From Sulfurovum sp. TSL1 (GTDB taxonomy: Bacteria; Campylobacterota; Campylobacteria; Campylobacterales; Sulfurovaceae): 64,000 nucleotides of DNA. The stretch is taken from assembly GCF_019972135.1 (NCBI RefSeq), contig NZ_BPFI01000002.1, positions 62,001 to 126,000 on the forward strand, in the 5' to 3' direction. Positions 1-64,000 of the stretch are shown here, in pieces. Under the pieces are notes generated by a model. That model made no database searches. It worked only from the letters and a program-made list of their open reading frames with translations, and was not told where the DNA came from. Position numbers and translations under genes: made by a program. How positions within the stretch are numbered: the stretch's first letter is position 1; every line of letters begins with the position of its first letter.

Positions 1-2289
1 AACTTCTCCTTTGCGGATTATTTCAAAAAAGAAGCCATTGCTTATGCCTGGGAGTTCGTTACAAACGAGAAGTATTTGAACCTTCCTGTAGAAAAGATTT
101 GGGTGACCGTGCATGATAGTGATGATGAAGCGGAAGAGCTGTGGAAGGAACATATAGCAGCAGACCGTATCTTGCGTTTTGGTGATGCCGATAACTTCTG
201 GCAGATGGGTGATACCGGTCCTTGCGGTCCTTCTTCTGAGATCTTCTATGACCAGGGGGAAGAGAACTTTAATGGTCCGGAAGACAAAATGGGTGGAGAG
301 GGTGATAGATTCTTAGAGATCTGGAACCTGGTATTCATGCAGTATTACCGTGATGAAACCGGTACACTGACCCCGCTTCCTAAACCTAGTATCGATACAG
401 GTATGGGACTGGAGAGAGTGGTTGCCATTAAAGAGGGTAAATTCAATAACTACCACTCTTCACTCTTTATGCCTTTCCTTGAAAAGATCGGTGAACTTGT
501 AGGGGCACCTTATGAGTTCGAAGCAGCTAACTCTGCTTCTTATCGTGTGATCGCAGACCACTTACGTTCATGTTCATTCCTGCTTGCTCAGGGAGTAAAT
601 TTTGACAAAGAGGGACGCGGGTATGTACTTCGACGTATCATGCGTCGTGCCATCCGCCACGGGTACCTGCTTGGGTTGCGTGAACCGTTCATGTATAAAC
701 TGGTAGATACACTGGTCGATAAGATGGGTGAACAGTATGATTATCTTCCGGTTAGAGCGGAAGCGATCAAAACATCCATGAAGATGGAAGAAGAGCGTTT
801 CTTTGATACCATCGAAGCAGGGATCAAACTCTTCAATGAAGAGTTGAAAAACACTTCGGATATCTTTAACGGGGAAGTCGCATTTAAACTCTATGATACC
901 TATGGTTTCCCGCTGGATCTTACGGAAGACATGCTTCGTGAAAAAAATATCAAGCTTGATATTGAGGCATTTGATGCAAAGATGGAAGCGCAGAAAGCAC
1001 AATCAAAAGCCAACTGGAAAGGTACAGGTGATGCAGCAGAGACAGGTGACTTCAAGGCACTGAAAGAAGCATTTGATGTCAACGAGTTCGTAGGCTATGA
1101 GAGTACGACTGCAAGCGCAAAAGTATTGGCCCTGCTGGATGAAGACTTTAATCAGGTAGAGAGTATTGACGGTAAAGGCTGGGTGCTTCTTGACAAAACA
1201 CCTTTCTATGCAGAATCGGGCGGACAGACAGGTGACACTGGAACACTCAATAACGATGTCAAAGTACTGGATACGAGAAAGTTTTTGGAGATGAACCTTT
1301 CTGAGATCAAAGGTAAGTTACGTGTGGGTGATGAGGTTGAGGCGGCGGTAGATAACAGCCGTGCCGAGATAGAGAAACACCACTCTGCAACACACTTGCT
1401 TCATGCAGCGCTTAGAGCAATTTTGGGAGATCACATCGCTCAGGCGGGTTCACTCAATGACGACAAAAGACTGCGTTTTGACTTCTCCCATCCACAAGCG
1501 ATGACGGCAGAAGAGATAGCCAAAGTGGAAGCATGGGTGAACGACAAAATCTCCAGAGCCATCCCGGGTAGAACCGAAGTGATGAGCATCGATGAAGCGA
1601 AGGATTCAGGCGCTATGGCACTCTTTGGTGAAAAGTACGGTGATGAAGTACGTGTCGTCAGTTTTGCCGGAGACTCCATAGAGTTATGCGGTGGTACACA
1701 CGTAGCGAATGCTGCGCAGATAGGTCTTTTCATGATCACGAAAGAGAGCGGTGTAAGTGCCGGTGTAAGACGTATAGAAGCTGTATGTGGAAATGCTGCC
1801 AGAGAAGTGGTCAATGGACTCAGAGATGAACTCAATGAGATCAAATCAGAGCTCAAGAACCAAAATCCGCTAGCAGGTATCGCCAAACTCAAAGAGCAGG
1901 TGAAAACACTCAAAGGCGAATTGGCTTCAGCGATGAGCAGCTCTCAAAAAGAGTTGAGTGCAGTTGAGGTCAATGGCGTGAATGTCATCGTAGAAGAAGT
2001 GGAAAACGGTGACATTAAAACGATGATCGATGAGCTCAAAAACAAATATGAGAACATTGCGGTGATGCTCTTTATGAAAAAAGGTGACAAAGTGATGCTT
2101 GCTGCGGGTTCTAAAAATACACCGATCAAAGCGGGTGACTGGATCAAGTCGATCGCACCGATCGTTGGCGGCGGTGGCGGTGGACGTCCTGACTTTGCAC
2201 AGGCAGGCGGAAAAGATCCGAGTAAGATCACTACAGCCTTGGAAGAGGCAAAAGTCTATTTGAGCGAAGTGTTGGAAGGCGGAAACTAA
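1..2289 (+). CDS. alaS: Alanine--tRNA ligase (3' part, N-terminus outside window)
   Basis: Charges tRNA-Ala with alanine and clears mischarged Ser/Gly; cytoplasmic. The reading frame is open from base 1, so about 762 residues are present and roughly the first 90-100 of the usual ~850 are missing. Visible are the class II catalytic core ([15 protein letters not shown]), the editing-domain zinc motifs HHSATH and CGGTH, and the C-terminal glycine-rich DHHA1 segment ([15 protein letters not shown]). The first in-frame ATG (76) lies inside the catalytic domain and is not the start. The next gene begins one base after the stop, so co-transcription is likely. Confidence 0.97.
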
Positions 2290-2290
2290 G

Positions 2291-2818
2291 ATGACGGAAT
2301 TATTTAACAACTATGGGTATTTGATCGTTTTTTTACATGTGCTTTCTGCTTTTATCTGGGTAGGGGGTATGATCGCGATCCGTGTAGCGGTACATCCTGT
2401 CATTCAGCGTGGCGGCGTGACTGCAGCAGAGATGCTGCAAAATGATGTCAAGGCTTCTATGCTGGTCCCCAAACAGAGATTGGGCATCACCCTTCAGATC
2501 ACAGGCAGACTCTTTAATCTGGTCATGCTTTTTATCGTGCTCTTGTTTGTCACAGGTCTGATCATGGCGATAGCAACAGGCGGACACCATGGTGATCTCA
2601 AATCGCTTTTTCTTTCCAAAGAGATCATTTGGACGATCATGGCAGTCAATTACACCTATATGTATCTCAAACGTGCCAAGGCATGGAAGCTGTTTTCACA
2701 GGGTGATGTTGCACTGGCTAAAGCACAGATGAGTCTCATTCCCAATTTACTTCTACCGATCAATATTGTGTTAGGGATCGTAGCATTAGGGTTAGGTGTC
2801 TCTCTTAGAGGGCTGTAA
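2291..2818 (+). CDS. CopD-like four-helix integral membrane protein
   Basis: A 175-residue, very hydrophobic protein with about four membrane helices (roughly residues 8-30, 75-98, 110-130 and 145-170). The N-terminal helix carries a His followed by Trp-Val-Gly-Gly (FLHVLSAFIWVGGM), the pattern of the CopD/DUF2269-type membrane family, where the histidine may bind heme or copper. It sits between alaS and maf; its stop and the maf start share one base (TAATG), implying translational coupling. The precise function is not known; the CopD link is by pattern only. Confidence 0.7.
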   Translation: MTELFNNYGYLIVFLHVLSAFIWVGGMIAIRVAVHPVIQRGGVTAAEMLQNDVKASMLVPKQRLGITLQITGRLFNLVMLFIVLLFVTGLIMAIATGGHHGDLKSLFLSKEIIWTIMAVNYTYMYLKRAKAWKLFSQGDVALAKAQMSLIPNLLLPINIVLGIVALGLGVSLRGL

Positions 2819-3375
2819 TGATCTATTTGTGTTCCTCTTCTGAAAGCAGGGCGTTGCTTCTGCAAAACTTTGGCATCGACTTTATGCAAAAGTCAGTAGC
2901 GTATGATGAAGAGCAGATCACCACACCTATTGCAAAAGATTTTGTCTATACTGCAAGTAAAGGCAAACTTGATGCAGCCATGCGTCAGTTTGGGTTGGGG
3001 GTACCACTGCTCTGTGCAGATACGGTCATTGCGGCCGCTGACGGAACGATCTTGCGAAAACCCAAAAACAAAGAAGATGCAAGACGCATTTTGAACATAC
3101 AAAGCGGTTCGACCATCTCTATCATCTCCTCTGCCCACTACAGGTCAAAACGCCTGGCTTTTTCAGATATCTCTGCAACACATTATCATTTTTCAAAGTT
3201 TGAAGAAGCAGATCTGGAAAGCTATCTTGAGAGCGGATTGTGGCAGGGTAAAGCAGGAGGATGCATGGTCGAAGGTTTTTGTAAAAAATACATTCAGTCT
3301 GTAGATGGCTATGAAAGCACGGCGATGGGTTTACAGGTGGAAACACTCTTGCCATGGATAAAGGTGAAAAATTAA
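2818..3375 (+). CDS. maf: Maf-family nucleotide pyrophosphatase
   Basis: Maf/Ham1-fold nucleotide pyrophosphatase that hydrolyses non-canonical or selected nucleoside triphosphates; historically described as a septum-formation inhibitor. 185 residues. The N-terminal phosphate-binding loop (CSSSESRALLL) and the CADTVIAAADG segment match the family, and length is normal. Start ATG overlaps the stop of the upstream membrane-protein gene by one base. The bioF-like gene begins one base after the stop, so alaS, the membrane protein, maf and the bioF-like gene read as one transcription unit. Confidence 0.9.
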   Translation: MIYLCSSSESRALLLQNFGIDFMQKSVAYDEEQITTPIAKDFVYTASKGKLDAAMRQFGLGVPLLCADTVIAAADGTILRKPKNKEDARRILNIQSGSTISIISSAHYRSKRLAFSDISATHYHFSKFEEADLESYLESGLWQGKAGGCMVEGFCKKYIQSVDGYESTAMGLQVETLLPWIKVKN

Positions 3376-3376
3376 G

Positions 3377-4471
3377 ATGTATGAAAATGAATTAAAAGCC
3401 CTCAAAAAAGCGGGACGATTTAGAGAGCGTAAATTGTATGATGACAGACTGGATGATCTGGCTTCCAATGATTATCTGGGTCTGTCACTCAATAAAAAAC
3501 AGTTTAAAAAAGCAGTGAAGCTGGTCAATGAATATGAAACCGTCAGTTCCAAGGCCAGCATGCTGGTGAACGGCTATCATCCTATACACAGGCTCTTTGA
3601 AATGACCATGGCAGAGTATAACGGTTTTGAAGAGGGACTTGTGGTAGGTTCGGGTTTTCTGGCGAACATGGCACTCATAGAAGCGTTGGTTCGCAAAGGA
3701 GATATGCTTTTCATGGATGAAGAGTACCATGCCTCTGGTGTGATGGCTTCTCAGCTTTTGGGAGACAGGGTGGTCACATTTGAGCATAATGATGTGGAGG
3801 ATCTGAGAGAAAAGTTAGCGGCACATCCGGCTAAAAGACAGATCATTGCAGTGGAAGGTATCTACTCTATGGGTGGTGATCTCTGTAAAAAGGAGATCTT
3901 TGACCTTGCCGATGAAGCCAAAGCATTGCTTATTGTCGATGAAGCACACAGTGCAGGTGTACTTGGAGCCAATCTCTTGGGTATTTTTGAGTATTACGGT
4001 ATTACGATCAACGAGAGGCATATCAAGATGGGGACACTGGGTAAAGCCTATGGGTCTTATGGTGCCTATATCCTGGCTTCCAAAAACGTGATCAGTTTCC
4101 TGGAGAACAGAGCAAAGCCTATCATCTACTCTACAGCACCCTCTGTGTTCGATACGGCATTGGCATTGGTCAATGTCGAACTTATACGTAAAAAAGCAGA
4201 AAAATATACAACGAAGATACTCGCACGACAGATAGCGGTAAGAAAACAGCTGGGTATCGAGTGTCAGAGTCTCATTGTGCCAATAGAGATGCCGAGTAAT
4301 GAACATGCATTGTTCGTGCAGAAAGGGTTGATGGCCCAAGGGTATCTGGTAGGTGCAATCCGTCAGCCTACAGTGGAAAAACCTATCATCAGAGTGATAT
4401 TGAACCTGGGTGTCCCTGTGCAGAAGATCAGACATGCGTTAGCACTCATTAGTCATAACACGGTACAATAA
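3377..4471 (+). CDS. bioF: BioF-like alpha-oxoamine synthase (8-amino-7-oxononanoate synthase)
   Basis: PLP-dependent fold-type I enzyme of the alpha-oxoamine synthase family (BioF, KBL, SPT), 364 residues. The PLP-binding lysine is Lys223 in MGTLGKAYGSYG; the cofactor-ring motif DEAHSAG is also present. BioF condenses pimeloyl-ACP/CoA with alanine in biotin synthesis. A bioA gene lies 6.4 kb downstream, which favours a biotin role, but the protein is shorter than E. coli BioF (384) and a related acyl-CoA specificity cannot be excluded. It is the last gene of the alaS-led run; a 40-bp gap follows. Confidence 0.8.
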   Translation: MYENELKALKKAGRFRERKLYDDRLDDLASNDYLGLSLNKKQFKKAVKLVNEYETVSSKASMLVNGYHPIHRLFEMTMAEYNGFEEGLVVGSGFLANMALIEALVRKGDMLFMDEEYHASGVMASQLLGDRVVTFEHNDVEDLREKLAAHPAKRQIIAVEGIYSMGGDLCKKEIFDLADEAKALLIVDEAHSAGVLGANLLGIFEYYGITINERHIKMGTLGKAYGSYGAYILASKNVISFLENRAKPIIYSTAPSVFDTALALVNVELIRKKAEKYTTKILARQIAVRKQLGIECQSLIVPIEMPSNEHALFVQKGLMAQGYLVGAIRQPTVEKPIIRVILNLGVPVQKIRHALALISHNTVQ

Positions 4472-4490
4472 GCATTCAAAATAAAAAATG

Positions 4491-4500
4491 TATATATTAT
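4491..4500 (+). promoter_or_regulatory. Putative -10 region upstream of the PBP1A gene
   Basis: An AT-rich block (TATATATTAT) lies 12 bp before the GTG start of the penicillin-binding protein gene, in the only spacer of this region. There is no clear -35 box, as is common in Campylobacterota promoters. Inference from sequence pattern only. Confidence 0.3.
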
Positions 4501-4511
4501 AAAGGGTCTGT

Positions 4512-6653
4512 GTGTTCAACAGTTTAGTTAAAGGTTCTATTATCTTAGCCATGCTATTTGGTGTGGCATTGACTGCAGCGTTTATTTATGCCTATGAAGA
4601 GATCTCTCTGGATGCGGATAAACTCATCAATTATAAGCCGGAAACCTCTTCTATCATTTATGACAGAAACGGTGAGAAACTTGCCTATGTTTTTAAAGAC
4701 CAGCACCGTCTTTATGCGAATTATGACGAAATCCCGGGGATGCTTGTCGAAGGACTTGTGGCAATGGAGGATACGCAGTTCTTTGAACACAATGGGGTGA
4801 ACCCGGATGCGATCCTCAGAGCGATAGTCAAAGATATACAGGCAGGTGCTTTTGTTGAGGGTGGAAGTACGCTGACCCAACAGCTCATCAAGAATAAAAT
4901 ACTCTCAAATGAAAAGAAACTTGCCCGTAAGATCAAAGAGGCGATTTTGGCACTGAAGATCGAACATGAGTTAAGCAAAGAAGATATCATTGAACGATAC
5001 CTCAATGAGATATCCTATGGAAATAACTACTTTGGGGTCAAAACCGCTGCAAACGGGTACTTCCATAAAGAGCTTCATGAGTTGACACTCAAAGAGGCGG
5101 CCATCCTGGTAGGGTTGCCGAATGCACCGAGTTTTTATAATCCGCTCAAACATTACAAACGTGCTCTGGACCGTGCCAATAATGTACTCTATCGTATGAA
5201 AAGCATAGGGTGGATCACGAAAAGTGATTATCTTAAAGCAGTGAAAGAGTCTCCTAAAGTCTACAAGACCTCTTTAACCCAAAATATCGCACCGGGTATC
5301 GTAGATGAAGTACTGAGACGCTTCAAAGGGAGGCTGGGTGATATACGTACCGGCGGGTATGAGATCTATACGACCATAGATATGAAGCAGCAGGCCATCG
5401 CCAAAGAGGCGGTAGATTTTGCCTATAAGAAAGCACTCAAAAAATATAATGAAAAAGCAGAAACTTCTACACTGAATACGGCATTCGTAGCGGTAGAGAG
5501 TAAAACAGGTGATATTTTAGCGATGGTAGGCGGGGCAGACTATGAAAAGTCCGCCTACAACCGTGTGACACAGTCAAAGCGCCAGCCCGGTTCAGCATTT
5601 AAACCGTTTATCTACCAAACAGCCTTGGATATGGGGTACAATCCTGCAAGTCCATTGACAGACCTGGCAAGAACCTTTCAGTACTACTATCAGGGAAAAC
5701 CCAAGATCTGGGCACCTAAAAACTATGAACATGACTTTAAAGGGTTTATCCCTTTTAGAGAAGCCCTGGTACACTCACGTAACCTTGCGACCATTAACCT
5801 GGTGGCGGACCTGGGGGTGAGTACGATCCGTAAAAGATTGGCATTTTTAGATGTACCGCATATTCCTAGAGATATGTCCATAGCTCTGGGAAACCTTGGC
5901 TTAAGTCCACTGAAAATGGCGCAGATCTTTTCAGTCTTTGCCAATGAAGGCCATATGATCGAGCCTAGACTTGTCAGCAAGATCATCTCCAAAGAGGGTG
6001 CCGTGATCTATGAAACACGCCCTAAAGAGATAGAAGATTTTACCACGCCTGAACAGGCTTACCTGATGACAGATGTCCTGATGGATGTGGTGAAGAGAGG
6101 TACAGGTAGAAATGCAAGAGTAGACGGCATAGAACTTGCAGGGAAAACGGGAACAACCAACGACAATATCGATGCGTGGTTCTGCGGATACTCGCCAACC
6201 ATTGAAGCCATTGTCTGGTTCGGTAGAGATGACAATTCACGCATAGGACGCGGAGCGACAGGAGGGGCACTGGCGGCGCCTGCATTTGCTTTTTACTATA
6301 AAAAATTATTAGAGTTGTATCCGGAGACGAAACGAACCTTTGATATCCCGCAGGGTGTATACAGAGGTGAGTATCAGGGCAAGCCAGAACTTTACACACA
6401 AAATTCTCCACTGCCTGATAGTCATAAAAGAAGGGTACAGAATTATGATGGATATGATCAATTGTTGGAAGAAGAGATAGAAATCAAAGAAGATCTGAAT
6501 CCCGATGAGGGAGAGATAGGTCTTGCACCTATGATCAATATCGATGAAGACCCGGTTTCTCAAGAAGAAATGGTTGAAGAAGAGGATCCTTTGCACCCTA
6601 AACGAAAAGTGCCTTTGACCCCTGTTTCCAACGACAGTGGTACCTTGTTCTAG
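4512..6653 (+). CDS. pbpA: Class A penicillin-binding protein 1A (transglycosylase/transpeptidase)
   Basis: Bifunctional peptidoglycan synthase, 713 residues, anchored by one N-terminal membrane helix (about residues 8-27). The glycosyltransferase domain has the catalytic Glu86 in AMEDTQFFEHNGV and the STLTQQLIKN motif. The transpeptidase domain has the active Ser361 in SAFK and the KTGTTND motif near the C-terminal third. The tail (about 640-713) is acidic and low-complexity. Start is GTG. The next gene follows one base after the stop. Confidence 0.95.
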   Translation: MFNSLVKGSIILAMLFGVALTAAFIYAYEEISLDADKLINYKPETSSIIYDRNGEKLAYVFKDQHRLYANYDEIPGMLVEGLVAMEDTQFFEHNGVNPDAILRAIVKDIQAGAFVEGGSTLTQQLIKNKILSNEKKLARKIKEAILALKIEHELSKEDIIERYLNEISYGNNYFGVKTAANGYFHKELHELTLKEAAILVGLPNAPSFYNPLKHYKRALDRANNVLYRMKSIGWITKSDYLKAVKESPKVYKTSLTQNIAPGIVDEVLRRFKGRLGDIRTGGYEIYTTIDMKQQAIAKEAVDFAYKKALKKYNEKAETSTLNTAFVAVESKTGDILAMVGGADYEKSAYNRVTQSKRQPGSAFKPFIYQTALDMGYNPASPLTDLARTFQYYYQGKPKIWAPKNYEHDFKGFIPFREALVHSRNLATINLVADLGVSTIRKRLAFLDVPHIPRDMSIALGNLGLSPLKMAQIFSVFANEGHMIEPRLVSKIISKEGAVIYETRPKEIEDFTTPEQAYLMTDVLMDVVKRGTGRNARVDGIELAGKTGTTNDNIDAWFCGYSPTIEAIVWFGRDDNSRIGRGATGGALAAPAFAFYYKKLLELYPETKRTFDIPQGVYRGEYQGKPELYTQNSPLPDSHKRRVQNYDGYDQLLEEEIEIKEDLNPDEGEIGLAPMINIDEDPVSQEEMVEEEDPLHPKRKVPLTPVSNDSGTLF

Positions 6654-6654
6654 C

Positions 6655-7275
6655 ATGCAAAAAGAGTTGATCTTTGTACTTGACCCCATGTGTTCATGGT
6701 GTTGGGGGTTTGCACCTGTGATCGAAGAGCTGCGTACTGTTTTACATGACAAGTATGCGTTCTCACTGGTTTTGGGCGGTTTACGTACCAAAGGTGAAAT
6801 GCCTTGGGATGAGAGTTCAAAAGCGTATCTAAAAGGGCATTGGGAACAGGTCGCCCAGAGAACAGGACAAACGTTTTCAGAGCGTTTATTTGAAAAATCT
6901 TTTTTTGACTACGATACCTATCCTGCATGCAAAGCAGTGATAACGGTCAGAGAACTTTTCGGGATGGAAAGTGCTTTTGACTATCTGCATACGATACAAG
7001 AGGCATTTTATACCAGAAATGAAGACATTACAAACCCGGACATTTTAATCAGTTTACTAGAGAGACCAGGGCCAGATAAAAACGCATTTAGGACATTCTT
7101 TGAAAGTGACAGAGCGCAACTTCTGATGGAACATGATTTTGCAAAAGCACGTTCTATGGGTGCCAATGCCTTTCCTTCGGTCGTTTTAATTGATGAGGAG
7201 GGACATATGGTATGCCAAAAAGGCTATAGAAATTTACAAGAGATGAAAAAGTTATTGGAGGATTCATATGCATAG
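6655..7275 (+). CDS. DsbA-family thiol-disulfide oxidoreductase
   Basis: 206-residue thioredoxin-fold protein with active-site CSWC at residues 13-16 and no signal peptide, so probably cytoplasmic. It resembles the DsbA/FrnE/2-hydroxychromene-2-carboxylate isomerase group, and a cis-proline-like segment NAFPSVVLID lies near residue 175. A GTG at 6637 would extend the frame but lies inside the upstream gene; ATG 6655, one base after that gene's stop, is the natural start. It overlaps the antiporter gene by 8 bases. Substrate unknown. Confidence 0.8.
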   Translation: MQKELIFVLDPMCSWCWGFAPVIEELRTVLHDKYAFSLVLGGLRTKGEMPWDESSKAYLKGHWEQVAQRTGQTFSERLFEKSFFDYDTYPACKAVITVRELFGMESAFDYLHTIQEAFYTRNEDITNPDILISLLERPGPDKNAFRTFFESDRAQLLMEHDFAKARSMGANAFPSVVLIDEEGHMVCQKGYRNLQEMKKLLEDSYA

Positions 7276-8575
7276 TTTCGCACCGGGGATCATACTCATC
7301 ACTATACTGGGACTGGTCGTCTTGTCAGATGCACTGGCTAACAGATTGAAAATACCCTCAGTATTTTTACTGCTGATTGGTTCCTATACGATCTACACCT
7401 ATATGCCTGTGGCCGTACCGATAGACCTTCCACACTATTTTGATACGATCATTCTGTTCTGTATCCCTCTGATCTTTATGGGTGATGCATTACATCTGCA
7501 TTTTTCTGATATCAAAAAACACAGCTGGAGTATTTTCTATCTCGCAGTGGTCGCGGTGGCTCTCTCTATCGCTACAGGTGCGAGTATGTACTACTTCGGG
7601 GTTTTTGAAGGGCTTACGCTTGGTGCGTATGTTTCACTCTTTGCGATCAATATGGCTACCGATGCAGTGAGTGTACAGTCGGTACTTTCCCGTTTTAAAG
7701 GGATCGGGCATGATATAAAAGTCTTGATCGAGGGTGAATCTCTGGGGAATGATGCCACTGCGGTCATCGCCTTTTTCTTCATAGGATTACCATGGATGAT
7801 GAGCGGTACGATAGATGCAGGAGAAGCGACCATGGATGCACTCCGTGTGTTTGCAGTGAGCATAGGGATCGGGATCGGGTTTGGATATCTCTTCTATATG
7901 ATGATGAAACTGATCGAGGATAAGCGAGGAGAGCTTTTTGTTTTTATCATTGAAGCCTATCTTGCCTATGTGGTGGCTGAGCATTTTCATGTCAGTGGTA
8001 TCCTGACCTTGATCACGGCGATCATCGCCACCAAGGCTTTGATCGATATGGATATGAAGAGGTTAGATGACGAGGAAGCCAAAAAGAGCAAAACATTTTT
8101 AGAGAAGCTTCGTCTGGATGGGATTGATTCAACAACCTCTGAGCGGATGGAGTATATCTATGATATGGCCAAAGAGTTTGGGTATATCGCAGCAGTCATG
8201 ATCTTCTTTGTTCTCGCAGAGATGGTAAGTCTGGAGAAGTTCTGGGAGTATAAAGTAGAGATATTTGCCATGTTCATCATTACTACATTGATCCGTGCAG
8301 TTTCTATGGCAAAATTCGCTTTTTGGGGCAGTAAGCTGGAACAGATCAAGCCGGTTGGCTTTGAAGGGTGGTTCATACTGACCTTCTCAGGAATGAAAGG
8401 GGCACTTTCCATCATCCTTGTACATATGATCCCTGCATCATTTGAATACAAAGAACTTTTTGAAGTGGTGACTACAGGAGTGGTGATGCTCTCTATCTTT
8501 GTCTACGGTACGACACTTTGGGCATATTTTACTTTTTTTAGGAAAAAGGAAGAGAAGAAGCTGTTTACGCACTAG
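7268..8575 (+). CDS. Na+/H+ antiporter of the CPA1/NhaP type
   Basis: 435-residue polytopic membrane protein with about 12 hydrophobic segments. The ion-binding Asn-Asp pair is in GESLGNDATAVIAFF (about residues 157-171), as in NhaP-type cation:proton antiporters. A charged cytoplasmic loop (about 258-295) separates the last helices. Likely role: sodium and pH homeostasis in the inner membrane. The start overlaps the preceding gene by 8 bases, suggesting coupling. No gene continues the operon; the next 640 bp hold a decayed reading frame on the other strand. Confidence 0.9.
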   Translation: MHSFAPGIILITILGLVVLSDALANRLKIPSVFLLLIGSYTIYTYMPVAVPIDLPHYFDTIILFCIPLIFMGDALHLHFSDIKKHSWSIFYLAVVAVALSIATGASMYYFGVFEGLTLGAYVSLFAINMATDAVSVQSVLSRFKGIGHDIKVLIEGESLGNDATAVIAFFFIGLPWMMSGTIDAGEATMDALRVFAVSIGIGIGFGYLFYMMMKLIEDKRGELFVFIIEAYLAYVVAEHFHVSGILTLITAIIATKALIDMDMKRLDDEEAKKSKTFLEKLRLDGIDSTTSERMEYIYDMAKEFGYIAAVMIFFVLAEMVSLEKFWEYKVEIFAMFIITTLIRAVSMAKFAFWGSKLEQIKPVGFEGWFILTFSGMKGALSIILVHMIPASFEYKELFEVVTTGVVMLSIFVYGTTLWAYFTFFRKKEEKKLFTH

Positions 8576-8652
8576 TTCTATATACTTTTCTAGATAAAGA
8601 ACAATGTGGAAACCCTTATAAAGTTATATGCAATAAGGGATTGATTCATTTG

Positions 8653-9132
8653 CTATGTTTTAAACCACCATCCACTCCAGTTTTTGATATGGTTTGCCAA
8701 TATCTCATAACCTTTATCTTTAGGGTGTGCCCCATCATTGGATAAAACTTCATTTTTCTATATTTGATCATTGGCTAATTTTTCAAATATTGAAAGGTAT
8801 GGGATTTCTAATGCATTACATAAAGCTTGATATTGAATATCTAACTCTCTAATCGTCTTATTTTGTTTTTCGTCATCAATTGGAGGCATGCCTATCATTA
8901 TGAGATCATATTTTTTTAAGGCACTCACTCATATAGTTTTAGCGTTTTCAATGCTATTTGCCAATGAAACTCTTTTTTGTCCATTTTCAATCACTGCATC
9001 ATTGACACCAAACGAAAAAACAACTTTATTCTCTGAAACTTCTGGTAATCTAGATCGACATTCTGCTTCCCATCTTTTTAATATATCTTCTGATGTATCT
9101 CTTCTAATACCAATTTTTGATAATAATAATAT
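8653..9132 (-). pseudogene. Decayed SGNH/GDSL hydrolase (lysophospholipase L1-like)
   Basis: Read on the minus strand, one frame gives about 158 codons of SGNH-hydrolase-like sequence with two in-frame stops: TGA at 8929-8931 and TAG at 8758-8760. Recognisable parts are SEDILKRWEAE, block III FGVNDAV, and the C-terminal block V NDGAHPKDKGYEILA that supplies the catalytic Asp and His. The N-terminal block I with the catalytic serine is missing; a TAA precedes the first codon shown. Two stops plus a lost N-terminus argue for a real pseudogene over sequencing error. It occupies most of the 8576-9220 spacer. Confidence 0.85.
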
Positions 9133-9188
9133 TTAAAATAGATAATTTATAGAACAATAATAGTGTAGAAATAAAGTTTAAAAATCTT

Positions 9189-9194
9189 TATAAT
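9189..9194 (+). promoter_or_regulatory. -10 box upstream of the biotin carboxylase gene
   Basis: TATAAT 26 bp before the GTG start at 9221, in an AT-rich stretch, followed by a good ribosome-binding site (AAGGAACTCC). No clear -35 box. Inference. Confidence 0.45.
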
Positions 9195-9220
9195 ATATAT
9201 AAAAAATAGAAGGAACTCCT

Positions 9221-10675
9221 GTGAGTCAAAAAATATCAAAAATTTTAATAGCCAATCGTGGTGAAATTGCACTACGTATCATAAGAGCATGTAAAGAGTT
9301 GGATATAGTCAGTGTATGTATCTTCTCTGAAGTAGATGTGAACGGGTCTTGGCTTAGAAAAGCAGATGAAGCATATCCCATTATGGGTAATCCGATCGAG
9401 GCATATCTTAATTATGAACGTATTATCTCTTTGGCCAAAAAATCTGGTTGTGATGCAGTGCATCCAGGATATGGATTTTTGTCTGAAAATGCTGACTTTG
9501 CACGTGCATGTCAAGAAGAAGGCATCATATTTATAGGTCCAAGTCCTGAGCATATTGCACTCTTTGGAGATAAAATTGCCTCTAAAAATGCTATGGAAGA
9601 GGTGGGTGTTCCTGTGCTTCCCGGTACCGACAGACCCCTTAGCAGTTTTGAAGAGGGTGAGCGTGCTGCCAAAAACATAGGGTACCCTGTCATTATAAAA
9701 GCTGCTTTTGGTGGTGGTGGCCGTGGTATGCGCATTGTGTATAAAGAAAAAGATTTTGAAAAGTCTTTTAATGATGCGCAAAGTGAATCACGCAAGTTCT
9801 TTGGCAGAGATGAAGTGTTTATTGAACGTTATCTGGAAAATCCACGGCATATTGAAGTGCAGATCATTGCTGATTCTTTTGGAAATGTAGTGCATTTGGG
9901 TGAAAGGGACTGTTCAATACAAAGACGGAATCAAAAAGTAGTTGAAATAGCGCCTGCACCAAACCTCAAAGAGAAAACAAGACAAAAGTTGTTTCAAGTT
10001 TCCATAGAAGCCATGAAAAAACTGGGTTATGAAAGTGTAGGAACGGTTGAGTATCTTGTGGACAGAGAAGATAACTTCTTTTTTATGGAGATGAATACCA
10101 GATTACAGGTGGAACACCCTGTAACAGAGATGATCACAGGGTTTGACCTTGTTCAAAGGATGATAGAGATTGCAGATGGAGACAGACTTCATTACAAACA
10201 GGAAGATATTCTTTTTCATGGCTATTCCATAGAATTCAGAATTAATGCAGAAGATGCTTCAAGAGACTTTGCCCCACATCCGGGAACCATAACAGAATAT
10301 CTTTCACCCGGTGGTCCGGGGGTACGTTTGGATACCATTGCATACAAAGGGTATACCATTCCAAATTGTTACGATTCTATGGTGGGTAAACTCATTGTAT
10401 ATGCGAAAAGTTGGGAAGGTGTGGTTAAAAAAGCACAAAGAGCTTTGTCTGAATACATCATTGAAGGTGTTCCCACAAACATTACGCTGCATCAACAGAT
10501 AGCAAAAGACCTTGACTTTAAAAATGCAAAATTCGATACAGGCTATTTCGATAAAAATCTTTCAGGTTTCAATTTGGAAGTGATCAATGCCCGCCAGAAA
10601 GAAGAAGAGAAGATAAAAGTATTGAGTGATCTAATCGAATCCATTAAAAAGCATAATATACCGGTGAGACATTAA
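9221..10675 (+). CDS. accC: Biotin carboxylase subunit (AccC / PycA / CfiB family)
   Basis: ATP-grasp biotin carboxylase, 484 residues, which carboxylates a biotinyl carrier. Motifs seen: N-terminal ILIANRGEIALRIIRACKEL, HPGYGFLSEN, the glycine-rich loop GGGGRGMR, and MEMNTRLQVEHPVTEM. It is longer than typical AccC (~445) and closer in length to pyruvate-carboxylase A subunits or the small subunit of 2-oxoglutarate carboxylase. No accB or carboxyltransferase gene is adjacent, so the partner acyl-CoA or oxo acid is undecided. GTG start with AAGGAA ribosome-binding site. Base composition is more AT-rich than the genes to the left. Confidence 0.9.
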   Translation: MSQKISKILIANRGEIALRIIRACKELDIVSVCIFSEVDVNGSWLRKADEAYPIMGNPIEAYLNYERIISLAKKSGCDAVHPGYGFLSENADFARACQEEGIIFIGPSPEHIALFGDKIASKNAMEEVGVPVLPGTDRPLSSFEEGERAAKNIGYPVIIKAAFGGGGRGMRIVYKEKDFEKSFNDAQSESRKFFGRDEVFIERYLENPRHIEVQIIADSFGNVVHLGERDCSIQRRNQKVVEIAPAPNLKEKTRQKLFQVSIEAMKKLGYESVGTVEYLVDREDNFFFMEMNTRLQVEHPVTEMITGFDLVQRMIEIADGDRLHYKQEDILFHGYSIEFRINAEDASRDFAPHPGTITEYLSPGGPGVRLDTIAYKGYTIPNCYDSMVGKLIVYAKSWEGVVKKAQRALSEYIIEGVPTNITLHQQIAKDLDFKNAKFDTGYFDKNLSGFNLEVINARQKEEEKIKVLSDLIESIKKHNIPVRH

Positions 10676-10782
10676 TGCGTGTGAGTTTAGGTTCAATAAC
10701 AGAAGTGAAGATTTATACAGATGACTGTTAAAAATCTTCAGAAAAGCATCTCTAAGCCACCCATTATATGATGAAGGAAAAA

Positions 10783-10920
10783 ATGAAAAAAGCAATGTTA
10801 CCATCCTTTATAATATCAACGATGATCATGTCTGGCGGAGATATCGTACCAGTTGATCCAGTAGCGTCAGAAGCAAAGAAAGAGGGGGGAGAAATTTTTG
10901 GTCAGTCCAGAACTTTATAG
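10783..10920 (+). pseudogene. Relic of the 5' end of a porin gene (45 codons)
   Basis: A 45-codon frame beginning with a signal peptide. It aligns with the N-terminus of the full porin encoded at 12496-13893: both have a basic start, a hydrophobic run, GGDI(V/A)PV(D/E)P, then E(I/L)FGQ(S/F)RT. The frame stops with TAG directly after this conserved block, so no barrel is encoded. Its last 23 bases overlap the TTG start of bioA, and the bioA ribosome-binding site (AGAGGGGGGAG) lies inside it. Best read as the remnant of a second porin gene; a short secreted peptide is a less likely alternative. Confidence 0.7.
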
Positions 10921-12211
10921 GTTAGAGTACGATAGAGAGCATATTCTTCATCCTTATGCACCCTCAAATCCACCATCAAATATGACATTTGTAAAATCAG
11001 CTAAGGGAGTATATCTTGAGCTGGAAAATGGACAGAAGATAATAGATGCAATGTCATCATGGTGGTCAGTCATTCATGGTTATAATGTAGAGTCGTTAAA
11101 TACTGCTGCTGTAGAGCAGCTTACAAAAATGTCTCATGTTATGTTTGGAGGCATTACGCATGAACCGGCTATAAAGCTGGCACAAAAACTTATTGAGATC
11201 ACAGATAAGCATTTAGAGAGGGTTTTTTTTAGTGATTCTGGTTCGGTGGCTGTTGAAGTTGCTTTGAAAATGGCATTTCAATACTGGAATTCACAGGGAA
11301 ACAGCCAAAAAAATAAGATCCTTGCATTCTCCAAAGGGTATCATGGTGATACGTTTGGTGCCATGAGTGTGTGTGATCCTATTACCGGAATGCACTCAGC
11401 ATTTGAAGGTATTCTGCATAAAAATATATTTGCAGACTCTCCGGGATGTCCTTACGGTGCAAAGTGGGATGAGAAATACATTTCCGATTTTGCATCGAAG
11501 TTGGAGCAAAACCACAAGGAGATAGCTGCAGTCATTATTGAGCCTATAGTTCAAGGTGCAGGTGGTATGAACATCTACTCACCCTCATTCTTAAAATCCG
11601 TAAGGGCTTTATGCAATAAGTATGATGTTTTGTTGATCCTTGATGAAATAGCTACAGGGTTTGGTAGAACAGGAAAATTATTTGCGTATGAGTATGCCAA
11701 TATTTCCCCAGATATTTTATGTGTCGGTAAAGCGCTAACGGGCGGATACATGTCTCTTGCAGCTACACTCACAAGTAAAAAAGTGATGCAGGGTGTTGAA
11801 GCAAATGGAAATGTACTTATGCATGGACCAACTTTTATGGCAAACCCTTTAGCTTGTGCAGTTGCAAATGCTTCTTTGGAGCTACTGCTCAATTCTCCAT
11901 GGAAAGAAAAAATACAAAACATTCAAACACAGTTAAATGAAGAGTTGACAAAATGTGAAGCGCTTACAATAGTAAAAGCGGTCCGTACTCTAGGGGCGAT
12001 TGGTGTTGTAGAGTTACACGAAGAAGTTGACTTGGATTTTATGACTCCGGCATTTATTAAAGAAGGGGTCTGGGTAAGGCCCTTTTTGAATCTCGTCTAT
12101 ATTATGCCTCCGTTTGTGATAACTAAAGAGGAGTTGACTCACTTGACTTCAGCCATTTTTACTGTCGTCAAAGCGTATGAATGTTACAAAGCAAATGAGA
12201 AAAAAGTCTAG
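10898..12211 (+). CDS. bioA: Adenosylmethionine-8-amino-7-oxononanoate aminotransferase
   Basis: Converts 7-keto-8-aminopelargonate to 7,8-diaminopelargonate in biotin synthesis, using SAM as amino donor. Class III aminotransferase of 437 residues with the BioA-specific MSSWWSVIHGYN and SHVMFGGITHEPA blocks, the PLP-contact EIATGFGRTGK, and the Schiff-base Lys278 in CVGKALTGGYMS. Start is TTG at 10898, supported by a very strong purine-rich ribosome-binding site 5-6 bases upstream; the next ATG would remove family-conserved N-terminal residues (HILHPYAP). Its start overlaps a porin relic. A bioF-like gene lies at 3377. Confidence 0.93.
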   Translation: MVSPELYRLEYDREHILHPYAPSNPPSNMTFVKSAKGVYLELENGQKIIDAMSSWWSVIHGYNVESLNTAAVEQLTKMSHVMFGGITHEPAIKLAQKLIEITDKHLERVFFSDSGSVAVEVALKMAFQYWNSQGNSQKNKILAFSKGYHGDTFGAMSVCDPITGMHSAFEGILHKNIFADSPGCPYGAKWDEKYISDFASKLEQNHKEIAAVIIEPIVQGAGGMNIYSPSFLKSVRALCNKYDVLLILDEIATGFGRTGKLFAYEYANISPDILCVGKALTGGYMSLAATLTSKKVMQGVEANGNVLMHGPTFMANPLACAVANASLELLLNSPWKEKIQNIQTQLNEELTKCEALTIVKAVRTLGAIGVVELHEEVDLDFMTPAFIKEGVWVRPFLNLVYIMPPFVITKEELTHLTSAIFTVVKAYECYKANEKKV

Positions 12212-12495
12212 GGGTCTCTAGCTTTTTGCCATATCCTTTTTGCATTTTTACATTTCTCGAACAATAGCAGAACTTTCATTTTTAGGAATGTCCTCAAGGC
12301 AGAAACACGTGGAATCATGTGTCCATCAGCCACCACGTTATGGTCTCCTCATCTCGAATCCGGCATCAGGAGTCGACTCCGATGCTCTGCTGTGGCTGGG
12401 TGTTTGGATCGGTACAGTTTCACCTATCATTGTAACTCCTCCATATTTTAAACTGCAAGTAGAAAACTACGCACGCTCTATCGATTAAATTCAAA
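12212..12495. other. Unexplained 284-bp spacer between convergent bioA and porin genes
   Basis: The stretch looks less AT-rich than the bioA and porin flanks. It contains a 12-bp perfect palindrome. An 82-codon plus-strand frame (12240-12488) and short minus-strand frames resemble no protein family I can name and have no convincing ribosome-binding site. Possibly debris of a lost element; nothing further supportable. Confidence 0.4.
12364..12385. repeat. Palindrome (GGAGTCGACTCC core)
   Basis: The 12-base perfect palindrome at 12369-12380 extends outward by GCAT/ATGC with a one-base bulge, giving a stable hairpin on either strand. It lies between two convergent genes. There is no adjacent T-run, so it is not a classical terminator. 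Confidence 0.6.
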
Positions 12496-13893
12496 TTAAA
12501 AACTATAATTTACAATCAGTCTATATTCATCCCAGTCTAAGCCATTTTTGAAATCTCTTGGGTAATTTGCTCTTGCTCTTAGGTTAAGTCCCTCAACCGA
12601 AGTCACATTATATTGAATATCCCAACCAGATTCTGAGGCTGTCCATGCTGTACCGTAATCGTAGCTGTTGGTTGCACCGATATCAAATTCTGTATAAAAG
12701 ACAGAAGCTTTTACATCCGCACCGAGCAGTTCATTCAAACTATAGGTTCCGGCTACTTTCCACGCATCGGTATCAGAGAAGAACTGGTGTCTTGTTACCA
12801 TACCCTGTGTAAATGCCGGCATACCACCCCAAGGCGTAATAATTCCACCAGATGTTGTACCATCACTCTCACCCGTTTGAGAATATGCTACATAGGTACT
12901 GAATGCACCTGAACTTGCACCTAGTTTTACACCCCAGTAATCACTGTCAACATTACCTGCCAGTGAACCTCCTACATCACTTTGACCAATATATTGTGCT
13001 GAAGCATTCATCGTCACCTTTTCATTGAAACGACATGGCCATCCATAATCACCTTGAAGATAGATTGCATTAAAAATATCATGTGCATAATAATCCCATG
13101 CCTGCAAAGTAAGACCATCAAACCCTTTATGGATAGCAGCTGCTGCAGTTACACCGTCTGTACTATTGTCAACAGCGTCAGGAGTAGTAGGATCTCTGAA
13201 ATCTATAGTCCCTAATGCCACAGTCCCCATATTTACAAAATCACCACTCTGCGCAAGTGTTGTACCCGCACCGTAACCGCTTGCGAAACCTAAGCTATAA
13301 CTATCGTCATAAATATTACTGAATGTACCTGTAGTCTCTCTAGTGACATGTGCTAAGATCAAAGTAGTATCTTCTATATCAGTGTTTGTCAGTACCGCTG
13401 CTTCAAAAAGGTTCGGAAGCATTCTTGCATCATCAGCTCCAATGAGCGGGGTATCAAGTCTTTGGCGACCTACTTGAATATTGGTATTTCCAGCTGCATA
13501 GTTAAGATATGATTGACCCAAAAATGCATAATTTTCACCGTCACGACCTGTATGTGTAGGATCATAAGAAGCCCAATTATTTGCCAAGTCATCTTCAATT
13601 GACAGATCATGAATTTCAAATCCATAAGTACCATAAACTGCGACAGCAGCTGTCAAACCATTGAAATCTGGTGTTTTATATCCTATGTAACCACCCGTTG
13701 CAAGGGCATTACGATTGTTATTGGTTGAACCAGAATATGTTCTGTCAACATAAAATGTTCTGAATTGTCCAAACAGCTCACCGTAATCTACTTCTGCTGC
13801 TTCCACAGCTACAGCCGGTTCAACGGGTGCAATATCTCCTCCCGCCATAAGCAGTGTTGATGCTATGACAGATAATGCTACATATTTTCTCAT
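12496..13893 (-). CDS. Outer-membrane porin (major outer membrane protein-like)
   Basis: 465 residues. The start chosen is the ATG at 13893 because an AGGAGAT ribosome-binding site stands just before it and a signal peptide (MRKYVALSVIASTLLMAGG) follows; a longer frame from 13959 adds 22 residues with no site. After an N-terminal E-L-F-G-Q-F-R-T-F strand come many alternating polar/hydrophobic stretches, IQVGRQRLDTP, and a C-terminal phenylalanine (VNYSF), typical of Campylobacterota beta-barrel porins. Diffusion of small solutes across the outer membrane; specificity unknown. A relic of a sister gene lies at 10783. Confidence 0.85.
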   Translation of the reverse strand: MRKYVALSVIASTLLMAGGDIAPVEPAVAVEAAEVDYGELFGQFRTFYVDRTYSGSTNNNRNALATGGYIGYKTPDFNGLTAAVAVYGTYGFEIHDLSIEDDLANNWASYDPTHTGRDGENYAFLGQSYLNYAAGNTNIQVGRQRLDTPLIGADDARMLPNLFEAAVLTNTDIEDTTLILAHVTRETTGTFSNIYDDSYSLGFASGYGAGTTLAQSGDFVNMGTVALGTIDFRDPTTPDAVDNSTDGVTAAAAIHKGFDGLTLQAWDYYAHDIFNAIYLQGDYGWPCRFNEKVTMNASAQYIGQSDVGGSLAGNVDSDYWGVKLGASSGAFSTYVAYSQTGESDGTTSGGIITPWGGMPAFTQGMVTRHQFFSDTDAWKVAGTYSLNELLGADVKASVFYTEFDIGATNSYDYGTAWTASESGWDIQYNVTSVEGLNLRARANYPRDFKNGLDWDEYRLIVNYSF

Positions 13894-13995
13894 TGTATCT
13901 CCTTTGTTTGACGTTTTCATTTTGTAATAAAAATAATTACAACCTAGTCTGATGTGCAAGTGTCATTCCACTAACTCAATAAGAAAATATTGCTT

Positions 13996-14015
13996 TTGAT
14001 CTTGACCTAAGTTGT
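13996..14015. repeat. Direct repeat copy 1 (TTGAYCTTGACCTAAGYTGT)
   Basis: 20-base sequence matching 18 of 20 positions of a second copy at 14151-14170. The two enclose a 20-bp perfect inverted repeat. This copy lies about 100 bp upstream of the porin start. Confidence 0.7.
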
Positions 14016-14051
14016 GGTTGTATTATTATCTTTATACATTTTCTGCCATAC

Positions 14052-14107
14052 ATACTTTTTTGTTTGCCCCCTTTTGACATGTTTTGAGGGGGCAAACAAA
14101 AAAGTAT
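14052..14107. repeat. Perfect 20-bp inverted repeat with 16-nt loop
   Basis: Arm 14052-14071 is the exact reverse complement of arm 14088-14107 (ATAC, six T, GTTTG, five C and its complement). It stands between icd and the porin gene, both on the minus strand, so it would be transcribed after icd. The T-run lies inside the arm and not after it, so a rho-independent terminator is possible but not textbook. It is the strongest hairpin I noticed in the window. Confidence 0.85.
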
Positions 14108-14150
14108 AGAGATACCCCCCCCTCTTTTACTAGAGAGGAGATATCGGCTA

Positions 14151-14170
14151 TTGACCTTGACCTAAGCTGT
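14151..14170. repeat. Direct repeat copy 2
   Basis: Second copy of the 20-base repeat found at 13996-14015, differing at two positions (T/C each). It lies about 60 bp downstream of the icd stop. The stretch just to its left (14119-14150: C-run, CTCTTTTAC, GGAGATATCGGC) resembles part of the dispersed repeat at 40200 and may be a diverged copy. Confidence 0.65.
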
Positions 14171-14230
14171 TCGCTCTTTCGCCTTCAAGCAAGTAGAGGG
14201 TTTCAACTTAAATCCATTTTAGGCTTTTGG

Positions 14231-15691
14231 TTACTCACCCTGTCCTAGAGAGTAAGCACGCTCACCATCTTCGAATGCATAAAGGTTTTCAGTTTTAATC
14301 ACTTCAATACCTGCACCATCAATTCTGTTCATCATATCTGTGATGTCACCATTTGTGATCACGTCACCTTGGTTTTTCGCGTAGAAACGACATCTCCAGT
14401 GATCTGTAAGGAAAGTTTCCGGGTGACCACTTGGATAGACTTTTTGACCACGGTTAGAGATCATTTTAAGTGCTATGTTAGTTCCTTCAGTAAGCTCAAC
14501 CAGCTTATCACCGATTGTATTTGCATCACAATCATCTCTGGTAAAGATATCACAACCGATAAGATTCATTTTTGTGTCTCTTACATTTGTAAGTTCAGGT
14601 TTTTTGATCTTGATCGCTTTGTCATATTTAACCGCTTCCAGTGTGGATGGCTTTTGACCAAGTCTTTCGATGACTGCATCAGCAAACTCTTGAGTCCCCA
14701 CTTCTGTATAGTCTCTACCTGCTGCTTTAAGTTTTCTGGCAAGGTCATAGGTTACGATACCGTCTTCAATCGTTTTAAGCCAAGCATTGTGCACTTTTTC
14801 TGCCACTTCCGGTTGACCCACTTGAACCATCATCATGACACCTGAAAGAAGAAGTCCTGACGGGTTCGCTTTGTTTTGACCGGCATGTCTTGGAGCAGAA
14901 CCGTGGATCGCTTCATACATGGCAATATCATCACCAACGTTAGCACCCGGTGCAATACCTACTGAACCGGTCATAAGTCCAAGAACATCCGTTGCAACAT
15001 CACCATAAAGGTTAGGCATAAGAACCATATCGAACTCTTCAGGAGCATCTACGAGTTTGGCCATACCGATATCGATGATCCAATCATCCGCTTGAATTTC
15101 AGGGTATTTTTTTGCTGTTTCGTAGAATACTTTTACAAAAAGACCATCTGTGATCTTCATGATGTTGTCTTTGATCATACAAGTGATTCTTTTTCTACCA
15201 TATGCTTTTGCATACTCAAATGCATATTGACATATTTTTTCACAACCAGGTCTTGTAATGATTTTCAGACACTGCGTTACTTCCGGAGTTTGCTGATGCT
15301 CGATTCCTGCATAGAGATCTTCCTCATTTTCACGAATCGTAACAACATTCATACCTGGGAATTTTGAAGGTACAAACGGGTCATAAGCGATAGCAGGACG
15401 AACGTTTGCGTAAAGACCTAAAGTCTTACGGATAGTAACGTTCAAACTTTTGTATCCACCACCTTGAGGTGTTGTGATAGGTGCCTTAAAAAGTACTTTG
15501 TTTTTCTTGATAGAGTCCCAAGCTTCTTGACCGATACCAGATGTATTACCAGAAAGATAAACTTGTTCACCCACATCAATATGCTCCCATTCTACATCAG
15601 CACCCGCTGCATCAAGTACTCTAATACTTGCATCCATGATCTCAGGACCGATTCCGTCACCTCTTGCAACTGTAATTGTTTGCTTTGCCAT
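14231..15691 (-). CDS. icd: Isocitrate dehydrogenase (isopropylmalate-dehydrogenase-like, long form)
   Basis: Catalyses isocitrate to/from 2-oxoglutarate; in rTCA-using Campylobacterota the reductive direction matters. 486 residues. The N-terminal ~340 residues are the decarboxylating-dehydrogenase fold (ARGDGIGPEI, substrate-phosphate loop, TIRENEEDLYAGIEH, LYGDVATDVLG). A ~140-residue C-terminal extension makes it resemble the homodimeric alphaproteobacterial/Thermus-type enzyme, unlike the ~740-residue monomeric enzyme I expect in many relatives. Start ATG 15691 has an AAGGAAAAA ribosome-binding site. Cofactor preference is not decidable by eye. Confidence 0.9.
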   Translation of the reverse strand: MAKQTITVARGDGIGPEIMDASIRVLDAAGADVEWEHIDVGEQVYLSGNTSGIGQEAWDSIKKNKVLFKAPITTPQGGGYKSLNVTIRKTLGLYANVRPAIAYDPFVPSKFPGMNVVTIRENEEDLYAGIEHQQTPEVTQCLKIITRPGCEKICQYAFEYAKAYGRKRITCMIKDNIMKITDGLFVKVFYETAKKYPEIQADDWIIDIGMAKLVDAPEEFDMVLMPNLYGDVATDVLGLMTGSVGIAPGANVGDDIAMYEAIHGSAPRHAGQNKANPSGLLLSGVMMMVQVGQPEVAEKVHNAWLKTIEDGIVTYDLARKLKAAGRDYTEVGTQEFADAVIERLGQKPSTLEAVKYDKAIKIKKPELTNVRDTKMNLIGCDIFTRDDCDANTIGDKLVELTEGTNIALKMISNRGQKVYPSGHPETFLTDHWRCRFYAKNQGDVITNGDITDMMNRIDGAGIEVIKTENLYAFEDGERAYSLGQGE

Positions 15692-15936
15692 TTTTTTCCT
15701 TTTATAATTAATTAAAATAAATTCTCTTAGAAACTACATCATTGAGTAGCTTCCACCTCAATCTCATTTTTCTAGATTATCTTGAACCAATTTTTCCCAT
15801 CAGAAAAATTTCAAGCATTATAATTAATTTTATGGACTGATTTCTTCACCAGTATTGTCTCTTTTATTATCTTTTTTTACTTTATAAGCTATCTATATTT
15901 AATATTATTTTTATCCAAAATTGGTATTATTTTCTT

Positions 15937-16815
15937 ATGAAACAAGAAACTTTAGATAAAAAAATAAAAATCTCAAATGACTTAATGTTTTACTTCTATA
16001 CGCATATAGAGACAGATATCAACATTGATGAGCTTGCAGATCATTTCAAGATCAATAAATTTTATATGCATAAGATCTTTAAAGAAGTGTTCGGGCGAAA
16101 TATCTATGAAAGTATTAAATATATTCGTCTTCAAAAAGCTTCTAATCTTTTGTTAACCAATAAATATTCGACTATTTCAGAGGTAGCCAATGAGTGTGGC
16201 TACAGCTCTCAAACCTCATTCATTCGTGCATTTAAAGAACGTTTTTCCATGACACCCAACAAGTGGAGAAAGGGTGGATATAAAGACTATTCGCATAAAA
16301 TTCTCTTACAGTCACCAAAAGCACAAGCTTCTACAGCAAGTTTTGAACAAATAGAGCCTCAAATCGTGAAAATGCCCCAGCAAAGTGCATATTATATTCG
16401 CCACAGAGGCTATGGATACGAAAAATCAAAACTCACATGGCAAAAAATTCAAACTTGGATCTACCAGAATGAATTAAAAGACTATACAGAGATATCCCTT
16501 TTTCATGACAATCCGACCATCACCCCCTTAGATGAGTGTCATTATGTGGCATGTGTGGTTCCGAATGATGAAAAGGAGTTGAAAGATCAACGTCTTCCAA
16601 GTTTTAATATCTCTGGGGGTGTTTATGCCAAGTTTGATTTTGAAGGGAAAAGAGGAGATCTATTGAAGTTGATCCACTGGGTCTATCATGAATGGTTGCC
16701 AAAAAGTGAGTATCAGACCACAACAAAACCGCCTTATGCGGTCTATCACAAAAACCATTATCTTAATCAAGATGAGGAATTTGCGATCAGTTTTTATTTA
16801 TCAATAAAATTTTAA
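15937..16815 (+). CDS. AraC-family regulator with GyrI-like effector domain
   Basis: 292 residues. The N-terminal ~105 residues form two helix-turn-helix motifs with the AraC signature (ISEVANECGYSSQTSFIRAF, then FKERFSMTPNKWRK). Residues ~135-292 resemble the GyrI/Rob small-molecule binding domain (VKMPQQSAYYIRHRGYGYE, HYVACVVPND). This HTH-first order is that of Rob/SoxS-like regulators that sense small ligands. It is divergent from icd across a 245-bp AT-rich spacer. Target genes unknown. Confidence 0.88.
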   Translation: MKQETLDKKIKISNDLMFYFYTHIETDINIDELADHFKINKFYMHKIFKEVFGRNIYESIKYIRLQKASNLLLTNKYSTISEVANECGYSSQTSFIRAFKERFSMTPNKWRKGGYKDYSHKILLQSPKAQASTASFEQIEPQIVKMPQQSAYYIRHRGYGYEKSKLTWQKIQTWIYQNELKDYTEISLFHDNPTITPLDECHYVACVVPNDEKELKDQRLPSFNISGGVYAKFDFEGKRGDLLKLIHWVYHEWLPKSEYQTTTKPPYAVYHKNHYLNQDEEFAISFYLSIKF

Positions 16816-16830
16816 TTTACAAAGAGTGAC

Positions 16831-17145
16831 TCATACTTGTTGTGAATCTTTTGAATGCAATAAAACAAGGGAGTCACTAATAATGCATTTCCCGCCATAT
16901 CTATCTATGAACGCTCTAATCTTCTCTATCATTCTTTCAAATTTTTCCTCTCGGCATACGGTAAAGATATAATTATTGCTAAGAAGGTCATTCGCTTCAT
17001 CGGCAGTTTTTAGTCCATGACTTCCATACCCCTCAATATCTCTGATAATCGTATACCCTGTTACATCAGCTTCTTTAAATATCTCTAATACTCTATTTGT
17101 ATAAATAGACTCAATGATCACTTCGACTTTTTTCATTTTTTCCAT
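16831..17145 (-). CDS. sbtB: SbtB-like PII signalling protein
   Basis: 104-residue PII-superfamily protein (ferredoxin-like fold) with a T-loop-like segment (IIRDIEGYGSHGLKTAD). It lacks the GlnB/GlnK uridylylation motif, which together with its position fits SbtB, the regulator that binds the bicarbonate transporter SbtA. It starts three bases after the stop of the sbtA remnant, with a G-rich ribosome-binding site inside the sbtA end, so the two were one operon. The SbtB gene itself looks intact although its partner is broken. Confidence 0.8.
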   Translation of the reverse strand: MEKMKKVEVIIESIYTNRVLEIFKEADVTGYTIIRDIEGYGSHGLKTADEANDLLSNNYIFTVCREEKFERMIEKIRAFIDRYGGKCIISDSLVLLHSKDSQQV

Positions 17146-17148
17146 AAT

Positions 17149-17869
17149 TCACCCCCATAAAATAGTAATAAAGTAGTAGTATAGCGGTATCCCTAAAGAG
17201 ATGTTAAAAGGGAAAGTGACCGCTAGACTTAATGGCAGATAAAGCCCAGGATTGGCTTCAGGTACAGACAACCTCATAGCCGCAGGCACTGCAATATAAG
17301 AAGCACTTCCCGCAAGTAATGACAGCAATAAGGTATCTCCTTGTGATAGTTCAAAGAAGTACCCTAATAGAATAGCAACGGATGCATTAAAGATAGGCAT
17401 AGCGATTGCAAACATAATTAAAAACAGTCCGACTTTTTTTAACTCATAAATTCTTTTTGCTGCAACCAATCCCATATCAAGAAGGAAAAATGCAAGCATT
17501 CCTTTAAACAGCGTTCCAAACAACGGCTCCATAGAATTCCAACCTTACTGATCGATCCATAGGTCGCAGCGATAGCGATAGCATTATAGTTATCCAATTT
17601 CATACGTAAAATAAAATAGCTATAGATCGGTACAATGATCGCCATGAGGATTGCCAAGGAAAGTGCAGTAAAGATGTAGGTATTTAAACCACTATGAGAA
17701 AGTTCATATCCTCCATGAAGCCCAATGGCTATCAACAGATACAATGAAAAAAGTTTGGGTAAAGGCTGCGGAATCGACAATTTTGATTTGAAAAAACAGC
17801 TAACATGCCGAGCAAAAAGAATAGTATCGGTGGATTTAAAATATTTTGAAGTATTAAATCGACATTCAT
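17149..17869 (-). pseudogene. sbtA: Broken sodium-dependent bicarbonate transporter gene (sbtA)
   Basis: Minus-strand frames piece together as SbtA. The ATG at 17869 (ribosome-binding site AGGAG) gives NILNPPILFFLLGMLAVF. After a run of six T (17791-17796 on the plus strand) the frame is lost; one more T restores IPQPLPKLFSLYLLIAIG. At about 17535-17545 the frame shifts again, from AIAATYGSIS straight into LFKGMLAFFLLDMGLVAA, skipping about 100 residues of the normal protein. What remains encodes parts of both halves but cannot make the full transporter. Known family role: Na+/HCO3- symport in the inner membrane. Confidence 0.85.
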
Positions 17870-17900
17870 AATGAATCTCCTAAAATCATTTTGGTGCCGG

Positions 17901-17925
17901 GTACTGCACCGATATGGTGCAATAC
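17901..17925. promoter_or_regulatory. Inverted repeat upstream of sbtA/sbtB (candidate operator)
   Basis: Arms GTACTGCACC and GGTGCAATAC around a 5-base GATAT centre, pairing 9 of 10 positions, centred about 45 bp upstream of the sbtA ATG. Location and symmetry suggest a dimeric regulator site (for example a LysR-type carbon regulator) or an attenuating hairpin. Inference only. Confidence 0.45.
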
Positions 17926-18101
17926 TCGATAGCTTTACTTAGATAGCGTCAATGATTGCATGTTTAAATAAGTGAATAAGAGTAACGTGATTTTTAAAAA
18001 TAAGATTTGACAATTAAGATAAAATTTATCCTATTTGAATTAACTGTATCAACAATATACATTTCATGTTAAATAGATAGATTTTGAAGAAAAAAGAAGT
18101 A

Positions 18102-18123
18102 CTTTCGGGCAGAAGCCCGAAAG
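18102..18123 (-). terminator. Terminator of glnA
   Basis: CTTTCGGGC / GCCCGAAAG perfect 9-bp stem with AGAA loop, beginning 7 bases after the glnA stop on the minus strand and followed by a T-rich tract (reverse complement of AAAAAAGAAGT). Classical rho-independent form. Confidence 0.9.
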
Positions 18124-18129
18124 GAAAAA

Positions 18130-19557
18130 TTAGCAAGAGTAAGTTGACATAAATTCGAATGCGGTTGGTCTAGCTTCATCAGGCCAGATCTGTCTCTCAA
18201 ACATATAGTGTTGGTATGTGTCGATAAAATCTTGTGAAAATACAGGTCTCAAGAACTCATTATCCGCGATCAAACCTTCCATCGCTTCTCTGAGTGTATG
18301 AGGCATTTGAGGGATATTCTTCTCTCTGATCTCATCAAGGCTAAGTTCAAAAAGGTCTTCATTCATTGGACCTACCGGAACATATTTGTTTCTGATACCA
18401 TCAAGTCCAGCCATCATCAATGCGGCAAATGCAAGGTAAGGACATGCAGTTGAATCAGGGAAACGAGTCTCAATTCTGGTAGCCATTTCACCTGCACCGT
18501 AAGGAATACGGCAGGCAGCTGATCTGTTTTGACTGGAGTAAGTTAGGATAGATGGTGCTTCAAATCCCGGGACAAGTCTTTTGTAAGAGTTTGTACTTGG
18601 GTTTGTGATAGCCGCTACAGCTTTGGCATGCTTGAAAATACCGCCAAGATAGTGGATGGCCATATCACTAAGGTTTGCGTATTCGCCTTGTTTATAGAAA
18701 AGGTTCTTGCCGTCTTTCCAGATAGATTGGTGTACATGCATTCCATTACCATTGTCTCCAAGAAGAGGTTTTGGCATGAATGTTGCGGTTTTACCGTTGA
18801 GATGTGCTACCATTTTCACTACATATTTGTACTTTTGCACATTATCTGCAGCTTCGATCATCGTACCGAACTTGATACCGATCTCGCCTTGTCCCTGAGC
18901 TACCTCATGGTGACCAAGCATTACTTCAAGACCAACTTCCTCCATGATGAGCATCATTTCAGCTCTAAGGTCAACCATTGAGTCTGTAGGCATTACAGGG
19001 AAGTATCCGCCTTTTGTACCAGGTCTGTGTCCCATGTTTCCATTTTCATAGGCAGTATCACTGCTCCATTGACCTTCTTCCGTATCTACTCTAAAGTATG
19101 CACTGTTCACATCATCTCTGAACTTCACATCATCGAAGATGAAAAATTCATTTTCAGGACCAAAATATGCAACATCACCGATATTCATCTCTTCAAGATA
19201 TTCAAGTGATTTTTTAGCGATCGATCTTGGACATTTTTCATACATTTGACCTTTGTAAATGTCATATACGTCACAGATCACGATAATAGTACTGTCCGCG
19301 GTGAAAGGATCAAGGAATGCAGTAGGAACATCCGGTTTAAGGATCATGTCTGATTGGTTGATCGGCTGCCATGCATCGATAGAAGAGCCATCAAATGGTA
19401 GACCTGCATCCAGCATCTCAGGTGTTACAGCACTCATTCTGTAACTGATATGGTGCCATGCACCTTTAATGTCCGTAAACCTAAAGTCTACAAACTCTAC
19501 TTCATTTTCTTTGCAATATTTGTAAAACTCATCTATGTTGTTAACAAATTTACCCAT
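18130..19557 (-). CDS. glnA: Glutamine synthetase, type I
   Basis: ATP-dependent amination of glutamate; dodecameric GSI of 475 residues. The N-terminal beta-grasp domain has [13 protein letters not shown]; the catalytic domain has the metal/substrate motifs [38 protein letters not shown] and [11 protein letters not shown]. The segment homologous to the adenylylation site (NLYDLP in E. coli) reads DLFELS, with Phe in place of Tyr. So GlnE-type control seems impossible, as also reported for Helicobacter-type enzymes. It is monocistronic with its own terminator; a -10-like TACAAT lies upstream. Confidence 0.97.
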
Positions 19558-19627
19558 GTAATTACTCCTAAATTAAAAATTTTCCATATTGTATCCATAA
19601 ATCAATTAGTTATATCAGTATTTGTGC

Positions 19628-20407
19628 TTAAAAAATAACCAATTGTCGATCTCGCCCTTCGAAAGTAGCAGCTTTTGTATATCCGACATCTTTTACAAGT
19701 GCGGTTGCAACGTCATATCCGAATCCTACCTGCTCGACAGCATGTGCATCTGAAGAGAAAGTAATAGGGATATCAAGCGCATACGCTTCTTCCAGTAATT
19801 CTCTTGAAGGGTAGAGTTCACCAACAGGCTTGCGAAGACCGGCTGTATTGACTTCTAAGACCATGTTTGATCTCTTGATGGCATGAAGTGCATCTTTTGC
19901 CAGGAGTCTTACATCTTTTTTGGGCATGAATTTAAATACTTTGATCAAGTCAAGGTGTCCAACGATGTCGAACTTCCCGGATCTTGCCATCGCCTCAGTG
20001 GCTTCAAAATAGGCTTGCCAGATCTCATCTATATCTTTGTTCTTCCATCCGGCGATGAATTCAGGGTTGTCAAAACTCCACTTGTCTATGAAGTGTACGG
20101 AGCCTATCAGGTAGTCTACTTCTGCATCTAAAACGCGATCGTCCATGTGTCCCGGAAGGTAATCCACTTCATAACCGAACAGTATCTTGATATCGTTTTT
20201 GTACCGTTCTTTGGCACCCAAAATATCATCGGTATAGGCCTGCATCTCTTCAAATGCAAGACGGTAGTGCGGATCAAAATCCATGGGTGCATGTTCGGAA
20301 AACCCATAAATATCGATACCCAGTTCTATGGCTTTTTGGATGTATTCATCCACCGTACCTTCAGCATGGTTACAACGTGTTGTGTGATTATGTATATCTA
20401 TTCTCAT
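19628..20407 (-). CDS. hisK: PHP-domain histidinol-phosphatase
   Basis: 259-residue PHP-superfamily phosphohydrolase with the metal-binding motifs HNHTTRCNHAEGTVDEY at the N-terminus, GFSEHAPM, GSVHFIDKW, DIVGHLDLIKVF and SSDAHAVEQVG. This set and length fit the HisK/HolPase type, which dephosphorylates histidinol phosphate in histidine synthesis. Other PHP phosphatases share much of the pattern, so substrate is inferred. It is divergent from trhP, about 80 bp apart, with no his genes nearby. Confidence 0.85.
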   Translation of the reverse strand: MRIDIHNHTTRCNHAEGTVDEYIQKAIELGIDIYGFSEHAPMDFDPHYRLAFEEMQAYTDDILGAKERYKNDIKILFGYEVDYLPGHMDDRVLDAEVDYLIGSVHFIDKWSFDNPEFIAGWKNKDIDEIWQAYFEATEAMARSGKFDIVGHLDLIKVFKFMPKKDVRLLAKDALHAIKRSNMVLEVNTAGLRKPVGELYPSRELLEEAYALDIPITFSSDAHAVEQVGFGYDVATALVKDVGYTKAATFEGRDRQLVIF

Positions 20408-20486
20408 AGGCTGATTTTAGCATAAAAACTGTTTTTTACCACTAATAGGATAAAATAAGAACCAAATAAATTCTATTAGGCAAAAG

Positions 20487-21848
20487 ATGACAGATCAAAA
20501 TAAAGTAGAACTTTTAGCACCGGCAGGTAACCTGGAGAAGATGAAAATCGCTCTGAACTATGGGGCAGATGCCGTCTATGGGGGTACAAGTACCTTTTCA
20601 CTACGTATTCGTTCAGGTAAAGAGTTCGATATGGAATCTTATGCCGAGGGAATAGCGTATGCCCATGCACGGGGAAAGAAAGTTTACTCTACCGTGAATT
20701 CATTTCCATTTAATTCACAAATGAAACTCTATGAAAACCACATTGCCAAGATAGCCGAGCTTAAACCCGATGCGCTGATCGTCTCGAGCCCGGGTGTGGT
20801 AAAGATAGCCAATCGTATTGCACCGGACATTCCTATCCACCTCTCTACGCAGGCCAACGTCATGAATGCCATGGATGCAGAGGTCTATTATGACCTCGGG
20901 GTCAAGCGTATTATCGTTGCGCGTGAAATAAGTTTGAAAGACTGTGAAGCCATCAAACATCATCTGCCTGACCTTGAACTGGAGATATTTGTGCATGGCT
21001 CGATGTGTTTTGCCTACTCGGGACGCTGTCTCATCTCTTCACTGCAAACGGGGCGTGTACCTAACCGTGGATCCTGTGCCAATGACTGCCGTTTCCCGTA
21101 TGAGGTCTACGCACATAACCCGGAGTCAGGAACCACATTCCGGCTGGATGAAGAAGAGGGGATCGGTACCTATATCATGAATGCCAAAGATATGAATATG
21201 GCATCACATATCGACGAGATACTCAAATCAGGTGTCATAGACTCTCTGAAGATAGAGGGACGTACCAAGTCACCTTACTACGCGGCTGTGGTGACCAAAG
21301 CCTATCGCCATGCGATCGATGATTTCTATGCCAATGATTTTGATGCTGCACGCTATCAGGCAGAACTCAACACCACGCAGAACCGCGGCTTTACAGATGC
21401 CTATCTGCTCTCGCGGCCTTTTGATAGAAGTGAGACAGAATCGAACGATTTCTCGATACAGTACGGTACCCATCAGGTGGCCGGACTTGTCCTGGAAGAC
21501 GGTCTGACATGGAAATGTAAGGACAAGACGTGTGTGGGGGACAGTGTAGAGATCGTTCTGCCCTTAGATGCAACGGTTGAACTGGTAGACAATGATATAG
21601 GTAAGATAGAAGAGTTAGACGGGAAGTATTGGCTGACATTTAAAAAAATGCTTTCCGAATCAGGCAAGGAGTTTGAGTGTATTCACTCGGGTGACCTGAA
21701 CAATATACTTTTACCTGCGAAACTTCCGGGGTATACTATATTAAGACGTGAGATCGCAGAAGCATTGGAGAATAAGGGATTGACAGAGAGTTCAACGCCG
21801 ATGAAGCAAGAGCCAGAAAGTAAACCAACAAGTAAGGATATGAAATGA
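20487..21848 (+). CDS. trhP: Peptidase-U32-family tRNA hydroxylation protein (TrhP/YegQ-like)
   Basis: 453 residues. The N-terminal TIM-barrel-like U32 domain begins ELLAPAGNLEKMKIALNYGADAV. The U32 signature and cysteine cluster (EIFVHGSMCFAYSGRC, then RGSCANDCRFPYE) are present, the cysteines likely binding an iron-sulfur cluster. Family members TrhP/YegQ make 5-hydroxyuridine at tRNA position 34 from prephenate-derived chemistry; assignment within U32 is inferred. The C-terminal ~100 residues form a beta-barrel-like domain. It overlaps purE by four bases (ATGA), implying translational coupling. Confidence 0.85.
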   Translation: MTDQNKVELLAPAGNLEKMKIALNYGADAVYGGTSTFSLRIRSGKEFDMESYAEGIAYAHARGKKVYSTVNSFPFNSQMKLYENHIAKIAELKPDALIVSSPGVVKIANRIAPDIPIHLSTQANVMNAMDAEVYYDLGVKRIIVAREISLKDCEAIKHHLPDLELEIFVHGSMCFAYSGRCLISSLQTGRVPNRGSCANDCRFPYEVYAHNPESGTTFRLDEEEGIGTYIMNAKDMNMASHIDEILKSGVIDSLKIEGRTKSPYYAAVVTKAYRHAIDDFYANDFDAARYQAELNTTQNRGFTDAYLLSRPFDRSETESNDFSIQYGTHQVAGLVLEDGLTWKCKDKTCVGDSVEIVLPLDATVELVDNDIGKIEELDGKYWLTFKKMLSESGKEFECIHSGDLNNILLPAKLPGYTILRREIAEALENKGLTESSTPMKQEPESKPTSKDMK

Positions 21849-22339
21849 AGTTTGTATCGATCGTAATGGAAAGTAAAAGTGACTACAGTGTGATGTCCGA
21901 GTGTTCAGAAACACTGAAAAAATTCGGTGTACCGTTTGAGCTTGTCATCTCTTCAGCACACAGAAGCCTTGAGAGAACGATGCAGTACGTCAAGGAGTCT
22001 GAAGCCAAAGGGGCACAGGTCTACATTGCTGCTTCGGGTATGGCGGCACACCTTGCAGGCGCTTTGGCAGCAGCTACGAGTAAACCCGTACTCGGTGTAC
22101 CTATGGAGAGTGGGGCACTGAAAGGTGAAGATGCGCTGCTATCTACCGTCATGATGACAGCAGGTATGCCCGTAGGTACACTTGCCATTGGCAAATCAGG
22201 TGCGGTCAATGCTGCGTATTTGGCTATACAGATCATGGCACTGCAGGATGATGAACTTAAAGTCAAACTCCAAGAAGACCGCATAAGCAAAGCAAAAAAA
22301 GTAGAACTTGATTCTTCAGAGATTGAAACGATACTGTAA
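21845..22339 (+). CDS. purE: PurE-like protein, divergent paralog
   Basis: 164 residues of the PurE fold (N5-carboxyaminoimidazole ribonucleotide mutase). The catalytic SAHR is kept, but the first nucleotide loop reads VMESKSD where the family has MGSxSD, and GGAAHLPG becomes GMAAHLAG. The C-terminal [18 protein letters not shown] is kept. It sits in the trhP-purE-glyQ arrangement usual in Campylobacterota, while a second, canonical PurE is at 24436 next to purK. It may still be an active mutase or may have changed role. Confidence 0.8.
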
Positions 22340-22363
22340 AATTAACACTAGGTAGAAATATAG

Positions 22364-23257
22364 ATGAACAAAAACGCCATCACATTTAGTGAACTACTCC
22401 TCAAATTACAACAATTTTGGGCAGAACATGGGTGCAATATCGTGCAACCCTATGATATCCCTTCGGGTGCAGGGACATTCCACCCTGCTACATTGCTGAG
22501 AAGCCTGGACTCTCAGCCATGGTCAGCTGCGTATGTGGCCCCTTCTCGCCGTCCGACAGATGGACGTTATGGGGAAAACCCTAACCGTCTTGGTGCCTAC
22601 TATCAGTTTCAAGCACTGATCAAGCCCAGTCCTGACAACATTCAAGAGCTTTATTTGAAGTCTTTGGAGTACCTGGGGTTAAACCTGCAAGAGCATGACA
22701 TCCGTTTTGTAGAAGACAACTGGGAGTCTCCTACCTTGGGTGCCTGGGGGCTTGGCTGGGAAGTATGGCTTGATGGTATGGAAGTGACACAGTTTACCTA
22801 CTTTCAGCAGGTCGGCGGTATCGCCTGTGACCCTGTAGCGGTGGAGATCACGTATGGTACAGAGAGACTTGCGATGTATCTGCAAGGGGTAGATTCCGTG
22901 TACGATCTGGTTTGGAACCGTATGGGTGACACTATAACAACGTATGGAGATGTACATAAAGAGACAGAGTATGAGTTCTCCAAGTATCATTTTGAAGTCG
23001 CCAATGTAGAGAACCTGTTCCAGCATTTCGAAGATGCCTCCAGAGAATGTGAAGTCTGTCTGGAGGCAGGTCTGCCTTTACCGGCCTATGACCAGTGTAT
23101 GATCGCCTCACATGCTTTTAATGTACTCGATGCAAGAAAAGCGATCTCCCAGGCACAGAGACAGAACTATATTTTAAAAGTAAGAGAACTCTCTATAGGG
23201 TGTGCAAAACTTTATAAAGCGCAAGAGCAAGAGCGTAATGAACGTGTTAGAGGATAG
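22364..23257 (+). CDS. glyQ: Glycine--tRNA ligase alpha subunit
   Basis: 297-residue catalytic subunit of the tetrameric bacterial glycyl-tRNA synthetase. Motifs: [50 protein letters not shown], and [11 protein letters not shown]. Length is normal. The beta subunit (glyS) is not in the window, so the two subunits are encoded apart. It follows purE by 24 bases in the same direction, and purK follows 30 bases on, so all are probably co-transcribed. Confidence 0.97.
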
Positions 23258-23287
23258 CGTTAGTTTCTGCATAGAAAGGGTAGACTC

Positions 23288-24448
23288 ATGATCGAAAAAC
23301 TGGTAACTTCAAGTTTAAAAATGGGGGTCATTGCCGGCGGTCAGCTTGGCAAGATGCTGATTCAAGAGGCTAGTAAATGGGATATTTCCACCTACATACT
23401 TGACCCGGATGAAGGATGTTCTGCACACAATGTGGCTTCTGTGCATGTGATAGGGGATTTTAACGACTTCGATACGGTCTATGAATTCGGAAAGCGTGTG
23501 GATATTTTGACCTTTGAACTTGAAAATGTCAATATCGAAGCCTTGCAAAAGCTGAAATCCGAGGGACTCAGGATCGTTCCGGACCCTGATATATTGGCAC
23601 TCATTCAGGACAAAGGGCTCCAAAAAGAGTTCTATGCAAAGCACGCACTGCCGACTTCTTCGTTTATATGCTGTGAAAAGGAAGAAGAGATCAGAGAAGC
23701 CCTTCAAACAGGAAAACTTGCCTACCCCTTTGTGCAAAAGTTGCGAAAAGGCGGATATGACGGACGTGGTGTATCACTGATCCATAACAGTGACAAAACA
23801 CTTTTAGAGGGTACTTCTGTTCTAGAGGAAAAAGTGGATATCGATAAAGAGATCGCTGTGATCGCTGCAAGAAACAGTGCAGGGGAAGTACGTTGTTTCC
23901 CTGCGGTGGAGATGACCTTCAATGATGAGACAAACCTGGTAGAAGAGATCTTCTGTCCTGCGGATATTACACAGGAACAGGTACAAACAGCAGAAGCATT
24001 GGCGATAGATATCATTGAAAAGTTGGATATGGTCGGACTTTTGGCTATCGAGTTCTTTATAGACAAACAAGGCCAGATACTTATCAATGAAGTGGCTCCA
24101 CGACCGCATAACAGCGGGCACCATACCATAGACAGTGTTGTGACCTCCCAATTGGAACAGTTGCTCCGAGCAATACTGGACCTGCCTTTGGGAAGTACGA
24201 AGCTGACCAGTGCTTCAGTGATGCTGAACCTATTGGGGGAACCGGGGTATGAAGGGCCGGTCTATTATGAGGGGTTTAGTGAGTCTCTTGCCATAGAGGG
24301 GGTCAAGGTCCATCTTTATGGTAAAAAAAGCACAAGACCTTCAAGAAAGATGGGACATGTCACAGTCTTGGCAGATACGGTTGAAAATGCATTCAAAAAA
24401 GCAGACAAAGTGAAAAATATACTAAAGGTGAAATCATGGAAAATGTAG
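23288..24448 (+). CDS. purK: N5-carboxyaminoimidazole ribonucleotide synthase
   Basis: ATP-grasp enzyme of purine synthesis that carboxylates AIR with bicarbonate to N5-CAIR. 386 residues; GVIAGGQLGKMLIQEASKW dinucleotide-like start, DPDEGCSAHN, KLRKGGYDGRGV, and NEVAPRPHNSGHHTID. The start at 23288 has AAAGGG upstream; an ATG at 23321 would give the more usual N-terminal length and is an alternative. It overlaps the second purE by 13 bases, which identifies that PurE as its partner. Confidence 0.95.
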   Translation: MIEKLVTSSLKMGVIAGGQLGKMLIQEASKWDISTYILDPDEGCSAHNVASVHVIGDFNDFDTVYEFGKRVDILTFELENVNIEALQKLKSEGLRIVPDPDILALIQDKGLQKEFYAKHALPTSSFICCEKEEEIREALQTGKLAYPFVQKLRKGGYDGRGVSLIHNSDKTLLEGTSVLEEKVDIDKEIAVIAARNSAGEVRCFPAVEMTFNDETNLVEEIFCPADITQEQVQTAEALAIDIIEKLDMVGLLAIEFFIDKQGQILINEVAPRPHNSGHHTIDSVVTSQLEQLLRAILDLPLGSTKLTSASVMLNLLGEPGYEGPVYYEGFSESLAIEGVKVHLYGKKSTRPSRKMGHVTVLADTVENAFKKADKVKNILKVKSWKM

Positions 24449-24936
24449 TGGTGAGTATTGTGATGGGATCAGATTCTGATCTTCCTGTAATGCAGGAGGC
24501 TGCCAAGATGTTGGAGCAGTTCAATGTCGGATATGAGCTGGATATCGTCTCGGCACATAGAACACCGGAAAAACTTTTTGAGTTTTCCGCCAATGCGCAT
24601 AAGCGCGGCATTCAAGTCATCATCGCAGGAGCAGGGGGTGCTGCGCATCTTCCGGGCATGATCGCTTCCCTGTCCCCGTTGCCGGTCATAGGTGTGCCAG
24701 TGAAATCAAGCAACTCTATTGACGGGTGGGATTCGGTGCTCTCCATACTGCAGATGCCTGGAGGTGTACCGGTGGCTACAGTGGCGCTCAACGGTGCCAA
24801 GAATGCCGGTATACTTGCAGCGCAGATCGTCTCCACTGCCTGTGAAGAGACCAGAGATGAGATCATCGCCTATAAACAGGGTCTTGCGGACCAAGTGATG
24901 GAGAAGTCAAAAAGAGTGAGATCTCAGAGAGTTTAG
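24436..24936 (+). CDS. purE: N5-carboxyaminoimidazole ribonucleotide mutase (canonical PurE)
   Basis: 166 residues with all class I PurE motifs: VMGSDSDLPVM, SAHRTPEKL, GAGGAAHLPGM, PVIGVPVKSSN, SILQMPGGVPVATVALNGAKNA. It converts N5-CAIR made by PurK to CAIR. The start lies 13 bases inside purK, a typical coupled pair. It is the second purE gene within 2.6 kb and is much closer to the general bacterial consensus than the copy at 21845. nif3 begins one base after its stop. Confidence 0.95.
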   Translation: MENVVVSIVMGSDSDLPVMQEAAKMLEQFNVGYELDIVSAHRTPEKLFEFSANAHKRGIQVIIAGAGGAAHLPGMIASLSPLPVIGVPVKSSNSIDGWDSVLSILQMPGGVPVATVALNGAKNAGILAAQIVSTACEETRDEIIAYKQGLADQVMEKSKRVRSQRV

Positions 24937-24937
24937 T

Positions 24938-25666
24938 ATGAAGCTGCAAGAGATATATGATCATTTAGATCAAATAAGCCCCTTTGAACTTCAGGAAAAG
25001 TGGGACAACTCCGGACTGATCGTAGGTGAGTTGTCCAGAGAAGTATCACAGGTCGTAGTGGCACTGGACATTGATGAAGAGATGATAGAGGCTGCAGAGA
25101 TAGATACACTGTTTGTTGTACACCATCCCCTTATCTTTGGAAACATGACGCAACTCGATTTTGCCAAGTACCCTGCGAACCTTATCGAAAAGATGATATT
25201 GAAAAAGCACTCTCTTATCGCTTTGCATACCAATTTTGACCAGACACATTTGAACAGGTATGTGTTTGAAAAGATCTTAGGGTTCCAAACTGTGTCACAA
25301 GATCCTTTTATATGTACGGCCAAAGGAGAGTGGCACTATAAAGAGCTTTTGACCCTTTTAAAAGAGAGGCTGAACTTGCCGACACTCAAGGTCATAGGCA
25401 AAAAAGAGAAGATCAGATCTATCGCTTTAACCACAGGTGCAGGGGCATCACTGATGGATGAAGTTGAGGCTGACTGTTTTCTGACCGGAGATATAAAATA
25501 TCATGATGCGATGAAAGCAATGAGCGAAGATTTGATGATGGTAGACATCGGACACTATGAGAGTGAAAAGTTTTTTGCAGAGATCATTTTGGATGAGTTG
25601 AAAGTTTTACCTCTTTTAGCTATAATTTCAAATTCAAAAAACCCATTTCATATTGAAACAATATAA
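24938..25666 (+). CDS. Nif3-like dinuclear metal-centre protein
   Basis: 242-residue member of the Nif3/YbgI (DUF34) family, thought to bind two metal ions; GTP cyclohydrolase-like and other roles have been suggested without a settled function. Metal ligands seen: VVHHPLIFG, ALHTNFDQTHLNRYV, and the C-terminal DIGHYESEKFFAE. Start ATG one base after purE. The end of the gene contains the -10 box of the next gene. Confidence 0.9.
   Translation: MKLQEIYDHLDQISPFELQEKWDNSGLIVGELSREVSQVVVALDIDEEMIEAAEIDTLFVVHHPLIFGNMTQLDFAKYPANLIEKMILKKHSLIALHTNFDQTHLNRYVFEKILGFQTVSQDPFICTAKGEWHYKELLTLLKERLNLPTLKVIGKKEKIRSIALTTGAGASLMDEVEADCFLTGDIKYHDAMKAMSEDLMMVDIGHYESEKFFAEIILDELKVLPLLAIISNSKNPFHIETI
25621..25626 (+). 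promoter_or_regulatory. Promoter -10 for the zinc-ribbon gene
   Basis: TATAAT preceded by TTTTAGC inside the 3' end of the nif3-like gene, about 100 bp before the next start at 25728. Fits the relaxed Campylobacterota sigma-70 promoter pattern. Inference. Confidence 0.45.
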
Positions 25667-25727
25667 AGTATGGGACAAACCTCTCAAAATAACCATTGAG
25701 AACCCTTAAACGCCAAAAGGACAGAGA

Positions 25728-26447
25728 TTGAACAAACATCTAAAAGAGCTCATCGAGCTTTCAAAAATTGACAAGGCTATAGACAGTTATACTCCGCAGC
25801 TTGAAGCAGCAAATAAAAAAGTTGCAAAAGTAGAAAAGAAGATCAATGCTGCACAGGAAGAACTTGATACATTAAATGCAAGTATCGTTGAAAATGATGC
25901 AAAAGTAAAGACATTTGAAGAGCAGCTTACAATGCTGAATGAGCAATTGGCTTCAAATGCTAAAAAGTCTAAAGATATCACTACTGAAAAAGAGATGAAA
26001 GCACTCTCTTTGGAAGAAGATATCGCTAAAGAAAAGATGACATTTGCCAATGAAGAGATCGAAAGACTTCAGAAGATCAATGAAACGACTACATTGCTTG
26101 TAGAAGAAGCGAAGGCAAAAGTAGAAGCATTGGCTGCAGAAGCAGAATCGGTCAATGAAGTGGTATCTGCAGAAAAAGCAGAGATCGAAAAAAACAAGGG
26201 TGAACTTTTTGTTGAAAGAGAAAAACTCAGTAGAGATCTTGAACAAAAAGTACTTGCATTTTATGAGAAGATCCGTATTTGGGCAGGCAATACAGCAGTG
26301 GTCCCCGTGAAGAAACAAGCATGTTACGGATGTTATATGAAGCTCAATGACAAAACGTATTCTGAAGTGATCAAAGCAGATGAGATCTGTAATTGTCCAC
26401 ACTGTGGTAGAATTCTCTATATTGAGAGTGTTACGGAAGAAGCATAA
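25728..26447 (+). CDS. Coiled-coil protein with C-terminal C4 zinc ribbon (CT398/CdsZ-like)
   Basis: 239 residues. Residues ~20-180 are a long, Glu/Lys/Ala-rich coiled-coil hairpin. The C-terminus carries a zinc ribbon CYGCYMKLND followed about 20 residues later by CNCPHCGRILY. This is the architecture of the conserved zinc-ribbon family (COG1579), some members of which bind regulators or secretion components. It sits between nif3 and waaA. Role in this organism unknown. The start codon is TTG. Confidence 0.85.
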   Translation: MNKHLKELIELSKIDKAIDSYTPQLEAANKKVAKVEKKINAAQEELDTLNASIVENDAKVKTFEEQLTMLNEQLASNAKKSKDITTEKEMKALSLEEDIAKEKMTFANEEIERLQKINETTTLLVEEAKAKVEALAAEAESVNEVVSAEKAEIEKNKGELFVEREKLSRDLEQKVLAFYEKIRIWAGNTAVVPVKKQACYGCYMKLNDKTYSEVIKADEICNCPHCGRILYIESVTEEA

Positions 26448-26457
26448 GTGATGTACT

Positions 26458-27627
26458 ATGGAGAAACTTTTCTTTTTTCTCTATAGTGTTCTCTCTTTTT
26501 TCCTTTATCTACTGGCCCTTCCTCTTTTAGCATTATTCTCTTTTAAAACCAAGTATAAAGATTCGCTGCCCGCAAGATTTTTCTTATGGAACAACAAGCC
26601 TTTAAAACCTGATGGTATCTGGTTTCACTCTTGCAGTTTCGGAGAAGCAAAAGCCATCAGATCTTTAGTGGATAGACTGCCGCAAGGGAGTCTGCGTATG
26701 AGTACCACCACGCACACAGGTTTTAAAGTGATAGAAGAGTACACGCAAGAGAGCAGATATCTGCCTTTTGAACCTTTGCTGTTCGGCTGGCTGAAACCGC
26801 AAAAGGCACTGGTGGTGATGGAAGCTGAGTTTTGGTATCTTCTTTTTACATTGGCACAGAGCAGAGGGGCTAAAACCCTACTGATCAATGCACGTATGAG
26901 CGACAGATCTTTCCCCAGGTACAAAAAGATAGGATGGCTCTACAGAGAGATCTTTAAGCACATCGATGAAGTGTACGCACAAACAGCCAAAGACAAAGAG
27001 CGTTTGGAGTCTCTGGGTGCTAAAAATGTTGTGGTTACGGGTAATATCAAGCTGGCACATTTGCCTGCTGTCACCAAAGAGATCCAAAAACCTTCCCGTC
27101 TGGTTGTCTGTGGAGCGAGTACACATGAGGGGGAAGAGGCACTGATCCTGGATGCCTTTGTCGCATTGAAAAAGGAACATCCCGAAGCCGTTCTGCTTTT
27201 GGTACCGCGTCATCCTGAACGTTTTGAAAAAGTGGCAAAAATGATGGAGGCGTATGCTGACAGATATCAGTTCACGGCACAGCGTTATTCCCAAAATGAA
27301 GTGCTGGGCTCTGATATGATCTTAGTCGATGTCCTGGGTGAACTGGTCAATCTATATGCCGTCAGTGACATTGTGATACTTGGCGGGGCATTTGAACCTA
27401 TAGGCGGGCATAACGCGGCAGAGGCAGCACAGTTCGGATGCAAGATCATCTCAGGAGAACACTACTTCAACCAAAAAGATATTTTTGATGCCATTGAGGG
27501 TATCGCAGTCGTAGAGGCATCCAATCTTACAAGAAGATTGCTGCAGCATGGATTGCTTAAACCCACCAGGATAAAAAACAAGAGTGACATCACACGTATC
27601 ACTGAGAGCTTAGAGCGTGTTTTATAA
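26458..27627 (+). CDS. waaA: 3-deoxy-D-manno-octulosonic acid (Kdo) transferase
   Basis: Transfers Kdo from CMP-Kdo to lipid A precursors at the inner-membrane face; 389 residues, GT30 family. N-terminal membrane anchor (~residues 3-24), then WFHSCSFGEAKAIRSL (acceptor-side Glu in SFGE), TTTHTGFK, the linking GNIKLAH, and the donor-site stretch GGAFEPIGGHNAAEAAQFG. The start overlaps nothing and lies 10 bases after the zinc-ribbon gene. The following yggU begins 11 bases inside it. Confidence 0.95.
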   Translation: MEKLFFFLYSVLSFFLYLLALPLLALFSFKTKYKDSLPARFFLWNNKPLKPDGIWFHSCSFGEAKAIRSLVDRLPQGSLRMSTTTHTGFKVIEEYTQESRYLPFEPLLFGWLKPQKALVVMEAEFWYLLFTLAQSRGAKTLLINARMSDRSFPRYKKIGWLYREIFKHIDEVYAQTAKDKERLESLGAKNVVVTGNIKLAHLPAVTKEIQKPSRLVVCGASTHEGEEALILDAFVALKKEHPEAVLLLVPRHPERFEKVAKMMEAYADRYQFTAQRYSQNEVLGSDMILVDVLGELVNLYAVSDIVILGGAFEPIGGHNAAEAAQFGCKIISGEHYFNQKDIFDAIEGIAVVEASNLTRRLLQHGLLKPTRIKNKSDITRITESLERVL

Positions 27628-27910
27628 CATAGAAGATGACACTGTCAGTTTACGGATCAAGGCACAACCCAATGCCAGTAAAAACGAATTTTGTGAAGTA
27701 TATGATAATGATGCCATCAAGATACGTATCAAAGCACCGGCAGTCGAAGGTGCGGCAAACAAAGAGTTGGTAAAGTTTCTTGCAAAAAGTTTTAAAGTTT
27801 CAAAAAGTGATATACTGTTTAAAACAGGGCAACATAGCAAGATCAAAATAGTGGTGTTCCCACTGAATGATAAATTTAAAGATTGGATAGAAGAAAATGG
27901 CTACAGATAA
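27617..27910 (+). CDS. yggU: DUF167/YggU-family protein
   Basis: 97-residue small protein with the conserved RIKAQPNASKNEF, IRIKAPAVEGAANKELVKFLAK and KTGQHSKIKIV blocks of the YggU family. Structure is known in the family but the function is not. GTG start overlapping waaA by 11 bases and the next gene's ATG overlapping its own end by 14 bases: a tightly coupled run. Confidence 0.9.
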   Translation: MFYNIEDDTVSLRIKAQPNASKNEFCEVYDNDAIKIRIKAPAVEGAANKELVKFLAKSFKVSKSDILFKTGQHSKIKIVVFPLNDKFKDWIEENGYR

Positions 27911-28634
27911 AGCATATAAAGTCCTTGCAATGGCAAAGGGCATTTCAAACAACAAAGCAAAAGAACTGATAGACAGAGGACTGGTCTATGTGGAAGATAA
28001 AAAAGTAAAGATCGCCAGAGCGGAGATACGCACAGATACGGTCTTCCGTATAGAGTATCCTGAAGATATAGAGATACTCTATGAAGATGAAGATATCATT
28101 GCCGTGAACAAACCTGCCCAGGTGGACAGCTATGAGATCCAGGATTCCATAGCAGGTGCGGAACTTCTTCACAGACTTGACAGAGATACCTCCGGTGTAC
28201 TGTTGTTAGGAAAGAACAGGGAATTTATAGAGCGTGCCATCAAAGAGTTCAAGAACCGTAAAGTAGAAAAACATTATGTGGCATGGATAGAGGGTGTTTT
28301 ATATGAAAAAGTGGAGATAGACGAACCGATCTTTACAGTGAAAAAAGGTAAAGCCTTCTCTATGATAGACCCGGTACGCGGTAAAAAAGCACATACCGTG
28401 GTCAAACCCGAAGAGATACAGGGTAAAAAATCCAAAGTCCATATAGAGATCACGACGGGAAGAACGCACCAGATCCGTGTACATCTTGCACATATAGGGC
28501 ATCCTATCGTAGGGGATGAACAGTATGGAAGCCGTACGCAGTCAAAACGTATCCTTTTGCACTCTGCCAAAATGAAATTACTGGACTACGAGTTCAATGC
28601 GGCAGAGCCCAAAGACATCGCGAGATATAAGTAA
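27897..28634 (+). CDS. RluA-family pseudouridine synthase with S4 domain
   Basis: 245 residues. An N-terminal S4 RNA-binding domain (~1-55) is followed by the RluA catalytic domain with LHRLDRDTSGVLLLGK (catalytic Asp in RLDRDTSG) and the KVHIEITTGRTHQIRVHLAHIGHPIVGD signature, of which the GRTHQIRVHL core is diagnostic. Isomerises uridine in rRNA or tRNA; the target site cannot be told from sequence. It is distinct from a second RluA-type gene at 34134 that lacks the S4 domain. Confidence 0.9.
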   Translation: MATDKAYKVLAMAKGISNNKAKELIDRGLVYVEDKKVKIARAEIRTDTVFRIEYPEDIEILYEDEDIIAVNKPAQVDSYEIQDSIAGAELLHRLDRDTSGVLLLGKNREFIERAIKEFKNRKVEKHYVAWIEGVLYEKVEIDEPIFTVKKGKAFSMIDPVRGKKAHTVVKPEEIQGKKSKVHIEITTGRTHQIRVHLAHIGHPIVGDEQYGSRTQSKRILLHSAKMKLLDYEFNAAEPKDIARYK

Positions 28635-28691
28635 ATCTTCGATAAAATCGCAACATTATATAGAGAAAAAAGAGAAGAAATAAGGTAAGAA

Positions 28692-30047
28692 ATGTTTGAT
28701 ACTTTAACCGACAGTTTTAAAAATGCCATAGGCAAAATCCGCTTTCATGATGATGAAAAGGCACTCAAAAAAGCAACTGCTGAACTGAAAAAATCACTGT
28801 TAAAAGCAGATGTACACCACAAAGTAGTGAAAGAGCTCATTTCGAGCGTAGAGATCGAGACCAAGCAAAACGGTGTAGGTAAAGAGAACTTCCTCAAAGC
28901 ACTGCAAACGAAACTTACGGATATTTTAACGATAGAAGGTGCGCCTAAAGGTTTCACTTTCGCATCCAAACCACCAACGGTTGTTCTGATGATAGGACTA
29001 CAGGGGTCGGGTAAAACGACCACCACGGGTAAATTGGCCTATTTCCTCAAAGAACAAAAAAAGAAAAAGGTCATGGTGATCGCAGCCGACCTTCAGAGAC
29101 TCGCAGCGGTAGAACAGCTCAGACAGATCACTTCACAGATTGAAGTGGAGCTTGTCGCTGACGAGAATGCCACACCTGTAGAGATCGTCAAGCAGGGGCT
29201 TGCAAGGGCAGAGAAAGAGCTTTATGATGTCGTACTTATAGATACCGCGGGACGTTTGGCCATAGATGAAGAGCTGATGAATGAGCTTGCAGAGGTGAAG
29301 AAGGTAGCAGAACCTGATGAACTTTTCTATGTGGCAGATGCCATGACAGGTCAGGATGCCGTCAGAACAGCACAAACCTTTAAAGAGAAGATAGGTATCA
29401 CCGGTGTGGTACTTTCCAAATTTGATGGTGACTCCAAAGGCGGTGTGGCACTTGGGCTTACAGAGCAGGTAGGGGTACCGCTTCGTTTCATCGGTGCAGG
29501 TGAAAAGATGCCGGATCTTGAGCAGTTCATTTCAGACAGGATCGTAAGCCGTTTGATGGGTGCAGGGGATGTTGAGTCATTGGCAGAAAAAGCTGCAGCG
29601 GCGATAGACCCTAAAGAAGCAAAAAAAATGACACAGAAGATCAAAAAAGGTCAGTTCAATTTCAATGATTTCCTGGCACAGATGGAACAGATGAAGAAAC
29701 TCGGAAGCATGAAGTCCATCATGGGTATGATACCTGGTATGGGGAACATGGCAAAACAGCTAGGTGATCTGGACCTGGAGAATTCCGATGAGATCAAAAT
29801 GATCAAGGCGATGGTCTCTTCCATGACACCCAAAGAGAGAGAAGACCCGGATCTTCTTAGCAACACGCGTAAGAGACGTTTGGCAGCAGGCGCCGGACTG
29901 GATCAGGTACAGGTGAACCGTGTACTTAAGCAGTTCAAGAACGCTGCCAAGATGGCGAAAAAGCTATCAGGGAAAGGCGGTATGAAACAGATGCAGGATA
30001 TGATGGCAAAAATGCAGGGCGGCGGTTTCCCGGGCGGACCTCGCTAA
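28692..30047 (+). CDS. ffh: Signal recognition particle protein Ffh
   Basis: SRP GTPase that binds 4.5S RNA and signal sequences and delivers nascent membrane proteins to FtsY. 451 residues: N domain (~1-90), G domain with P-loop GLQGSGKTTTTGKLA, DTAGR and TKFDGD-type motif (here SKFDGDSKGG), then the methionine-rich M domain from ~300 with MKSIMGMIPGMGNM. The C-terminal tail is Gly/Met-rich. It leads into the ribosomal operon after a 235-bp spacer that carries promoter-like sequence. Confidence 0.97.
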   Translation: MFDTLTDSFKNAIGKIRFHDDEKALKKATAELKKSLLKADVHHKVVKELISSVEIETKQNGVGKENFLKALQTKLTDILTIEGAPKGFTFASKPPTVVLMIGLQGSGKTTTTGKLAYFLKEQKKKKVMVIAADLQRLAAVEQLRQITSQIEVELVADENATPVEIVKQGLARAEKELYDVVLIDTAGRLAIDEELMNELAEVKKVAEPDELFYVADAMTGQDAVRTAQTFKEKIGITGVVLSKFDGDSKGGVALGLTEQVGVPLRFIGAGEKMPDLEQFISDRIVSRLMGAGDVESLAEKAAAAIDPKEAKKMTQKIKKGQFNFNDFLAQMEQMKKLGSMKSIMGMIPGMGNMAKQLGDLDLENSDEIKMIKAMVSSMTPKEREDPDLLSNTRKRRLAAGAGLDQVQVNRVLKQFKNAAKMAKKLSGKGGMKQMQDMMAKMQGGGFPGGPR

Positions 30048-30125
30048 GAACTGACGGCTTCCGTATGAAGCAACTACAGCTCCTACCCTTGCACGCGAAA
30101 AGACCATGGCATTTAATAAAATCTT

Positions 30126-30145
30126 TATAATTTTTATGGTAGAAT
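30126..30145 (+). promoter_or_regulatory. Promoter region of the rpsP-rplS operon
   Basis: Two -10-like boxes (TATAAT at 30126 and TAGAAT at 30140, the latter preceded by TATGG as an extended -10) stand about 140 bp upstream of rpsP. The remaining leader (30146-30282) has no gene and could host leader control. Inference. Confidence 0.4.
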
Positions 30146-30282
30146 CGCGTTCCAAAAAGAATTTACGAAGTGTTGATGAGTGTTTTAGTCATTAAAAAAC
30201 AGTTGTCAGTACTTGTTACGAGAATACATAACTTTTCCTCGAGATAGGCATTAAAAAAAATGAAAAGAACAAAGGACACAAT

Positions 30283-30513
30283 ATGACAATGATCAGAATG
30301 ACAAGAATGGGTAGAAAGAAAAAACCATTTTACAGAATCGTAGTAACAGACAGCAGAAAAAGAAGAGACGGTGGTTGGATCGAAGCAATCGGTCACTATA
30401 ACCCGGTAAGTGTAAACAAAGATCTTACGCTTGATGAAGAGAGATTGAACTACTGGTTAAGTGTTGGTGCACAAATGAGCCCGACAGTAAAAAGACTAGC
30501 AGGTAAAAAATAG
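30283..30513 (+). CDS. rpsP: 30S ribosomal protein S16
   Basis: 76 residues with the S16 signature [21 protein letters not shown] split over the N-terminus, then [12 protein letters not shown] ribosome-binding site (AAGGACAC) precedes ATG 30283. First gene of rpsP-khpA-rimM-trmD-rplS, the common bacterial order. Confidence 0.98.
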
Positions 30514-30518
30514 TCTGA

Positions 30519-30761
30519 ATGGTTAAAGATTTCCTGCTCTCCTATACCAAACTTTTGGTACACAACCCTGAAGATATCTCTATAGAGATCACAGAGGTTG
30601 ATGAGAGTTTCGATGAGATCACCATCTTCGCAAACAGTGAAGACATAGGTAAACTTATCGGTAAAGAAGGAAAAATGATCAATTCTATCAAAACAGTCAT
30701 CTCCGGCTGTAAAGCAAAAGGCGGTAAAAACTACCGCGTTAATGTAAAAGCTTCAAAGTAA
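30519..30761 (+). CDS. khpA: KH-domain RNA-binding protein (KhpA)
   Basis: 80-residue single KH-domain protein with GKEGKMINSIKTVI carrying the GxxG RNA-contact loop. It lies between rpsP and rimM as in many bacteria, where KhpA binds many RNAs, often with KhpB. The start follows rpsP by five bases. Confidence 0.93.
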   Translation: MVKDFLLSYTKLLVHNPEDISIEITEVDESFDEITIFANSEDIGKLIGKEGKMINSIKTVISGCKAKGGKNYRVNVKASK

Positions 30762-30768
30762 CACTCTT

Positions 30769-31296
30769 ATGTCAAAAGACAACTTTTTTATCGCTCAAAT
30801 AGGGCGGACCATTGGACTTTGGGGTGACCTCAAATTTCATCTCCATACAGATTTCCCAGAACAGTTTAAAGTAGGCCAGACCTATAAAAGCAACCGTGGT
30901 GACCTGACTATATCAGATATCAATTTTACACGCGGAATCATTCGTTTCAGAGGGTATGAAAGTATTGATGCTGCAAAAAAACTGACCAATGCAAAACTTT
31001 ATGCCAATGAAGCACAAACAAAAGAGAATTGCGAACTGGGCGAAGGGCAACATTTTTGGTTTGATGTGATCGGTTGTGTAGTCAAACAGGATGATGAAGT
31101 TTTAGGTGTGGTAGAGGATATACAACGTATGGCAGATACAGACTACCTTGCCGTGAAAACAGATGCCAGTTTAGTTGCAGCAGGTTTGTCTAAACAATTC
31201 CTACTCCCTTACATAGAACGTTACATCATCAAAATCGATACAGATGAAAAAATAGTCCATACGAAAGATGCTAAAGACATTTTAGAGGCTAGCTAA
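30769..31296 (+). CDS. rimM: Ribosome maturation factor RimM
   Basis: 175 residues, two beta-barrel domains. The N-terminal IGRTIGLWGDLKFHLHTDFPE and the PRC-barrel segment GVVEDIQRMADTDYLAVK, then FLLPYIERYIIKID, match RimM, which binds S19 and helps 16S 3'-domain processing. Slight divergence in the usual G-x-HGLKG region (GLWGDLK) is seen in related species. In operon, 7 bases after khpA. Confidence 0.93.
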   Translation: MSKDNFFIAQIGRTIGLWGDLKFHLHTDFPEQFKVGQTYKSNRGDLTISDINFTRGIIRFRGYESIDAAKKLTNAKLYANEAQTKENCELGEGQHFWFDVIGCVVKQDDEVLGVVEDIQRMADTDYLAVKTDASLVAAGLSKQFLLPYIERYIIKIDTDEKIVHTKDAKDILEAS

Positions 31297-31300
31297 AGCT

Positions 31301-31996
31301 ATGTATTTCTCTTTTGTTACACTGTTTCCGGAGCTTATCAAAGGGTATTTTTCCGAGAGTATCTTGAAACGTGCGATTGAAGATGAAAAAATCTCTATCG
31401 ATTTTTACAATCCACGTGATTTTACCACAGATAAACACAACCGCGTGGATGCACCGATGATAGGCGGAGGGGCAGGTATGCTCATGACACCGCAGCCTTT
31501 GATGGATACGCTTCGTAAAGTAAGAGAGACTTCTCCAAAGGCTCATGTGGTGTTTGTTTCCCCTGTGGCAAAACCATTCACGCAAAACGATGCAAGGCGT
31601 TTAGCGAAAAAAGAGCATGTGGTGCTTGTGAGCGGACGTTATGAAGGCATAGATGAAAGGGTCATCGAAGCGCAGGCAGATGAACTTTTTTCCATAGGAG
31701 ATTTTATCTTGACCGGCGGAGAGTTGGCAAGTATGGTGGTTTGTGATGCGATCAGTCGTAATGTCGAAGGGGTATTAGGCAACAGTGACTCTTTAAGTAT
31801 AGAGAGCTTTGAAGCATCACTTTTGGAAGCGCCTTCTTTTACGAAACCCAAGAATTATGAAAACAATGAAGTAGTTTCAGAATTCCTAAAGGGTAATCAT
31901 AGTAAAATCACGGACTTAAAAAGAGGGCTTGCTTTGTGTAAAACAAAGTATTTTAGGCCAGACTTATACAAAAAAGGTATAACACATGAGAAATAA
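31301..31996 (+). CDS. trmD: tRNA (guanine-37-N1)-methyltransferase
   Basis: SAM-dependent SPOUT methyltransferase making m1G37, which prevents frameshifting. 231 residues with the knot motifs [31 protein letters not shown] and the C-terminal YTKPxxY-like [12 protein letters not shown]. It starts four bases after rimM and overlaps rplS by 11 bases. Confidence 0.97.
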
Positions 31997-32345
31997 ATAC
32001 ATTGAAAGCTTCGAGCAAGCACAAGTAGAAAACAGAAATATTCCAGAGTTCAGAGCAGGTGATACAGTAAGAGTAGCTGTTAGAATTAAGGAAGGTGAAA
32101 AGACAAGAGTTCAGAACTATGAAGGTCTTTGTATCGCGATCAGAGGTCAGGGAACTGGTAGAACATTCAACGTAAGAAAAATGGGTGCCAACTCTGTGGG
32201 TGTTGAGAGAATCTTCCCAATTTACTCAGACTCTATCGAGAGTATCGAAGTACTTAGAAGAGGTAGAGTAAGAAGAGCTAAATTGTTCTATCTTAGAGAG
32301 CTTAAAGGTAAAGCAGCAAGAATCAAAGAACTCAGAAGAAAGTAA
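31986..32345 (+). CDS. rplS: 50S ribosomal protein L19
   Basis: 119 residues; conserved [40 protein letters not shown] and [12 protein letters not shown]. Last gene of the operon; its ATG lies within the end of trmD. A hairpin follows the stop. Confidence 0.98.
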
Positions 32346-32375
32346 TCTTTCTTTCTGCTTCATCGCATCTTTACA

Positions 32376-32409
32376 GGAGCTGGTTCAGTCACTTACTGAC
32401 GTAAGCTCC
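32376..32409 (+). terminator. Hairpin after the rplS operon
   Basis: Outer stem GGAGCT/AGCTCC and inner stem TCAGT/ACTGA about 30 bases after the rplS stop. No T-run follows, so it may be a processing or protecting hairpin as much as a terminator. Confidence 0.45.
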
Positions 32410-32527
32410 CTCACCACAACCTACAAATCTACAATTAATCAAAAAGAAATCTCAACTTTCTTATATAAATACAAAAATTATTTTTAATCGCTATAATAGT
32501 TCAAAATCTATTGAGGGATCTCCCATT

Positions 32528-33091
32528 ATGTTATCAGCCATAAAACATAAACTTATCACACTTGTACAACTCCTACTTGTTATGACCTATATCCTCTTTG
32601 AAGAGTTGATCTGGGAAGGAATTGCAAAACCTATCTATGAAGCGATCCATGCACTTAAAATACTTCAGCGTTTAGAAGCAAAGTTGGAGAACTTGAATCC
32701 CTCTATGATTCTTGTTATTTTTATACTCTTATTTGTCATAGTGGAAGCATTCGGTCTTTATGCGGGAATGTTGTTTGTCAGCGGACAGATGATCTTGGGG
32801 CTGGTGCTCTATATCGCCAAGATCCCAATCGCGGCATTTACTTTTTGGCTTTTTAGAGTGACAGAAGAGAAGTTGATGCAGTTTGGATGGTTTAAATGGT
32901 TGTATGAGTGGATCATGCGAGCGATCGCCTGGATCAAGGCTACTGAGATACATCGCAAAACGATGGAACGTTTGGTAGAGATGAAGAGAGACATCAAAGC
33001 ATGGAAAGAAAAATACTTTGCAGGGGAAAGTCCATTTATTGGGAGAATGAAACAGCTTTACAAGAGAGTGAAAGTATCATTGAGAAAATAA
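32528..33091 (+). CDS. Conserved membrane protein of unknown function
   Basis: 187 residues with three hydrophobic stretches (~10-28, ~58-80, ~83-105) and a basic C-terminal cytoplasmic-looking tail (~140-187, rich in Lys/Arg). The stretch between the first and second helices is amphipathic. I do not recognise a family; similar lone membrane proteins downstream of rplS occur in relatives. It has its own AT-rich upstream region with TATAAT-like sequence at ~32492 (GCTATAATAG). Confidence 0.75.
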   Translation: MLSAIKHKLITLVQLLLVMTYILFEELIWEGIAKPIYEAIHALKILQRLEAKLENLNPSMILVIFILLFVIVEAFGLYAGMLFVSGQMILGLVLYIAKIPIAAFTFWLFRVTEEKLMQFGWFKWLYEWIMRAIAWIKATEIHRKTMERLVEMKRDIKAWKEKYFAGESPFIGRMKQLYKRVKVSLRK

Positions 33092-33121
33092 TCTATGATA
33101 GATTGATTGAGGGAAAACGAT

Positions 33122-33604
33122 TTATTTGTGGCCACTCTCTCCGGTTCTTGCGACAAGTGCATTCATTTTTTCTCCACCGATGTGATAGGCTTTCCCAAAG
33201 CCAAATGTTGCTTCACCGTAAATAGGCTTGAGTGCATACAGGTTAAAGTCCTTCATGCCCATGAGCATCGTGACCATAGTGGCATCAAACTTATACTGAA
33301 AATGTTTCATCACCGTGTCAAATCTCTCACTCTCCCTGGAGAGTGATGTGACATCGCACTGTAGTGAGATACGTTTTCTTGCAAAGATATTTTCACTCCT
33401 GCTCTCATCTTCAATAAAAAATGCGGAAGCCCGGGGTGTGGTTTGTATATTCTGTGCATGTGTAGCCATGTCTGATATAAAGATATAGACCTGTTCCCCA
33501 TCATAGTAAAAAGGTGCATAAGAGGAGAAAGGATAGCCATTACTGCCCTGTGTCCCCAGAACAACACTCTGATATTCGGCCAATAGTTCTGTCAGTGTAG
33601 GCAT
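33122..33604 (-). CDS. Pyridoxamine-phosphate-oxidase-fold protein (HugZ-like)
   Basis: 160 residues with a split-barrel flavin/heme-binding fold: N-terminal VVLGTQGSNGYPFSSYAPF, then ISDMATHAQNIQTTPRAS and the C-terminal YGEATFGFGKAYHI. The last part resembles the HugZ heme-oxygenase family of Helicobacter and Campylobacter, whose members are ~250 residues and end in a His-rich tail. Here the protein is shorter and ends RTGESGHK. Function in heme handling is inferred. It starts 6 bases after the smpB stop, so likely transcribed with smpB. Confidence 0.75.
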   Translation of the reverse strand: MPTLTELLAEYQSVVLGTQGSNGYPFSSYAPFYYDGEQVYIFISDMATHAQNIQTTPRASAFFIEDESRSENIFARKRISLQCDVTSLSRESERFDTVMKHFQYKFDATMVTMLMGMKDFNLYALKPIYGEATFGFGKAYHIGGEKMNALVARTGESGHK

Positions 33605-33610
33605 GCGATG

Positions 33611-34072
33611 TTAGACACTCTTGTTCTTCATCGCCTGCTGGGCTTCACGTTTGAGTGTTTTTTCTTTCATGTCGGCACGTTTGTCATGCAGTTTTTTACC
33701 TTTGGCCAGTGCAATGCTCACTTTGGCAATGTTACGTTCATTAAAATAGATCATAAGAGGCACGATAGTCAGCCCCTCTTTGTGTACTTTCACATAGAGT
33801 TTTGCCAACTCTTTTTTATGTAAGAGCAGTTTTCTAGGTGCTCTTGTATCGGGGACAAAGTATTTATTTGTTGTCTCTAGATGAGAGATATGTGCATTCA
33901 TAATATGTAGCTCACCCTTGATAAAACGGCAAAAAGCATCAGCGAGGTTGGCACGTTTGGCACGAAGTGCTTTAACTTCTGCACCCGTCAATACAATCCC
34001 CGCTTCAAATTTTTCAATGATCTCATAATCATGTCTGGCTTTTTTATTCTGCGCTACGATATTGATCGCCAA
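33611..34072 (-). CDS. smpB: SsrA-binding protein SmpB
   Basis: 153 residues; binds tmRNA for trans-translation rescue of stalled ribosomes. Conserved NKKARHDYEIIEKFEAGIVL (first 20 of the core), GAEVKALRAKRANLADAF, and a basic tail HDKRADMKEKTLKRE. In relatives smpB usually directly follows ispE; here ispE is 4.3 kb to the right and a plus-strand block lies between. Confidence 0.97.
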   Translation of the reverse strand: MAINIVAQNKKARHDYEIIEKFEAGIVLTGAEVKALRAKRANLADAFCRFIKGELHIMNAHISHLETTNKYFVPDTRAPRKLLLHKKELAKLYVKVHKEGLTIVPLMIYFNERNIAKVSIALAKGKKLHDKRADMKEKTLKREAQQAMKNKSV

Positions 34073-34133
34073 ATTGGTCCTTTATGTAGAGTCTTCTGTC
34101 TATATTTTGTAGAATTATATCATATAATTCACC

Positions 34134-34880
34134 ATGGATAAAACGGAAACAAACCCCTTGGAAATTCTTTATCAGGATGCATACCTTGTGGCGATCAATA
34201 AACCATCAGGTCTGCTTGTACATAAGTCTCCTATCGATAAACATGAAACAGAGTTCGCACTGCAAATGGTACGTGATCAGATAGGACAGTATGTCTATCC
34301 CATCCATCGTTTAGATAAACCGACCTCAGGGGTATTGCTTTTTGCATTGGATGCCCAAACGGCCCAGAGGATGTCCCTTATGTTTCGTGGATCACAGGTC
34401 CATAAAGAGTACATGGCTGTCGTACGCGGGTTTACTGAAGATGCGTCACTGATAGACTATCCGCTTAAGCAGATGTTAGATACCAAAGAGCAGAAGCAAA
34501 AGGGAATCACTAAAGAGACCCAAGAGGCACAAACACAGTATCAGCGTTTGGCTACTGTAGAACTACCTTACCCTGTAAGCCGTTACCCTGTCGCGCGTTA
34601 CTCTTTGGTAAAACTTTTTCCAAGAACGGGAAGAAAACATCAGCTTAGACGTCATATGAAGCATATCTTTCATCCCATCATAGGAGATACAAAACACGGA
34701 AGAGGTGAGCATAATACACTGTTCCGTGAAAAATATGCATGCCATAGGCTTCTGTTACATTCAAACAGGATCTCTTTTATGCATCCCATCCGTCGAGAAA
34801 CATTAGTGATAGATGCCGCACTGGATGATACATGGCAGAGAATCTTCAAAGAATTTGGATGGGAACAGTTTATTTACTAG
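34134..34880 (+). CDS. truC: RluA-family pseudouridine synthase (TruC-like)
   Basis: 248 residues, no S4 domain. Catalytic motif YPIHRLDKPTSGVLLFALD, then LFPRTGRKHQLRRHMKHI and HPIIGDTKHGRGEHN match TruC, which modifies U65 in tRNA-Ile and tRNA-Asp. HxR-type details fit the TruC branch better than RluA/C/D, but this is by eye. It is divergent from smpB with a ~60-bp AT-rich spacer and opens the plus-strand block 34134-38338. Confidence 0.88.
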   Translation: MDKTETNPLEILYQDAYLVAINKPSGLLVHKSPIDKHETEFALQMVRDQIGQYVYPIHRLDKPTSGVLLFALDAQTAQRMSLMFRGSQVHKEYMAVVRGFTEDASLIDYPLKQMLDTKEQKQKGITKETQEAQTQYQRLATVELPYPVSRYPVARYSLVKLFPRTGRKHQLRRHMKHIFHPIIGDTKHGRGEHNTLFREKYACHRLLLHSNRISFMHPIRRETLVIDAALDDTWQRIFKEFGWEQFIY

Positions 34881-34963
34881 GTTCAGCTATACCTACAATT
34901 AAGAAGATAATTATACGCACGTTCACATATAGTAAAATATCTCTATTGTATCCTCTTCTATGG

Positions 34964-34969
34964 TATAAT
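34964..34969 (+). promoter_or_regulatory. Extended -10 promoter of the envelope trio
   Basis: TATAAT preceded by TATGG (extended -10) 31 bp before the preferred start at 35001. The three following genes have gaps of 3-14 bases and no internal promoter seen, so this probably drives all. Confidence 0.55.
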
Positions 34970-35000
34970 TATAGGAATATTAATTATGTGGAGCTATAGA

Positions 35001-35564
35001 ATGACTTTATCAAGAGGGTGGTATTACCCCTTAATATTTTTGTTTTTGTTCAGTGCATCTTTTGTTGAAGCACAAGAAGATACAGCACTCGCAACGGAAC
35101 AAAAAAATACTTATGTGAATCTAAATACAGAAAAACCAGACTCTAAGATCATTATCGGAGCGCTGGAGTATGTTCGACTTGTACCTCCTAATGTGGTACT
35201 CAAAGCGCGTATTGACACAGGTGCAAAAACGACATCCATCGATGCACGTGATATCACTCCTTTTGAACGTGACGGTAAACAGTGGGTGCGGTTTGTCTGT
35301 GTGTCCGGAGAAAAAGAGTATACGATCGAGCGAAAAGTGGTCAGAACAGTACAGATCAAGCGTCATGGAACAGAGTCACAGGACCGTTATGTGGTAGAGA
35401 TGCGTATCATTCTCGGTAATGTATCCCAGCTTATCTCTGTGAACCTGAATGATAGGGATGAATACAAATACCCTGTCCTTATAGGACGTAATTTCTTACG
35501 CGATTTTTTTATGGTTGATGTGGCAAAAAAATATCAATTCAAACCTATGTCTTTACCTAAATAA
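35001..35564 (+). CDS. Exported retropepsin-like protein (RimB/DUF785 family)
   Basis: 187 residues. A signal peptide (MTLSRGWYYPLIFLFLFSAS...VEA) directs it to the periplasm. The domain begins IIGALEYVRLVPP and holds the aspartate motif ARIDTGAKTTSIDA of the pepsin/retropepsin-like family often labelled ATP-dependent zinc protease. Only one Asp motif is present, so activity would need a dimer. ATG 35001 has GGAG seven bases upstream; ATG 34986 is an alternative. It is first in a run with an inactive-transglutaminase membrane protein and an ATP-grasp ligase, a recurrent association. Confidence 0.85.
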   Translation: MTLSRGWYYPLIFLFLFSASFVEAQEDTALATEQKNTYVNLNTEKPDSKIIIGALEYVRLVPPNVVLKARIDTGAKTTSIDARDITPFERDGKQWVRFVCVSGEKEYTIERKVVRTVQIKRHGTESQDRYVVEMRIILGNVSQLISVNLNDRDEYKYPVLIGRNFLRDFFMVDVAKKYQFKPMSLPK

Positions 35565-35578
35565 GAAGGGAAAAATGC

Positions 35579-37108
35579 ATGTCTAGAAGATTTCAAGTAC
35601 GATTGATCACGTTCGCTTTGGCATTTACAGGATTTTTTATCGTCTGGTATAAGGTCGGTGTACTTGGCATACCTTTTTTACCCCATGAAAAGCGTTCTGT
35701 CTATACGGTTGGAGCGGAGATCTCATTTGTAGGGCAGAAGAAATCGGTATTGGTCTCTATGGCACTGCCAGAACCTCAGGAGGGGATACAGATACTCTCT
35801 GAAGATGTTGCATCATCCGGTTTTGGCTATGCCGAGGGAGAAACTGTAAACGGAAAAAGGGCTGAATGGAGTAAGCGTAATGTGGTAGGGCCGCAGATGC
35901 TTTACTACTCTCTTGAAGTCTTGATAGAACCGGGAGAGCATAAGCCTAAACCGCCTATTGTCCCGTCTGAACAAGAAACTGAGACGCTTAGTGATCTTCC
36001 AAATATGCTGCAGGATACTGCAAAAAATCTTTTACATGATATACGTTCCAGATCGGCAGATACACATTCATTTACAGCACAGCTGATCAAGGATTTTAGT
36101 GCCAAAGAGCCTTCGCAGGCAGTGAAAATACTGCTTGCACAGTCAGGAGAAAGCAAAATTGATCTGCTCTACCGTCTGCTAAGATACAGAAAGATAACAG
36201 TACGCAAGATCCATGGGCTTTATCTGGAAAGTGCACGGCGTAATATCGCATTGACACCTATGCTGGATGTCTATGACGGAAAAGATTGGCAACTGTATGA
36301 TCTGAACAAAGGTAAAGTGGTCCGTGATAAGAACTTTTTTGTTTGGCAGCAGGGCGATAATGCTTTGATAGAGGTCACCGGAGCAAAAAAATCCAACATC
36401 AGTTTTTCATTGAATGAACGTCAGGTTCCCGTACAATATCTTCTTGACAAAAAAGAGCTTGTCAAAAAGGCAGCGATATTGGACTTTTCACTCTTTACCT
36501 TGCCTATATCCGAGCAGAATACCTATAGGCATATCTTGCTGGTACCCTTTGGCGCATTGGTGGTGGTATTGTTAAGGATCATGGTGGGATTGAGAACGTC
36601 TGGAACCTTTATGCCCGTGTTGATAGCATTGGCCTTTATGGAGACGACACTTTCTGCCGGGCTGATCATGTTTATCATGATCGTAGGAATGGGTCTGATC
36701 ATTCGTTCGTATTTAAGCAGTCTGAACCTGTTACTGGTCGCAAGGATCTCCGCAGTGATGATCGTCGTGATCCTTATTATGTCCTTTATGAGTATTTTAA
36801 GTTTTAAACTGGGGATCAAAGAAGTGCTTACTGTCACATTCTTCCCTATGATCATTTTGGCCTGGACGATTGAAAGAATGTCCATATTATGGGAAGAAGA
36901 GGGGGCAAGAGAGGTCTTCATTCAAGGTGGAGGTTCACTCATCGTTGCTGTGTTCGCTTACTTTGTCATGAGTGATCCCTTTGTTTCACATATAGCTTTT
37001 AATTTCCCGGAACTGCTTTTGGTGGTATTGGCCGTAATCATTATGATCGGACGTTACAGTGGATATCGTTTGAGTGAACTCATGCGTTTCAGATCCATGG
37101 TGGAGTGA
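35579..37108 (+). CDS. Inactive-transglutaminase multi-TM protein (UUP1 family)
   Basis: 509 residues. One N-terminal helix (~7-27), then a periplasmic region (~35-310). Its middle (KDFSAKEPSQAVKILLAQSG ...) resembles a transglutaminase-like domain but without a catalytic Cys-His-Asp set. Then come about six or seven membrane helices (~320-500) with GLRTSGTFMPVLIALAF. Such proteins are encoded beside alpha-glutamate-ligase-like ATP-grasp enzymes and retropepsin-like proteins, as here. Likely inner-membrane; the biochemical role is unknown. Confidence 0.85.
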   Translation: MSRRFQVRLITFALAFTGFFIVWYKVGVLGIPFLPHEKRSVYTVGAEISFVGQKKSVLVSMALPEPQEGIQILSEDVASSGFGYAEGETVNGKRAEWSKRNVVGPQMLYYSLEVLIEPGEHKPKPPIVPSEQETETLSDLPNMLQDTAKNLLHDIRSRSADTHSFTAQLIKDFSAKEPSQAVKILLAQSGESKIDLLYRLLRYRKITVRKIHGLYLESARRNIALTPMLDVYDGKDWQLYDLNKGKVVRDKNFFVWQQGDNALIEVTGAKKSNISFSLNERQVPVQYLLDKKELVKKAAILDFSLFTLPISEQNTYRHILLVPFGALVVVLLRIMVGLRTSGTFMPVLIALAFMETTLSAGLIMFIMIVGMGLIIRSYLSSLNLLLVARISAVMIVVILIMSFMSILSFKLGIKEVLTVTFFPMIILAWTIERMSILWEEEGAREVFIQGGGSLIVAVFAYFVMSDPFVSHIAFNFPELLLVVLAVIIMIGRYSGYRLSELMRFRSMVE

Positions 37109-37111
37109 TCG

Positions 37112-38086
37112 ATGTTTGCCAATCCTTTTAAGCTTAAAAAGTTGGGTATATTGGGCATGAACAAACGAAATATACATTATATCGGAGCACATAACGATCG
37201 TAAATATTATCCTTTGGTGGATAATAAGCTGAAAACCAAGATCGTTGCACAGAATGCCGGTATTGCAGTGCCTAAGCTGATCAAAACCATCGAACGTCAG
37301 TCCCAGCTTCGACATTTAAAAGAGATGCTGGAGGGGATCGACGGATTTGTACTTAAGCCTTCCCAGGGAAGCGGAGGAAAGGGTATTTTGGTCATCGTCA
37401 AACGTGAAGGTGATGAGTTCATTAAAGCCAACGGGCAGAGACTTGCATTGAGGGATATCCAACGGGATATCTCAAATATTCTCAGCGGTCTCTATTCACT
37501 TGGGGGAAAACCCGATGTTGCCATGCTTGAGACACTGGTGGAATTTGACCCTATTTTTGACCGTTACAGTTATGAAGGGGTTCCGGATATCAGGGTGATC
37601 ACCTATAGAGGATACCCTGCCATGGCAATGTTGCGATGTTCCACACGGGAGAGTGACGGCAAGGCAAATTTACATCAGGGTGCGGTGGGTGTAGGACTGG
37701 ACATCGCAACAGGCAAGGCACTCTTTGCTGTACAGCATGGTAGACCCGTGACACACCATCCTGATACAGGCTATGATTTCTCTGAGCTTGAAATACCGCA
37801 TTGGGAGAAGATACTCTCCTTGGCCGCATCATGCTATGAGGTGACCCATTTGGGATACCTGGGTGTAGATATCGTGCTGGACAAGCACTTAGGTCCTTTG
37901 ATCCTGGAACTCAATGCCCGTCCCGGACTGGCCATACAAATTGCCAACAGAACAGGGGCAGTCAAACGCTATGACGTGATCGATACACAACAAGCCAATC
38001 TGGATGTGACGCAGAGAGTCAAATTCTCCATGGAGCATTTTAATATGCAAGAAGGTGAAGATCAAATCATCATGAGAGAAAAGTAA
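37112..38086 (+). CDS. Alpha-L-glutamate ligase-like ATP-grasp protein (RimK-like)
   Basis: 324 residues. Near the start: LGILGMNKRNIHYIGAHNDR, then the ATP-grasp elements GFVLKPSQGSGGKGILVI (phosphate loop), EFDPIFDRYSYEGVPDIRVI, and the metal-binding LGVDIVLDKHLG ... LELNARPGLAIQIAN. RimK-like enzymes add glutamate or similar residues to a carboxylate; the substrate of this subfamily is not established. No export signal, so cytoplasmic. It starts three bases after the UUP1-like gene, indicating co-expression. Confidence 0.88.
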   Translation: MFANPFKLKKLGILGMNKRNIHYIGAHNDRKYYPLVDNKLKTKIVAQNAGIAVPKLIKTIERQSQLRHLKEMLEGIDGFVLKPSQGSGGKGILVIVKREGDEFIKANGQRLALRDIQRDISNILSGLYSLGGKPDVAMLETLVEFDPIFDRYSYEGVPDIRVITYRGYPAMAMLRCSTRESDGKANLHQGAVGVGLDIATGKALFAVQHGRPVTHHPDTGYDFSELEIPHWEKILSLAASCYEVTHLGYLGVDIVLDKHLGPLILELNARPGLAIQIANRTGAVKRYDVIDTQQANLDVTQRVKFSMEHFNMQEGEDQIIMREK

Positions 38087-38101
38087 AGGATAAAAAGAAG
38101 T

Positions 38102-38338
38102 ATGAGTGATGCAGATAAAAACAATCCTTTGCACGGTATCAAACTCAAGCAGATCATAGAAGAGTTGCAAGAAGAGTACGGGTGGGAACTGCTGGGAGAG
38201 TTTGTGAACATTCGATGTTTCAAGTATGATCCCAGCATCAACTCCTCTTTGAAATTCTTGAGAAAAACACCCTGGGCAAGAGACAAAGTCGAAGCGTTGT
38301 ATCTGCTTATGCGAAAGAAGAAAGCAAAAGAAAATTAG
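38102..38338 (+). CDS. VF530-family DNA-binding-like protein
   Basis: 78 residues: [20 protein letters not shown], then [20 protein letters not shown] and [16 protein letters not shown]. These match the small VF530 (DUF2132) family, whose structure suggests DNA binding. Last gene of the plus-strand block, 15 bases after the ATP-grasp gene; it may be co-transcribed without being functionally linked. It converges with ispE. Confidence 0.85.
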
Positions 38339-38352
38339 AAACTTCTATAGTT

Positions 38353-39252
38353 TCAACGCAGACGGAAAAATGTACTTCCGCTTCCTGAAAAGAACCATCC
38401 TTCTTTCGCTTCTTTTTTGAGTTCAGGATAGGCAATGAGTGCAGCTTTGTAAAGATCATTCAGTAGGATCGGGTCTGCAATGCGTTCGAGCAATGTTTTT
38501 GAGTCAAGTTTTTCCCATCCTATGAAAGAAGCCAGTGAAATGCCATCGAGAAGCTGTGCTTTAAAGGTTTTATAGACCAGTGCTGTATCGCAGCCTATCT
38601 GTGGAGTATAGAGTTCCAAAGAGAGCGGTTCTTCTTCAAAGGGTTCAACGATCTCACCAAAACCGCTGACGTTTGCCGAAGTATAGTTATAGATGAAAAA
38701 GGGGAGGTCTGCACCTATGGTACTTCCCAGCTTCGCCAACTCCTCAGTACTGATCAGAAGATTACACACCTCTTTGACCAAACGCATAAATGCAGCTGCG
38801 TCCGAACTGCCTCCGCCTAAGCCCGCCTGACTTGGAATGCGTTTGGTGACAACGACCTTATGTTTGTAGAAGAAATCAAGTATCTCAAGGTCACCGGTGT
38901 GGTCATTGAGTGCTTTGTAGGCTTTGTAGATGGTATTGGATTCAAGTGGTATACCCTCACACCCTTCTATGGTAAAGGTGTCACATTCGCAGGGTTCAAA
39001 GCTAATGGTGTCATAGAGATCTTCTACATACATGAAACGGGAGAGCAGGGTATGGTAGCCCTCTTTGTGGCCAGTGATCTTTAAAAAGATATTGACTTTG
39101 GCATGGGCCCTGATACTGTATCCTGCATCCGTTTTTTCTATCGTCGATTGTCTTTTAGTGGGGTTCTTAGGCTCATTTCCGTTATCCGTCGATGCGGGAA
39201 GCGTATCGATATCCCAGTATCCACCTTCATCACCACCTTCAAAACCACCCAT
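38353..39252 (-). CDS. ispE: 4-diphosphocytidyl-2-C-methyl-D-erythritol kinase
   Basis: GHMP kinase of the MEP isoprenoid pathway; 299 residues. AHAKVNIFLKITGHKEGYH and the ATP loop PSQAGLGGGSSDAAAFM are clear. The recognised domain starts at about residue 48; the first ~45 residues (Gly/Asp/Thr-rich) have no family counterpart and no alternative ATG, GTG or TTG was found near the domain start, so the extension may be real. The ribosome-binding site (AAAAAGGG) is only fair. It is 75 bp downstream of truB; csrA, often found between them in relatives, is absent. Confidence 0.92.
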   Translation of the reverse strand: MGGFEGGDEGGYWDIDTLPASTDNGNEPKNPTKRQSTIEKTDAGYSIRAHAKVNIFLKITGHKEGYHTLLSRFMYVEDLYDTISFEPCECDTFTIEGCEGIPLESNTIYKAYKALNDHTGDLEILDFFYKHKVVVTKRIPSQAGLGGGSSDAAAFMRLVKEVCNLLISTEELAKLGSTIGADLPFFIYNYTSANVSGFGEIVEPFEEEPLSLELYTPQIGCDTALVYKTFKAQLLDGISLASFIGWEKLDSKTLLERIADPILLNDLYKAALIAYPELKKEAKEGWFFSGSGSTFFRLR

Positions 39253-39326
39253 AGCACGAAACCCTTTTTATAGAAATTGGAGGGGGCATTATACTATAAA
39301 AAAGATTGGTAGTAAAAGCTCACTGA

Positions 39327-40157
39327 TCAGCACGCTTCGAATTTCGGTATACGGTTGAATCTATACTTGATCTCTTCACCTTTGATCTCGATAATGGAAA
39401 AAAAGTGTGAAGTCTCGATAAGATAGACCCCATTCTCTTTGGTTTCAAAATAGTCCAAAGAGAGTTTTTTGCCCAGTTCAAGGTACGTTTCGTCACCCGT
39501 ATAGGTATTGGAAGGAATGGACAAATGCGTAAACGGGTTCAGGGCTTTTTCATCCTCAAAGTAGAATGCGCCTTCATGGATACGATGCAGACTTGAGAGG
39601 GTACCGTCTACCCCGAGTTTATCTGCCACAAGGGCACCGAGACTGCGAATGTAGGTCCCTTCACTGACTGTGGCTTCGAAGTGTACAAAAGGATGGTTGT
39701 AGTTCAGCAGTTTGATGTCGTAGATCGTGGAGGTGATGGTCTTCAGTGCGACTTCCTCACCTTCACGTGCAAGTTCATAGGCACGTTTCCCGTTGATCTT
39801 TTTGGCACAGAACTTTGGAGGGTAGTAGGTGAGTTCGCCTTTGAGTGAAAGTAAAGCATCTTCTATTTGCTGTCGGGTACAAGGAGATACCTCTTTAATG
39901 CTGTCTATCTTCTCTATATCAAGACTTGGAGAGTTTGCTCCTAGCCACAGTGTAGCTTTGTAGCTTTTAGGTGTTTTGTTGAGGTATTGGAAGAGTTTGG
40001 TGTATTGTCCTGTAGCGACGATGAGACACCCTGTCGCAAAGGGGTCAAGCGTACCCGAAAACCCCACTTTCTTTGTCCCGTATTTACGTTTGACATACCC
40101 CATATATCCATTCGAAGAACGAAAAATAGGTTTATTGACAACAAATAATCGATTCAT
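39327..40157 (-). CDS. truB: tRNA pseudouridine-55 synthase
   Basis: 276 residues. Catalytic Asp in VGFSGTLDPFATGCLIVATG, then YKATLWLGANSPSLD, PPKFCAKKINGKRAYELARE and SEGTYIRSLGALVADKLG. Makes pseudouridine 55 in the T-loop of most tRNAs. C-terminal domain is short, usual in Campylobacterota. ATG 40157 is followed upstream by a 198-bp spacer to uvrD that holds a structured repeat. Confidence 0.96.
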   Translation of the reverse strand: MNRLFVVNKPIFRSSNGYMGYVKRKYGTKKVGFSGTLDPFATGCLIVATGQYTKLFQYLNKTPKSYKATLWLGANSPSLDIEKIDSIKEVSPCTRQQIEDALLSLKGELTYYPPKFCAKKINGKRAYELAREGEEVALKTITSTIYDIKLLNYNHPFVHFEATVSEGTYIRSLGALVADKLGVDGTLSSLHRIHEGAFYFEDEKALNPFTHLSIPSNTYTGDETYLELGKKLSLDYFETKENGVYLIETSHFFSIIEIKGEEIKYRFNRIPKFEAC

Positions 40158-40178
40158 GTCAACTTCTCATTAAATAAT

Positions 40179-40272
40179 GTCACGGCGAACGCCCTTGCAC
40201 CCCACTTTCGCTTTAGCGACGGGAGGTATCGGCATTTAGTGCCAGAAAATCTAGCGATTCGAGAGCCGTGAC
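40179..40272. repeat. Structured repeat element, copy 1, with outer inverted repeat
   Basis: Core 40200-40251 matches a second copy at 61583-61633 with one gap and about three mismatches. The core contains two small hairpins: TCGC-TTTA-GCGA and GGCA-TTTAG-TGCC. In this copy an 8-bp inverted repeat (GTCACGGC at 40179-40186, GCCGTGAC at 40265-40272) encloses the core. It lies between uvrD and truB on the minus strand. Looks like a small REP/MITE-like element. Confidence 0.75.
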
Positions 40273-40281
40273 GATTTTTGC

Positions 40282-40301
40282 CTACTTTTGTAAAAAAGTA
40301 G
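40282..40301. repeat. Hairpin next to the structured repeat
   Basis: CTACTTTT / AAAAGTAG perfect 8-bp stem with a 4-base loop, 55 bp downstream of the uvrD stop in the minus direction. Could end uvrD transcription, though no separate T-run follows. Confidence 0.45.
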
Positions 40302-40355
40302 ATAGAAAAACTTAAAATATGAGTAAATTTTTGTTGCATACTAGAGTTAAACACT

Positions 40356-42422
40356 TTATATCGATTGAACAAATGAACTGAGTATTTCTTTTTTGTTCCC
40401 GCCAAAGTTGATAAGCAGTTTGTACTCTTTACCGGATTTGTTCGCAGCCTGTACACGCCCGATCCCAAAGATCTTATGTTTGACCAGGTCCCCTTTTTTG
40501 AAAGCGGAACTTTTAGTGATCTTGAGGCTGGTTTCCTGGATCAGTCCCGCTTCACCCAGGAAACGGCTTTTGTCTATCATTTTACGCCGGCCTTTGTAAA
40601 AACGGCTGTCAACATAGCACAGAGTAAGATCCGACTTTGCTCTGGTGATCGCCACATAGCCCAGACGACGCTCCTCTTCCATGTTGGAACCTTCCCCAAG
40701 TAGAGGGAAGAACTCCTCTTCCAGTCCTATGACAAAAAGATGTTCAAACTCCAGTCCCTTGGCTGCATGGATACTCATAATGGTAATGGTGTCCTCTTCA
40801 ACCTGGTCCTGGTCACTCTGCAGTGAAATGTCGTTGAGGAACTCATCCAGTGTAAGGTCAGGGTTTTTCATTACAGCATCCCTGAAGTATCCGTAAAACT
40901 CATCGATGTTCAAGATGCGGTCAAAACCATCCACCATACCGGCATAATGGTCTTTAAGCTTGATACGCTCTTCAAAGAGAGTAATGAAGTTACCCAGTTC
41001 ATTTTCCAAAGCTTCCTGCAAGAGCGTGATATCTTCGACAAGTTTCTCCAACGCTGTGGTGATCTTTTTACTGACAACAGCAGGGAGTTCTCCGTGTACA
41101 GATTTTTTCATATATTCAAAAAGTGACATTTTGGCATCAAATGCAGCTTTCTGTAACTTTTCGATGGAGGCTTTACCGATACCTCTTTTAGGTTTATTGA
41201 TAATACGTATGAGAGAAAAATCATCATGCGGATTGGAAAGCACCCTTAAGTAGGAGATGAGGTCTTTGATCTCTGCACGTTCATAAAAACGCATACCTCC
41301 GATGAGTTTGAAACCTAAACCGGCTTTTGTAAACCCCTCTTCGAGTGAACGGGAGAGTGCATTGATACGGTAGAGTACGGCTATTTCGTTCGGATCCACA
41401 CCTTCATCGAGAAGTTTCTGTACTTCGTGTGCGATGGCTTTGGCTTCCATCGATTCATCCAGTGAGTGAAGGAGTTTGACCTCTTGACCTGTTCCTTTAT
41501 GGGAAGTGAGTTTTTTACCCAAACGCGTGGAGTTGTGTTCTATAAGGGTATTGGCAGCATTGAGGATAGGTTCGGTGGAACGGTAATTCGTTTCAAGTTT
41601 GACCGTTTTGCATGTCTCAAAATTATTGGCGAATTCCAGGATATTACGGATGTTCGCACCTCTCCATCCGTAAATACTCTGATCATCATCTCCCACCACA
41701 CAGAGATTGGTATGCTCAGAAGAGAGCAGTTCAAGAAGTTGGAACTGCAGTTCATTGGTATCCTGGTACTCATCCACCATGATGTACTGGTATCGCTGGC
41801 TTGTCTCTTTCCTGAGCGTATCATTTTCCCTGAGTATCTTATAGGTGAGCATGAGGAGGTCATCAAAGTCCACAAGGTTGTTCTCTTCGATGTTCGCCTG
41901 GTATTTGACATAGATATTGGCGATTTTTTTGTAGTCAGGAAGCTCGGCCTTTTCCAGGACCAGTTCAGGGGAGAGAAGCGAGTTTTTATATTTTGAGATC
42001 TCAGAAGCGATAAATGAGATATTGAGATCTACCTTCAACTCTTTGGCTATGGAGCGCAAAAGCCGTTTTTTATCGTCACTGTCTATGATCACGAAGGCAT
42101 TGCTTCTCCCCAGTTTTTCGATATGGAATTTTAAAAAGAGCAAACCGAATTTGTGAAAGGTACATAAAAGCGGAGGGTAAGAGACTTTTTCCGGCATCAA
42201 TTTAAGGGCACGCTCACGCATTTCCGCAGCGGCTTTATTGGTGAATGTAAGGGTTAAAGTGTTTGCAGGGTCAATCCCCACTTCACCTACAAGGTAAGCA
42301 AGTCTGGTCGTCAGTGTTTTGGTCTTCCCGCTGCCTGCACCTGCAAGGATAAGCATGGGACCGTCAATATGCTCCACGGCCTCACGCTGTGATGGGTTTA
42401 ATGCATTTAAAATTGTTTCCAT
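40356..42422 (-). CDS. uvrD: UvrD/PcrA/Rep-type DNA helicase
   Basis: SF1A 3'-5' helicase, 688 residues. Q motif LNPSQREAV, Walker A LAGAGSGKTKTL, motif Ia TFTNKAAAEMRERA, Walker B VDEYQDTNELQ, motif III GDDDQSIYGWRGA, motif IV ETNYRS, motif V SIHAAKGLEFEHLFVIG and motif VI VAITRAKSDL. Acts in excision repair and removal of replication blocks. Its ATG has a 200-bp AT-rich divergent spacer shared with the LysR gene. Confidence 0.96.
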   Translation of the reverse strand: METILNALNPSQREAVEHIDGPMLILAGAGSGKTKTLTTRLAYLVGEVGIDPANTLTLTFTNKAAAEMRERALKLMPEKVSYPPLLCTFHKFGLLFLKFHIEKLGRSNAFVIIDSDDKKRLLRSIAKELKVDLNISFIASEISKYKNSLLSPELVLEKAELPDYKKIANIYVKYQANIEENNLVDFDDLLMLTYKILRENDTLRKETSQRYQYIMVDEYQDTNELQFQLLELLSSEHTNLCVVGDDDQSIYGWRGANIRNILEFANNFETCKTVKLETNYRSTEPILNAANTLIEHNSTRLGKKLTSHKGTGQEVKLLHSLDESMEAKAIAHEVQKLLDEGVDPNEIAVLYRINALSRSLEEGFTKAGLGFKLIGGMRFYERAEIKDLISYLRVLSNPHDDFSLIRIINKPKRGIGKASIEKLQKAAFDAKMSLFEYMKKSVHGELPAVVSKKITTALEKLVEDITLLQEALENELGNFITLFEERIKLKDHYAGMVDGFDRILNIDEFYGYFRDAVMKNPDLTLDEFLNDISLQSDQDQVEEDTITIMSIHAAKGLEFEHLFVIGLEEEFFPLLGEGSNMEEERRLGYVAITRAKSDLTLCYVDSRFYKGRRKMIDKSRFLGEAGLIQETSLKITKSSAFKKGDLVKHKIFGIGRVQAANKSGKEYKLLINFGGNKKEILSSFVQSI

Positions 42423-42551
42423 GAAAATTATTATGCTCCTATATAGTATTAATTATACCTTTTAATTGATTAGAAGTGCCATAAAGGAGAGGTTTAGACT
42501 TTTGATACAAAATAAAATCATTCTAATAAGAACAACTTATGTGTAATTAAG

Positions 42552-42567
42552 TATAATAAGATATAAT
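42552..42567 (+). promoter_or_regulatory. Promoter-like boxes upstream of the LysR gene
   Basis: Two TATAAT sequences ten bases apart (42552-42557 and 42562-42567), 56-71 bp before the ATG at 42623, in a very AT-rich divergent spacer. Inference. Confidence 0.4.
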
Positions 42568-42622
42568 AACTTTATTAATATATTTATTTAAAAATTTAAT
42601 TTAGAATGAAGGAAATAACTGA

Positions 42623-43525
42623 ATGTTAAAAGATTTTGTAAAGTTAGAAACATTTTTAACTGTATCGCGTGAAAGAAGTTTTTCTAAGGCTTCTGCTAAG
42701 TTAGGGATTTCACAGCCGGCTGTGACACAGCAGATCAAATTTATTGAAAAATATCTTGGCTGTAAAGTGATCGAACGTAAAAAGAACGGTATCAAACTCA
42801 CCCATGAGGGTGAAGAGCTCTACAAGATAGCCACAAGACTTGAAAAAGAGATACTCTCTGCAGAACAGGATGTACTGAAGATCATCAACAAAGAGATCAC
42901 TTTCAGACTGGGTGCGTCCTATACGATAGGGGCATATATCATCCCTGGTCAATGTCTTAACACGATCGGTGAAGCGATCAACAACAGTGTAAGTTTAGAT
43001 ATAGACCAAAGTGATAACATCATCGAAAAACTCAAAGACAGAAAATTAGATGTGGGTCTGATCGAATCGCCTATTATGGATAACGATCTTATCTACAGAG
43101 AGTGGCTGGAAGATGAACTTGTCGTAGTGAGCAATGTGCCTATCAACAAAACATTGAAAACGGAAGAGCTCTATGAGTTTGATTGGATCTGTCGTGATGA
43201 GGGTTCACATACAAGACGTGTTGTTTCTGAAGTGTTTGAAGAGTTGGGTGTTTCATGTAAAAGTTTTAACGTACTAAGCGAAGTAAATAATAGTGCTACC
43301 GTACTTCAAACGATCAAGAAAAGTGACAAAAACCCAGATAAACCAGTGGTCTCTATCATATCGAAATATGCAATTATGGATGAAGTGGCGAATGGAGAGC
43401 TTTTTGAAGCAAGACTCAGAGGTTATACCATGACACGTAAATTCTTTATTGTGTATTCGAAAGAGAATAAACACAATGCCTATGTGGACAATGTAGTGAA
43501 TTATATCTTAGCAGGCCGCTGCTAA
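42623..43525 (+). CDS. LysR-family transcriptional regulator
   Basis: 300 residues. Winged HTH at the N-terminus (KLETFLTVSRERSFSKASAK, then LGISQPAVTQQIKFIEKYLG), followed by a substrate-binding domain (~90-295) of the CysB/CbbR-like type (LRLGASYTIGAYIIP-like, FRLGASYTIG here). Ribosome-binding site AAGGAA. It is divergent from uvrD and convergent with the SspB-like gene; the effector and targets are unknown. Confidence 0.9.
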   Translation: MLKDFVKLETFLTVSRERSFSKASAKLGISQPAVTQQIKFIEKYLGCKVIERKKNGIKLTHEGEELYKIATRLEKEILSAEQDVLKIINKEITFRLGASYTIGAYIIPGQCLNTIGEAINNSVSLDIDQSDNIIEKLKDRKLDVGLIESPIMDNDLIYREWLEDELVVVSNVPINKTLKTEELYEFDWICRDEGSHTRRVVSEVFEELGVSCKSFNVLSEVNNSATVLQTIKKSDKNPDKPVVSIISKYAIMDEVANGELFEARLRGYTMTRKFFIVYSKENKHNAYVDNVVNYILAGRC

Positions 43526-43533
43526 GATCAGAT

Positions 43534-43995
43534 CTATTTTTTATTCTTGAGAAGCTTTTTATTCTCAGGATTCTTTAAAAGCGCTTCCATTGAAGATTTT
43601 TTGGAGGCACTTTCTTCTTTTTTCTTTTCACTCTCTATCACCGGCTGTGCAAAATTGATGACGATAGGATTGTCCCCTACAAAGAGTTGTTTAATGGCCA
43701 GTAGAGGCAAGGAGACCGTTGAACCGAAATTATCACTTCCAAATCCTGCTTCAAAAGAGAAATACCCTTCGTTTAACTGGGCACTTTCAAACGTAAAGCC
43801 ACTCAATATAAAGAGCACAGTGTCGTCAAACGACTCTTTGATATCCGCAGGGAGTTCGGGTGTAAATGTAATATATTTCACTTCACACGCCAATGCAAAT
43901 TCCTGATTTTTGTTAAATAAGTATTGAATGGTTTCATAGATATGAGACTGCATGAGTGCACGATATTCAGGCGTTTGTAAAAGGTTAATGGTCAT
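43534..43995 (-). CDS. SspB-like protein (possible ClpXP adaptor)
   Basis: 153 residues. The central part (DTVLFILSGFTFESAQLNEG, then YFSFEAGFGSDNFGSTVSLP, LLAIKQLFVGDN) follows the SspB pattern of beta strands ending in a helix that opens onto a flexible tail. The tail is acidic/lysine-rich and ends in a basic patch (NKKLLKNKK), like the ClpX-binding end of SspB. Similarity is by eye and moderate; a wholly different conserved Campylobacterota family is possible. It lies in a minus-strand run with pabC-like and cysK, 12 bases after the pabC-like stop. Confidence 0.5.
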   Translation of the reverse strand: MTINLLQTPEYRALMQSHIYETIQYLFNKNQEFALACEVKYITFTPELPADIKESFDDTVLFILSGFTFESAQLNEGYFSFEAGFGSDNFGSTVSLPLLAIKQLFVGDNPIVINFAQPVIESEKKKEESASKKSSMEALLKNPENKKLLKNKK

Positions 43996-44007
43996 GATTG
44001 CACCCCC

Positions 44008-44610
44008 TTATAATAGTTTGTGTGGTTTGATATTTAGAATTTTAAATCCTATCATAGCATTCATTAAAGCTACATGTGAGTAGTTTTGGAGCCTTTCTTT
44101 TTTGATCTCTTTGGGATGGAGAAATCCCTCATCGATCAGTTTGGCCCTCATCGTGCCTTCAAGCAGAGGTTCTGCCGGTGTCACCCACTGTTTCCCATCA
44201 TAAAAGGCGATATTGGATATGGTAGTATCGGTCAGATAGCCCTTTTTTTCTATGATCACTTCATCCACATCTTTGTGGGATTCCAGCAAGGCATTTAATG
44301 CATCTCTGTCGGCATATTTTAAACTGTATTCAATATCGGAGGAGACGATCTTCAGCCGCTGTATCTCTTTTGGCGTGTAGGGTATATACTCTATAGTATG
44401 TAAGTGTTCTGCGTAGAGGATACGACAACGGTATAAGCCCGTTTTGGGTGCCTCTATACAGGAAGAGAGATCGAGTACATCATGAGAGTCAAAAAGTATT
44501 TGACGGCTTTTGTTACATCGAAGCTGATGGTAGCTAAGGTTATGGATGACTCCATCTTCTATCTTGATCGTCTCAAGTAGAAGGGGTGTATGTGATCGTT
44601 CTTGTGACAT
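44008..44610 (-). CDS. pabC: Class IV aminotransferase (PabC-like)
   Basis: 200 residues, fold-type IV PLP protein, small for the family (usually ~270). The N-terminal HTPLLLETIKIEDGVIHNLSYHQ (of which LLETIKIEDG is the family start) and the C-terminal LTDTTISNIAFYDGKQWVTP, PLLEGTMRAKLIDEG match aminodeoxychorismate lyase-like proteins. The shortness and lack of a clear N-terminal lysine segment leave activity open. Its ATG overlaps the cysK stop by one base, and the SspB-like gene follows. Confidence 0.75.
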   Translation of the reverse strand: MSQERSHTPLLLETIKIEDGVIHNLSYHQLRCNKSRQILFDSHDVLDLSSCIEAPKTGLYRCRILYAEHLHTIEYIPYTPKEIQRLKIVSSDIEYSLKYADRDALNALLESHKDVDEVIIEKKGYLTDTTISNIAFYDGKQWVTPAEPLLEGTMRAKLIDEGFLHPKEIKKERLQNYSHVALMNAMIGFKILNIKPHKLL

Positions 44611-45530
44611 TAAGTGTCAAAGAGTTCTGTAGAGAGGTAACGTTCAGCCGTATCACATAGTATTGTGACGATGGTTTTTCCTTTGTTTTCCGGTCTGCTT
44701 GCCATGATGTAGGCCGCATGCAGGTTTGCTCCTGCAGAGATACCGATAAGCAGTCCCTCTTTTCTGGCAATTTTTTGTGCCATGGCAAAAGCGGCTTCAT
44801 TGCTCACGGCAATGATGTCATCATAAATCTCCGTATTGAGGATCTCCGGTACGAACCCTGCACCGATACCCTGGATTTTATGCGGTCCGGGCTGTCCCCC
44901 TTCCAGGACCGGAGAATCCGAAGGTTCCACTGCGATGATCTCAAGTGAAGGTATCTTTGTTCTGAGTATCTCTCCTGTACCGGTAAGTGTTCCGCCCGTA
45001 CCTACAGCAGCCACAAAGATATCCAGATCGCCTGCCGTGTCATTCAGGATCTCAAAGGCAGTGGTTTTTCGGTGAATATCCGGATTGTTCGGATTGTTAA
45101 ATTGTTGAAGCACTTTTGCATTGTCCAATTCCTTTTCCAATGCAGAGGCTTTTGCAATAGCCCCGCTCATACCTTCTGAGGCCGGTGTAAGCACAAGCTC
45201 TGCACCCAAGTGCATAAGAAGTTTACGGCGTTCTATACTCATAGATTCAGGCATGGTCAAAATGAGTTTAAGGCCCTTGGATGCACAAATGGCAGCAAGA
45301 CCGATACCTGTGTTCCCGCTTGTCGGTTCAATGATGGTAGTGTTCTGATCGATCTCACCTGATTTGAACGCTGCATTGATCATGTTAAAGGCAATCCTGT
45401 CTTTTACAGAAGAGGTAGGATTCATAAATTCACATTTACCTAAGATAGTCGTGCCGGTCTCTTCTGAAAGTGTATTGATTTTGACCAAAGGCGTATTCCC
45501 TATCAGTTCTTCAATATTGTTTGCAATCAT
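44610..45530 (-). CDS. cysK: Cysteine synthase A (O-acetylserine sulfhydrylase)
   Basis: PLP fold-type II enzyme making cysteine from O-acetylserine and sulfide, 306 residues. Lys43 in NPTSSVKDRIAF binds PLP; TSGNTGIGLA, GTGGTLTGTGE and GIGAGFVPEIL are present. A normal length CysK. Followed directly by the class IV aminotransferase. The upstream 137-bp spacer to pyrC carries a possible small reading frame. Confidence 0.96.
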   Translation of the reverse strand: MIANNIEELIGNTPLVKINTLSEETGTTILGKCEFMNPTSSVKDRIAFNMINAAFKSGEIDQNTTIIEPTSGNTGIGLAAICASKGLKLILTMPESMSIERRKLLMHLGAELVLTPASEGMSGAIAKASALEKELDNAKVLQQFNNPNNPDIHRKTTAFEILNDTAGDLDIFVAAVGTGGTLTGTGEILRTKIPSLEIIAVEPSDSPVLEGGQPGPHKIQGIGAGFVPEILNTEIYDDIIAVSNEAAFAMAQKIARKEGLLIGISAGANLHAAYIMASRPENKGKTIVTILCDTAERYLSTELFDT

Positions 45531-45565
45531 TTACCATCCTTGTTCATTTGTTTTATGTTAGCAGG

Positions 45566-45655
45566 TTATTTTTGAGTACGTCCTTTAAACGCATCATTTT
45601 TATCGTTATAGGGACCTATGTAACCATTTCGTATCTCATAGCATTCATGAGGCAA
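45566..45655 (-). CDS. Possible small protein (29 residues) between pyrC and cysK
   Basis: A minus-strand frame gives a polar, protein-like sequence (CYEIRNGYIGPYNDKND then AFKGRTQK) ending at a TAA 35 bases before cysK. The only start in frame is TTG at 45655, with no good ribosome-binding site. It could be a small gene or the tail of a lost one. I do not recognise a family. Confidence 0.3.
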   Translation of the reverse strand: MPHECYEIRNGYIGPYNDKNDAFKGRTQK

Positions 45656-45667
45656 GAGTTATGCCAT

Positions 45668-46675
45668 CTATCTTACTTCTTTGATGCTGTAGGCCAAAGT
45701 TTCATCTGCATACATAGGGACCACACCATTGTAATCCGAAGGTACGGTAAACGCTTTTTTCTCAAGGATAACAGTCTTATGTACAGGTGTCACACCGTAG
45801 ATCTTCTGGGCATTCCCAGAAATAAAAGCCTGGAGATTTTCCAGTGGTGCATTTTCCTTTTCAAAAAGTTCAGCCAGGACCTGTAGGGCAATAGGAGCAG
45901 TAAAGACACCTGCTGCACAGCCACAAGACTCCTTGGCATGTTTTGGATGTGGCGCAGAGTCTGAACCGAACATCACTTTAGGGTGTGCTTCCAATGCAAC
46001 TTTGAGGAGAGCGTTTCTGTCTTCCGGACGTTTGGCTATGGGTTTACAGAAGAGGTGGGGTTTAAGCATACCTCCGGCGACATCATCGAGAGTGATGATC
46101 AGATGGTGCAGGGTAATGGTCGCATACAGATTGTCAAATTTATCTAATGCTTCGACACTCTCTTTGGTGGTGATATGCTCCATAATGATCTTGAGTTTCG
46201 GAAAGGCAGCGGCCAGCTTTTCATAGATACTGACGAACTCTGCCTCTCTGTCCATCACAAAACCATTGGTCTCTCCATGCACACACAGCGGGATATTCAG
46301 TTCACTCATCGCTTCAAGTGCAGGACGCAATTCCTCTACATCAAACCCGCTGACGCCGCCTTCGGAGTTCGTGGTGATACCCGCAGGGTAGAGTTTGATC
46401 GCTGTGATCACTTCTTTGACCGATTCTAAAAAGGCTTTGTCATAAGAGGGTTTGAAAAAAAGTGTCATATAAGGTGTAAATTTTTCATCACCTACGGCAT
46501 CCATGATACGCTGTTTGTAGGCGATCACTTCCTCTTTACTGCTTACCGGGGGTACGAGGTTAGGCATGATGATCGCACCTGAAAAAGTGCTCGCTGAGCT
46601 TTTAGCGATCTTTTCTAACATCTCTCCGTCTCTGAGATGTAAATGCATGTCAAGTGGTGCGGTTAATTGCATCAA
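45668..46675 (-). CDS. pyrC: Dihydroorotase (type II, PyrC)
   Basis: Third step of pyrimidine synthesis, ring closure of carbamoyl-aspartate. 335 residues; metal-binding [12 protein letters not shown] (His11, His13), the carbamylated-lysine region [36 protein letters not shown] and [13 protein letters not shown]. Matches the E. coli PyrC type (348). The start overlaps yidD by 26 bases; second Met is an equal start candidate. Confidence 0.96.
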
Positions 46676-47012
46676 AATCCTTTATCACATAGTAGTGTGT
46701 ATTGTCTGGGGCCGTACTTCTGGGTACCAACCAATAGATGACATCAATTTTGCCACAAAATGCATTAAGTTTGAGTAAAGCTGCAGGCTTTGGAGGTTTG
46801 AAGTGCACCAAAGGGTAGTCAATACCACCCTTAAACAGTTGATTACAGCGCAAAATACGTAAAGAGCTTGCGGTGAATGCTTTATGGGGGGCATTGAACT
46901 CAAACTGCCATTTGGCATATTCGGAACAGGAAGGATAATAGCGGCAAGAGGCAGGTAACATTTTGGAGATGTATTGATAGCCTTTGATCGGTGCCAAAAA
47001 GAAGTTTTTCAT
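46650..47012 (-). CDS. yidD: Membrane protein insertion efficiency factor YidD
   Basis: 120 residues. The family block [20 protein letters not shown] followed by PSCSEYAKW is present; a cysteine pair and a C-terminal extension beyond the usual ~80 residues are seen. YidD helps YidC-dependent insertion. Usually encoded between rnpA and yidC; here it is isolated and overlaps pyrC. The spacer to the divergent CYTH gene is 62 bp. Confidence 0.93.
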
Positions 47013-47061
47013 GGCGTATTATAGTTAAAACGGCGTAGTGAGTCAATTTTTGTTTTTGTGC

Positions 47062-47067
47062 TATAAT
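47062..47067 (+). promoter_or_regulatory. -10 box placing transcription start at the ATG (leaderless candidate)
   Basis: TATAAT ends 7 bases before the ATG at 47075, preceded by a TTTTTGTTTTTGTG tract. The expected +1 falls on or next to the A of ATG, and there is no Shine-Dalgarno sequence, so the mRNA may be leaderless. Confidence 0.5.
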
Positions 47068-47074
47068 CCCTGAC

Positions 47075-48442
47075 ATGAATCATATACAACGCAAGTTTTT
47101 AGTATCAGCAGACATTCGGCGTTGGCTTAAAACACAACTGCCAAAAACTGAGAAAACAGAACAGTTCTACACGGTTTCAAATGCTCAGGAGGCATGTTAC
47201 TATCGTAAAGCGTATCCAGATACCTATACAAAAGTAACCGTCGATAGGGATGGAAATGAAACTTTCTCCTCTGTCAGCGCAGAAGAGTATGCATCTCAGC
47301 GTAAAAACCACTTGGGCAGGATCATCGTTAAACAATCCTACAAGGTCACGTTTGATGAGGGTAGGTTTGTTGTTGAAAGGTACTTAAAAAAGCTTGACGG
47401 GATCTATATCGTGACCGCTTATTTTCAAGATGAAAAAGTACTGAGAAACTCGGAGACCATCCAGCAACTGCAACCTTTTGTGCTTAAAGAGATCGACCTG
47501 GATGAGAAATACAGTGATCGTTCCCTGGCTCTGTATGAAAAACCTATGGAGTACAATGTACAAAAGTTTTTCGAAAAGATCGATGCGTTTGAATCTCCCA
47601 ATCTTTTTTTCTGGCAAGTGCCGCAGCGTGTGTATGTACGTGACGGTGTCTCTTTGGTACTGTACCGGAACATTCGCCTGATAAACTACTATAAAATGAA
47701 TTTCCAGAAGAAACATTTCAGTGCAACACTGCACCGTTTACGTGTGCTTTTGCGTCGGACAGCTACTCTGATGGAGATCTTCCCGGACCTGTTCAGCCCC
47801 AATGTACAGCATTTTTCTATTGAGTTGTTTCAACGTTACTATGAAGAGACAACGCTGTTGCGGTACCTGTACTTTTTAAATGAATTGAGTGCCACACGTG
47901 AAAATGTGAAGTTAACGCTCTACAGTGAGTTAAAAAGTCTCATCACCCGGGAAGAAGAAGCGGTGACACACATGCTCGTCTCCAAGCCTTTTAGACAAAT
48001 GTTAACGATACTTACAAGAGAGATAGGGGTTCAGGAAAACCAAAAATATATCTCTTTAGAGCAAGCGGTGACACAGGTGCTTAAAGAGCGTTTAGAGAGA
48101 TTTGAGATGCTTTTAGGAGAAACAAAAGAGGGGTATGATGATGAGATGCTTGAAGCACTCTATATCTTTATGGACGCACTTCAGACTCTCATAGAAGATT
48201 TTTTCCATATCATCGGAGAAAAAAAGTGTCGAATGCTCGTTGAGGAATTTAACATTCTGTTCAAGCCTCTGCGTGAGTACAGAAACTGTAAAGAGCGTGA
48301 AGCTATACTGAACACGATTAAAGAGAAGTCTGAAACCAAAACATTAGATATCAATCCTCTTCTATGCGAGCATGAAAAGGTTTTGAAAGATAAAATTGAG
48401 CATGCATTGAAGCTGTTAAGATCTTCCAAGTTTTATGTGTGA
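47075..48442 (+). CDS. CYTH-CHAD domain protein with degenerate CYTH active site
   Basis: 455 residues. Residues ~1-165 look like a CYTH (triphosphate tunnel) domain: start HIQRKFLV, VKQSYKVTFDEGRFVVERYL and a late EIDLDEKYSDRSLAL. The signature ExExK is replaced (H-I-Q-R-K). Residues ~215-455 are helical with FSATLHRLRVLLRRTATLME and further basic helices, resembling the CHAD polyphosphate-binding domain. Such fusions are often linked to polyphosphate. The domain calls are by eye. Confidence 0.65.
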   Translation: MNHIQRKFLVSADIRRWLKTQLPKTEKTEQFYTVSNAQEACYYRKAYPDTYTKVTVDRDGNETFSSVSAEEYASQRKNHLGRIIVKQSYKVTFDEGRFVVERYLKKLDGIYIVTAYFQDEKVLRNSETIQQLQPFVLKEIDLDEKYSDRSLALYEKPMEYNVQKFFEKIDAFESPNLFFWQVPQRVYVRDGVSLVLYRNIRLINYYKMNFQKKHFSATLHRLRVLLRRTATLMEIFPDLFSPNVQHFSIELFQRYYEETTLLRYLYFLNELSATRENVKLTLYSELKSLITREEEAVTHMLVSKPFRQMLTILTREIGVQENQKYISLEQAVTQVLKERLERFEMLLGETKEGYDDEMLEALYIFMDALQTLIEDFFHIIGEKKCRMLVEEFNILFKPLREYRNCKEREAILNTIKEKSETKTLDINPLLCEHEKVLKDKIEHALKLLRSSKFYV

Positions 48443-48456
48443 TCGTACGCGATCAC
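48439..48456. repeat. Hairpin at the end of the CYTH/CHAD gene
   Basis: GTGATCG / CGATCAC 7-bp stem with TACG loop overlapping the TGA stop. No T-run. The rest of the 48443-48686 spacer is AT-rich with no gene seen. Confidence 0.4.
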
Positions 48457-48686
48457 TGATGAAGTACCAAAATATGCTTTATCTTATAAAATCTCTTATA
48501 TGGAACATTTTATAAGGTTATAATTATTGAAGTGAGACTGTAAATATAAATATATTTTTCGAAAGTGGATTAGACGATTGGCTTAATCTGTGATAAAATT
48601 TACAATATCTATTGGATTATGAGATCAATTATGTAGAGTCTTAGTATAACATCTAATGAGATTCATTATAAACTGGGAGATGTACT

Positions 48687-49607
48687 ATGCAAGAGTCATT
48701 TGTAGACATAAAATATAATAATAGTAAAATTCATATTCATTATATTGAAGAAAAACCAAATGATTCAGATAGACTTATGGTTTTAATACACGGATTTCCT
48801 CAAAATTCGTATGTGTGGTCTTCTTATTTAACAGAATTTACTCAAATGGGTTATCATGTGGTTGCACCAGACTTACGTGGATACAATAAGTCAAGCAAAC
48901 CAAAAGAAAAATCAGCCTATGAAATAAAAAATATAATGAATGATGTTTTAGAATTGATAAAACATTGTGGATACGATAAAGCTGTTATCGTAGGGCATGA
49001 CTGGGGTGGTTCGGTTGTATGGGAATTAGCAGAACATTATGCAGATTTTGTAAGTGCCGCAATTGTTCTTAATTCTCCCCATCGAGGAGCTTATGCTGCC
49101 AATATTAGAAGAAATCCACTTTTGAATCTAAGACAAACTTTCCGTTCTTGGTATATCTACCTTTTTCAACTCCCCTTTCTCCCTGAGTTTGCAATGAAAT
49201 GTTGTGATTTCAAATGGCTTAAACATAATTTCTGTTCATGGGCGAGAACAAAAGATGCTTTTTCTAATGAAGAGATTGAAGTATATAAAAAAGCATTGCG
49301 TGAGCCATATGCATTAACTTCAGCAATCAACTATTATAGAGCCAATACATTTGGTGATTTTGGTCTGGGTGTTATCAAAGCATCCATGGGTAAAAAAATA
49401 TTTGAAAAAATTTCTGTACCCTCACTATTATTATGGGGGAAAAATGATCTTCCTCTTGATATTGAGTTGACGAAAAATATGGAAGAATTTTTCTCTGGAA
49501 TATTTAAAAAAGTATATTTTGAAGATACATCCCACTGGATTTTACATGAACGACATAAACATGTGGTTGAGGAGATAAAAACATTCCTAAATGATATAAG
49601 CAAATGA
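48687..49607 (+). CDS. Alpha/beta hydrolase, epoxide hydrolase/haloalkane dehalogenase type
   Basis: 306 residues. Oxyanion motif LIHGFPQNSYVW, nucleophile elbow VGHDWGGSVVW with Asp105 in place of Ser, and the C-terminal catalytic His in DTSHWILHERHKHVVEEI. An Asp nucleophile is diagnostic of epoxide hydrolases and dehalogenases; the substrate is unknown. The gene is clearly more AT-rich in codon use than its neighbours (many AAA, AAT, ATA, TTA), suggesting recent transfer. It stands alone, with non-coding spacers of ~245 bp and ~273 bp. Confidence 0.9.
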   Translation: MQESFVDIKYNNSKIHIHYIEEKPNDSDRLMVLIHGFPQNSYVWSSYLTEFTQMGYHVVAPDLRGYNKSSKPKEKSAYEIKNIMNDVLELIKHCGYDKAVIVGHDWGGSVVWELAEHYADFVSAAIVLNSPHRGAYAANIRRNPLLNLRQTFRSWYIYLFQLPFLPEFAMKCCDFKWLKHNFCSWARTKDAFSNEEIEVYKKALREPYALTSAINYYRANTFGDFGLGVIKASMGKKIFEKISVPSLLLWGKNDLPLDIELTKNMEEFFSGIFKKVYFEDTSHWILHERHKHVVEEIKTFLNDISK

Positions 49608-49778
49608 TATATTTAATAGAGAGATGTCCTTTGGGATGGAAATAAACATTATCTGGACAATACGTTTTCTAGTATAATTATTTTCATATATTTTAATTCA
49701 TTTAATTATCAAAAAGGCAAGATTTTAGGCACTCACATAAAGATTTGATAGAATAGATATTGAAAAGATTATATCTAA

Positions 49779-49813
49779 GAGCCACTTTGTGATGTTGAAT
49801 CTGCAAGTGGCTC
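49779..49813. repeat. 9-bp inverted repeat in the 49608-49880 spacer
   Basis: GAGCCACTT / AAGTGGCTC with a 17-base loop, perfectly paired, lying between the convergent hydrolase and degenerate signalling genes. No T-run; possibly a bidirectional end signal. The rest of this spacer shows nothing else recognisable. Confidence 0.55.
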
Positions 49814-49880
49814 AATATATAACATTAAAGAGAGCATACAATAAGCTTTTCAGGGATTTTAAAAAGGTGTTATTTTCAGA

Positions 49881-50744
49881 TCATGCATTTTCCATCAGGG
49901 TTGTATCACTCTTGCCTGTACTGGCTTGCGTATCATAAAGTGAAATGATCAGGTCAAAGATCTTTTCTTGTGTAATAGGTTTCACAAAATTTTCAGAGTC
50001 TGTTTTAATGGCATCATCTAAATCATCGGGATCTCTAAGCTGTACATATTTAAGCGGTGCACGTCCTTGGACTTTGTCAATCGTTTCTATGGTTTTTTCA
50101 GTCACCATTTTTTCACTGACGATCAAGATATCATAGAGAGCCAGATCATTTCCATGCTTCTTGAATTCATCCATACCTATATGAACATCATAATGAAAAT
50201 ATCGGAACATCGTTTTAAGACTCTGTGCAATTTTATCATTGGAACAGAGCAGTAATATCTTTTTGCCGACTATGTTTTTATCCGGAAGTCTATAATGACG
50301 TCTGAAACCTAATTCAAAATTTTTAAAAGGTATGCTTAAGTGCAGGTCTGAAATATTTTCAAGATCATCAACAATGTGACCACCAAGCAGTTCTATTTCT
50401 GTGTTCATATGGATTTTTAAAAATGATAGGAGTTTTTCTTTCTCTATGTTGGTATTTTGGATCCTAAAAGAGATAAACTCTTCATACAAAAAGTCTTCCA
50501 CCGAAGAAAGAGATAATACAATTTCGCTTCTATCACTTTTTTGAAAAACAAAGGTGAGTACTTTGCTAAGTACGAGTAACAGGGTATCAGAATCTCCCCG
50601 TAACCTTCTTGGTATGGTCGAATCCATTTCATAGATAAGTTCAATACGCTTTTCAGCCGCAAAACTTTTTAGAGAAGAAAATAGCGTTTCCAACACGGTG
50701 TTAATATTAAACGTATCTTCTATCGTCTCTTCATTCAAATCCAT
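49881..50744 (-). CDS. Degenerate histidine-kinase-like/pseudo-receiver protein
   Basis: 287 residues from the ATG at 50744, preferred because GGGGAGG precedes it; the frame extends 10 residues further without a site. The first ~60 residues follow the pattern after an HisKA domain (FNINTVLETLFSSLKSFAAE, PRRLRGDSDTLLLVLSKVL), but the N, G1 and G2 ATP-binding boxes are lost, as is any H-box. Residues ~165-280 have a receiver fold (KKILLLCSNDKIAQSLKTMF, YDILIVSEKM, NFVKPITQEKIFDLI) with Ser at the phospho-Asp position. It looks like a signalling protein kept without phosphotransfer. Function unknown. Confidence 0.65.
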   Translation of the reverse strand: MDLNEETIEDTFNINTVLETLFSSLKSFAAEKRIELIYEMDSTIPRRLRGDSDTLLLVLSKVLTFVFQKSDRSEIVLSLSSVEDFLYEEFISFRIQNTNIEKEKLLSFLKIHMNTEIELLGGHIVDDLENISDLHLSIPFKNFELGFRRHYRLPDKNIVGKKILLLCSNDKIAQSLKTMFRYFHYDVHIGMDEFKKHGNDLALYDILIVSEKMVTEKTIETIDKVQGRAPLKYVQLRDPDDLDDAIKTDSENFVKPITQEKIFDLIISLYDTQASTGKSDTTLMENA

Positions 50745-50883
50745 TGATTGCCTCCCCAAAACAATATCTACCATTGTACCAACATAAGTTTTAATTAACT
50801 AACACTATTGGAAATATAAAATTTCAGAGGAGATCTATATCTCATTTAAAAACCTTATAAAATATATATTTCTATAAGGTCTT

Positions 50884-52152
50884 CTATTGGTCAATTTCTC
50901 CGTTTTTCACCACATAAGACTCCGACATATTTACCGAGTGATAGATGGTCGTTCCATACTTCTTGCTGTAGTACTGCAAGAGAAGTTTTTGTAAGGTAGG
51001 TTCTATGGAGGGGATGAACCACCCGTTGTTGCTCAGTACGATCATATTTTTTGGCTCACCCTCGTAGAGCCTTTCACTGGTCGCTTCAAAACAGATGGCA
51101 TTTCTATAGATCTTCCCGTCTATTTGATAGTCTACGACATTGGGGCTGGCCACGTAATCCACGGCACCATCATAGAATATTTTGTTGATCCAGTCGCTTA
51201 AAAAATCCGGCAGAGGGTTGCTCTCTCCAAAGGGAACCAGTACGACTTTATTGGCTACAGAGACCTTGTTATCTGTAAAGATATAGGTTGAGTTCCGTGG
51301 TGTTCTTCCATCCCAGTAGAGTCCACCGGTGACGATAGAGATATGTTTGGCTTTTTCTTTCAATCTATCCAGCAGTTTTGAACGATTGAGAAAAAGGGGA
51401 AAGACAGATTCGGGGAGGATGACAAGCGTTTTATTCTCTTCGATGGCCTGGTCTATCTGTTTGAATAGATTTTCAAACTGTGCGGCATGAAGTGTTTCGT
51501 TCCATTTGTCATTAACAGCAGTGTGGGTCGTAACGAGTCTGATATGATCTTCTGATATGAAAGGTGCCGAAGGGATTGACTGATAGGCAAACAGCATCAG
51601 TAAAAGGTAAAGGAGCTGTCGTTTCCAGATACTCAAAACAATGGCCCCTAAAATGATGGCATACTGCCATTTTTCAATGCCCAGATAACTCTCTACGAAC
51701 ATCAGTTCGGGTTTGAACCAATCAAAAGAGAAAGGGTGGATATAGCTTAAAATAAAAAGCGCTGAAGCCTTGAGGAGCAGAGGGAGTAAAATACCGGAGG
51801 TCTGCAGCAGTGAAGGGATCTTCTGGCTGCTCCATGCAAGAAGCCAAAAGAGTACTCCGTAGCTTAGCATGATGATGGATATCACTATAGGTACCGCCCA
51901 AACCATACCATAATGCTGAAGGCTTAAGGCGATCCACCAGAACCAGAACAGTCCGATAAAAGCACCGGAAAAGAACCACACTTTTTTCTCTTCCTGCAAG
52001 AGTAGATAGAGTGTCGAAATACCCAAAATAGTGTTCAGCAGAGGATGGGAAAATCCCCAGTGATTAAGGTAGATAAAGCACGAACTTAAAAGTGCTATGA
52101 AAAAGCCTTTTGTTAGTTCAAAGGTGCTAGAATATTGGCTAATTTTATACAA
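50884..52152 (-). CDS. lnt: Apolipoprotein N-acyltransferase
   Basis: N-acylates lipoproteins in the inner membrane. About 420 residues: roughly six N-terminal membrane helices (to ~residue 185), then a nitrilase-fold domain with catalytic Glu in VILPESVFPLF, a Lys in the RLKEKAKH stretch, and Cys in RNAICFEATS. The frame runs to an ATG at 52212, but that lies inside yajC; TTG 52152 has AGGA six bases upstream and starts just before the first helix, so I prefer it. Divergent from yajC, sharing a very short or no spacer. Confidence 0.88.
   Translation of the reverse strand: MYKISQYSSTFELTKGFFIALLSSCFIYLNHWGFSHPLLNTILGISTLYLLLQEEKKVWFFSGAFIGLFWFWWIALSLQHYGMVWAVPIVISIIMLSYGVLFWLLAWSSQKIPSLLQTSGILLPLLLKASALFILSYIHPFSFDWFKPELMFVESYLGIEKWQYAIILGAIVLSIWKRQLLYLLLMLFAYQSIPSAPFISEDHIRLVTTHTAVNDKWNETLHAAQFENLFKQIDQAIEENKTLVILPESVFPLFLNRSKLLDRLKEKAKHISIVTGGLYWDGRTPRNSTYIFTDNKVSVANKVVLVPFGESNPLPDFLSDWINKIFYDGAVDYVASPNVVDYQIDGKIYRNAICFEATSERLYEGEPKNMIVLSNNGWFIPSIEPTLQKLLLQYYSKKYGTTIYHSVNMSESYVVKNGEIDQ
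52138..52143 (+). promoter_or_regulatory. Extended -10 promoter of yajC-secD-secF
   Basis: TGCTAGAAT: TG one base before TAGAAT, 20 bp upstream of the yajC ATG at 52163. It overlaps the N-terminal codons of the divergent lnt gene. Inference. Confidence 0.4.
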
Positions 52153-52162
52153 AAGGATTCCT

Positions 52163-52450
52163 ATGGGAGCAGAACAAGGCAGTATGATCGGTTCATTTTT
52201 ACCCCTCATCATTTTATTTGCGATTTTTTATTTTTTAATTATCAGACCGCAGCAAAAACACCAAAAAGCGCATAAAGCAATGCTTGACAGTCTTACAAAA
52301 GGTGACAACATCATTACGACTGGCGGTCTTATAGCGGTGATCGTTAAAACTGAAGAAGATTTTATCAAAATCAAATTAAATGACGACACGATCGTCAAAC
52401 TTGATAGAGCCTATGTAGCCAAAAAGGTTGAGTCTGGTGAAGACGCTTAA
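52163..52450 (+). CDS. yajC: Preprotein translocase subunit YajC
   Basis: 95 residues: a single membrane helix ([20 protein letters not shown]), then [19 protein letters not shown] and [14 protein letters not shown]. Associates with SecDF. The frame extends upstream to 52097, but ATG 52163 has AAAGGA before it and gives the standard protein. It overlaps the secD start. Confidence 0.94.
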
Positions 52451-54017
52451 TTTCAGGGTCATCCTTTTTGCTTTTGCACTGATCTTCGGTGTCGTTTTTT
52501 CCATCCCCTCTTTGACACAGAGTGAAAGCGGGAAGAAGATCACTTTGGGTCTTGACCTTCAGGGTGGTCTACATATGCTGCTTGGTATCAAAAGTGAAAT
52601 AGCCATTGAATCACGTATCAAGTCGATGGCGGCATCGGTCAAGTATATTTTTGATGATGAAGAGATCATTTTTGATGCACTTCGTATGGTCGATGGCGAA
52701 CAGATCACTTTTGAACTTCTTGATGCGGATGAAGTAGCCAAAGCCAAAGCATTGCTTGAAAAAGAGCTTGAAGGTACAGTGGTGATCAACAATGGCCTGA
52801 AGTTCTCAGTGGCTATGACCGAAGCTGAAGTAGAGCGTACGAAACAAAATGCCATTCAACAGGCAGTCGATACGATCAGGAACAGGCTCAATGAGTTCGG
52901 GCTTGCAGAACCCACGGTGGCTAAACAGGGTGAAGACAAGATCCTTGTAGAGGTACCGGGTATCAAAACACAGGAAGATGAACAGCGTATACGTGAACTT
53001 ATCGCCCGTGCAGCACATTTGCAGCTAATGGCTGTGGATGAAGACAGAAACATAAGAGTCAACACGATGAGCATGGCTGAAGCAAAAAGTTACGGCGATG
53101 TGATACTCCCCGATGTCAATACAGGTGAAAAATATTTGCTTCGTGCGATTCCGGTACTTGACGGTTCTATGCTGACAGATGCAAAAGTTGGTTTTGATGA
53201 GAACAACCAGCCTGTCATCAACTTTACACTCAACGGACAGGGTGCCAAGATCTTTGGTGATTTTACAGGTGTGAGTGTAGGGAAACGTATGGCGGTTGTT
53301 TTGGACAATAAGGTCTACTCTGCACCGGTCATCAATGAACGTATCGGCGGGGGGCGTGTACAGATCTCCGGAAGATTTGAACTTTCTGAAGCCCATGACC
53401 TTGCCATTGCACTTCGATCAGGCGCACTGCTTGCACCTGTCTATGTGATGGAAAAACGTTCGGTGGGACCAAGTCTGGGGGCAGACAGTATTAAGGCAAG
53501 TTCTATTGCTTTGGTCTTAGGATTCATCCTGGTTGTCATTTTTATGGTCGTGTACTATGGTATGGCCGGGGTCATTGCAAATGTCGCATTGATAGGGAAC
53601 CTCTTTTTGATACTCGCGATCATGTCACTCTTCGGTGCCACACTTACACTGCCAGGTATGGCGGGTATCGTTCTGACCGTCGGTATGGCAGTCGATGCGA
53701 ACGTCATTATCTCTGAGCGTATCAGGGAACTGCTCCATGAAGGCAAGTCTATAGCTAAATCGATAGAGAACGGGTACAGTAATGCCTTTACTGCGATCTG
53801 GGATGCCAATGTGACCACACTGATCGCAGCCACAGTACTGTATGCGTATGGTACGGGTGCGATCAAAGGGTTCGCACTTACGATGAGTATCGGTATTATG
53901 GCATCGATGCTGACAGCGATTGTAGGAACACATGGTATTTACCAATGGATACTGCCAAAGATAGAGAAGAACAAACTGGGTCTCTGGTTTGGTATCAAGA
54001 CTGAGGGAGCAAAATAA
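52437..54017 (+). CDS. secD: Protein translocase subunit SecD
   Basis: Part of SecDF, the proton-driven aid to Sec export. About 526 residues: N-terminal helix ([14 protein letters not shown]), the large periplasmic P1 domain ([34 protein letters not shown]), then five further helices with the conserved [20 protein letters not shown] 52437 is favoured over TTG 52428 because MKTLNFR is the usual beginning; both overlap yajC. secF starts at the last base of the stop codon. Confidence 0.96.
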
Positions 54018-54988
54018 TGGAAATTTTTAAATATAAAAAACCTCTCTCCTTGATGGACAAGAGTAAACGTTTTGGATTACTTTCGGTCACACTGCTGATA
54101 CTATCATTGGGACTGATGATCGGAAAAGGATTTAACTACGGTATAGACTTTGCGGGTGGTACTCTCATACAGGTACAATACGAAGGCAAAGCGCCTATAG
54201 AAAAAGTACGGGAGGCGATCGATTCCGATGCATCCTATGAAGGTGCAACAGTGACTTTCTTCGGGAGCGAAGATGAAGTGGTCATCCGTACCAAAACAAG
54301 TTCAAAAGCCCTGGGTGTCGATGTCGGTGACCAGATCAGAGCACTGCTTCAAGGGACAGGTGACTTTGAAGTGAGACGTGTGGATATGGTGGGTGCCAAA
54401 GTGGGATCTGAACTACGTGAAAAGGGACTGATGGCGATGGTGCTTGCTATTATCGGTATCCTTATTTATGTCTCCTTTAGATTTGAATGGCGTTTTGCTG
54501 TGGCTTCTGTGATGGCGCTCATGCATGATGTCACCATAGCTATGGGTATGATCGTCTTGTTCAATGTTGAGGTAAACCTTGACATTCTTGCAGCACTGTT
54601 GACCATACTCGGGTATTCTCTGAACGATACGATCATTGTCTTTGACCGTATTCGTGAGGGTATCAGAACGATCAAAGACCCGGACCTTGGGGCTATCATT
54701 GATGAGTCTGTCACACGTACACTTTCCCGTACAACGTTGACATCACTCACAACCTTCTTTGTGGTTCTGACGCTCTATCTGTTTGGCGGAGAGATCATTA
54801 ACGGGTTCAGCTTTACCCTGCTTGTAGGTGTGATCGTGGGTACCTACTCATCTATCTTTGTTGCATCACCTATCTTGATGTGGCTTGGTTTCTCTGTAGG
54901 CGGTTTCAGGGAAAAGGAAGCAGAAAAACTCAAAAGAGAAAAAGAGAAAGAAAAAATGCGTGCCATGTATGAAAATGGAACGCTGTAA
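54017..54988 (+). CDS. secF: Protein translocase subunit SecF
   Basis: 323 residues, six membrane helices. GIDFAGGTLIQVQYEG near the start and the helix-4 motif ILGYSLNDTIIVFDRIRE are diagnostic. The C-terminal ~30 residues are a highly charged Lys/Glu-rich cytoplasmic tail. Start overlaps the secD stop by one base. Confidence 0.97.
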   Translation: MEIFKYKKPLSLMDKSKRFGLLSVTLLILSLGLMIGKGFNYGIDFAGGTLIQVQYEGKAPIEKVREAIDSDASYEGATVTFFGSEDEVVIRTKTSSKALGVDVGDQIRALLQGTGDFEVRRVDMVGAKVGSELREKGLMAMVLAIIGILIYVSFRFEWRFAVASVMALMHDVTIAMGMIVLFNVEVNLDILAALLTILGYSLNDTIIVFDRIREGIRTIKDPDLGAIIDESVTRTLSRTTLTSLTTFFVVLTLYLFGGEIINGFSFTLLVGVIVGTYSSIFVASPILMWLGFSVGGFREKEAEKLKREKEKEKMRAMYENGTL

Positions 54989-55026
54989 GAAAATGATACA
55001 CTATAGTTAAAGTTTAAGGAGTTTGG

Positions 55027-55365
55027 ATGAATTGGGGTAAAGTTTTTTATATGTTTTTTACGTTGATGTCACTGACGACATCGGCAGCATTTTTGTATGA
55101 TCACTCTATTGTAGCACTGTTTATAGCAGGTTCTGTGAATGTGATCTCTACACTGTTGAAGATAGGGGTAAGAAATCTTCTTTCCGCTGAGCTTTTGGCA
55201 GGTTCATTGGTTGCAGACCTACACCTTCTACCTGCATTTTTTGCTTTACAGTTCTATGGAAATGACGGGTTGGCAACAGGATTAGTGATCGGTGCGGTGA
55301 TCGCGAACCTTTATACCATTTTTATCTCTATGATCGAGAGTGCAAAAGAGAAAGCAGATTTTTAA
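55027..55365 (+). CDS. DUF6394-type small membrane protein
   Basis: 112 residues with about three or four hydrophobic segments (~5-25, ~28-48, ~58-80, ~83-103). A protein of this kind follows secF in Campylobacterota genomes and is listed as DUF6394; no function is known. It begins 38 bases after secF with AAGGAG upstream, so it is probably in the sec operon. Confidence 0.75.
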   Translation: MNWGKVFYMFFTLMSLTTSAAFLYDHSIVALFIAGSVNVISTLLKIGVRNLLSAELLAGSLVADLHLLPAFFALQFYGNDGLATGLVIGAVIANLYTIFISMIESAKEKADF

Positions 55366-55412
55366 GCGTTGTTCGGTATCTTACCTACTATAGCAATTCC
55401 AAGGAATGAGAC

Positions 55413-57524
55413 GTGATAAAGATGCCTACACTTCATGGAACAGACCCCGAAGCGAAACGAAAAGAGATCAAAGGTTATTTCCAAGGTTGTTATAGCCGAT
55501 ATGAATCTCTCTTTCGTATCGTTGTAGACAAAAATGCCTATTTTCAAAAAGCGGATCCACTTCGTCACCCTATCCTTTTTTACTATGGCCATACGGCTAC
55601 ATTTTTCATAAATAAACTAAACCTTGCCAAGATCATCGATGAACGTATCGATCCCGGACTCGAGTCACTTTTTGCCGTGGGTGTCGATGAAATGAGCTGG
55701 GATGATCTGAATGCAGCACATTATGATTGGCCTACGCTGGAAGAGACCCAGGCGTATCGTGATGCAGTGTATATGCAGGTCACCTCTCTTATCGACACAC
55801 TTCCTTTAGAACTTCCTATCACGGAAGATTCACCCTGGTGGGTGATCCTGATGGGCATTGAGCATGAGAACATCCATCTTGAAACTTCTTCGGTACTGAT
55901 ACGTCAACTTCCATTGGAGTCCATAAGGGAAAACAGCGAATGGGAAGAGTGTGAAATGGTCTCTCCTGTACCCCAGAATGTACTTCTTGATGTACCTCAA
56001 GGGACAGTGATACTGGGAAAGAACAAAGATGCAAAACTTTTTGGCTGGGACAATGAATATGGAGAGCATCAGGCACATATACCGGCATTTAAAGCGGCCA
56101 AATATCTTACCTCCAATGCTGAATACTTAGAATTTGTAAAAGATGCCGGATACAGCAATGATCGGTTTTGGTGTGAAGAGGGAAAAGCATGGAAAGCCTA
56201 TACCCGGGCAGCACATCCTATGTTTTGGCGTAAGTGTGAGGAGGGGTACAGACTTCGTACTTTGAGTAGAGAGATAGAACTTCCCTTGAGCTGGCCAGTA
56301 GAGGTCAATCACCTGGAAGCTTCTGCATTTTGTCAATGGAAAAGTCACAAAGAGGGTGTCAACATCACTCTGCCGACCGAGGATGAATACATCCGCTTGC
56401 GTGATGAAAGTAAAGTGCTCCCTTACCTGGAGTGGACCGAGAAAGGTGAAACGATCGCCAACATCAATCTTGAAGGCTTTGCCTCGTGCGTGCCTGTGGA
56501 TACCTATAAACATGGGGATTTTTATGATGTGATAGGAAATGTGTGGCAGTGGTCACGGACACCGATCTATCCGTTTGATGGCTTTAAGGTCCATCCTGTC
56601 TATGATGATTTTTCGGTACCGACCTTTGATGGTAAACATGATATTATCAAGGGAGGATCATGGATCAGCTGCGGGAACCTTGCTACCCAAAAGAGCCGTT
56701 ATGGGTTTAGAAGACATTTTTATCAACACGCAGGATTTAGGTATATACAGAGTAGGTATGAAGAGAGGGTGATCACCAATATCTATAATACGGACACCCT
56801 TATTTCCCAGTATTGCCATTTTGGTTGGGGTGAAAATGCATTGGGTGTGGAAAATTACCCCGCAGCGTGTGCACGGATCGCATTAGAAACGATGAAAGAG
56901 AAGCCTAAGCGAAGCGCATTGGACATTGGGTGTGCCATAGGACGAAGTACTTTTGAACTGGCACGCGGTTTTGATGAAGTGATCGGTTTGGATTTTTCTG
57001 CGCGTTTCATACAGGAAGCACAGAAGCTTAAAGAGGATGGTCTATTACGTTATACTATGCCGACCGAGGGTGAACTGGAAAATTTTCATGAGGTAAAACT
57101 TTCCGATCTTGATCTGGACGAAGAACGAAACAGGGTCTCATTTTGGCAAGCAGATGCCTGTAATTTAAAACCTGTCTACAAAGATTTTGACCTGATCTTT
57201 GGGGGTAACCTGTTAGACAGACTCTATGATCCTAAAAAGTTTTTAGAGGCTATGGCATCGCGTATCAATGAGGGAGGATTACTCATTCTAACGTCTCCCT
57301 ACACATGGCAGGAGGAGTCAACCCCCAAAGAGAAATGGATAGGCGGATACAAAAGAGACGGTGAGACCATTACGACACTCGATGGGCTTAAAGAGATACT
57401 GGGCAAAGCGTTTACGCTTATAGAGACGAAAGAGGTGCCGTTTGTGATACAGGAGACTGCACGGAAACACCAGCATACGATAGCACAGATGACCATATGG
57501 GAAAGGAGAAGTAAAAATGTTTGA
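55413..57524 (+). CDS. ovoA: 5-histidylcysteine sulfoxide synthase / mercaptohistidine methyltransferase (OvoA)
   Basis: First enzyme of ovothiol A synthesis: joins cysteine to histidine oxidatively, then N-methylates. 703 residues in three parts: DinB-like iron domain (~40-165) with the HxxxHxE motif GIEHENIHLE (His151, His155, Glu157); FGE-sulfatase-like domain (~195-455) with IPAFKAAKYLTSNAEYLEF and GNVWQWSRTPIYPF; and a SAM methyltransferase (~470-700) with ALDIGCAIGRSTFELARG. This three-domain layout is that of OvoA, unlike EgtB. GTG 55413 has AAGGA 8 bases upstream; ATG 55422 is the alternative. It overlaps ovoB by 8 bases. Confidence 0.92.
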   Translation: MIKMPTLHGTDPEAKRKEIKGYFQGCYSRYESLFRIVVDKNAYFQKADPLRHPILFYYGHTATFFINKLNLAKIIDERIDPGLESLFAVGVDEMSWDDLNAAHYDWPTLEETQAYRDAVYMQVTSLIDTLPLELPITEDSPWWVILMGIEHENIHLETSSVLIRQLPLESIRENSEWEECEMVSPVPQNVLLDVPQGTVILGKNKDAKLFGWDNEYGEHQAHIPAFKAAKYLTSNAEYLEFVKDAGYSNDRFWCEEGKAWKAYTRAAHPMFWRKCEEGYRLRTLSREIELPLSWPVEVNHLEASAFCQWKSHKEGVNITLPTEDEYIRLRDESKVLPYLEWTEKGETIANINLEGFASCVPVDTYKHGDFYDVIGNVWQWSRTPIYPFDGFKVHPVYDDFSVPTFDGKHDIIKGGSWISCGNLATQKSRYGFRRHFYQHAGFRYIQSRYEERVITNIYNTDTLISQYCHFGWGENALGVENYPAACARIALETMKEKPKRSALDIGCAIGRSTFELARGFDEVIGLDFSARFIQEAQKLKEDGLLRYTMPTEGELENFHEVKLSDLDLDEERNRVSFWQADACNLKPVYKDFDLIFGGNLLDRLYDPKKFLEAMASRINEGGLLILTSPYTWQEESTPKEKWIGGYKRDGETITTLDGLKEILGKAFTLIETKEVPFVIQETARKHQHTIAQMTIWERRSKNV

Positions 57525-58671
57525 AGCGATCAGCCGTCAAGGGACACACAGCATGAAATGGGATGAGGCCAAGAAAAAATTCGGTACAAATGATCTGCTT
57601 CCTCTTTGGGTTGCGGATATGGACCTGGCTTCTCCGGCATGTGTACAGGAGGCAATGGTGAAAAGGGCTTCCCACCCTCTGTACGGTTATACTGTCTATC
57701 CGGATGCCTATTATGCATCGATACAGAACTGGATGCAAGAGCGTTTTTCATGGGAGATAGAAAAAGAGTGGATCATTCCTTGTTACGGTGTGGTGCCCTC
57801 TTTGAACTTCATTATCTCCGCCTATACGAAAGAGGGTGATGGGATACTCATACAGACACCGATATACCCGCCTTTTGTAAGTTCTGTCAAGCATCAAAAA
57901 AGAAGGGTACTTGATAACAGACTGGTGTATGAAAACGGCAGGTATCACATAGATTTTGAAGACTTTGGGCGTAAGGCCAAAGAAGCCAAACTCTTTTTAC
58001 TCTGTTCGCCGCATAATCCGACCGGACGGGTATGGTCTGAAGAGGAATTGGGAAAGATCATTGAGATCTGCATAGAGAATGATGTCCTCATCATTTCTGA
58101 TGAGATCCATGCGGATATTGTCTATGAGAAAACACATCACAGCATTGGCAGTTTTGAGAAGATCATGCATTATTGCGTTGTTTTGAATGCCCCTTCCAAA
58201 ACATTTAACGTTGCAGGGTTGAACACCTCTTATGCGATCATTCCTGATACCAGGCTGCGTCAAGCTTACAGTGTTGAACAGGACAGATCAGGCATTACCA
58301 ATGGAAACCCGTTTGGTATCGAAGCGTTGATGAGCGCCTACAGGGAAGGTGCGCCATGGTTGGAACAGCTCAAAGAGCACTTACGCTCAAACATCAGTTA
58401 TGTCAACGGATTTTTAAAAACGCATCAACTGCCTATCAAGGCAGTCCCTACAGAATCGACCTTTTTAATGTGGCTTGACTGTAGAGGCATGGGACTGTCC
58501 CATGCCCAACTGGTCGATTTCTTTTTACATCAAGCCAAACTCGGGCTGAATGACGGTCAAAGTTTTGGTAAGGCAGGAGAAGGTTTTATGAGGTTAAATG
58601 TGGGGACATCCAAAGAAGTGCTCAGTGAAGCGATGCAGCGACTGCTTAATGCCTACAAGGAAGCGTGTTGA
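57517..58671 (+). CDS. ovoB: PLP-dependent C-S lyase (OvoB; MalY/PatB family)
   Basis: 384 residues, fold-type I PLP enzyme of the MalY/PatB cystathionine-beta-lyase group: PLWVADMDLASP near the start, YGVVPSLNFIISAYT, SPHNPTGRVW, ISDEIHADIVY, and PLP Lys228 in NAPSKTFNVAGLN. Its start overlaps ovoA by 8 bases, and in ovothiol synthesis a beta-lyase called OvoB cleaves the OvoA sulfoxide product; the role is inferred from this coupling. Ribosome-binding site AAAGGAGAAG. Confidence 0.88.
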   Translation: MFEAISRQGTHSMKWDEAKKKFGTNDLLPLWVADMDLASPACVQEAMVKRASHPLYGYTVYPDAYYASIQNWMQERFSWEIEKEWIIPCYGVVPSLNFIISAYTKEGDGILIQTPIYPPFVSSVKHQKRRVLDNRLVYENGRYHIDFEDFGRKAKEAKLFLLCSPHNPTGRVWSEEELGKIIEICIENDVLIISDEIHADIVYEKTHHSIGSFEKIMHYCVVLNAPSKTFNVAGLNTSYAIIPDTRLRQAYSVEQDRSGITNGNPFGIEALMSAYREGAPWLEQLKEHLRSNISYVNGFLKTHQLPIKAVPTESTFLMWLDCRGMGLSHAQLVDFFLHQAKLGLNDGQSFGKAGEGFMRLNVGTSKEVLSEAMQRLLNAYKEAC

Positions 58672-60407
58672 GAAGTCTGTTTGTCTATGTGATCCTGTCC
58701 CTATGGCTCTATGCACTGCCTCAGGTCATCAATGAAGAGATACGCAGATCAGGGATCTCGAAAAAAGATATCAGTATCTATATTAAAGAAGCGGGTCAAC
58801 ATGGAAAGGTCGTGGCTTCACTCAATGCTTCCAAAAGCAGGACCCCTGCATCCGTGATCAAAGTACTGACCACCTATGCCTCGGTACTGAAGCTCGGTTT
58901 TGATTACCGTTGGCCTACGAAATTCTACACTACTGGGAAAGTACAAAACGGCGTGCTTCAAGGGGATCTGCTTATTAAAGGATTCGGCGACCCTACTTTA
59001 AATGCCAAGGACCTTGAGAAGATCGTCTCGGCTATACGTGCAGAAGGGATACGCCAGATCAGCGGTGATATCGTGATAGACAGAAGCTACTTTAAAGTGG
59101 GGAGTCAAGACACTTCAGGTTTTGACGAAAATCTTTACAGTGCCTATAATGCCATGCCCGATGCGATGATGTTCAACGAGCGTGTGGTCACCGTCTGTGT
59201 GATCCCCAAAGAAAAGAGAGTCCATAAAAAAGATGCGGATGAAAGTTACAGAGTGGTCGATCAATTGGAACATGTCAACAAACCCTGCAGAGGAAAATAC
59301 TCCTGGCCAAGGGTGAAAATTGACAAGAGTGAAGTGGTCCCTACGGTGTTTCTTCAAGGAAAGATCTCCAAACGATGCGGAAAACGGAATATCTGCCAAG
59401 TCATCACCAAACCCTATAAGTCATTCTATTATGCACTGAAAGATAGATTGGCTCAAGAGGGGGTAGCTGTAAGAGGCGGCTTGAAATTACATAAGATACC
59501 TCAAGAGGCAAAAGCACTTTTTACCCACTACTCAGAGCCTTTGGAAGAGATCATTGCTGAGACATCCAAGGAGAGCAATAACCTCTATGCAAGACATCTA
59601 CTGCTTCTTTTGGGCGCAAAACTCTATGGTGCTCCCGCTACAGTGGAGAAAGGAAGAGATGCGATCAAATATATATTGGATTCAAGAGGTGCATTAGGTG
59701 AAGGAAAATTAGAGATCGATAACGGAAGCGGTCTTTCACGTACTTCAAAAATGAATGCAAAACTCTTGGCGAAAATGTATGATGATGCCTATGACCGTTA
59801 CGGATCCAGATGGATGGAGACACTCTCTATAGCAGGCGTGGACGGTACCATCAAACGCCGTTTTAGACATACCGTGGTAAAAAATCGTGCATGGATGAAG
59901 ACAGGGACACTGAGACGAGTGAAAAATATAGGCGGGTATGTCAAGAACAGGGCAGGAAAATTCTATACGGCTGTCATCATCATCAACAGTTCCAAGGCAA
60001 AATACCGCGGAGCCAAACTGCAAGATGAGATCGTGAAATGGCTGGCCAAAAGTACGGCGAAACCGGGCATATCATCTACCGTACCCACCTCTGTCAAAAC
60101 GATTCAACAGAAAATGCCTGCATCAGAATCATTATTCAGCAATGTCAAAACAAAAAGAGTAGCTGTAATGAAGCAGGAAAGCAAAGAGAACACTGTCCAG
60201 TATTATATTCAAGTGGGGTCTTTTTCCAGCATGCCCAACAAAACATATTTAGCAAAGATAAGCACTTTAGGATTACCTTACAAGGTACGCCGTGCAGAGA
60301 ATTATAAAGTACTTATAGGTGGCTATAGAGATGAAAAAAGTGCAAGAGCAGTGTTGGAAAAAGTACGCAGAGATATCAATGTCAGGGCATTTATAGTAAA
60401 GTTGTAG
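58665..60407 (+). CDS. dacB: D-alanyl-D-alanine carboxypeptidase/endopeptidase (PBP4, DacB) with SPOR domain
   Basis: 580 residues. Signal peptide at the N-terminus (SLFVYVILSLWLYALP), then a class C PBP4 domain with Ser63 in SVIK, the SNN triad motif (KESNNLYARHLL), and KTGTLRRV. From about residue 505 on there is a SPOR domain (YYIQVGSFSSMPNKTYLAKI; KVLIGGYRDEKSARAVLEKV) that binds denuded septal glycan. PBP4 with a SPOR tail is an unusual combination. TTG start overlaps the ovoB stop; no ATG is near. Periplasmic. Confidence 0.9.
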   Translation: MLRSLFVYVILSLWLYALPQVINEEIRRSGISKKDISIYIKEAGQHGKVVASLNASKSRTPASVIKVLTTYASVLKLGFDYRWPTKFYTTGKVQNGVLQGDLLIKGFGDPTLNAKDLEKIVSAIRAEGIRQISGDIVIDRSYFKVGSQDTSGFDENLYSAYNAMPDAMMFNERVVTVCVIPKEKRVHKKDADESYRVVDQLEHVNKPCRGKYSWPRVKIDKSEVVPTVFLQGKISKRCGKRNICQVITKPYKSFYYALKDRLAQEGVAVRGGLKLHKIPQEAKALFTHYSEPLEEIIAETSKESNNLYARHLLLLLGAKLYGAPATVEKGRDAIKYILDSRGALGEGKLEIDNGSGLSRTSKMNAKLLAKMYDDAYDRYGSRWMETLSIAGVDGTIKRRFRHTVVKNRAWMKTGTLRRVKNIGGYVKNRAGKFYTAVIIINSSKAKYRGAKLQDEIVKWLAKSTAKPGISSTVPTSVKTIQQKMPASESLFSNVKTKRVAVMKQESKENTVQYYIQVGSFSSMPNKTYLAKISTLGLPYKVRRAENYKVLIGGYRDEKSARAVLEKVRRDINVRAFIVKL

Positions 60408-60423
60408 TTTACCCCAAATACGT

Positions 60424-60429
60424 TATAAT
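60424..60429 (+). promoter_or_regulatory. -10 box for the dapC-like/murC run
   Basis: TATAAT in the 44-bp gap after dacB, 22 bp before the ATG at 60452; a ribosome-binding site (AGGGCAAC) sits between. Inference. Confidence 0.45.
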
Positions 60430-60451
60430 CCCTTAAAAATTTAGGGCAACA

Positions 60452-61576
60452 ATGAACTTCGAAACTTACCCTTTTGAGAAACTCAACCAATTACTTGAAA
60501 ATGTAATCCCCAACCACGATTACCCTGCACTTAGCCTGACGATTGGGGAACCTCAGTTCGAGACACCGGCATTTATACTGGATGCGCTCAAGGAGGCTTC
60601 TGCACTGCTGAACAAATATCCCAAAACGGCGGGTGAAGCGGAGCTGAGAGAAGGGATGTTGGCGTACAATAAAAAGCGTTTTGGTCTTACACTGACAGAT
60701 GCTCAGATCATTCCTACGTTTGGAACCAGAGAAGTGCTCTTTAATTTTCCCCAGTTCTTACTGCATGATGTGGAAAACCCTGTGATGGTCTTCCCCAACC
60801 CTTTTTATCAGATCTATGAGGGGGCAGCCAAGGCATGCAGAGCAGAGGTCATTTACTTGAACCTCAATGAAACCAGTCACTTCCAACCCGTAGTGGATGA
60901 AGAGGCATTGGCAAAAGCGGACCTGGTGATACTCAATTCTCCTAACAACCCTACATCATCGGTAATGTCTATGGAAGATCTAAAGCGTTGGGTAGGATTG
61001 GCATTGAAACATGATTTCATCCTTCTCAATGATGAGTGTTATGTGGATCTCTATCTGGATGAGCCACTTCCTTCACTGCTCAATGCAAGTATAGAAGCAG
61101 GCAATAAAAATTTTAAAAACGTGTTGGTGATCAACTCTATCTCCAAACGTTCCTCTGCACCGGGACTGCGTTCGGGATTTATAGCGGGAGATGCAGAGAT
61201 ACTCAAAGCATATATGGTATACAGGACCTATGTGGGGTGTGCTTCACCCTTACCGCTGCAGCATGCCGCCGCGATGGCATGGGCGGACCAGGAGCATGTC
61301 AATACATTCAGAGCAAAATACAAAAAGAATTTTGAAATGGCCAAAGAAGTTTTAGGGGTAGAGGCGCCTGAAGCGACCTTTTACATTTGGTTGAAAGTGG
61401 AAGATGAGATAGCCTTTACCACGAAACTTTATCAAGAGTACAATCTCAAGGTCCTGCCCGGTTCATTTTTGGGACGTGAGGGTGAAGGTCAAGGGTATAT
61501 AAGGCTCGCCCTTGTGTATGAAGCAGAGCAAACAAAAGAAGCATTGCAACGTATAGCACGTTGCCTGGAAAAGTAG
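60452..61576 (+). CDS. dapC: Succinyldiaminopimelate transaminase (DapC-like)
   Basis: Class I/II aminotransferase, 374 residues: SLTIGEPQFETPAFIL, EVLFNFPQFLL, PNNPTSSVMS, and PLP Lys232 in NSISKRSSAPGLRSGF. The position before murC and the Campylobacterota subfamily pattern suggest the N-succinyl-LL-diaminopimelate step of lysine/peptidoglycan synthesis; other amino-acid substrates are possible. A structured repeat copy lies just after its stop. Confidence 0.85.
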   Translation: MNFETYPFEKLNQLLENVIPNHDYPALSLTIGEPQFETPAFILDALKEASALLNKYPKTAGEAELREGMLAYNKKRFGLTLTDAQIIPTFGTREVLFNFPQFLLHDVENPVMVFPNPFYQIYEGAAKACRAEVIYLNLNETSHFQPVVDEEALAKADLVILNSPNNPTSSVMSMEDLKRWVGLALKHDFILLNDECYVDLYLDEPLPSLLNASIEAGNKNFKNVLVINSISKRSSAPGLRSGFIAGDAEILKAYMVYRTYVGCASPLPLQHAAAMAWADQEHVNTFRAKYKKNFEMAKEVLGVEAPEATFYIWLKVEDEIAFTTKLYQEYNLKVLPGSFLGREGEGQGYIRLALVYEAEQTKEALQRIARCLEK

Positions 61577-61582
61577 AAGACA

Positions 61583-61633
61583 CCCCACTTACGCTTTAGC
61601 GACGAGGGTATCGGCATTTAGTGCCAGAAAATC
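61583..61633. repeat. Structured repeat element, copy 2
   Basis: 51 bases matching 40200-40251 (differences: T/A in ACTT(T/A)CGC, and GGGAGG versus GAGG), with both inner hairpins (CGCTTTAGCG and GGCATTTAGTGCC) unchanged. The outer GTCACGGC inverted repeat of copy 1 is absent. It lies 6 bp after the dapC-like stop and 15 bp before the next gene, so it is transcribed. Confidence 0.75.
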
Positions 61634-61648
61634 AGTATTGGAGCAATC

Positions 61649-62251
61649 ATGATGGAAACACCGGAAATACACGTAGAAGAGTTAAAAAAAGACCCAGAGT
61701 TTCTGGCAAACATTGAAAGACTTGAGAAAGAGTGCAAGGAAGAAGAGAGCATTGCAAAAGGGTATCAGCTTTTAGATGCACAGCTCATCATTGAAGCTTC
61801 GGAAGATGAGATCAACGAGATATTCACCTTCATTGTCAATACAGCCTTTGACAGATTGGCTGAAAAACTCACTACCTCCCAGTCATTTGATATGAATGAT
61901 ACTGAGGACCTTGCTACAGCAAGAGCTATCTATGAGCATGGGATACAACGTTACAGTGAAAATGACAAAAAGGGGGCCAAGGAGATCTTTCTTGTATTGC
62001 ACTATACGATCGACCATGCAGGTTTGAAAGATGCGATGATGGTACATGTGGCTGCAGTCATGGAAGGAAAGAGTTTTGAAGATTTTATAGAAAATCTCGT
62101 CGATGTGGAAGGGGTAGATGCCCATGACCCTCTGGCGTTTTTCATACAGACATTTACAGAGCCTACCGAAGCGTTGCTTGCAAAATTTGACACGCATGTC
62201 AAGCTGGCACAAGAAGAGCTCAGAGTGCTTGATGAAAGCAAGGAAAAATAG
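61649..62251 (+). CDS. Conserved hypothetical acidic protein
   Basis: 200 residues, highly acidic (many Glu/Asp), probably all helical, no signal peptide or membrane segment. It begins ETPEIHVEELKKDPEFLANI. Residues ~85-190 contain repeated helical pairs (ARAIYEHGIQRYSENDKKGA, KEIFLVLHYTIDHAGLKDAM) reminiscent of TPR-like folds. I do not recognise a family. It starts shortly after a structured repeat and ends two bases before murC, so it is in an operon with murC. Confidence 0.8.
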   Translation: MMETPEIHVEELKKDPEFLANIERLEKECKEEESIAKGYQLLDAQLIIEASEDEINEIFTFIVNTAFDRLAEKLTTSQSFDMNDTEDLATARAIYEHGIQRYSENDKKGAKEIFLVLHYTIDHAGLKDAMMVHVAAVMEGKSFEDFIENLVDVEGVDAHDPLAFFIQTFTEPTEALLAKFDTHVKLAQEELRVLDESKEK

Positions 62252-62253
62252 CA

Positions 62254-63570
62254 ATGAAAAAGATCCATTTTATAGGTATCGGGGGTATCGGACTCTCTGC
62301 CTTGGCCAAGTTTCTCTTCAATGACGGACATAAGATCTCCGGTTCGGATATCAAACAGACAGAGATCACCAATGACCTGGCAACCAACTTTAATGCGAAG
62401 ATCACCATCCCTCACCACGCTGATGCGGTAGAGGGTGTCGACAGGGTGATCTACTCTGCGGCGGTACGTCCCAACAATCCTGAGTATCAAAGAGCGAAAG
62501 AGCTGGGGATAGAACTGCTTTCACGTAAAGAGGCGCTCAAGAGTATCCTGGGTGAAAAAGAGGTCTATGCGGTAGGTGGTGCACACGGTAAGAGTACGAC
62601 TTCAGCCATGCTTGCATCCATCATGCCTGAGTCCAATGCACTGATCGGTGCGATCAGTAAAGAGTTCGGTTCAAATGTACGGAATTATCCGAACAACAAA
62701 GTGGTATTTGAAGCCGATGAGAGTGATGAGAGTTTTTTAAACTCTAACCCCCATCTTGCGATCGTGACCAATGTGGAACCGGAGCATATGGAATACTACG
62801 GGTATGATGAAGAGCGTTTTTACAACGCCTATAAAAACTTTTTGTCACTGGCGAAAACACGTGTGATCAATGCAGAAGATCCATTCCTTTCCTCTTTGGA
62901 GATGGAGAGTATTAAGCTTTATCCTTCCAAAGATATCAAAAACACAGCGTTTGTATTGGTAGGCGGTGAGCCACATACAAGATTTGAACTTTTGGACCTG
63001 GGTACATTTGAGGTATTCGGTTTTGGAAACCATATTGCATTGGATGCATCATTGGCGATACTCGGTGCTTTGGAGCTGGGTGAAAAAATAGAAGATATAA
63101 GGGGAAACCTTTTACACTACAGAGGGATCAAAAAACGTTTTGACATTGTACAGAACCAGGAAGAGTGTGTGGTGATAGATGACTATGGACATCACCCGAC
63201 AGAGATAAAAGTCACCATGGAGTCACTGCAAACCTATAAAGTATTGCGCAATTTTTCCAAACTCAATGTCATTTGGCAACCGCATAAGTACAGCCGTACG
63301 ATGGATAACCTGCAAGGCTTTGTAGAGTGTTTTGAAGGGGTGGATGAACTGGTGATCCTTCCTATATGGTCTGCGGGTGAGTTAAAGGTAGACATAGACC
63401 TCAAGGGAGCCTTCAGCCGTTATACCCTTCATATGGCAGATTCTGTCACGAAAGAAGACGGCATCGTCAAAGTCTTTAAAGACGGGCATATTATACAAGA
63501 GTACAGTGACGGGCTTGTGACAGCCTTTGGTGCGGGAGATATCACGTATCAGATACGCGGAGAGGCATAA
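62254..63570 (+). CDS. murC: UDP-N-acetylmuramate--L-alanine ligase
   Basis: First Mur ligase, adding L-Ala to UDP-MurNAc. 438 residues: HFIGIGGIGLSALAKFLFND, ATP loop VGGAHGKSTTSAML (Ala-His-Gly-Lys-Ser in place of the more usual Thr-His-Gly-Lys-Thr), EADESDESFLN, TNVEPEHMEYYG and VIDDYGHHPTEIKVT. Two bases after the hypothetical gene; mutS2 follows after 4 bases. Confidence 0.97.
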   Translation: MKKIHFIGIGGIGLSALAKFLFNDGHKISGSDIKQTEITNDLATNFNAKITIPHHADAVEGVDRVIYSAAVRPNNPEYQRAKELGIELLSRKEALKSILGEKEVYAVGGAHGKSTTSAMLASIMPESNALIGAISKEFGSNVRNYPNNKVVFEADESDESFLNSNPHLAIVTNVEPEHMEYYGYDEERFYNAYKNFLSLAKTRVINAEDPFLSSLEMESIKLYPSKDIKNTAFVLVGGEPHTRFELLDLGTFEVFGFGNHIALDASLAILGALELGEKIEDIRGNLLHYRGIKKRFDIVQNQEECVVIDDYGHHPTEIKVTMESLQTYKVLRNFSKLNVIWQPHKYSRTMDNLQGFVECFEGVDELVILPIWSAGELKVDIDLKGAFSRYTLHMADSVTKEDGIVKVFKDGHIIQEYSDGLVTAFGAGDITYQIRGEA

Positions 63571-63574
63571 GGTC

Positions 63575-64000
63575 ATGCATTCTCAGGAGAGTAGTGAAAA
63601 AACCATTATACAGAAACTGGACCTGGACGGGTATATCCAGCAGTTCCAAAAGTTTTTAGCCAGAGAAAAACCTGTGGCGATGATGGGGGATATCAACCAG
63701 CATTACCGGTATATCCAAGCACTCTCAAAAGTCCAATTCCCTCTACCCAATGCAGTACCGAACCTGGAGAGAGAATTGAACCTCATTCAGAAACAGGGGG
63801 TACTCTCTCTGGATGAGATCTATGCCTTTGTCACCATGATCTCCTACTTCAATACTTTAAGAACCGTGGGGTTCACAGAACCGCTCATCTCCTGGATACA
63901 AGGGATAGAGATACCCGATGAGATCATCGAGGTCGTAGGGTATTTTACTGCTGAAGGAGAGATCAATCCTGAACGTGATCCGGAACTTTTTAAACTTGAA
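63575..64000 (+). CDS. mutS2: Endonuclease MutS2 (5' part, runs off the window)
   Basis: ATG at 63575, then 142 open codons to the window edge. The visible part begins SEKTIIQKLDLDGYIQQFQK with a REKPVAMMGDINQHYRYI segment, matching the N-terminal helical region of Campylobacterota MutS2 proteins. The MutS ATPase and Smr domains would lie beyond the edge, so the call rests on the N-terminus and the murC neighbourhood. Confidence 0.75.
   Translation, partial: MHSQESSEKTIIQKLDLDGYIQQFQKFLAREKPVAMMGDINQHYRYIQALSKVQFPLPNAVPNLERELNLIQKQGVLSLDEIYAFVTMISYFNTLRTVGFTEPLISWIQGIEIPDEIIEVVGYFTAEGEINPERDPELFKLE

Follow-up and report, generated by a model that had tools for sequence, protein, structure and literature searches.

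Positions 35001-38086 of the analyzed stretch of the Sulfurovum sp. TSL1 genome (64,000 nucleotides, hereafter the window) contain three genes on the + strand, in the order rloA-rloB-rloC, that are predicted to encode a secreted retropepsin-like peptidase, a membrane protein with an inactive transglutaminase-like domain and an ATP-grasp ligase of the RimK type (Table 1). This trio is almost certainly the rloABC operon, which encodes the Rlo (retropepsin-like osmotic stress tolerance) system described in 2025 in Pseudomonas aeruginosa, where the operon corresponds to PA1768-PA1766 (PMC12239564). Thus, a known system is found here in another phylum, Campylobacterota. The genes are separated by only 14 (rloA/rloB) and 3 (rloB/rloC) bases, in agreement with the close co-encoding described in an initial sequence-only reading of the locus, and read in one direction.

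Table 1. Predicted features of the rlo locus and the adjacent downstream gene, in window coordinates
Feature	Position	Strand	Evidence
rloA-like gene: secreted retropepsin-like peptidase, PF05618	35001..35564; alternative start 34986	+	Pfam, NCBIfam, structure matches
RloA N-terminal signal sequence (inferred): ~24 aa, hydrophobic, ends VEA	35001..35072	+	translation, by eye
DTGA active-site motif of RloA	35214..35225	+	alignment
rloB-like gene: inactive transglutaminase-like + membrane domain, PF14400 + PF14402	35579..37108	+	Pfam, NCBIfam
RloB residues 39-284: predicted periplasmic domain with a transglutaminase-like fold that lacks Cys/His	35693..36430	+	AlphaFold2 model, Foldseek, VIA, alignment
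RloB residues 310-465: membrane helices, weak RnfA/NqrD likeness	36506..36973	+	model of residues 286-509, VIA, Foldseek
rloC-like gene: ATP-grasp RimK-like ligase, PF14397 + TIGR02291	37112..38086	+	Pfam, NCBIfam
RloC motif GPLILELNARPGL; the RimK of this genome has GPLVMEVNSSPGLE at the aligned position	37892..37930	+	RloC-RimK alignment
VF530-type small protein, PF09905	38102..38338	+	Pfam

A GGAG sequence seen by eye 7 bases upstream of 35001 makes this position a better start for rloA than 34986, and a TATAAT was noticed, also by eye, at 34964-34969. The suggestion that the trio is served by one promoter was not borne out by the promoter scan, which yielded 13 promoter-like sites where 8.9 were expected (sd 2.5). 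The fourth gene, of the VF530 type, begins 15 bases downstream of rloC and may be on the same transcript; it is probably a passenger of the operon because it adjoins rloC in only 2 of 27 loci, those of Sulfurovum sp. TSL1 and one close relative. At 32528-33091 (+), a 187-aa membrane-type protein is encoded that has no Pfam match at E 0.01. No Rfam matches or tRNA genes were detected in the 64-kb window. Gene sets of this kind are reportedly discussed as early as 2009, in the survey of amidoligases by Iyer and colleagues.

The Sulfurovum trio resembles P. aeruginosa RloABC in gene order, domain content, predicted compartments and the inactive transglutaminase-like domain, as well as in the DTGA motif and the polyglutamate-contact positions of RloA. 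It differs in that RloA and RloB score under the narrow NCBIfam cut-offs, in that RloA lacks the Cys at the disulfide position, and in that a single exported RloA stands against three in P. aeruginosa (PMC12239564).

Peptidase RloA and ligase RloC

RloA matches PF05618 (E 1.3e-35), and the closest solved structures are 9g58, 9g59 and 2pma. The nearest NCBIfam names are RloA3, RloA and RloA2, although the scores of 100-108 bits are below the cut-offs of these narrow models (210-280). Together with the DTGA motif and the export signal recognized by eye, these matches support the earlier view of the first protein as a periplasmic one with an aspartate motif. The catalytic Asp is invariant in the 107 aligned rows, which, like the 108 rows of the RloB alignment, include duplicate loci, and the Gly of the motif is found in 103 of these rows. 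The remaining four, from Kineobactrum and Haliea (L060, L088, L090 and L093), have Ala in its place, so that these operon proteins carry DTA instead of DTG with the Asp kept; B and C are retained in these loci, and whether this type of RloA is an active protease is, judging from the motif, uncertain.

Crystal structures of P. aeruginosa RloA reveal retropepsin-like dimers; the protein cleaves polyglutamate in vitro, contacting it through four symmetric positions, K46, R92, R114 and R137, and mutations of these positions impair both cleavage and complementation (PMC12239564). In the alignment with 9g58, mapped by hand, these positions correspond to R75, R120, R134 and R157 of Sulfurovum RloA (numbered from the start at 34986), with R75 in place of K46 being a conservative K to R change. 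The four columns contain R or K in 102, 88, 103 and 103 of the 107 rows, respectively. Thus, as judged by alignment, both the active site and the four polyglutamate-contact positions are preserved in Sulfurovum RloA. A Cys of the disulfide-forming pair described for the periplasmic RloA proteins of Pseudomonas (PMC12239564) is replaced by Ile in Sulfurovum, and Cys is absent from the six commonest letters of this column across the 107 rows.

A crude pattern classes 73 of the 100 RloA proteins encoded in operons as lipoprotein-like and finds a hydrophobic stretch alone in 21 and neither feature in 6; five of these six seem to be cut at the locus start, and the start of the sixth (L078) is, by eye, too long. 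No lipobox was seen by eye in Sulfurovum RloA. In six Endozoicomonas loci (L058, L059, L061, L066, L079 and L081), RloA is a single chain with two retropepsin domains (e.g., L066:6784-7947, +). Each domain contains a DTGA, with 166 residues between the two, and the halves are 35-41% identical in all six proteins; PF05618 was found twice per protein in the three that were scanned, and the start is lipobox-like. By its domain layout, this tandem protein looks like a dimer joined into one chain, the arrangement of pepsins, and a literature search on tandem RloA found nothing. In one Arcobacter locus, a second RloA-like gene, 31% identical, is located near rloC on the same strand (L045:10470-11027, +).

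RloC matches PF14397 (E 1.3e-94), with weaker matches to RimK-type domains, and is the only protein of the trio to pass the cut-off of an NCBIfam model (TIGR02291, 'alpha-L-glutamate ligase-like'; 438 vs 314 bits). Its alignment with the genome's own RimK, in which 8 of the 106 RloC loci were used, shows that the ATP-grasp and NLHQG motifs are conserved. No export signal was seen in RloC, which is therefore presumed to be cytosolic; this agrees with the description of the third protein as a cytoplasmic RimK-like ligase. Most of the N-terminal part of RimK is missing from RloC, so that the acceptor, and perhaps the amino acid as well, may differ from those of RimK.

The same genome encodes a separate rimB-rimK pair (G000 C1:184640-185901; L029 and L031), downstream of which lies a gene that, by eye, was named succinylglutamate-desuccinylase-like. 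No PF05618 protein beyond RloA and this RimB was found, so the genome has one exported RloA.

Membrane protein RloB

RloB matches PF14400 (E 4.4e-38) and PF14402 (E 5.5e-106), and scores 335 bits against the cut-off of 900 of the narrow NCBIfam RloB model. In the AlphaFold2 model (mean pLDDT 77, pTM 0.56), residues 39-284 resemble the transglutaminase-like structure 3isr (Foldseek E 3.5e-9; VIA Z 13.4, rmsd 4.2, 217 aligned residues). The Cys-His-Asp triad of active transglutaminases is absent from the 108-row alignment: in columns 140-285, Cys occurs in at most one row and His in at most 18 rows of any column. The proposed absence of catalytic residues from this domain is thus confirmed.

The membrane half is strongly conserved, with 47 invariant columns of 243 among 48 rows. 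Modeled alone (residues 286-509; 47 of the 106 loci, with less than 88% mutual identity, plus the Sulfurovum locus), it gave pLDDT 78 and pTM 0.70. The best VIA match was RnfA (8ahx_A; Z 9.0, compared with the advised level of about 13 for helical folds; rmsd 3.2, 125 aligned residues), followed by two NqrD chains (Z 7.5 and 7.3), a chain of the Mtr complex (7.2) and then a match at 5.8. Because the Foldseek E value for RnfA is 5.2, we treat this weak likeness of the model to RnfA/NqrD, subunits of ion-pumping complexes, as a lead only; RloB, unlike these subunits, has no conserved Cys. RnfA/NqrD genes are present in 1 of the 31 genomes searched, which comprise this genome and its relatives. 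The RnfA/NqrD fold consists of two three-helix inverted repeats. A candidate internal repeat in the RloB membrane half (TSGTFMPVLIA and LTVTFFPMIIL, in the same register) is not claimed, the two halves giving an hhalign probability of 1.5% when compared with each other. A sequence search of the PDB with the RloB profile gave best matches of E 0.18 or worse, and nothing below E 2.6 was matched in a viral structure library.

Distribution and co-occurrence of the rlo genes

PF14402 (RloB) was detected in 8 of the 21 genomes of a near-relative search, this genome included, and, patchily, in 21 of 398 Campylobacterales genomes and 9 of 87 genera. TIGR02291 (RloC) was found in 22 of the 398, namely the same 21 and G330, where the match is a fragment below the model cut-off near a contig end. 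This fragment (contig C88, L140:1498-2124, -) starts from about residue 150, the genome has no RloB or PF05618 matches, and the fragment represents either a remnant or an assembly edge. Far from lacking co-occurrence, B and C are thus shared by the same 21 genomes (Fisher p 4.9e-34, uncorrected for shared ancestry). PF05618 is more widespread, with matches in 89 of the 398 genomes; 15 of the rlo genomes contain two matches and 6 contain one, and A adjoins B in all 21.

Across the 27 loci from the near-relative and Campylobacterales searches, A is beside B in every case and the ordered trio is present in 26, the sole locus without C (L008) being cut by a contig end. A-B-C was also found in 79 of 80 named loci, which are the best 80 of 576 relatives and hence lean to near relatives (5 seem to repeat contigs of the first set); in the exception, L076, B starts 427 bases from the contig start. 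Another carrier of the operon is Malaciobacter halophilus (L083), likewise a campylobacterote. Given these counts, with both exceptions cut by contigs, the ordered recurrence of the trio is far beyond chance, and the claim that the set recurs in bacteria stands.

The association is one-sided. Among the 30 loci available for judging the N-termini of PF05618 proteins, RloA-type proteins with a hydrophobic N-terminus (by eye) and no accompanying B or C were found in G093, G106, G262, G368 and G384. Thus, A occurs without B and C, whereas B and C without A were not seen in the 21 genomes, nor in the 79 of 80 loci from the best 80 of 576 relatives. When the ORFs around the latter loci were clustered, with clusters judged from one example row each, no neighbor family apart from the trio itself was shared by most bacterial groups; the exceptions are ORFs seemingly antisense to or inside the trio, and other families are confined to one to three groups.

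The sequence distances of RloA, RloB and RloC correlate (r 0.86-0.92, without control for species history). In a joined B + C tree, built by a quick method and containing several long branches, the 32 Campylobacterota rows form two groups, one of 28 and one of 4; this suggests, as far as such a tree can indicate, that rlo was acquired twice in this phylum. The tree includes 100 of the 108 RloB rows, leaving out L003 (the Sulfurovum locus), five loci apparently on the same contigs as others (L037, L039, L040, L042 and L043) and the cut loci L008 and L076.

Models of Rlo function

In P. aeruginosa, a triple rloA mutant does not grow in low salt and shows defects in biofilms, cell shape and the response to antibiotics. 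Growth is restored completely, and the remaining traits in part, when rloB or rloC is deleted (PMC12239564). This rescue runs counter to unrelated phenotypes of the three genes, which the sequence-only reading had named as a ground for refutation. Other published material includes the recovery of rlo genes in an exopolysaccharide suppressor screen (PMC7314104) and the Shewanella vesiculosa inactive transglutaminase HM2192, obtained from hypervesiculating mutants; annotated as 'fused to seven transmembrane helices', it is likened to RloB by annotation, not by sequence (PMC12096838). The statement that the substrate is not established still holds for the natural one, but not in vitro, where polyglutamate is cleaved by P. 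aeruginosa RloA (PMC12239564). An in-cell substrate, ligase activity of RloC and transport by RloB are not demonstrated in the literature found.

The anatomy of the trio agrees with the proposal of a system that operates across the inner membrane. Under the mechanism we favor, RloC would, in the cytoplasm, attach glutamates to an acceptor or synthesize an unattached chain; RloB would move or present this product across the inner membrane, with its transglutaminase-like domain binding the glutamate chain; and RloA would trim the product in the periplasm, where the untrimmed form would harm the envelope. Taken as a whole, this mechanism seems to us about evenly balanced between being right and wrong. 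It draws on the RloA contact positions, the RloC motifs, the B/C co-occurrence and the rescue genetics of P. aeruginosa, and would account for the reported effect of losing B or C as well as for the one-sided co-occurrence, a pattern suggesting that the protease removes what RloB and RloC leave behind. The same pattern would arise if the operon were merely passed on as one unit, and the four DTA proteins, unless this motif is active, are hard to reconcile with an absolute requirement for proteolysis. The making and trimming steps are more secure than the moving step, which we infer and which is the weakest; it is a proposal of the present analysis because the main text of the P. aeruginosa report contains no word beginning with export or transport (PMC12239564).

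It is conceivable, if rather unlikely, that RloB is instead a sensor or scaffold, whose inactive transglutaminase-like domain binds a cleaved or uncleaved periplasmic peptide and switches RloC, with RloA resetting the signal. Inactive transglutaminase domains have been proposed elsewhere as peptide binders (PMC3482391), and deletions of rloB and rloC are alike in effect in P. aeruginosa (PMC12239564). However, RloA would still need access to a substrate made in the cytosol, and the conservation of the RloB membrane half exceeds the needs of a tether; nothing was found that points to a sensor role, so that this part of the sequence-only reading was not sustained.

Another explanation, unlikely in our estimate, is that the target of RloC is a lipid-linked or peptidoglycan precursor, or a protein exported in the ordinary way, with RloB as a pathway partner and polyglutamate cleavage as a laboratory proxy. 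The cell-shape and antibiotic phenotypes of P. aeruginosa (PMC12239564) would fit, as would a ceftazidime selection that lists PA1767 (rloB) with 4 mutants (PMC10187892), but the charged contact positions of RloA are kept across the 107 rows, and their mutation impairs cleavage and complementation in P. aeruginosa (PMC12239564).

RimB-RimK, which glutamylates ribosomal protein S6, likewise combines a retropepsin with an ATP-grasp glutamate ligase and shares motifs with Rlo, but is cytosolic and has no membrane protein. The reading of the trio as a second copy of this system, despite the homology of RloA and RloC to RimB and RimK, is rejected as highly improbable because a separate rimB-rimK pair is present in the genome, and RloA carries an export signal and 6 of the 21 rlo genomes lack a second PF05618 protein.

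The present analysis adds the asymmetric co-occurrence, seen in a second phylum, a genome with a single RloA and the structural lead on RloB. The asymmetry agrees, in that second phylum, with the removal by RloA of a harmful product of RloB and RloC. A quite doubtful extension of the mechanism holds that RloB is a new kind of exporter, in which an RnfA/NqrD-like ion-coupled domain would move the chain made by RloC, the dead transglutaminase would hold it on the outer side and a retroviral-type protease would cut it; if this were true, RloABC would be a machine for making, moving and trimming periplasmic polyglutamate in Gram-negative bacteria. In P. aeruginosa, Rlo affects biofilms, cell shape and antibiotic tolerance (PMC12239564). 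Having one exported RloA and no paralogs, the Sulfurovum genome offers a simpler test bed for the substrate and the role of RloB, and loss of its rloA should by itself cause the low-salt defect that takes three deletions in P. aeruginosa.

Follow-up and report, generated by a model that had tools for sequence, protein, structure and literature searches.

A 48-bp two-hairpin repeat of Sulfurovum and related Campylobacterota, probably a mobile element, nested in the loop of an unrelated repeat

The 123-bp feature described here, from a window of 64,000 nucleotides of Sulfurovum sp. TSL1 DNA (the whole stretch analysed), consists of two unrelated repeat families, one inside the terminal loop of the other, rather than the single repeat envisaged in the preliminary description. 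The inner family, which we call the core, is dispersed within and between genomes, has a conserved two-hairpin structure, is cleanly inserted relative to an empty site, is nested in other repeats, and occurs in frame within protein genes. From comparison of these sequences we infer that the core is probably a 48-bp non-autonomous mobile element which inserts cleanly, and often into existing hairpin loops. It had been suggested that the repeat belongs to an undescribed REP- or MITE-like family; a dispersed, structured, mobile repeat it appears to be, but the defining features of REPs and of MITEs are absent. The family is apparently undescribed in the open-licence literature; a 14-base core string occurs in two of the papers searched, and the one listed concerns a human gene.

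The coordinates of the window features are collected in Table 1. A search of the whole window with covariance model R1 yielded exactly two significant matches, at 40197-40247 (E 1.4e-20) and 61580-61629 (E 1.6e-21), and the next matches (20294, 37902, 38395) were at chance level. The 32 sequences from relatives used to train R1 include both window copies, whose scores are therefore not independent; independent support comes from BLAST searches with one window copy alone. The recurrence of the core with both hairpins, as originally noticed, is thus borne out, as are the surrounding inverted repeat and the A/T hairpin that follows copy 1, except that the inverted repeat belongs to a separate family, F2, with its own match (model R2, E 4.6e-14). 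Two supposed look-alikes, at 14119-14150 and about 30086-30123, have no R1 match and are attributable to chance.

Table 1. Features of the two core copies and their surroundings (window coordinates)
Feature	Position	Strand	Description and basis
Core copy 1	40198..40246	+	49 bp, CACCCC...GCCAGA; R1 match, ends set by empty G028 ortholog, covariation
Core copy 1, hairpin 1	within 40198..40246	+	ACCCC..GGGGT-type stem, inner CGC-TTTA-GCG
Core copy 1, hairpin 2	within 40198..40246	+	GGCA-TTTAG-TGCC
Outer hairpin element F2	40179..40272	+	GTCACGGC...GCCGTGAC; terminal loop interrupted by core; R2 match 40179-40282
A/T hairpin	40282..40301	+	CTACTTTTGTAAAAAAGTAG; regular follower of F2, similar tail behind F2 copies elsewhere
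Core copy 2	61581..61628	+	48 bp; R1 match; orthologous filled and empty sites
Extra ~25 bp	61556..61580	+	Present only with filled copy-2 site; alignment of filled and empty orthologs

Far from being confined to the two window copies, the core is present in 7 copies in the 2.35-Mb genome from which the window derives (exact pattern, BLAST, and model searches) and in more copies in relatives, Sulfurovum sp. AR being among the close ones. Of the 78 genomes of the genus, 45 contain the core, in about 90 copies altogether, and for a few of these genomes the matches are weak (E 0.003-0.008); across the order, the core was found in 22 of 399 sampled genomes and 5 of 87 genera, with named matches including Sulfurovum, Sulfurimonas, and Poseidonibacter. 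Copies are few (1-7 per genome) and mostly diverged, and the only plasmid match was one Sulfurovum mangrovi record. The consensus is YACCCCACTTACGCTTTAGCGACGGGGGTATCGGCATTTAGTGCCAGA; among 83 non-redundant copies, 48 have the modal length of 48 bp and 73 end in AGA at the 3′ side; the 5′ end reads YACC. The ends, YACCCC and CCAGA, are not complementary to each other, and the core thus lacks terminal inverted repeats. All three helices display compensatory changes, and none of 500 shuffles reached the observed scores; the shuffles do not remove relatedness, and slid controls also fell far below the observed values.

Several individual matches deserve mention. The Chlorobiota contig L092 matches hairpin 2 alone and was treated as chance. 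An IMG/VR viral contig (L251, 1784-1834) carries a core variant directly before a start codon; a single such contig is insufficient for a phage origin of the core. In five genomes (L140, L154, L156, L166, and L184; G000 C1:342348 and four relatives) a degenerate core sits between nearly invariant flanks, with a DEAD-box helicase-like ORF downstream in the two loci inspected, and may be an exapted structured leader.

Orthologous sites reveal how copy 1 came to lie within F2. In the spacer between uvrD and truB (named by reading the ORF sequences), G028 has an intact F2 lacking the core and reading CCCTTG^AAAGCG where the window reads CCCTTG-core-AAATCTAGCG, indicating clean entry of the core into the F2 loop without target duplication; G035 and G075 have F2 alone and G076 has neither, indicating that F2 and the core arrived in separate events. 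F2 is the commoner family (57 of 78 genus genomes, 15 matches in the window genome), mostly lacks the core, and in the copies inspected holds it in the terminal loop. Both sides of the outer stem change in 5 of 8 pairs, a count that 159 of 500 shuffles reach; cells with both-side changes (30, versus a shuffled mean of 9) and the covariation score both lie above the shuffles. Some A/T tails behind F2 copies elsewhere contain an inserted element of another family, F3. The uvrD-truB spacer (window 40158-40355) looks like a hot spot for hairpin elements, since other species (G066, G041, and G003) have unrelated large hairpins there.

The history of copy 2, which lies between the stop codon of an upstream gene (which we take to be aminotransferase-like) and the Shine-Dalgarno region preceding the gene that follows, is less simple. 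The site is filled in G000, G075, G076, G066, and G046, and empty in G035, G028, G038, G077, G019, G011, and G045, a pattern departing from similarity in that G035 is empty and G066 and G046 are filled; moreover, the filled form exceeds the core by 25 bp, the extra sequence supplying the 3′ arm of a CAACGT-ATAGC-ACGTTG hairpin and the TAG codon at which the upstream gene now ends. Insertion by itself therefore does not account for this site, where loss or horizontal exchange has to be assumed as well.

Among 69 clean copies, flanking direct repeats of at least 4 bases are not clearly in excess of those in shuffled pairings, apart from one 7-base case. Independent sites (a set still containing a few F2 or repeat-borne sites) exhibit a weak TTR^AATG-like bias, with A at +2 and G at +4, and the left flank too is weakly biased. 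A folding test that asked how deeply the insertion sites lie within structure could not tell them from controls; a test for hairpins centred on the junction, devised after that failure and therefore exploratory in its significance, found 3 long hairpins scoring at least 9 versus 0.13 expected from control positions. Strong hairpins occur at 6 of 45 independent sites versus 2.3 expected, a modest preference for loops.

The core is in turn a target: the 34-bp F3 and two other elements are found inside its own 4-5 nt loops, at TTT^A, and about five insertions into the core look independent, all of them in loops, with the qualification that the search model may miss insertions into stems. Besides F2, two further outer repeats enclose copies of the core, OE2 and one in G426. 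At L145 (G426 C1:250100-253700), repeat units of ~200 bp with two hairpins, one loop of which contains the core, alternate with small ORFs; this cassette-like arrangement recalls integron attC sites, an identification we rejected because both strands carry ORFs and each unit is a composite of inverted repeats.

Copies also occupy rRNA operons and protein genes. The 23S-5S spacer holds the core in G202 and G093 (assigned with Rfam for one copy each, the others sharing identical flanks), and gene conversion can explain the identical sets within each genome. At no fewer than 10 loci the core is in frame within a gene, on either strand of the coding DNA, and in nucleotide-sugar enzyme genes it adds 16 residues, LALNADTPVAKAKVGC. 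Five of the loci are GDP-fucose synthase-like genes. One RfbB gene holds two copies, and the other hosts are UDP-glucose dehydrogenase and NTP_transf_5-like genes and ORFs resembling integrases. For the fucose synthases and for NTP_transf_5 a single member was tested and similarity carried the name to the rest, whereas the integrases were named by motif reading only. Aligned with the solved GDP-L-fucose synthase 7anh, one core-bearing GDP-fucose synthase has a single gap, of 17 residues, at the insert, and the alignment of RfbB with 1bxk is broken at both inserts. As genic copies were selected by open frame, comparison of frames is partly circular; when flanks were joined, few sites were open when empty yet closed when filled (L041, L051). 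Genic copies are concentrated in nucleotide-sugar and similar genes (L086, L149, L180, L148, L046, L159, L147, L043, L050, and L165), and in integrase-like genes of different genomes (L131, L122, L146, and L144) the core sits at almost one and the same position, next to the motif presumed to hold the catalytic tyrosine.

Palindromic insertions in frame are best known from Rickettsia, whose palindromic elements, like the core, are small and found both between genes and in frame inside them, and are closest to it in behaviour. The Rickettsia elements are about 150 bp, intergenic or in-frame genic, and add a conserved peptide (PMC10969869); the core, compared by description rather than by sequence, is 48 bp, has tandem hairpins, is nested, and resides in free-living Campylobacterota. 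Short dispersed palindromes are also the form of the GTAG- and CGTC-tagged REPs, and Di Nocera 2013 (PMC3733652) lists a Sulfurovum strain with both; CGTC REPs, too, have no linked transposase, and some REP dimers lie inside other palindromes. The core differs in having no unpaired tetranucleotide tag, a two-hairpin structure, and in-frame genic copies, while the GTC of F2 is paired with GAC within the stem; it is by tag and RAYT criteria, rather than by letter-by-letter comparison with the Sulfurovum families of that paper, that we set it apart from REPs. With MITEs (for example those of Coxiella, PMC5896051) the core has in common that it is non-autonomous, dispersed, and able to enter genes, but it lacks their terminal inverted repeats and, judging from the 69 junctions and the clean empty site, target-site duplication. 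A minimal IS200/IS605-type element would likewise have hairpins near both ends and insert without target duplication, but the core has neither a fixed 5′ tetra- or pentanucleotide target nor a link to a Y1 transposase. The small dispersed repeats (SDRs) of cyanobacteria, a different lineage, resemble the core by description in that they too are tiny, structured, and nested within each other.

Three other explanations have to be weighed. Covariation in the helices would also suit a functional structured RNA, a 5′ leader or 3′ end element that is selected and has spread with genes without being mobile, and so would the copies ending just before a Shine-Dalgarno sequence and start codon (L006, L088, L094, L102, L142, and the phage contig L251) and the degenerate core upstream of a helicase-like gene in relatives; nonetheless the contexts are unrelated, including in-frame coding copies on both strands, rRNA spacers, and the interior of other repeats, orthologous sites are patchily empty, and an Rfam search of the window returned no gathering-level match, and we regard a structured RNA as very improbable. 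Scarcely more probable, and still quite unlikely, is present or former mobilisation of the core, as a REP-type element, by a RAYT/IS200-like Y1 transposase: the hairpins at its two ends, the lack of target duplication, and its preference for hairpins would fit single-strand transposition, and Y1 genes are present in 58 of 78 genus genomes, but the GTAG/CGTC tag is missing, no core was found in the loci around 30 Y1 genes, and the two show no positive association, cores occurring in 10 of 13 genomes without and 15 of 27 with a Y1 match (40 good genomes). Six genomes (G012, G028, G035, G075, G076, and G077) have cores, 3-5 of them in each of the first four, and no Y1 gene detected by a search whose recall in draft genomes is imperfect. 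A link between the core and Y1/RAYT genes is not supported.

Somewhat less improbable, although we still think it unlikely, is that no dedicated enzyme is involved and that copies arise by template switching during replication, recombination at hairpins, and gene exchange between relatives. The very small size, the hairpin targets, and the nesting of hairpins from several families accord with such copying, as does the fact that the genomes searched yielded no mobilising gene; on the other side, the repeatable ends (the 3′ AGA) and the target bias at +2 and +4 suggest enzymatic recognition.

For the mobile element we favour, hairpins at both ends, no target duplication, loop targets, and stable ends together suggest an enzyme acting in trans on single-stranded DNA. 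The core would move as a single strand, its hairpin ends and its target loops perhaps being exposed during replication, and a recombinase encoded elsewhere would insert it at weak TTR^AATG-like sites, often in a hairpin loop, leaving no target-site duplication; copy 1 would thus have landed in the loop of the unrelated and commoner F2. Insertions would survive where tolerated: in spacers, in other repeats, in the 23S-5S gap, and in protein loops when the element's single open frame, on whichever strand, matches that of the gene (48 = 3 × 16). More tentatively, and we think this possible rather than probable, an unrecognised Campylobacterota recombinase may mobilise, besides the core, the 34-bp F3 and the other tiny elements found in core loops, all of them entering hairpin loops in single-stranded form at TTN^ANTG-like sites and yielding both the stacked hairpins and the 16-residue enzyme inserts. 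The occurrence in free-living sulfur oxidisers of a 48-bp element with clean empty sites and nested families would allow the movement of repeats that encode no enzyme to be tested in culturable strains, and would provide a simple case for studying the addition of loops to enzymes by selfish DNA.
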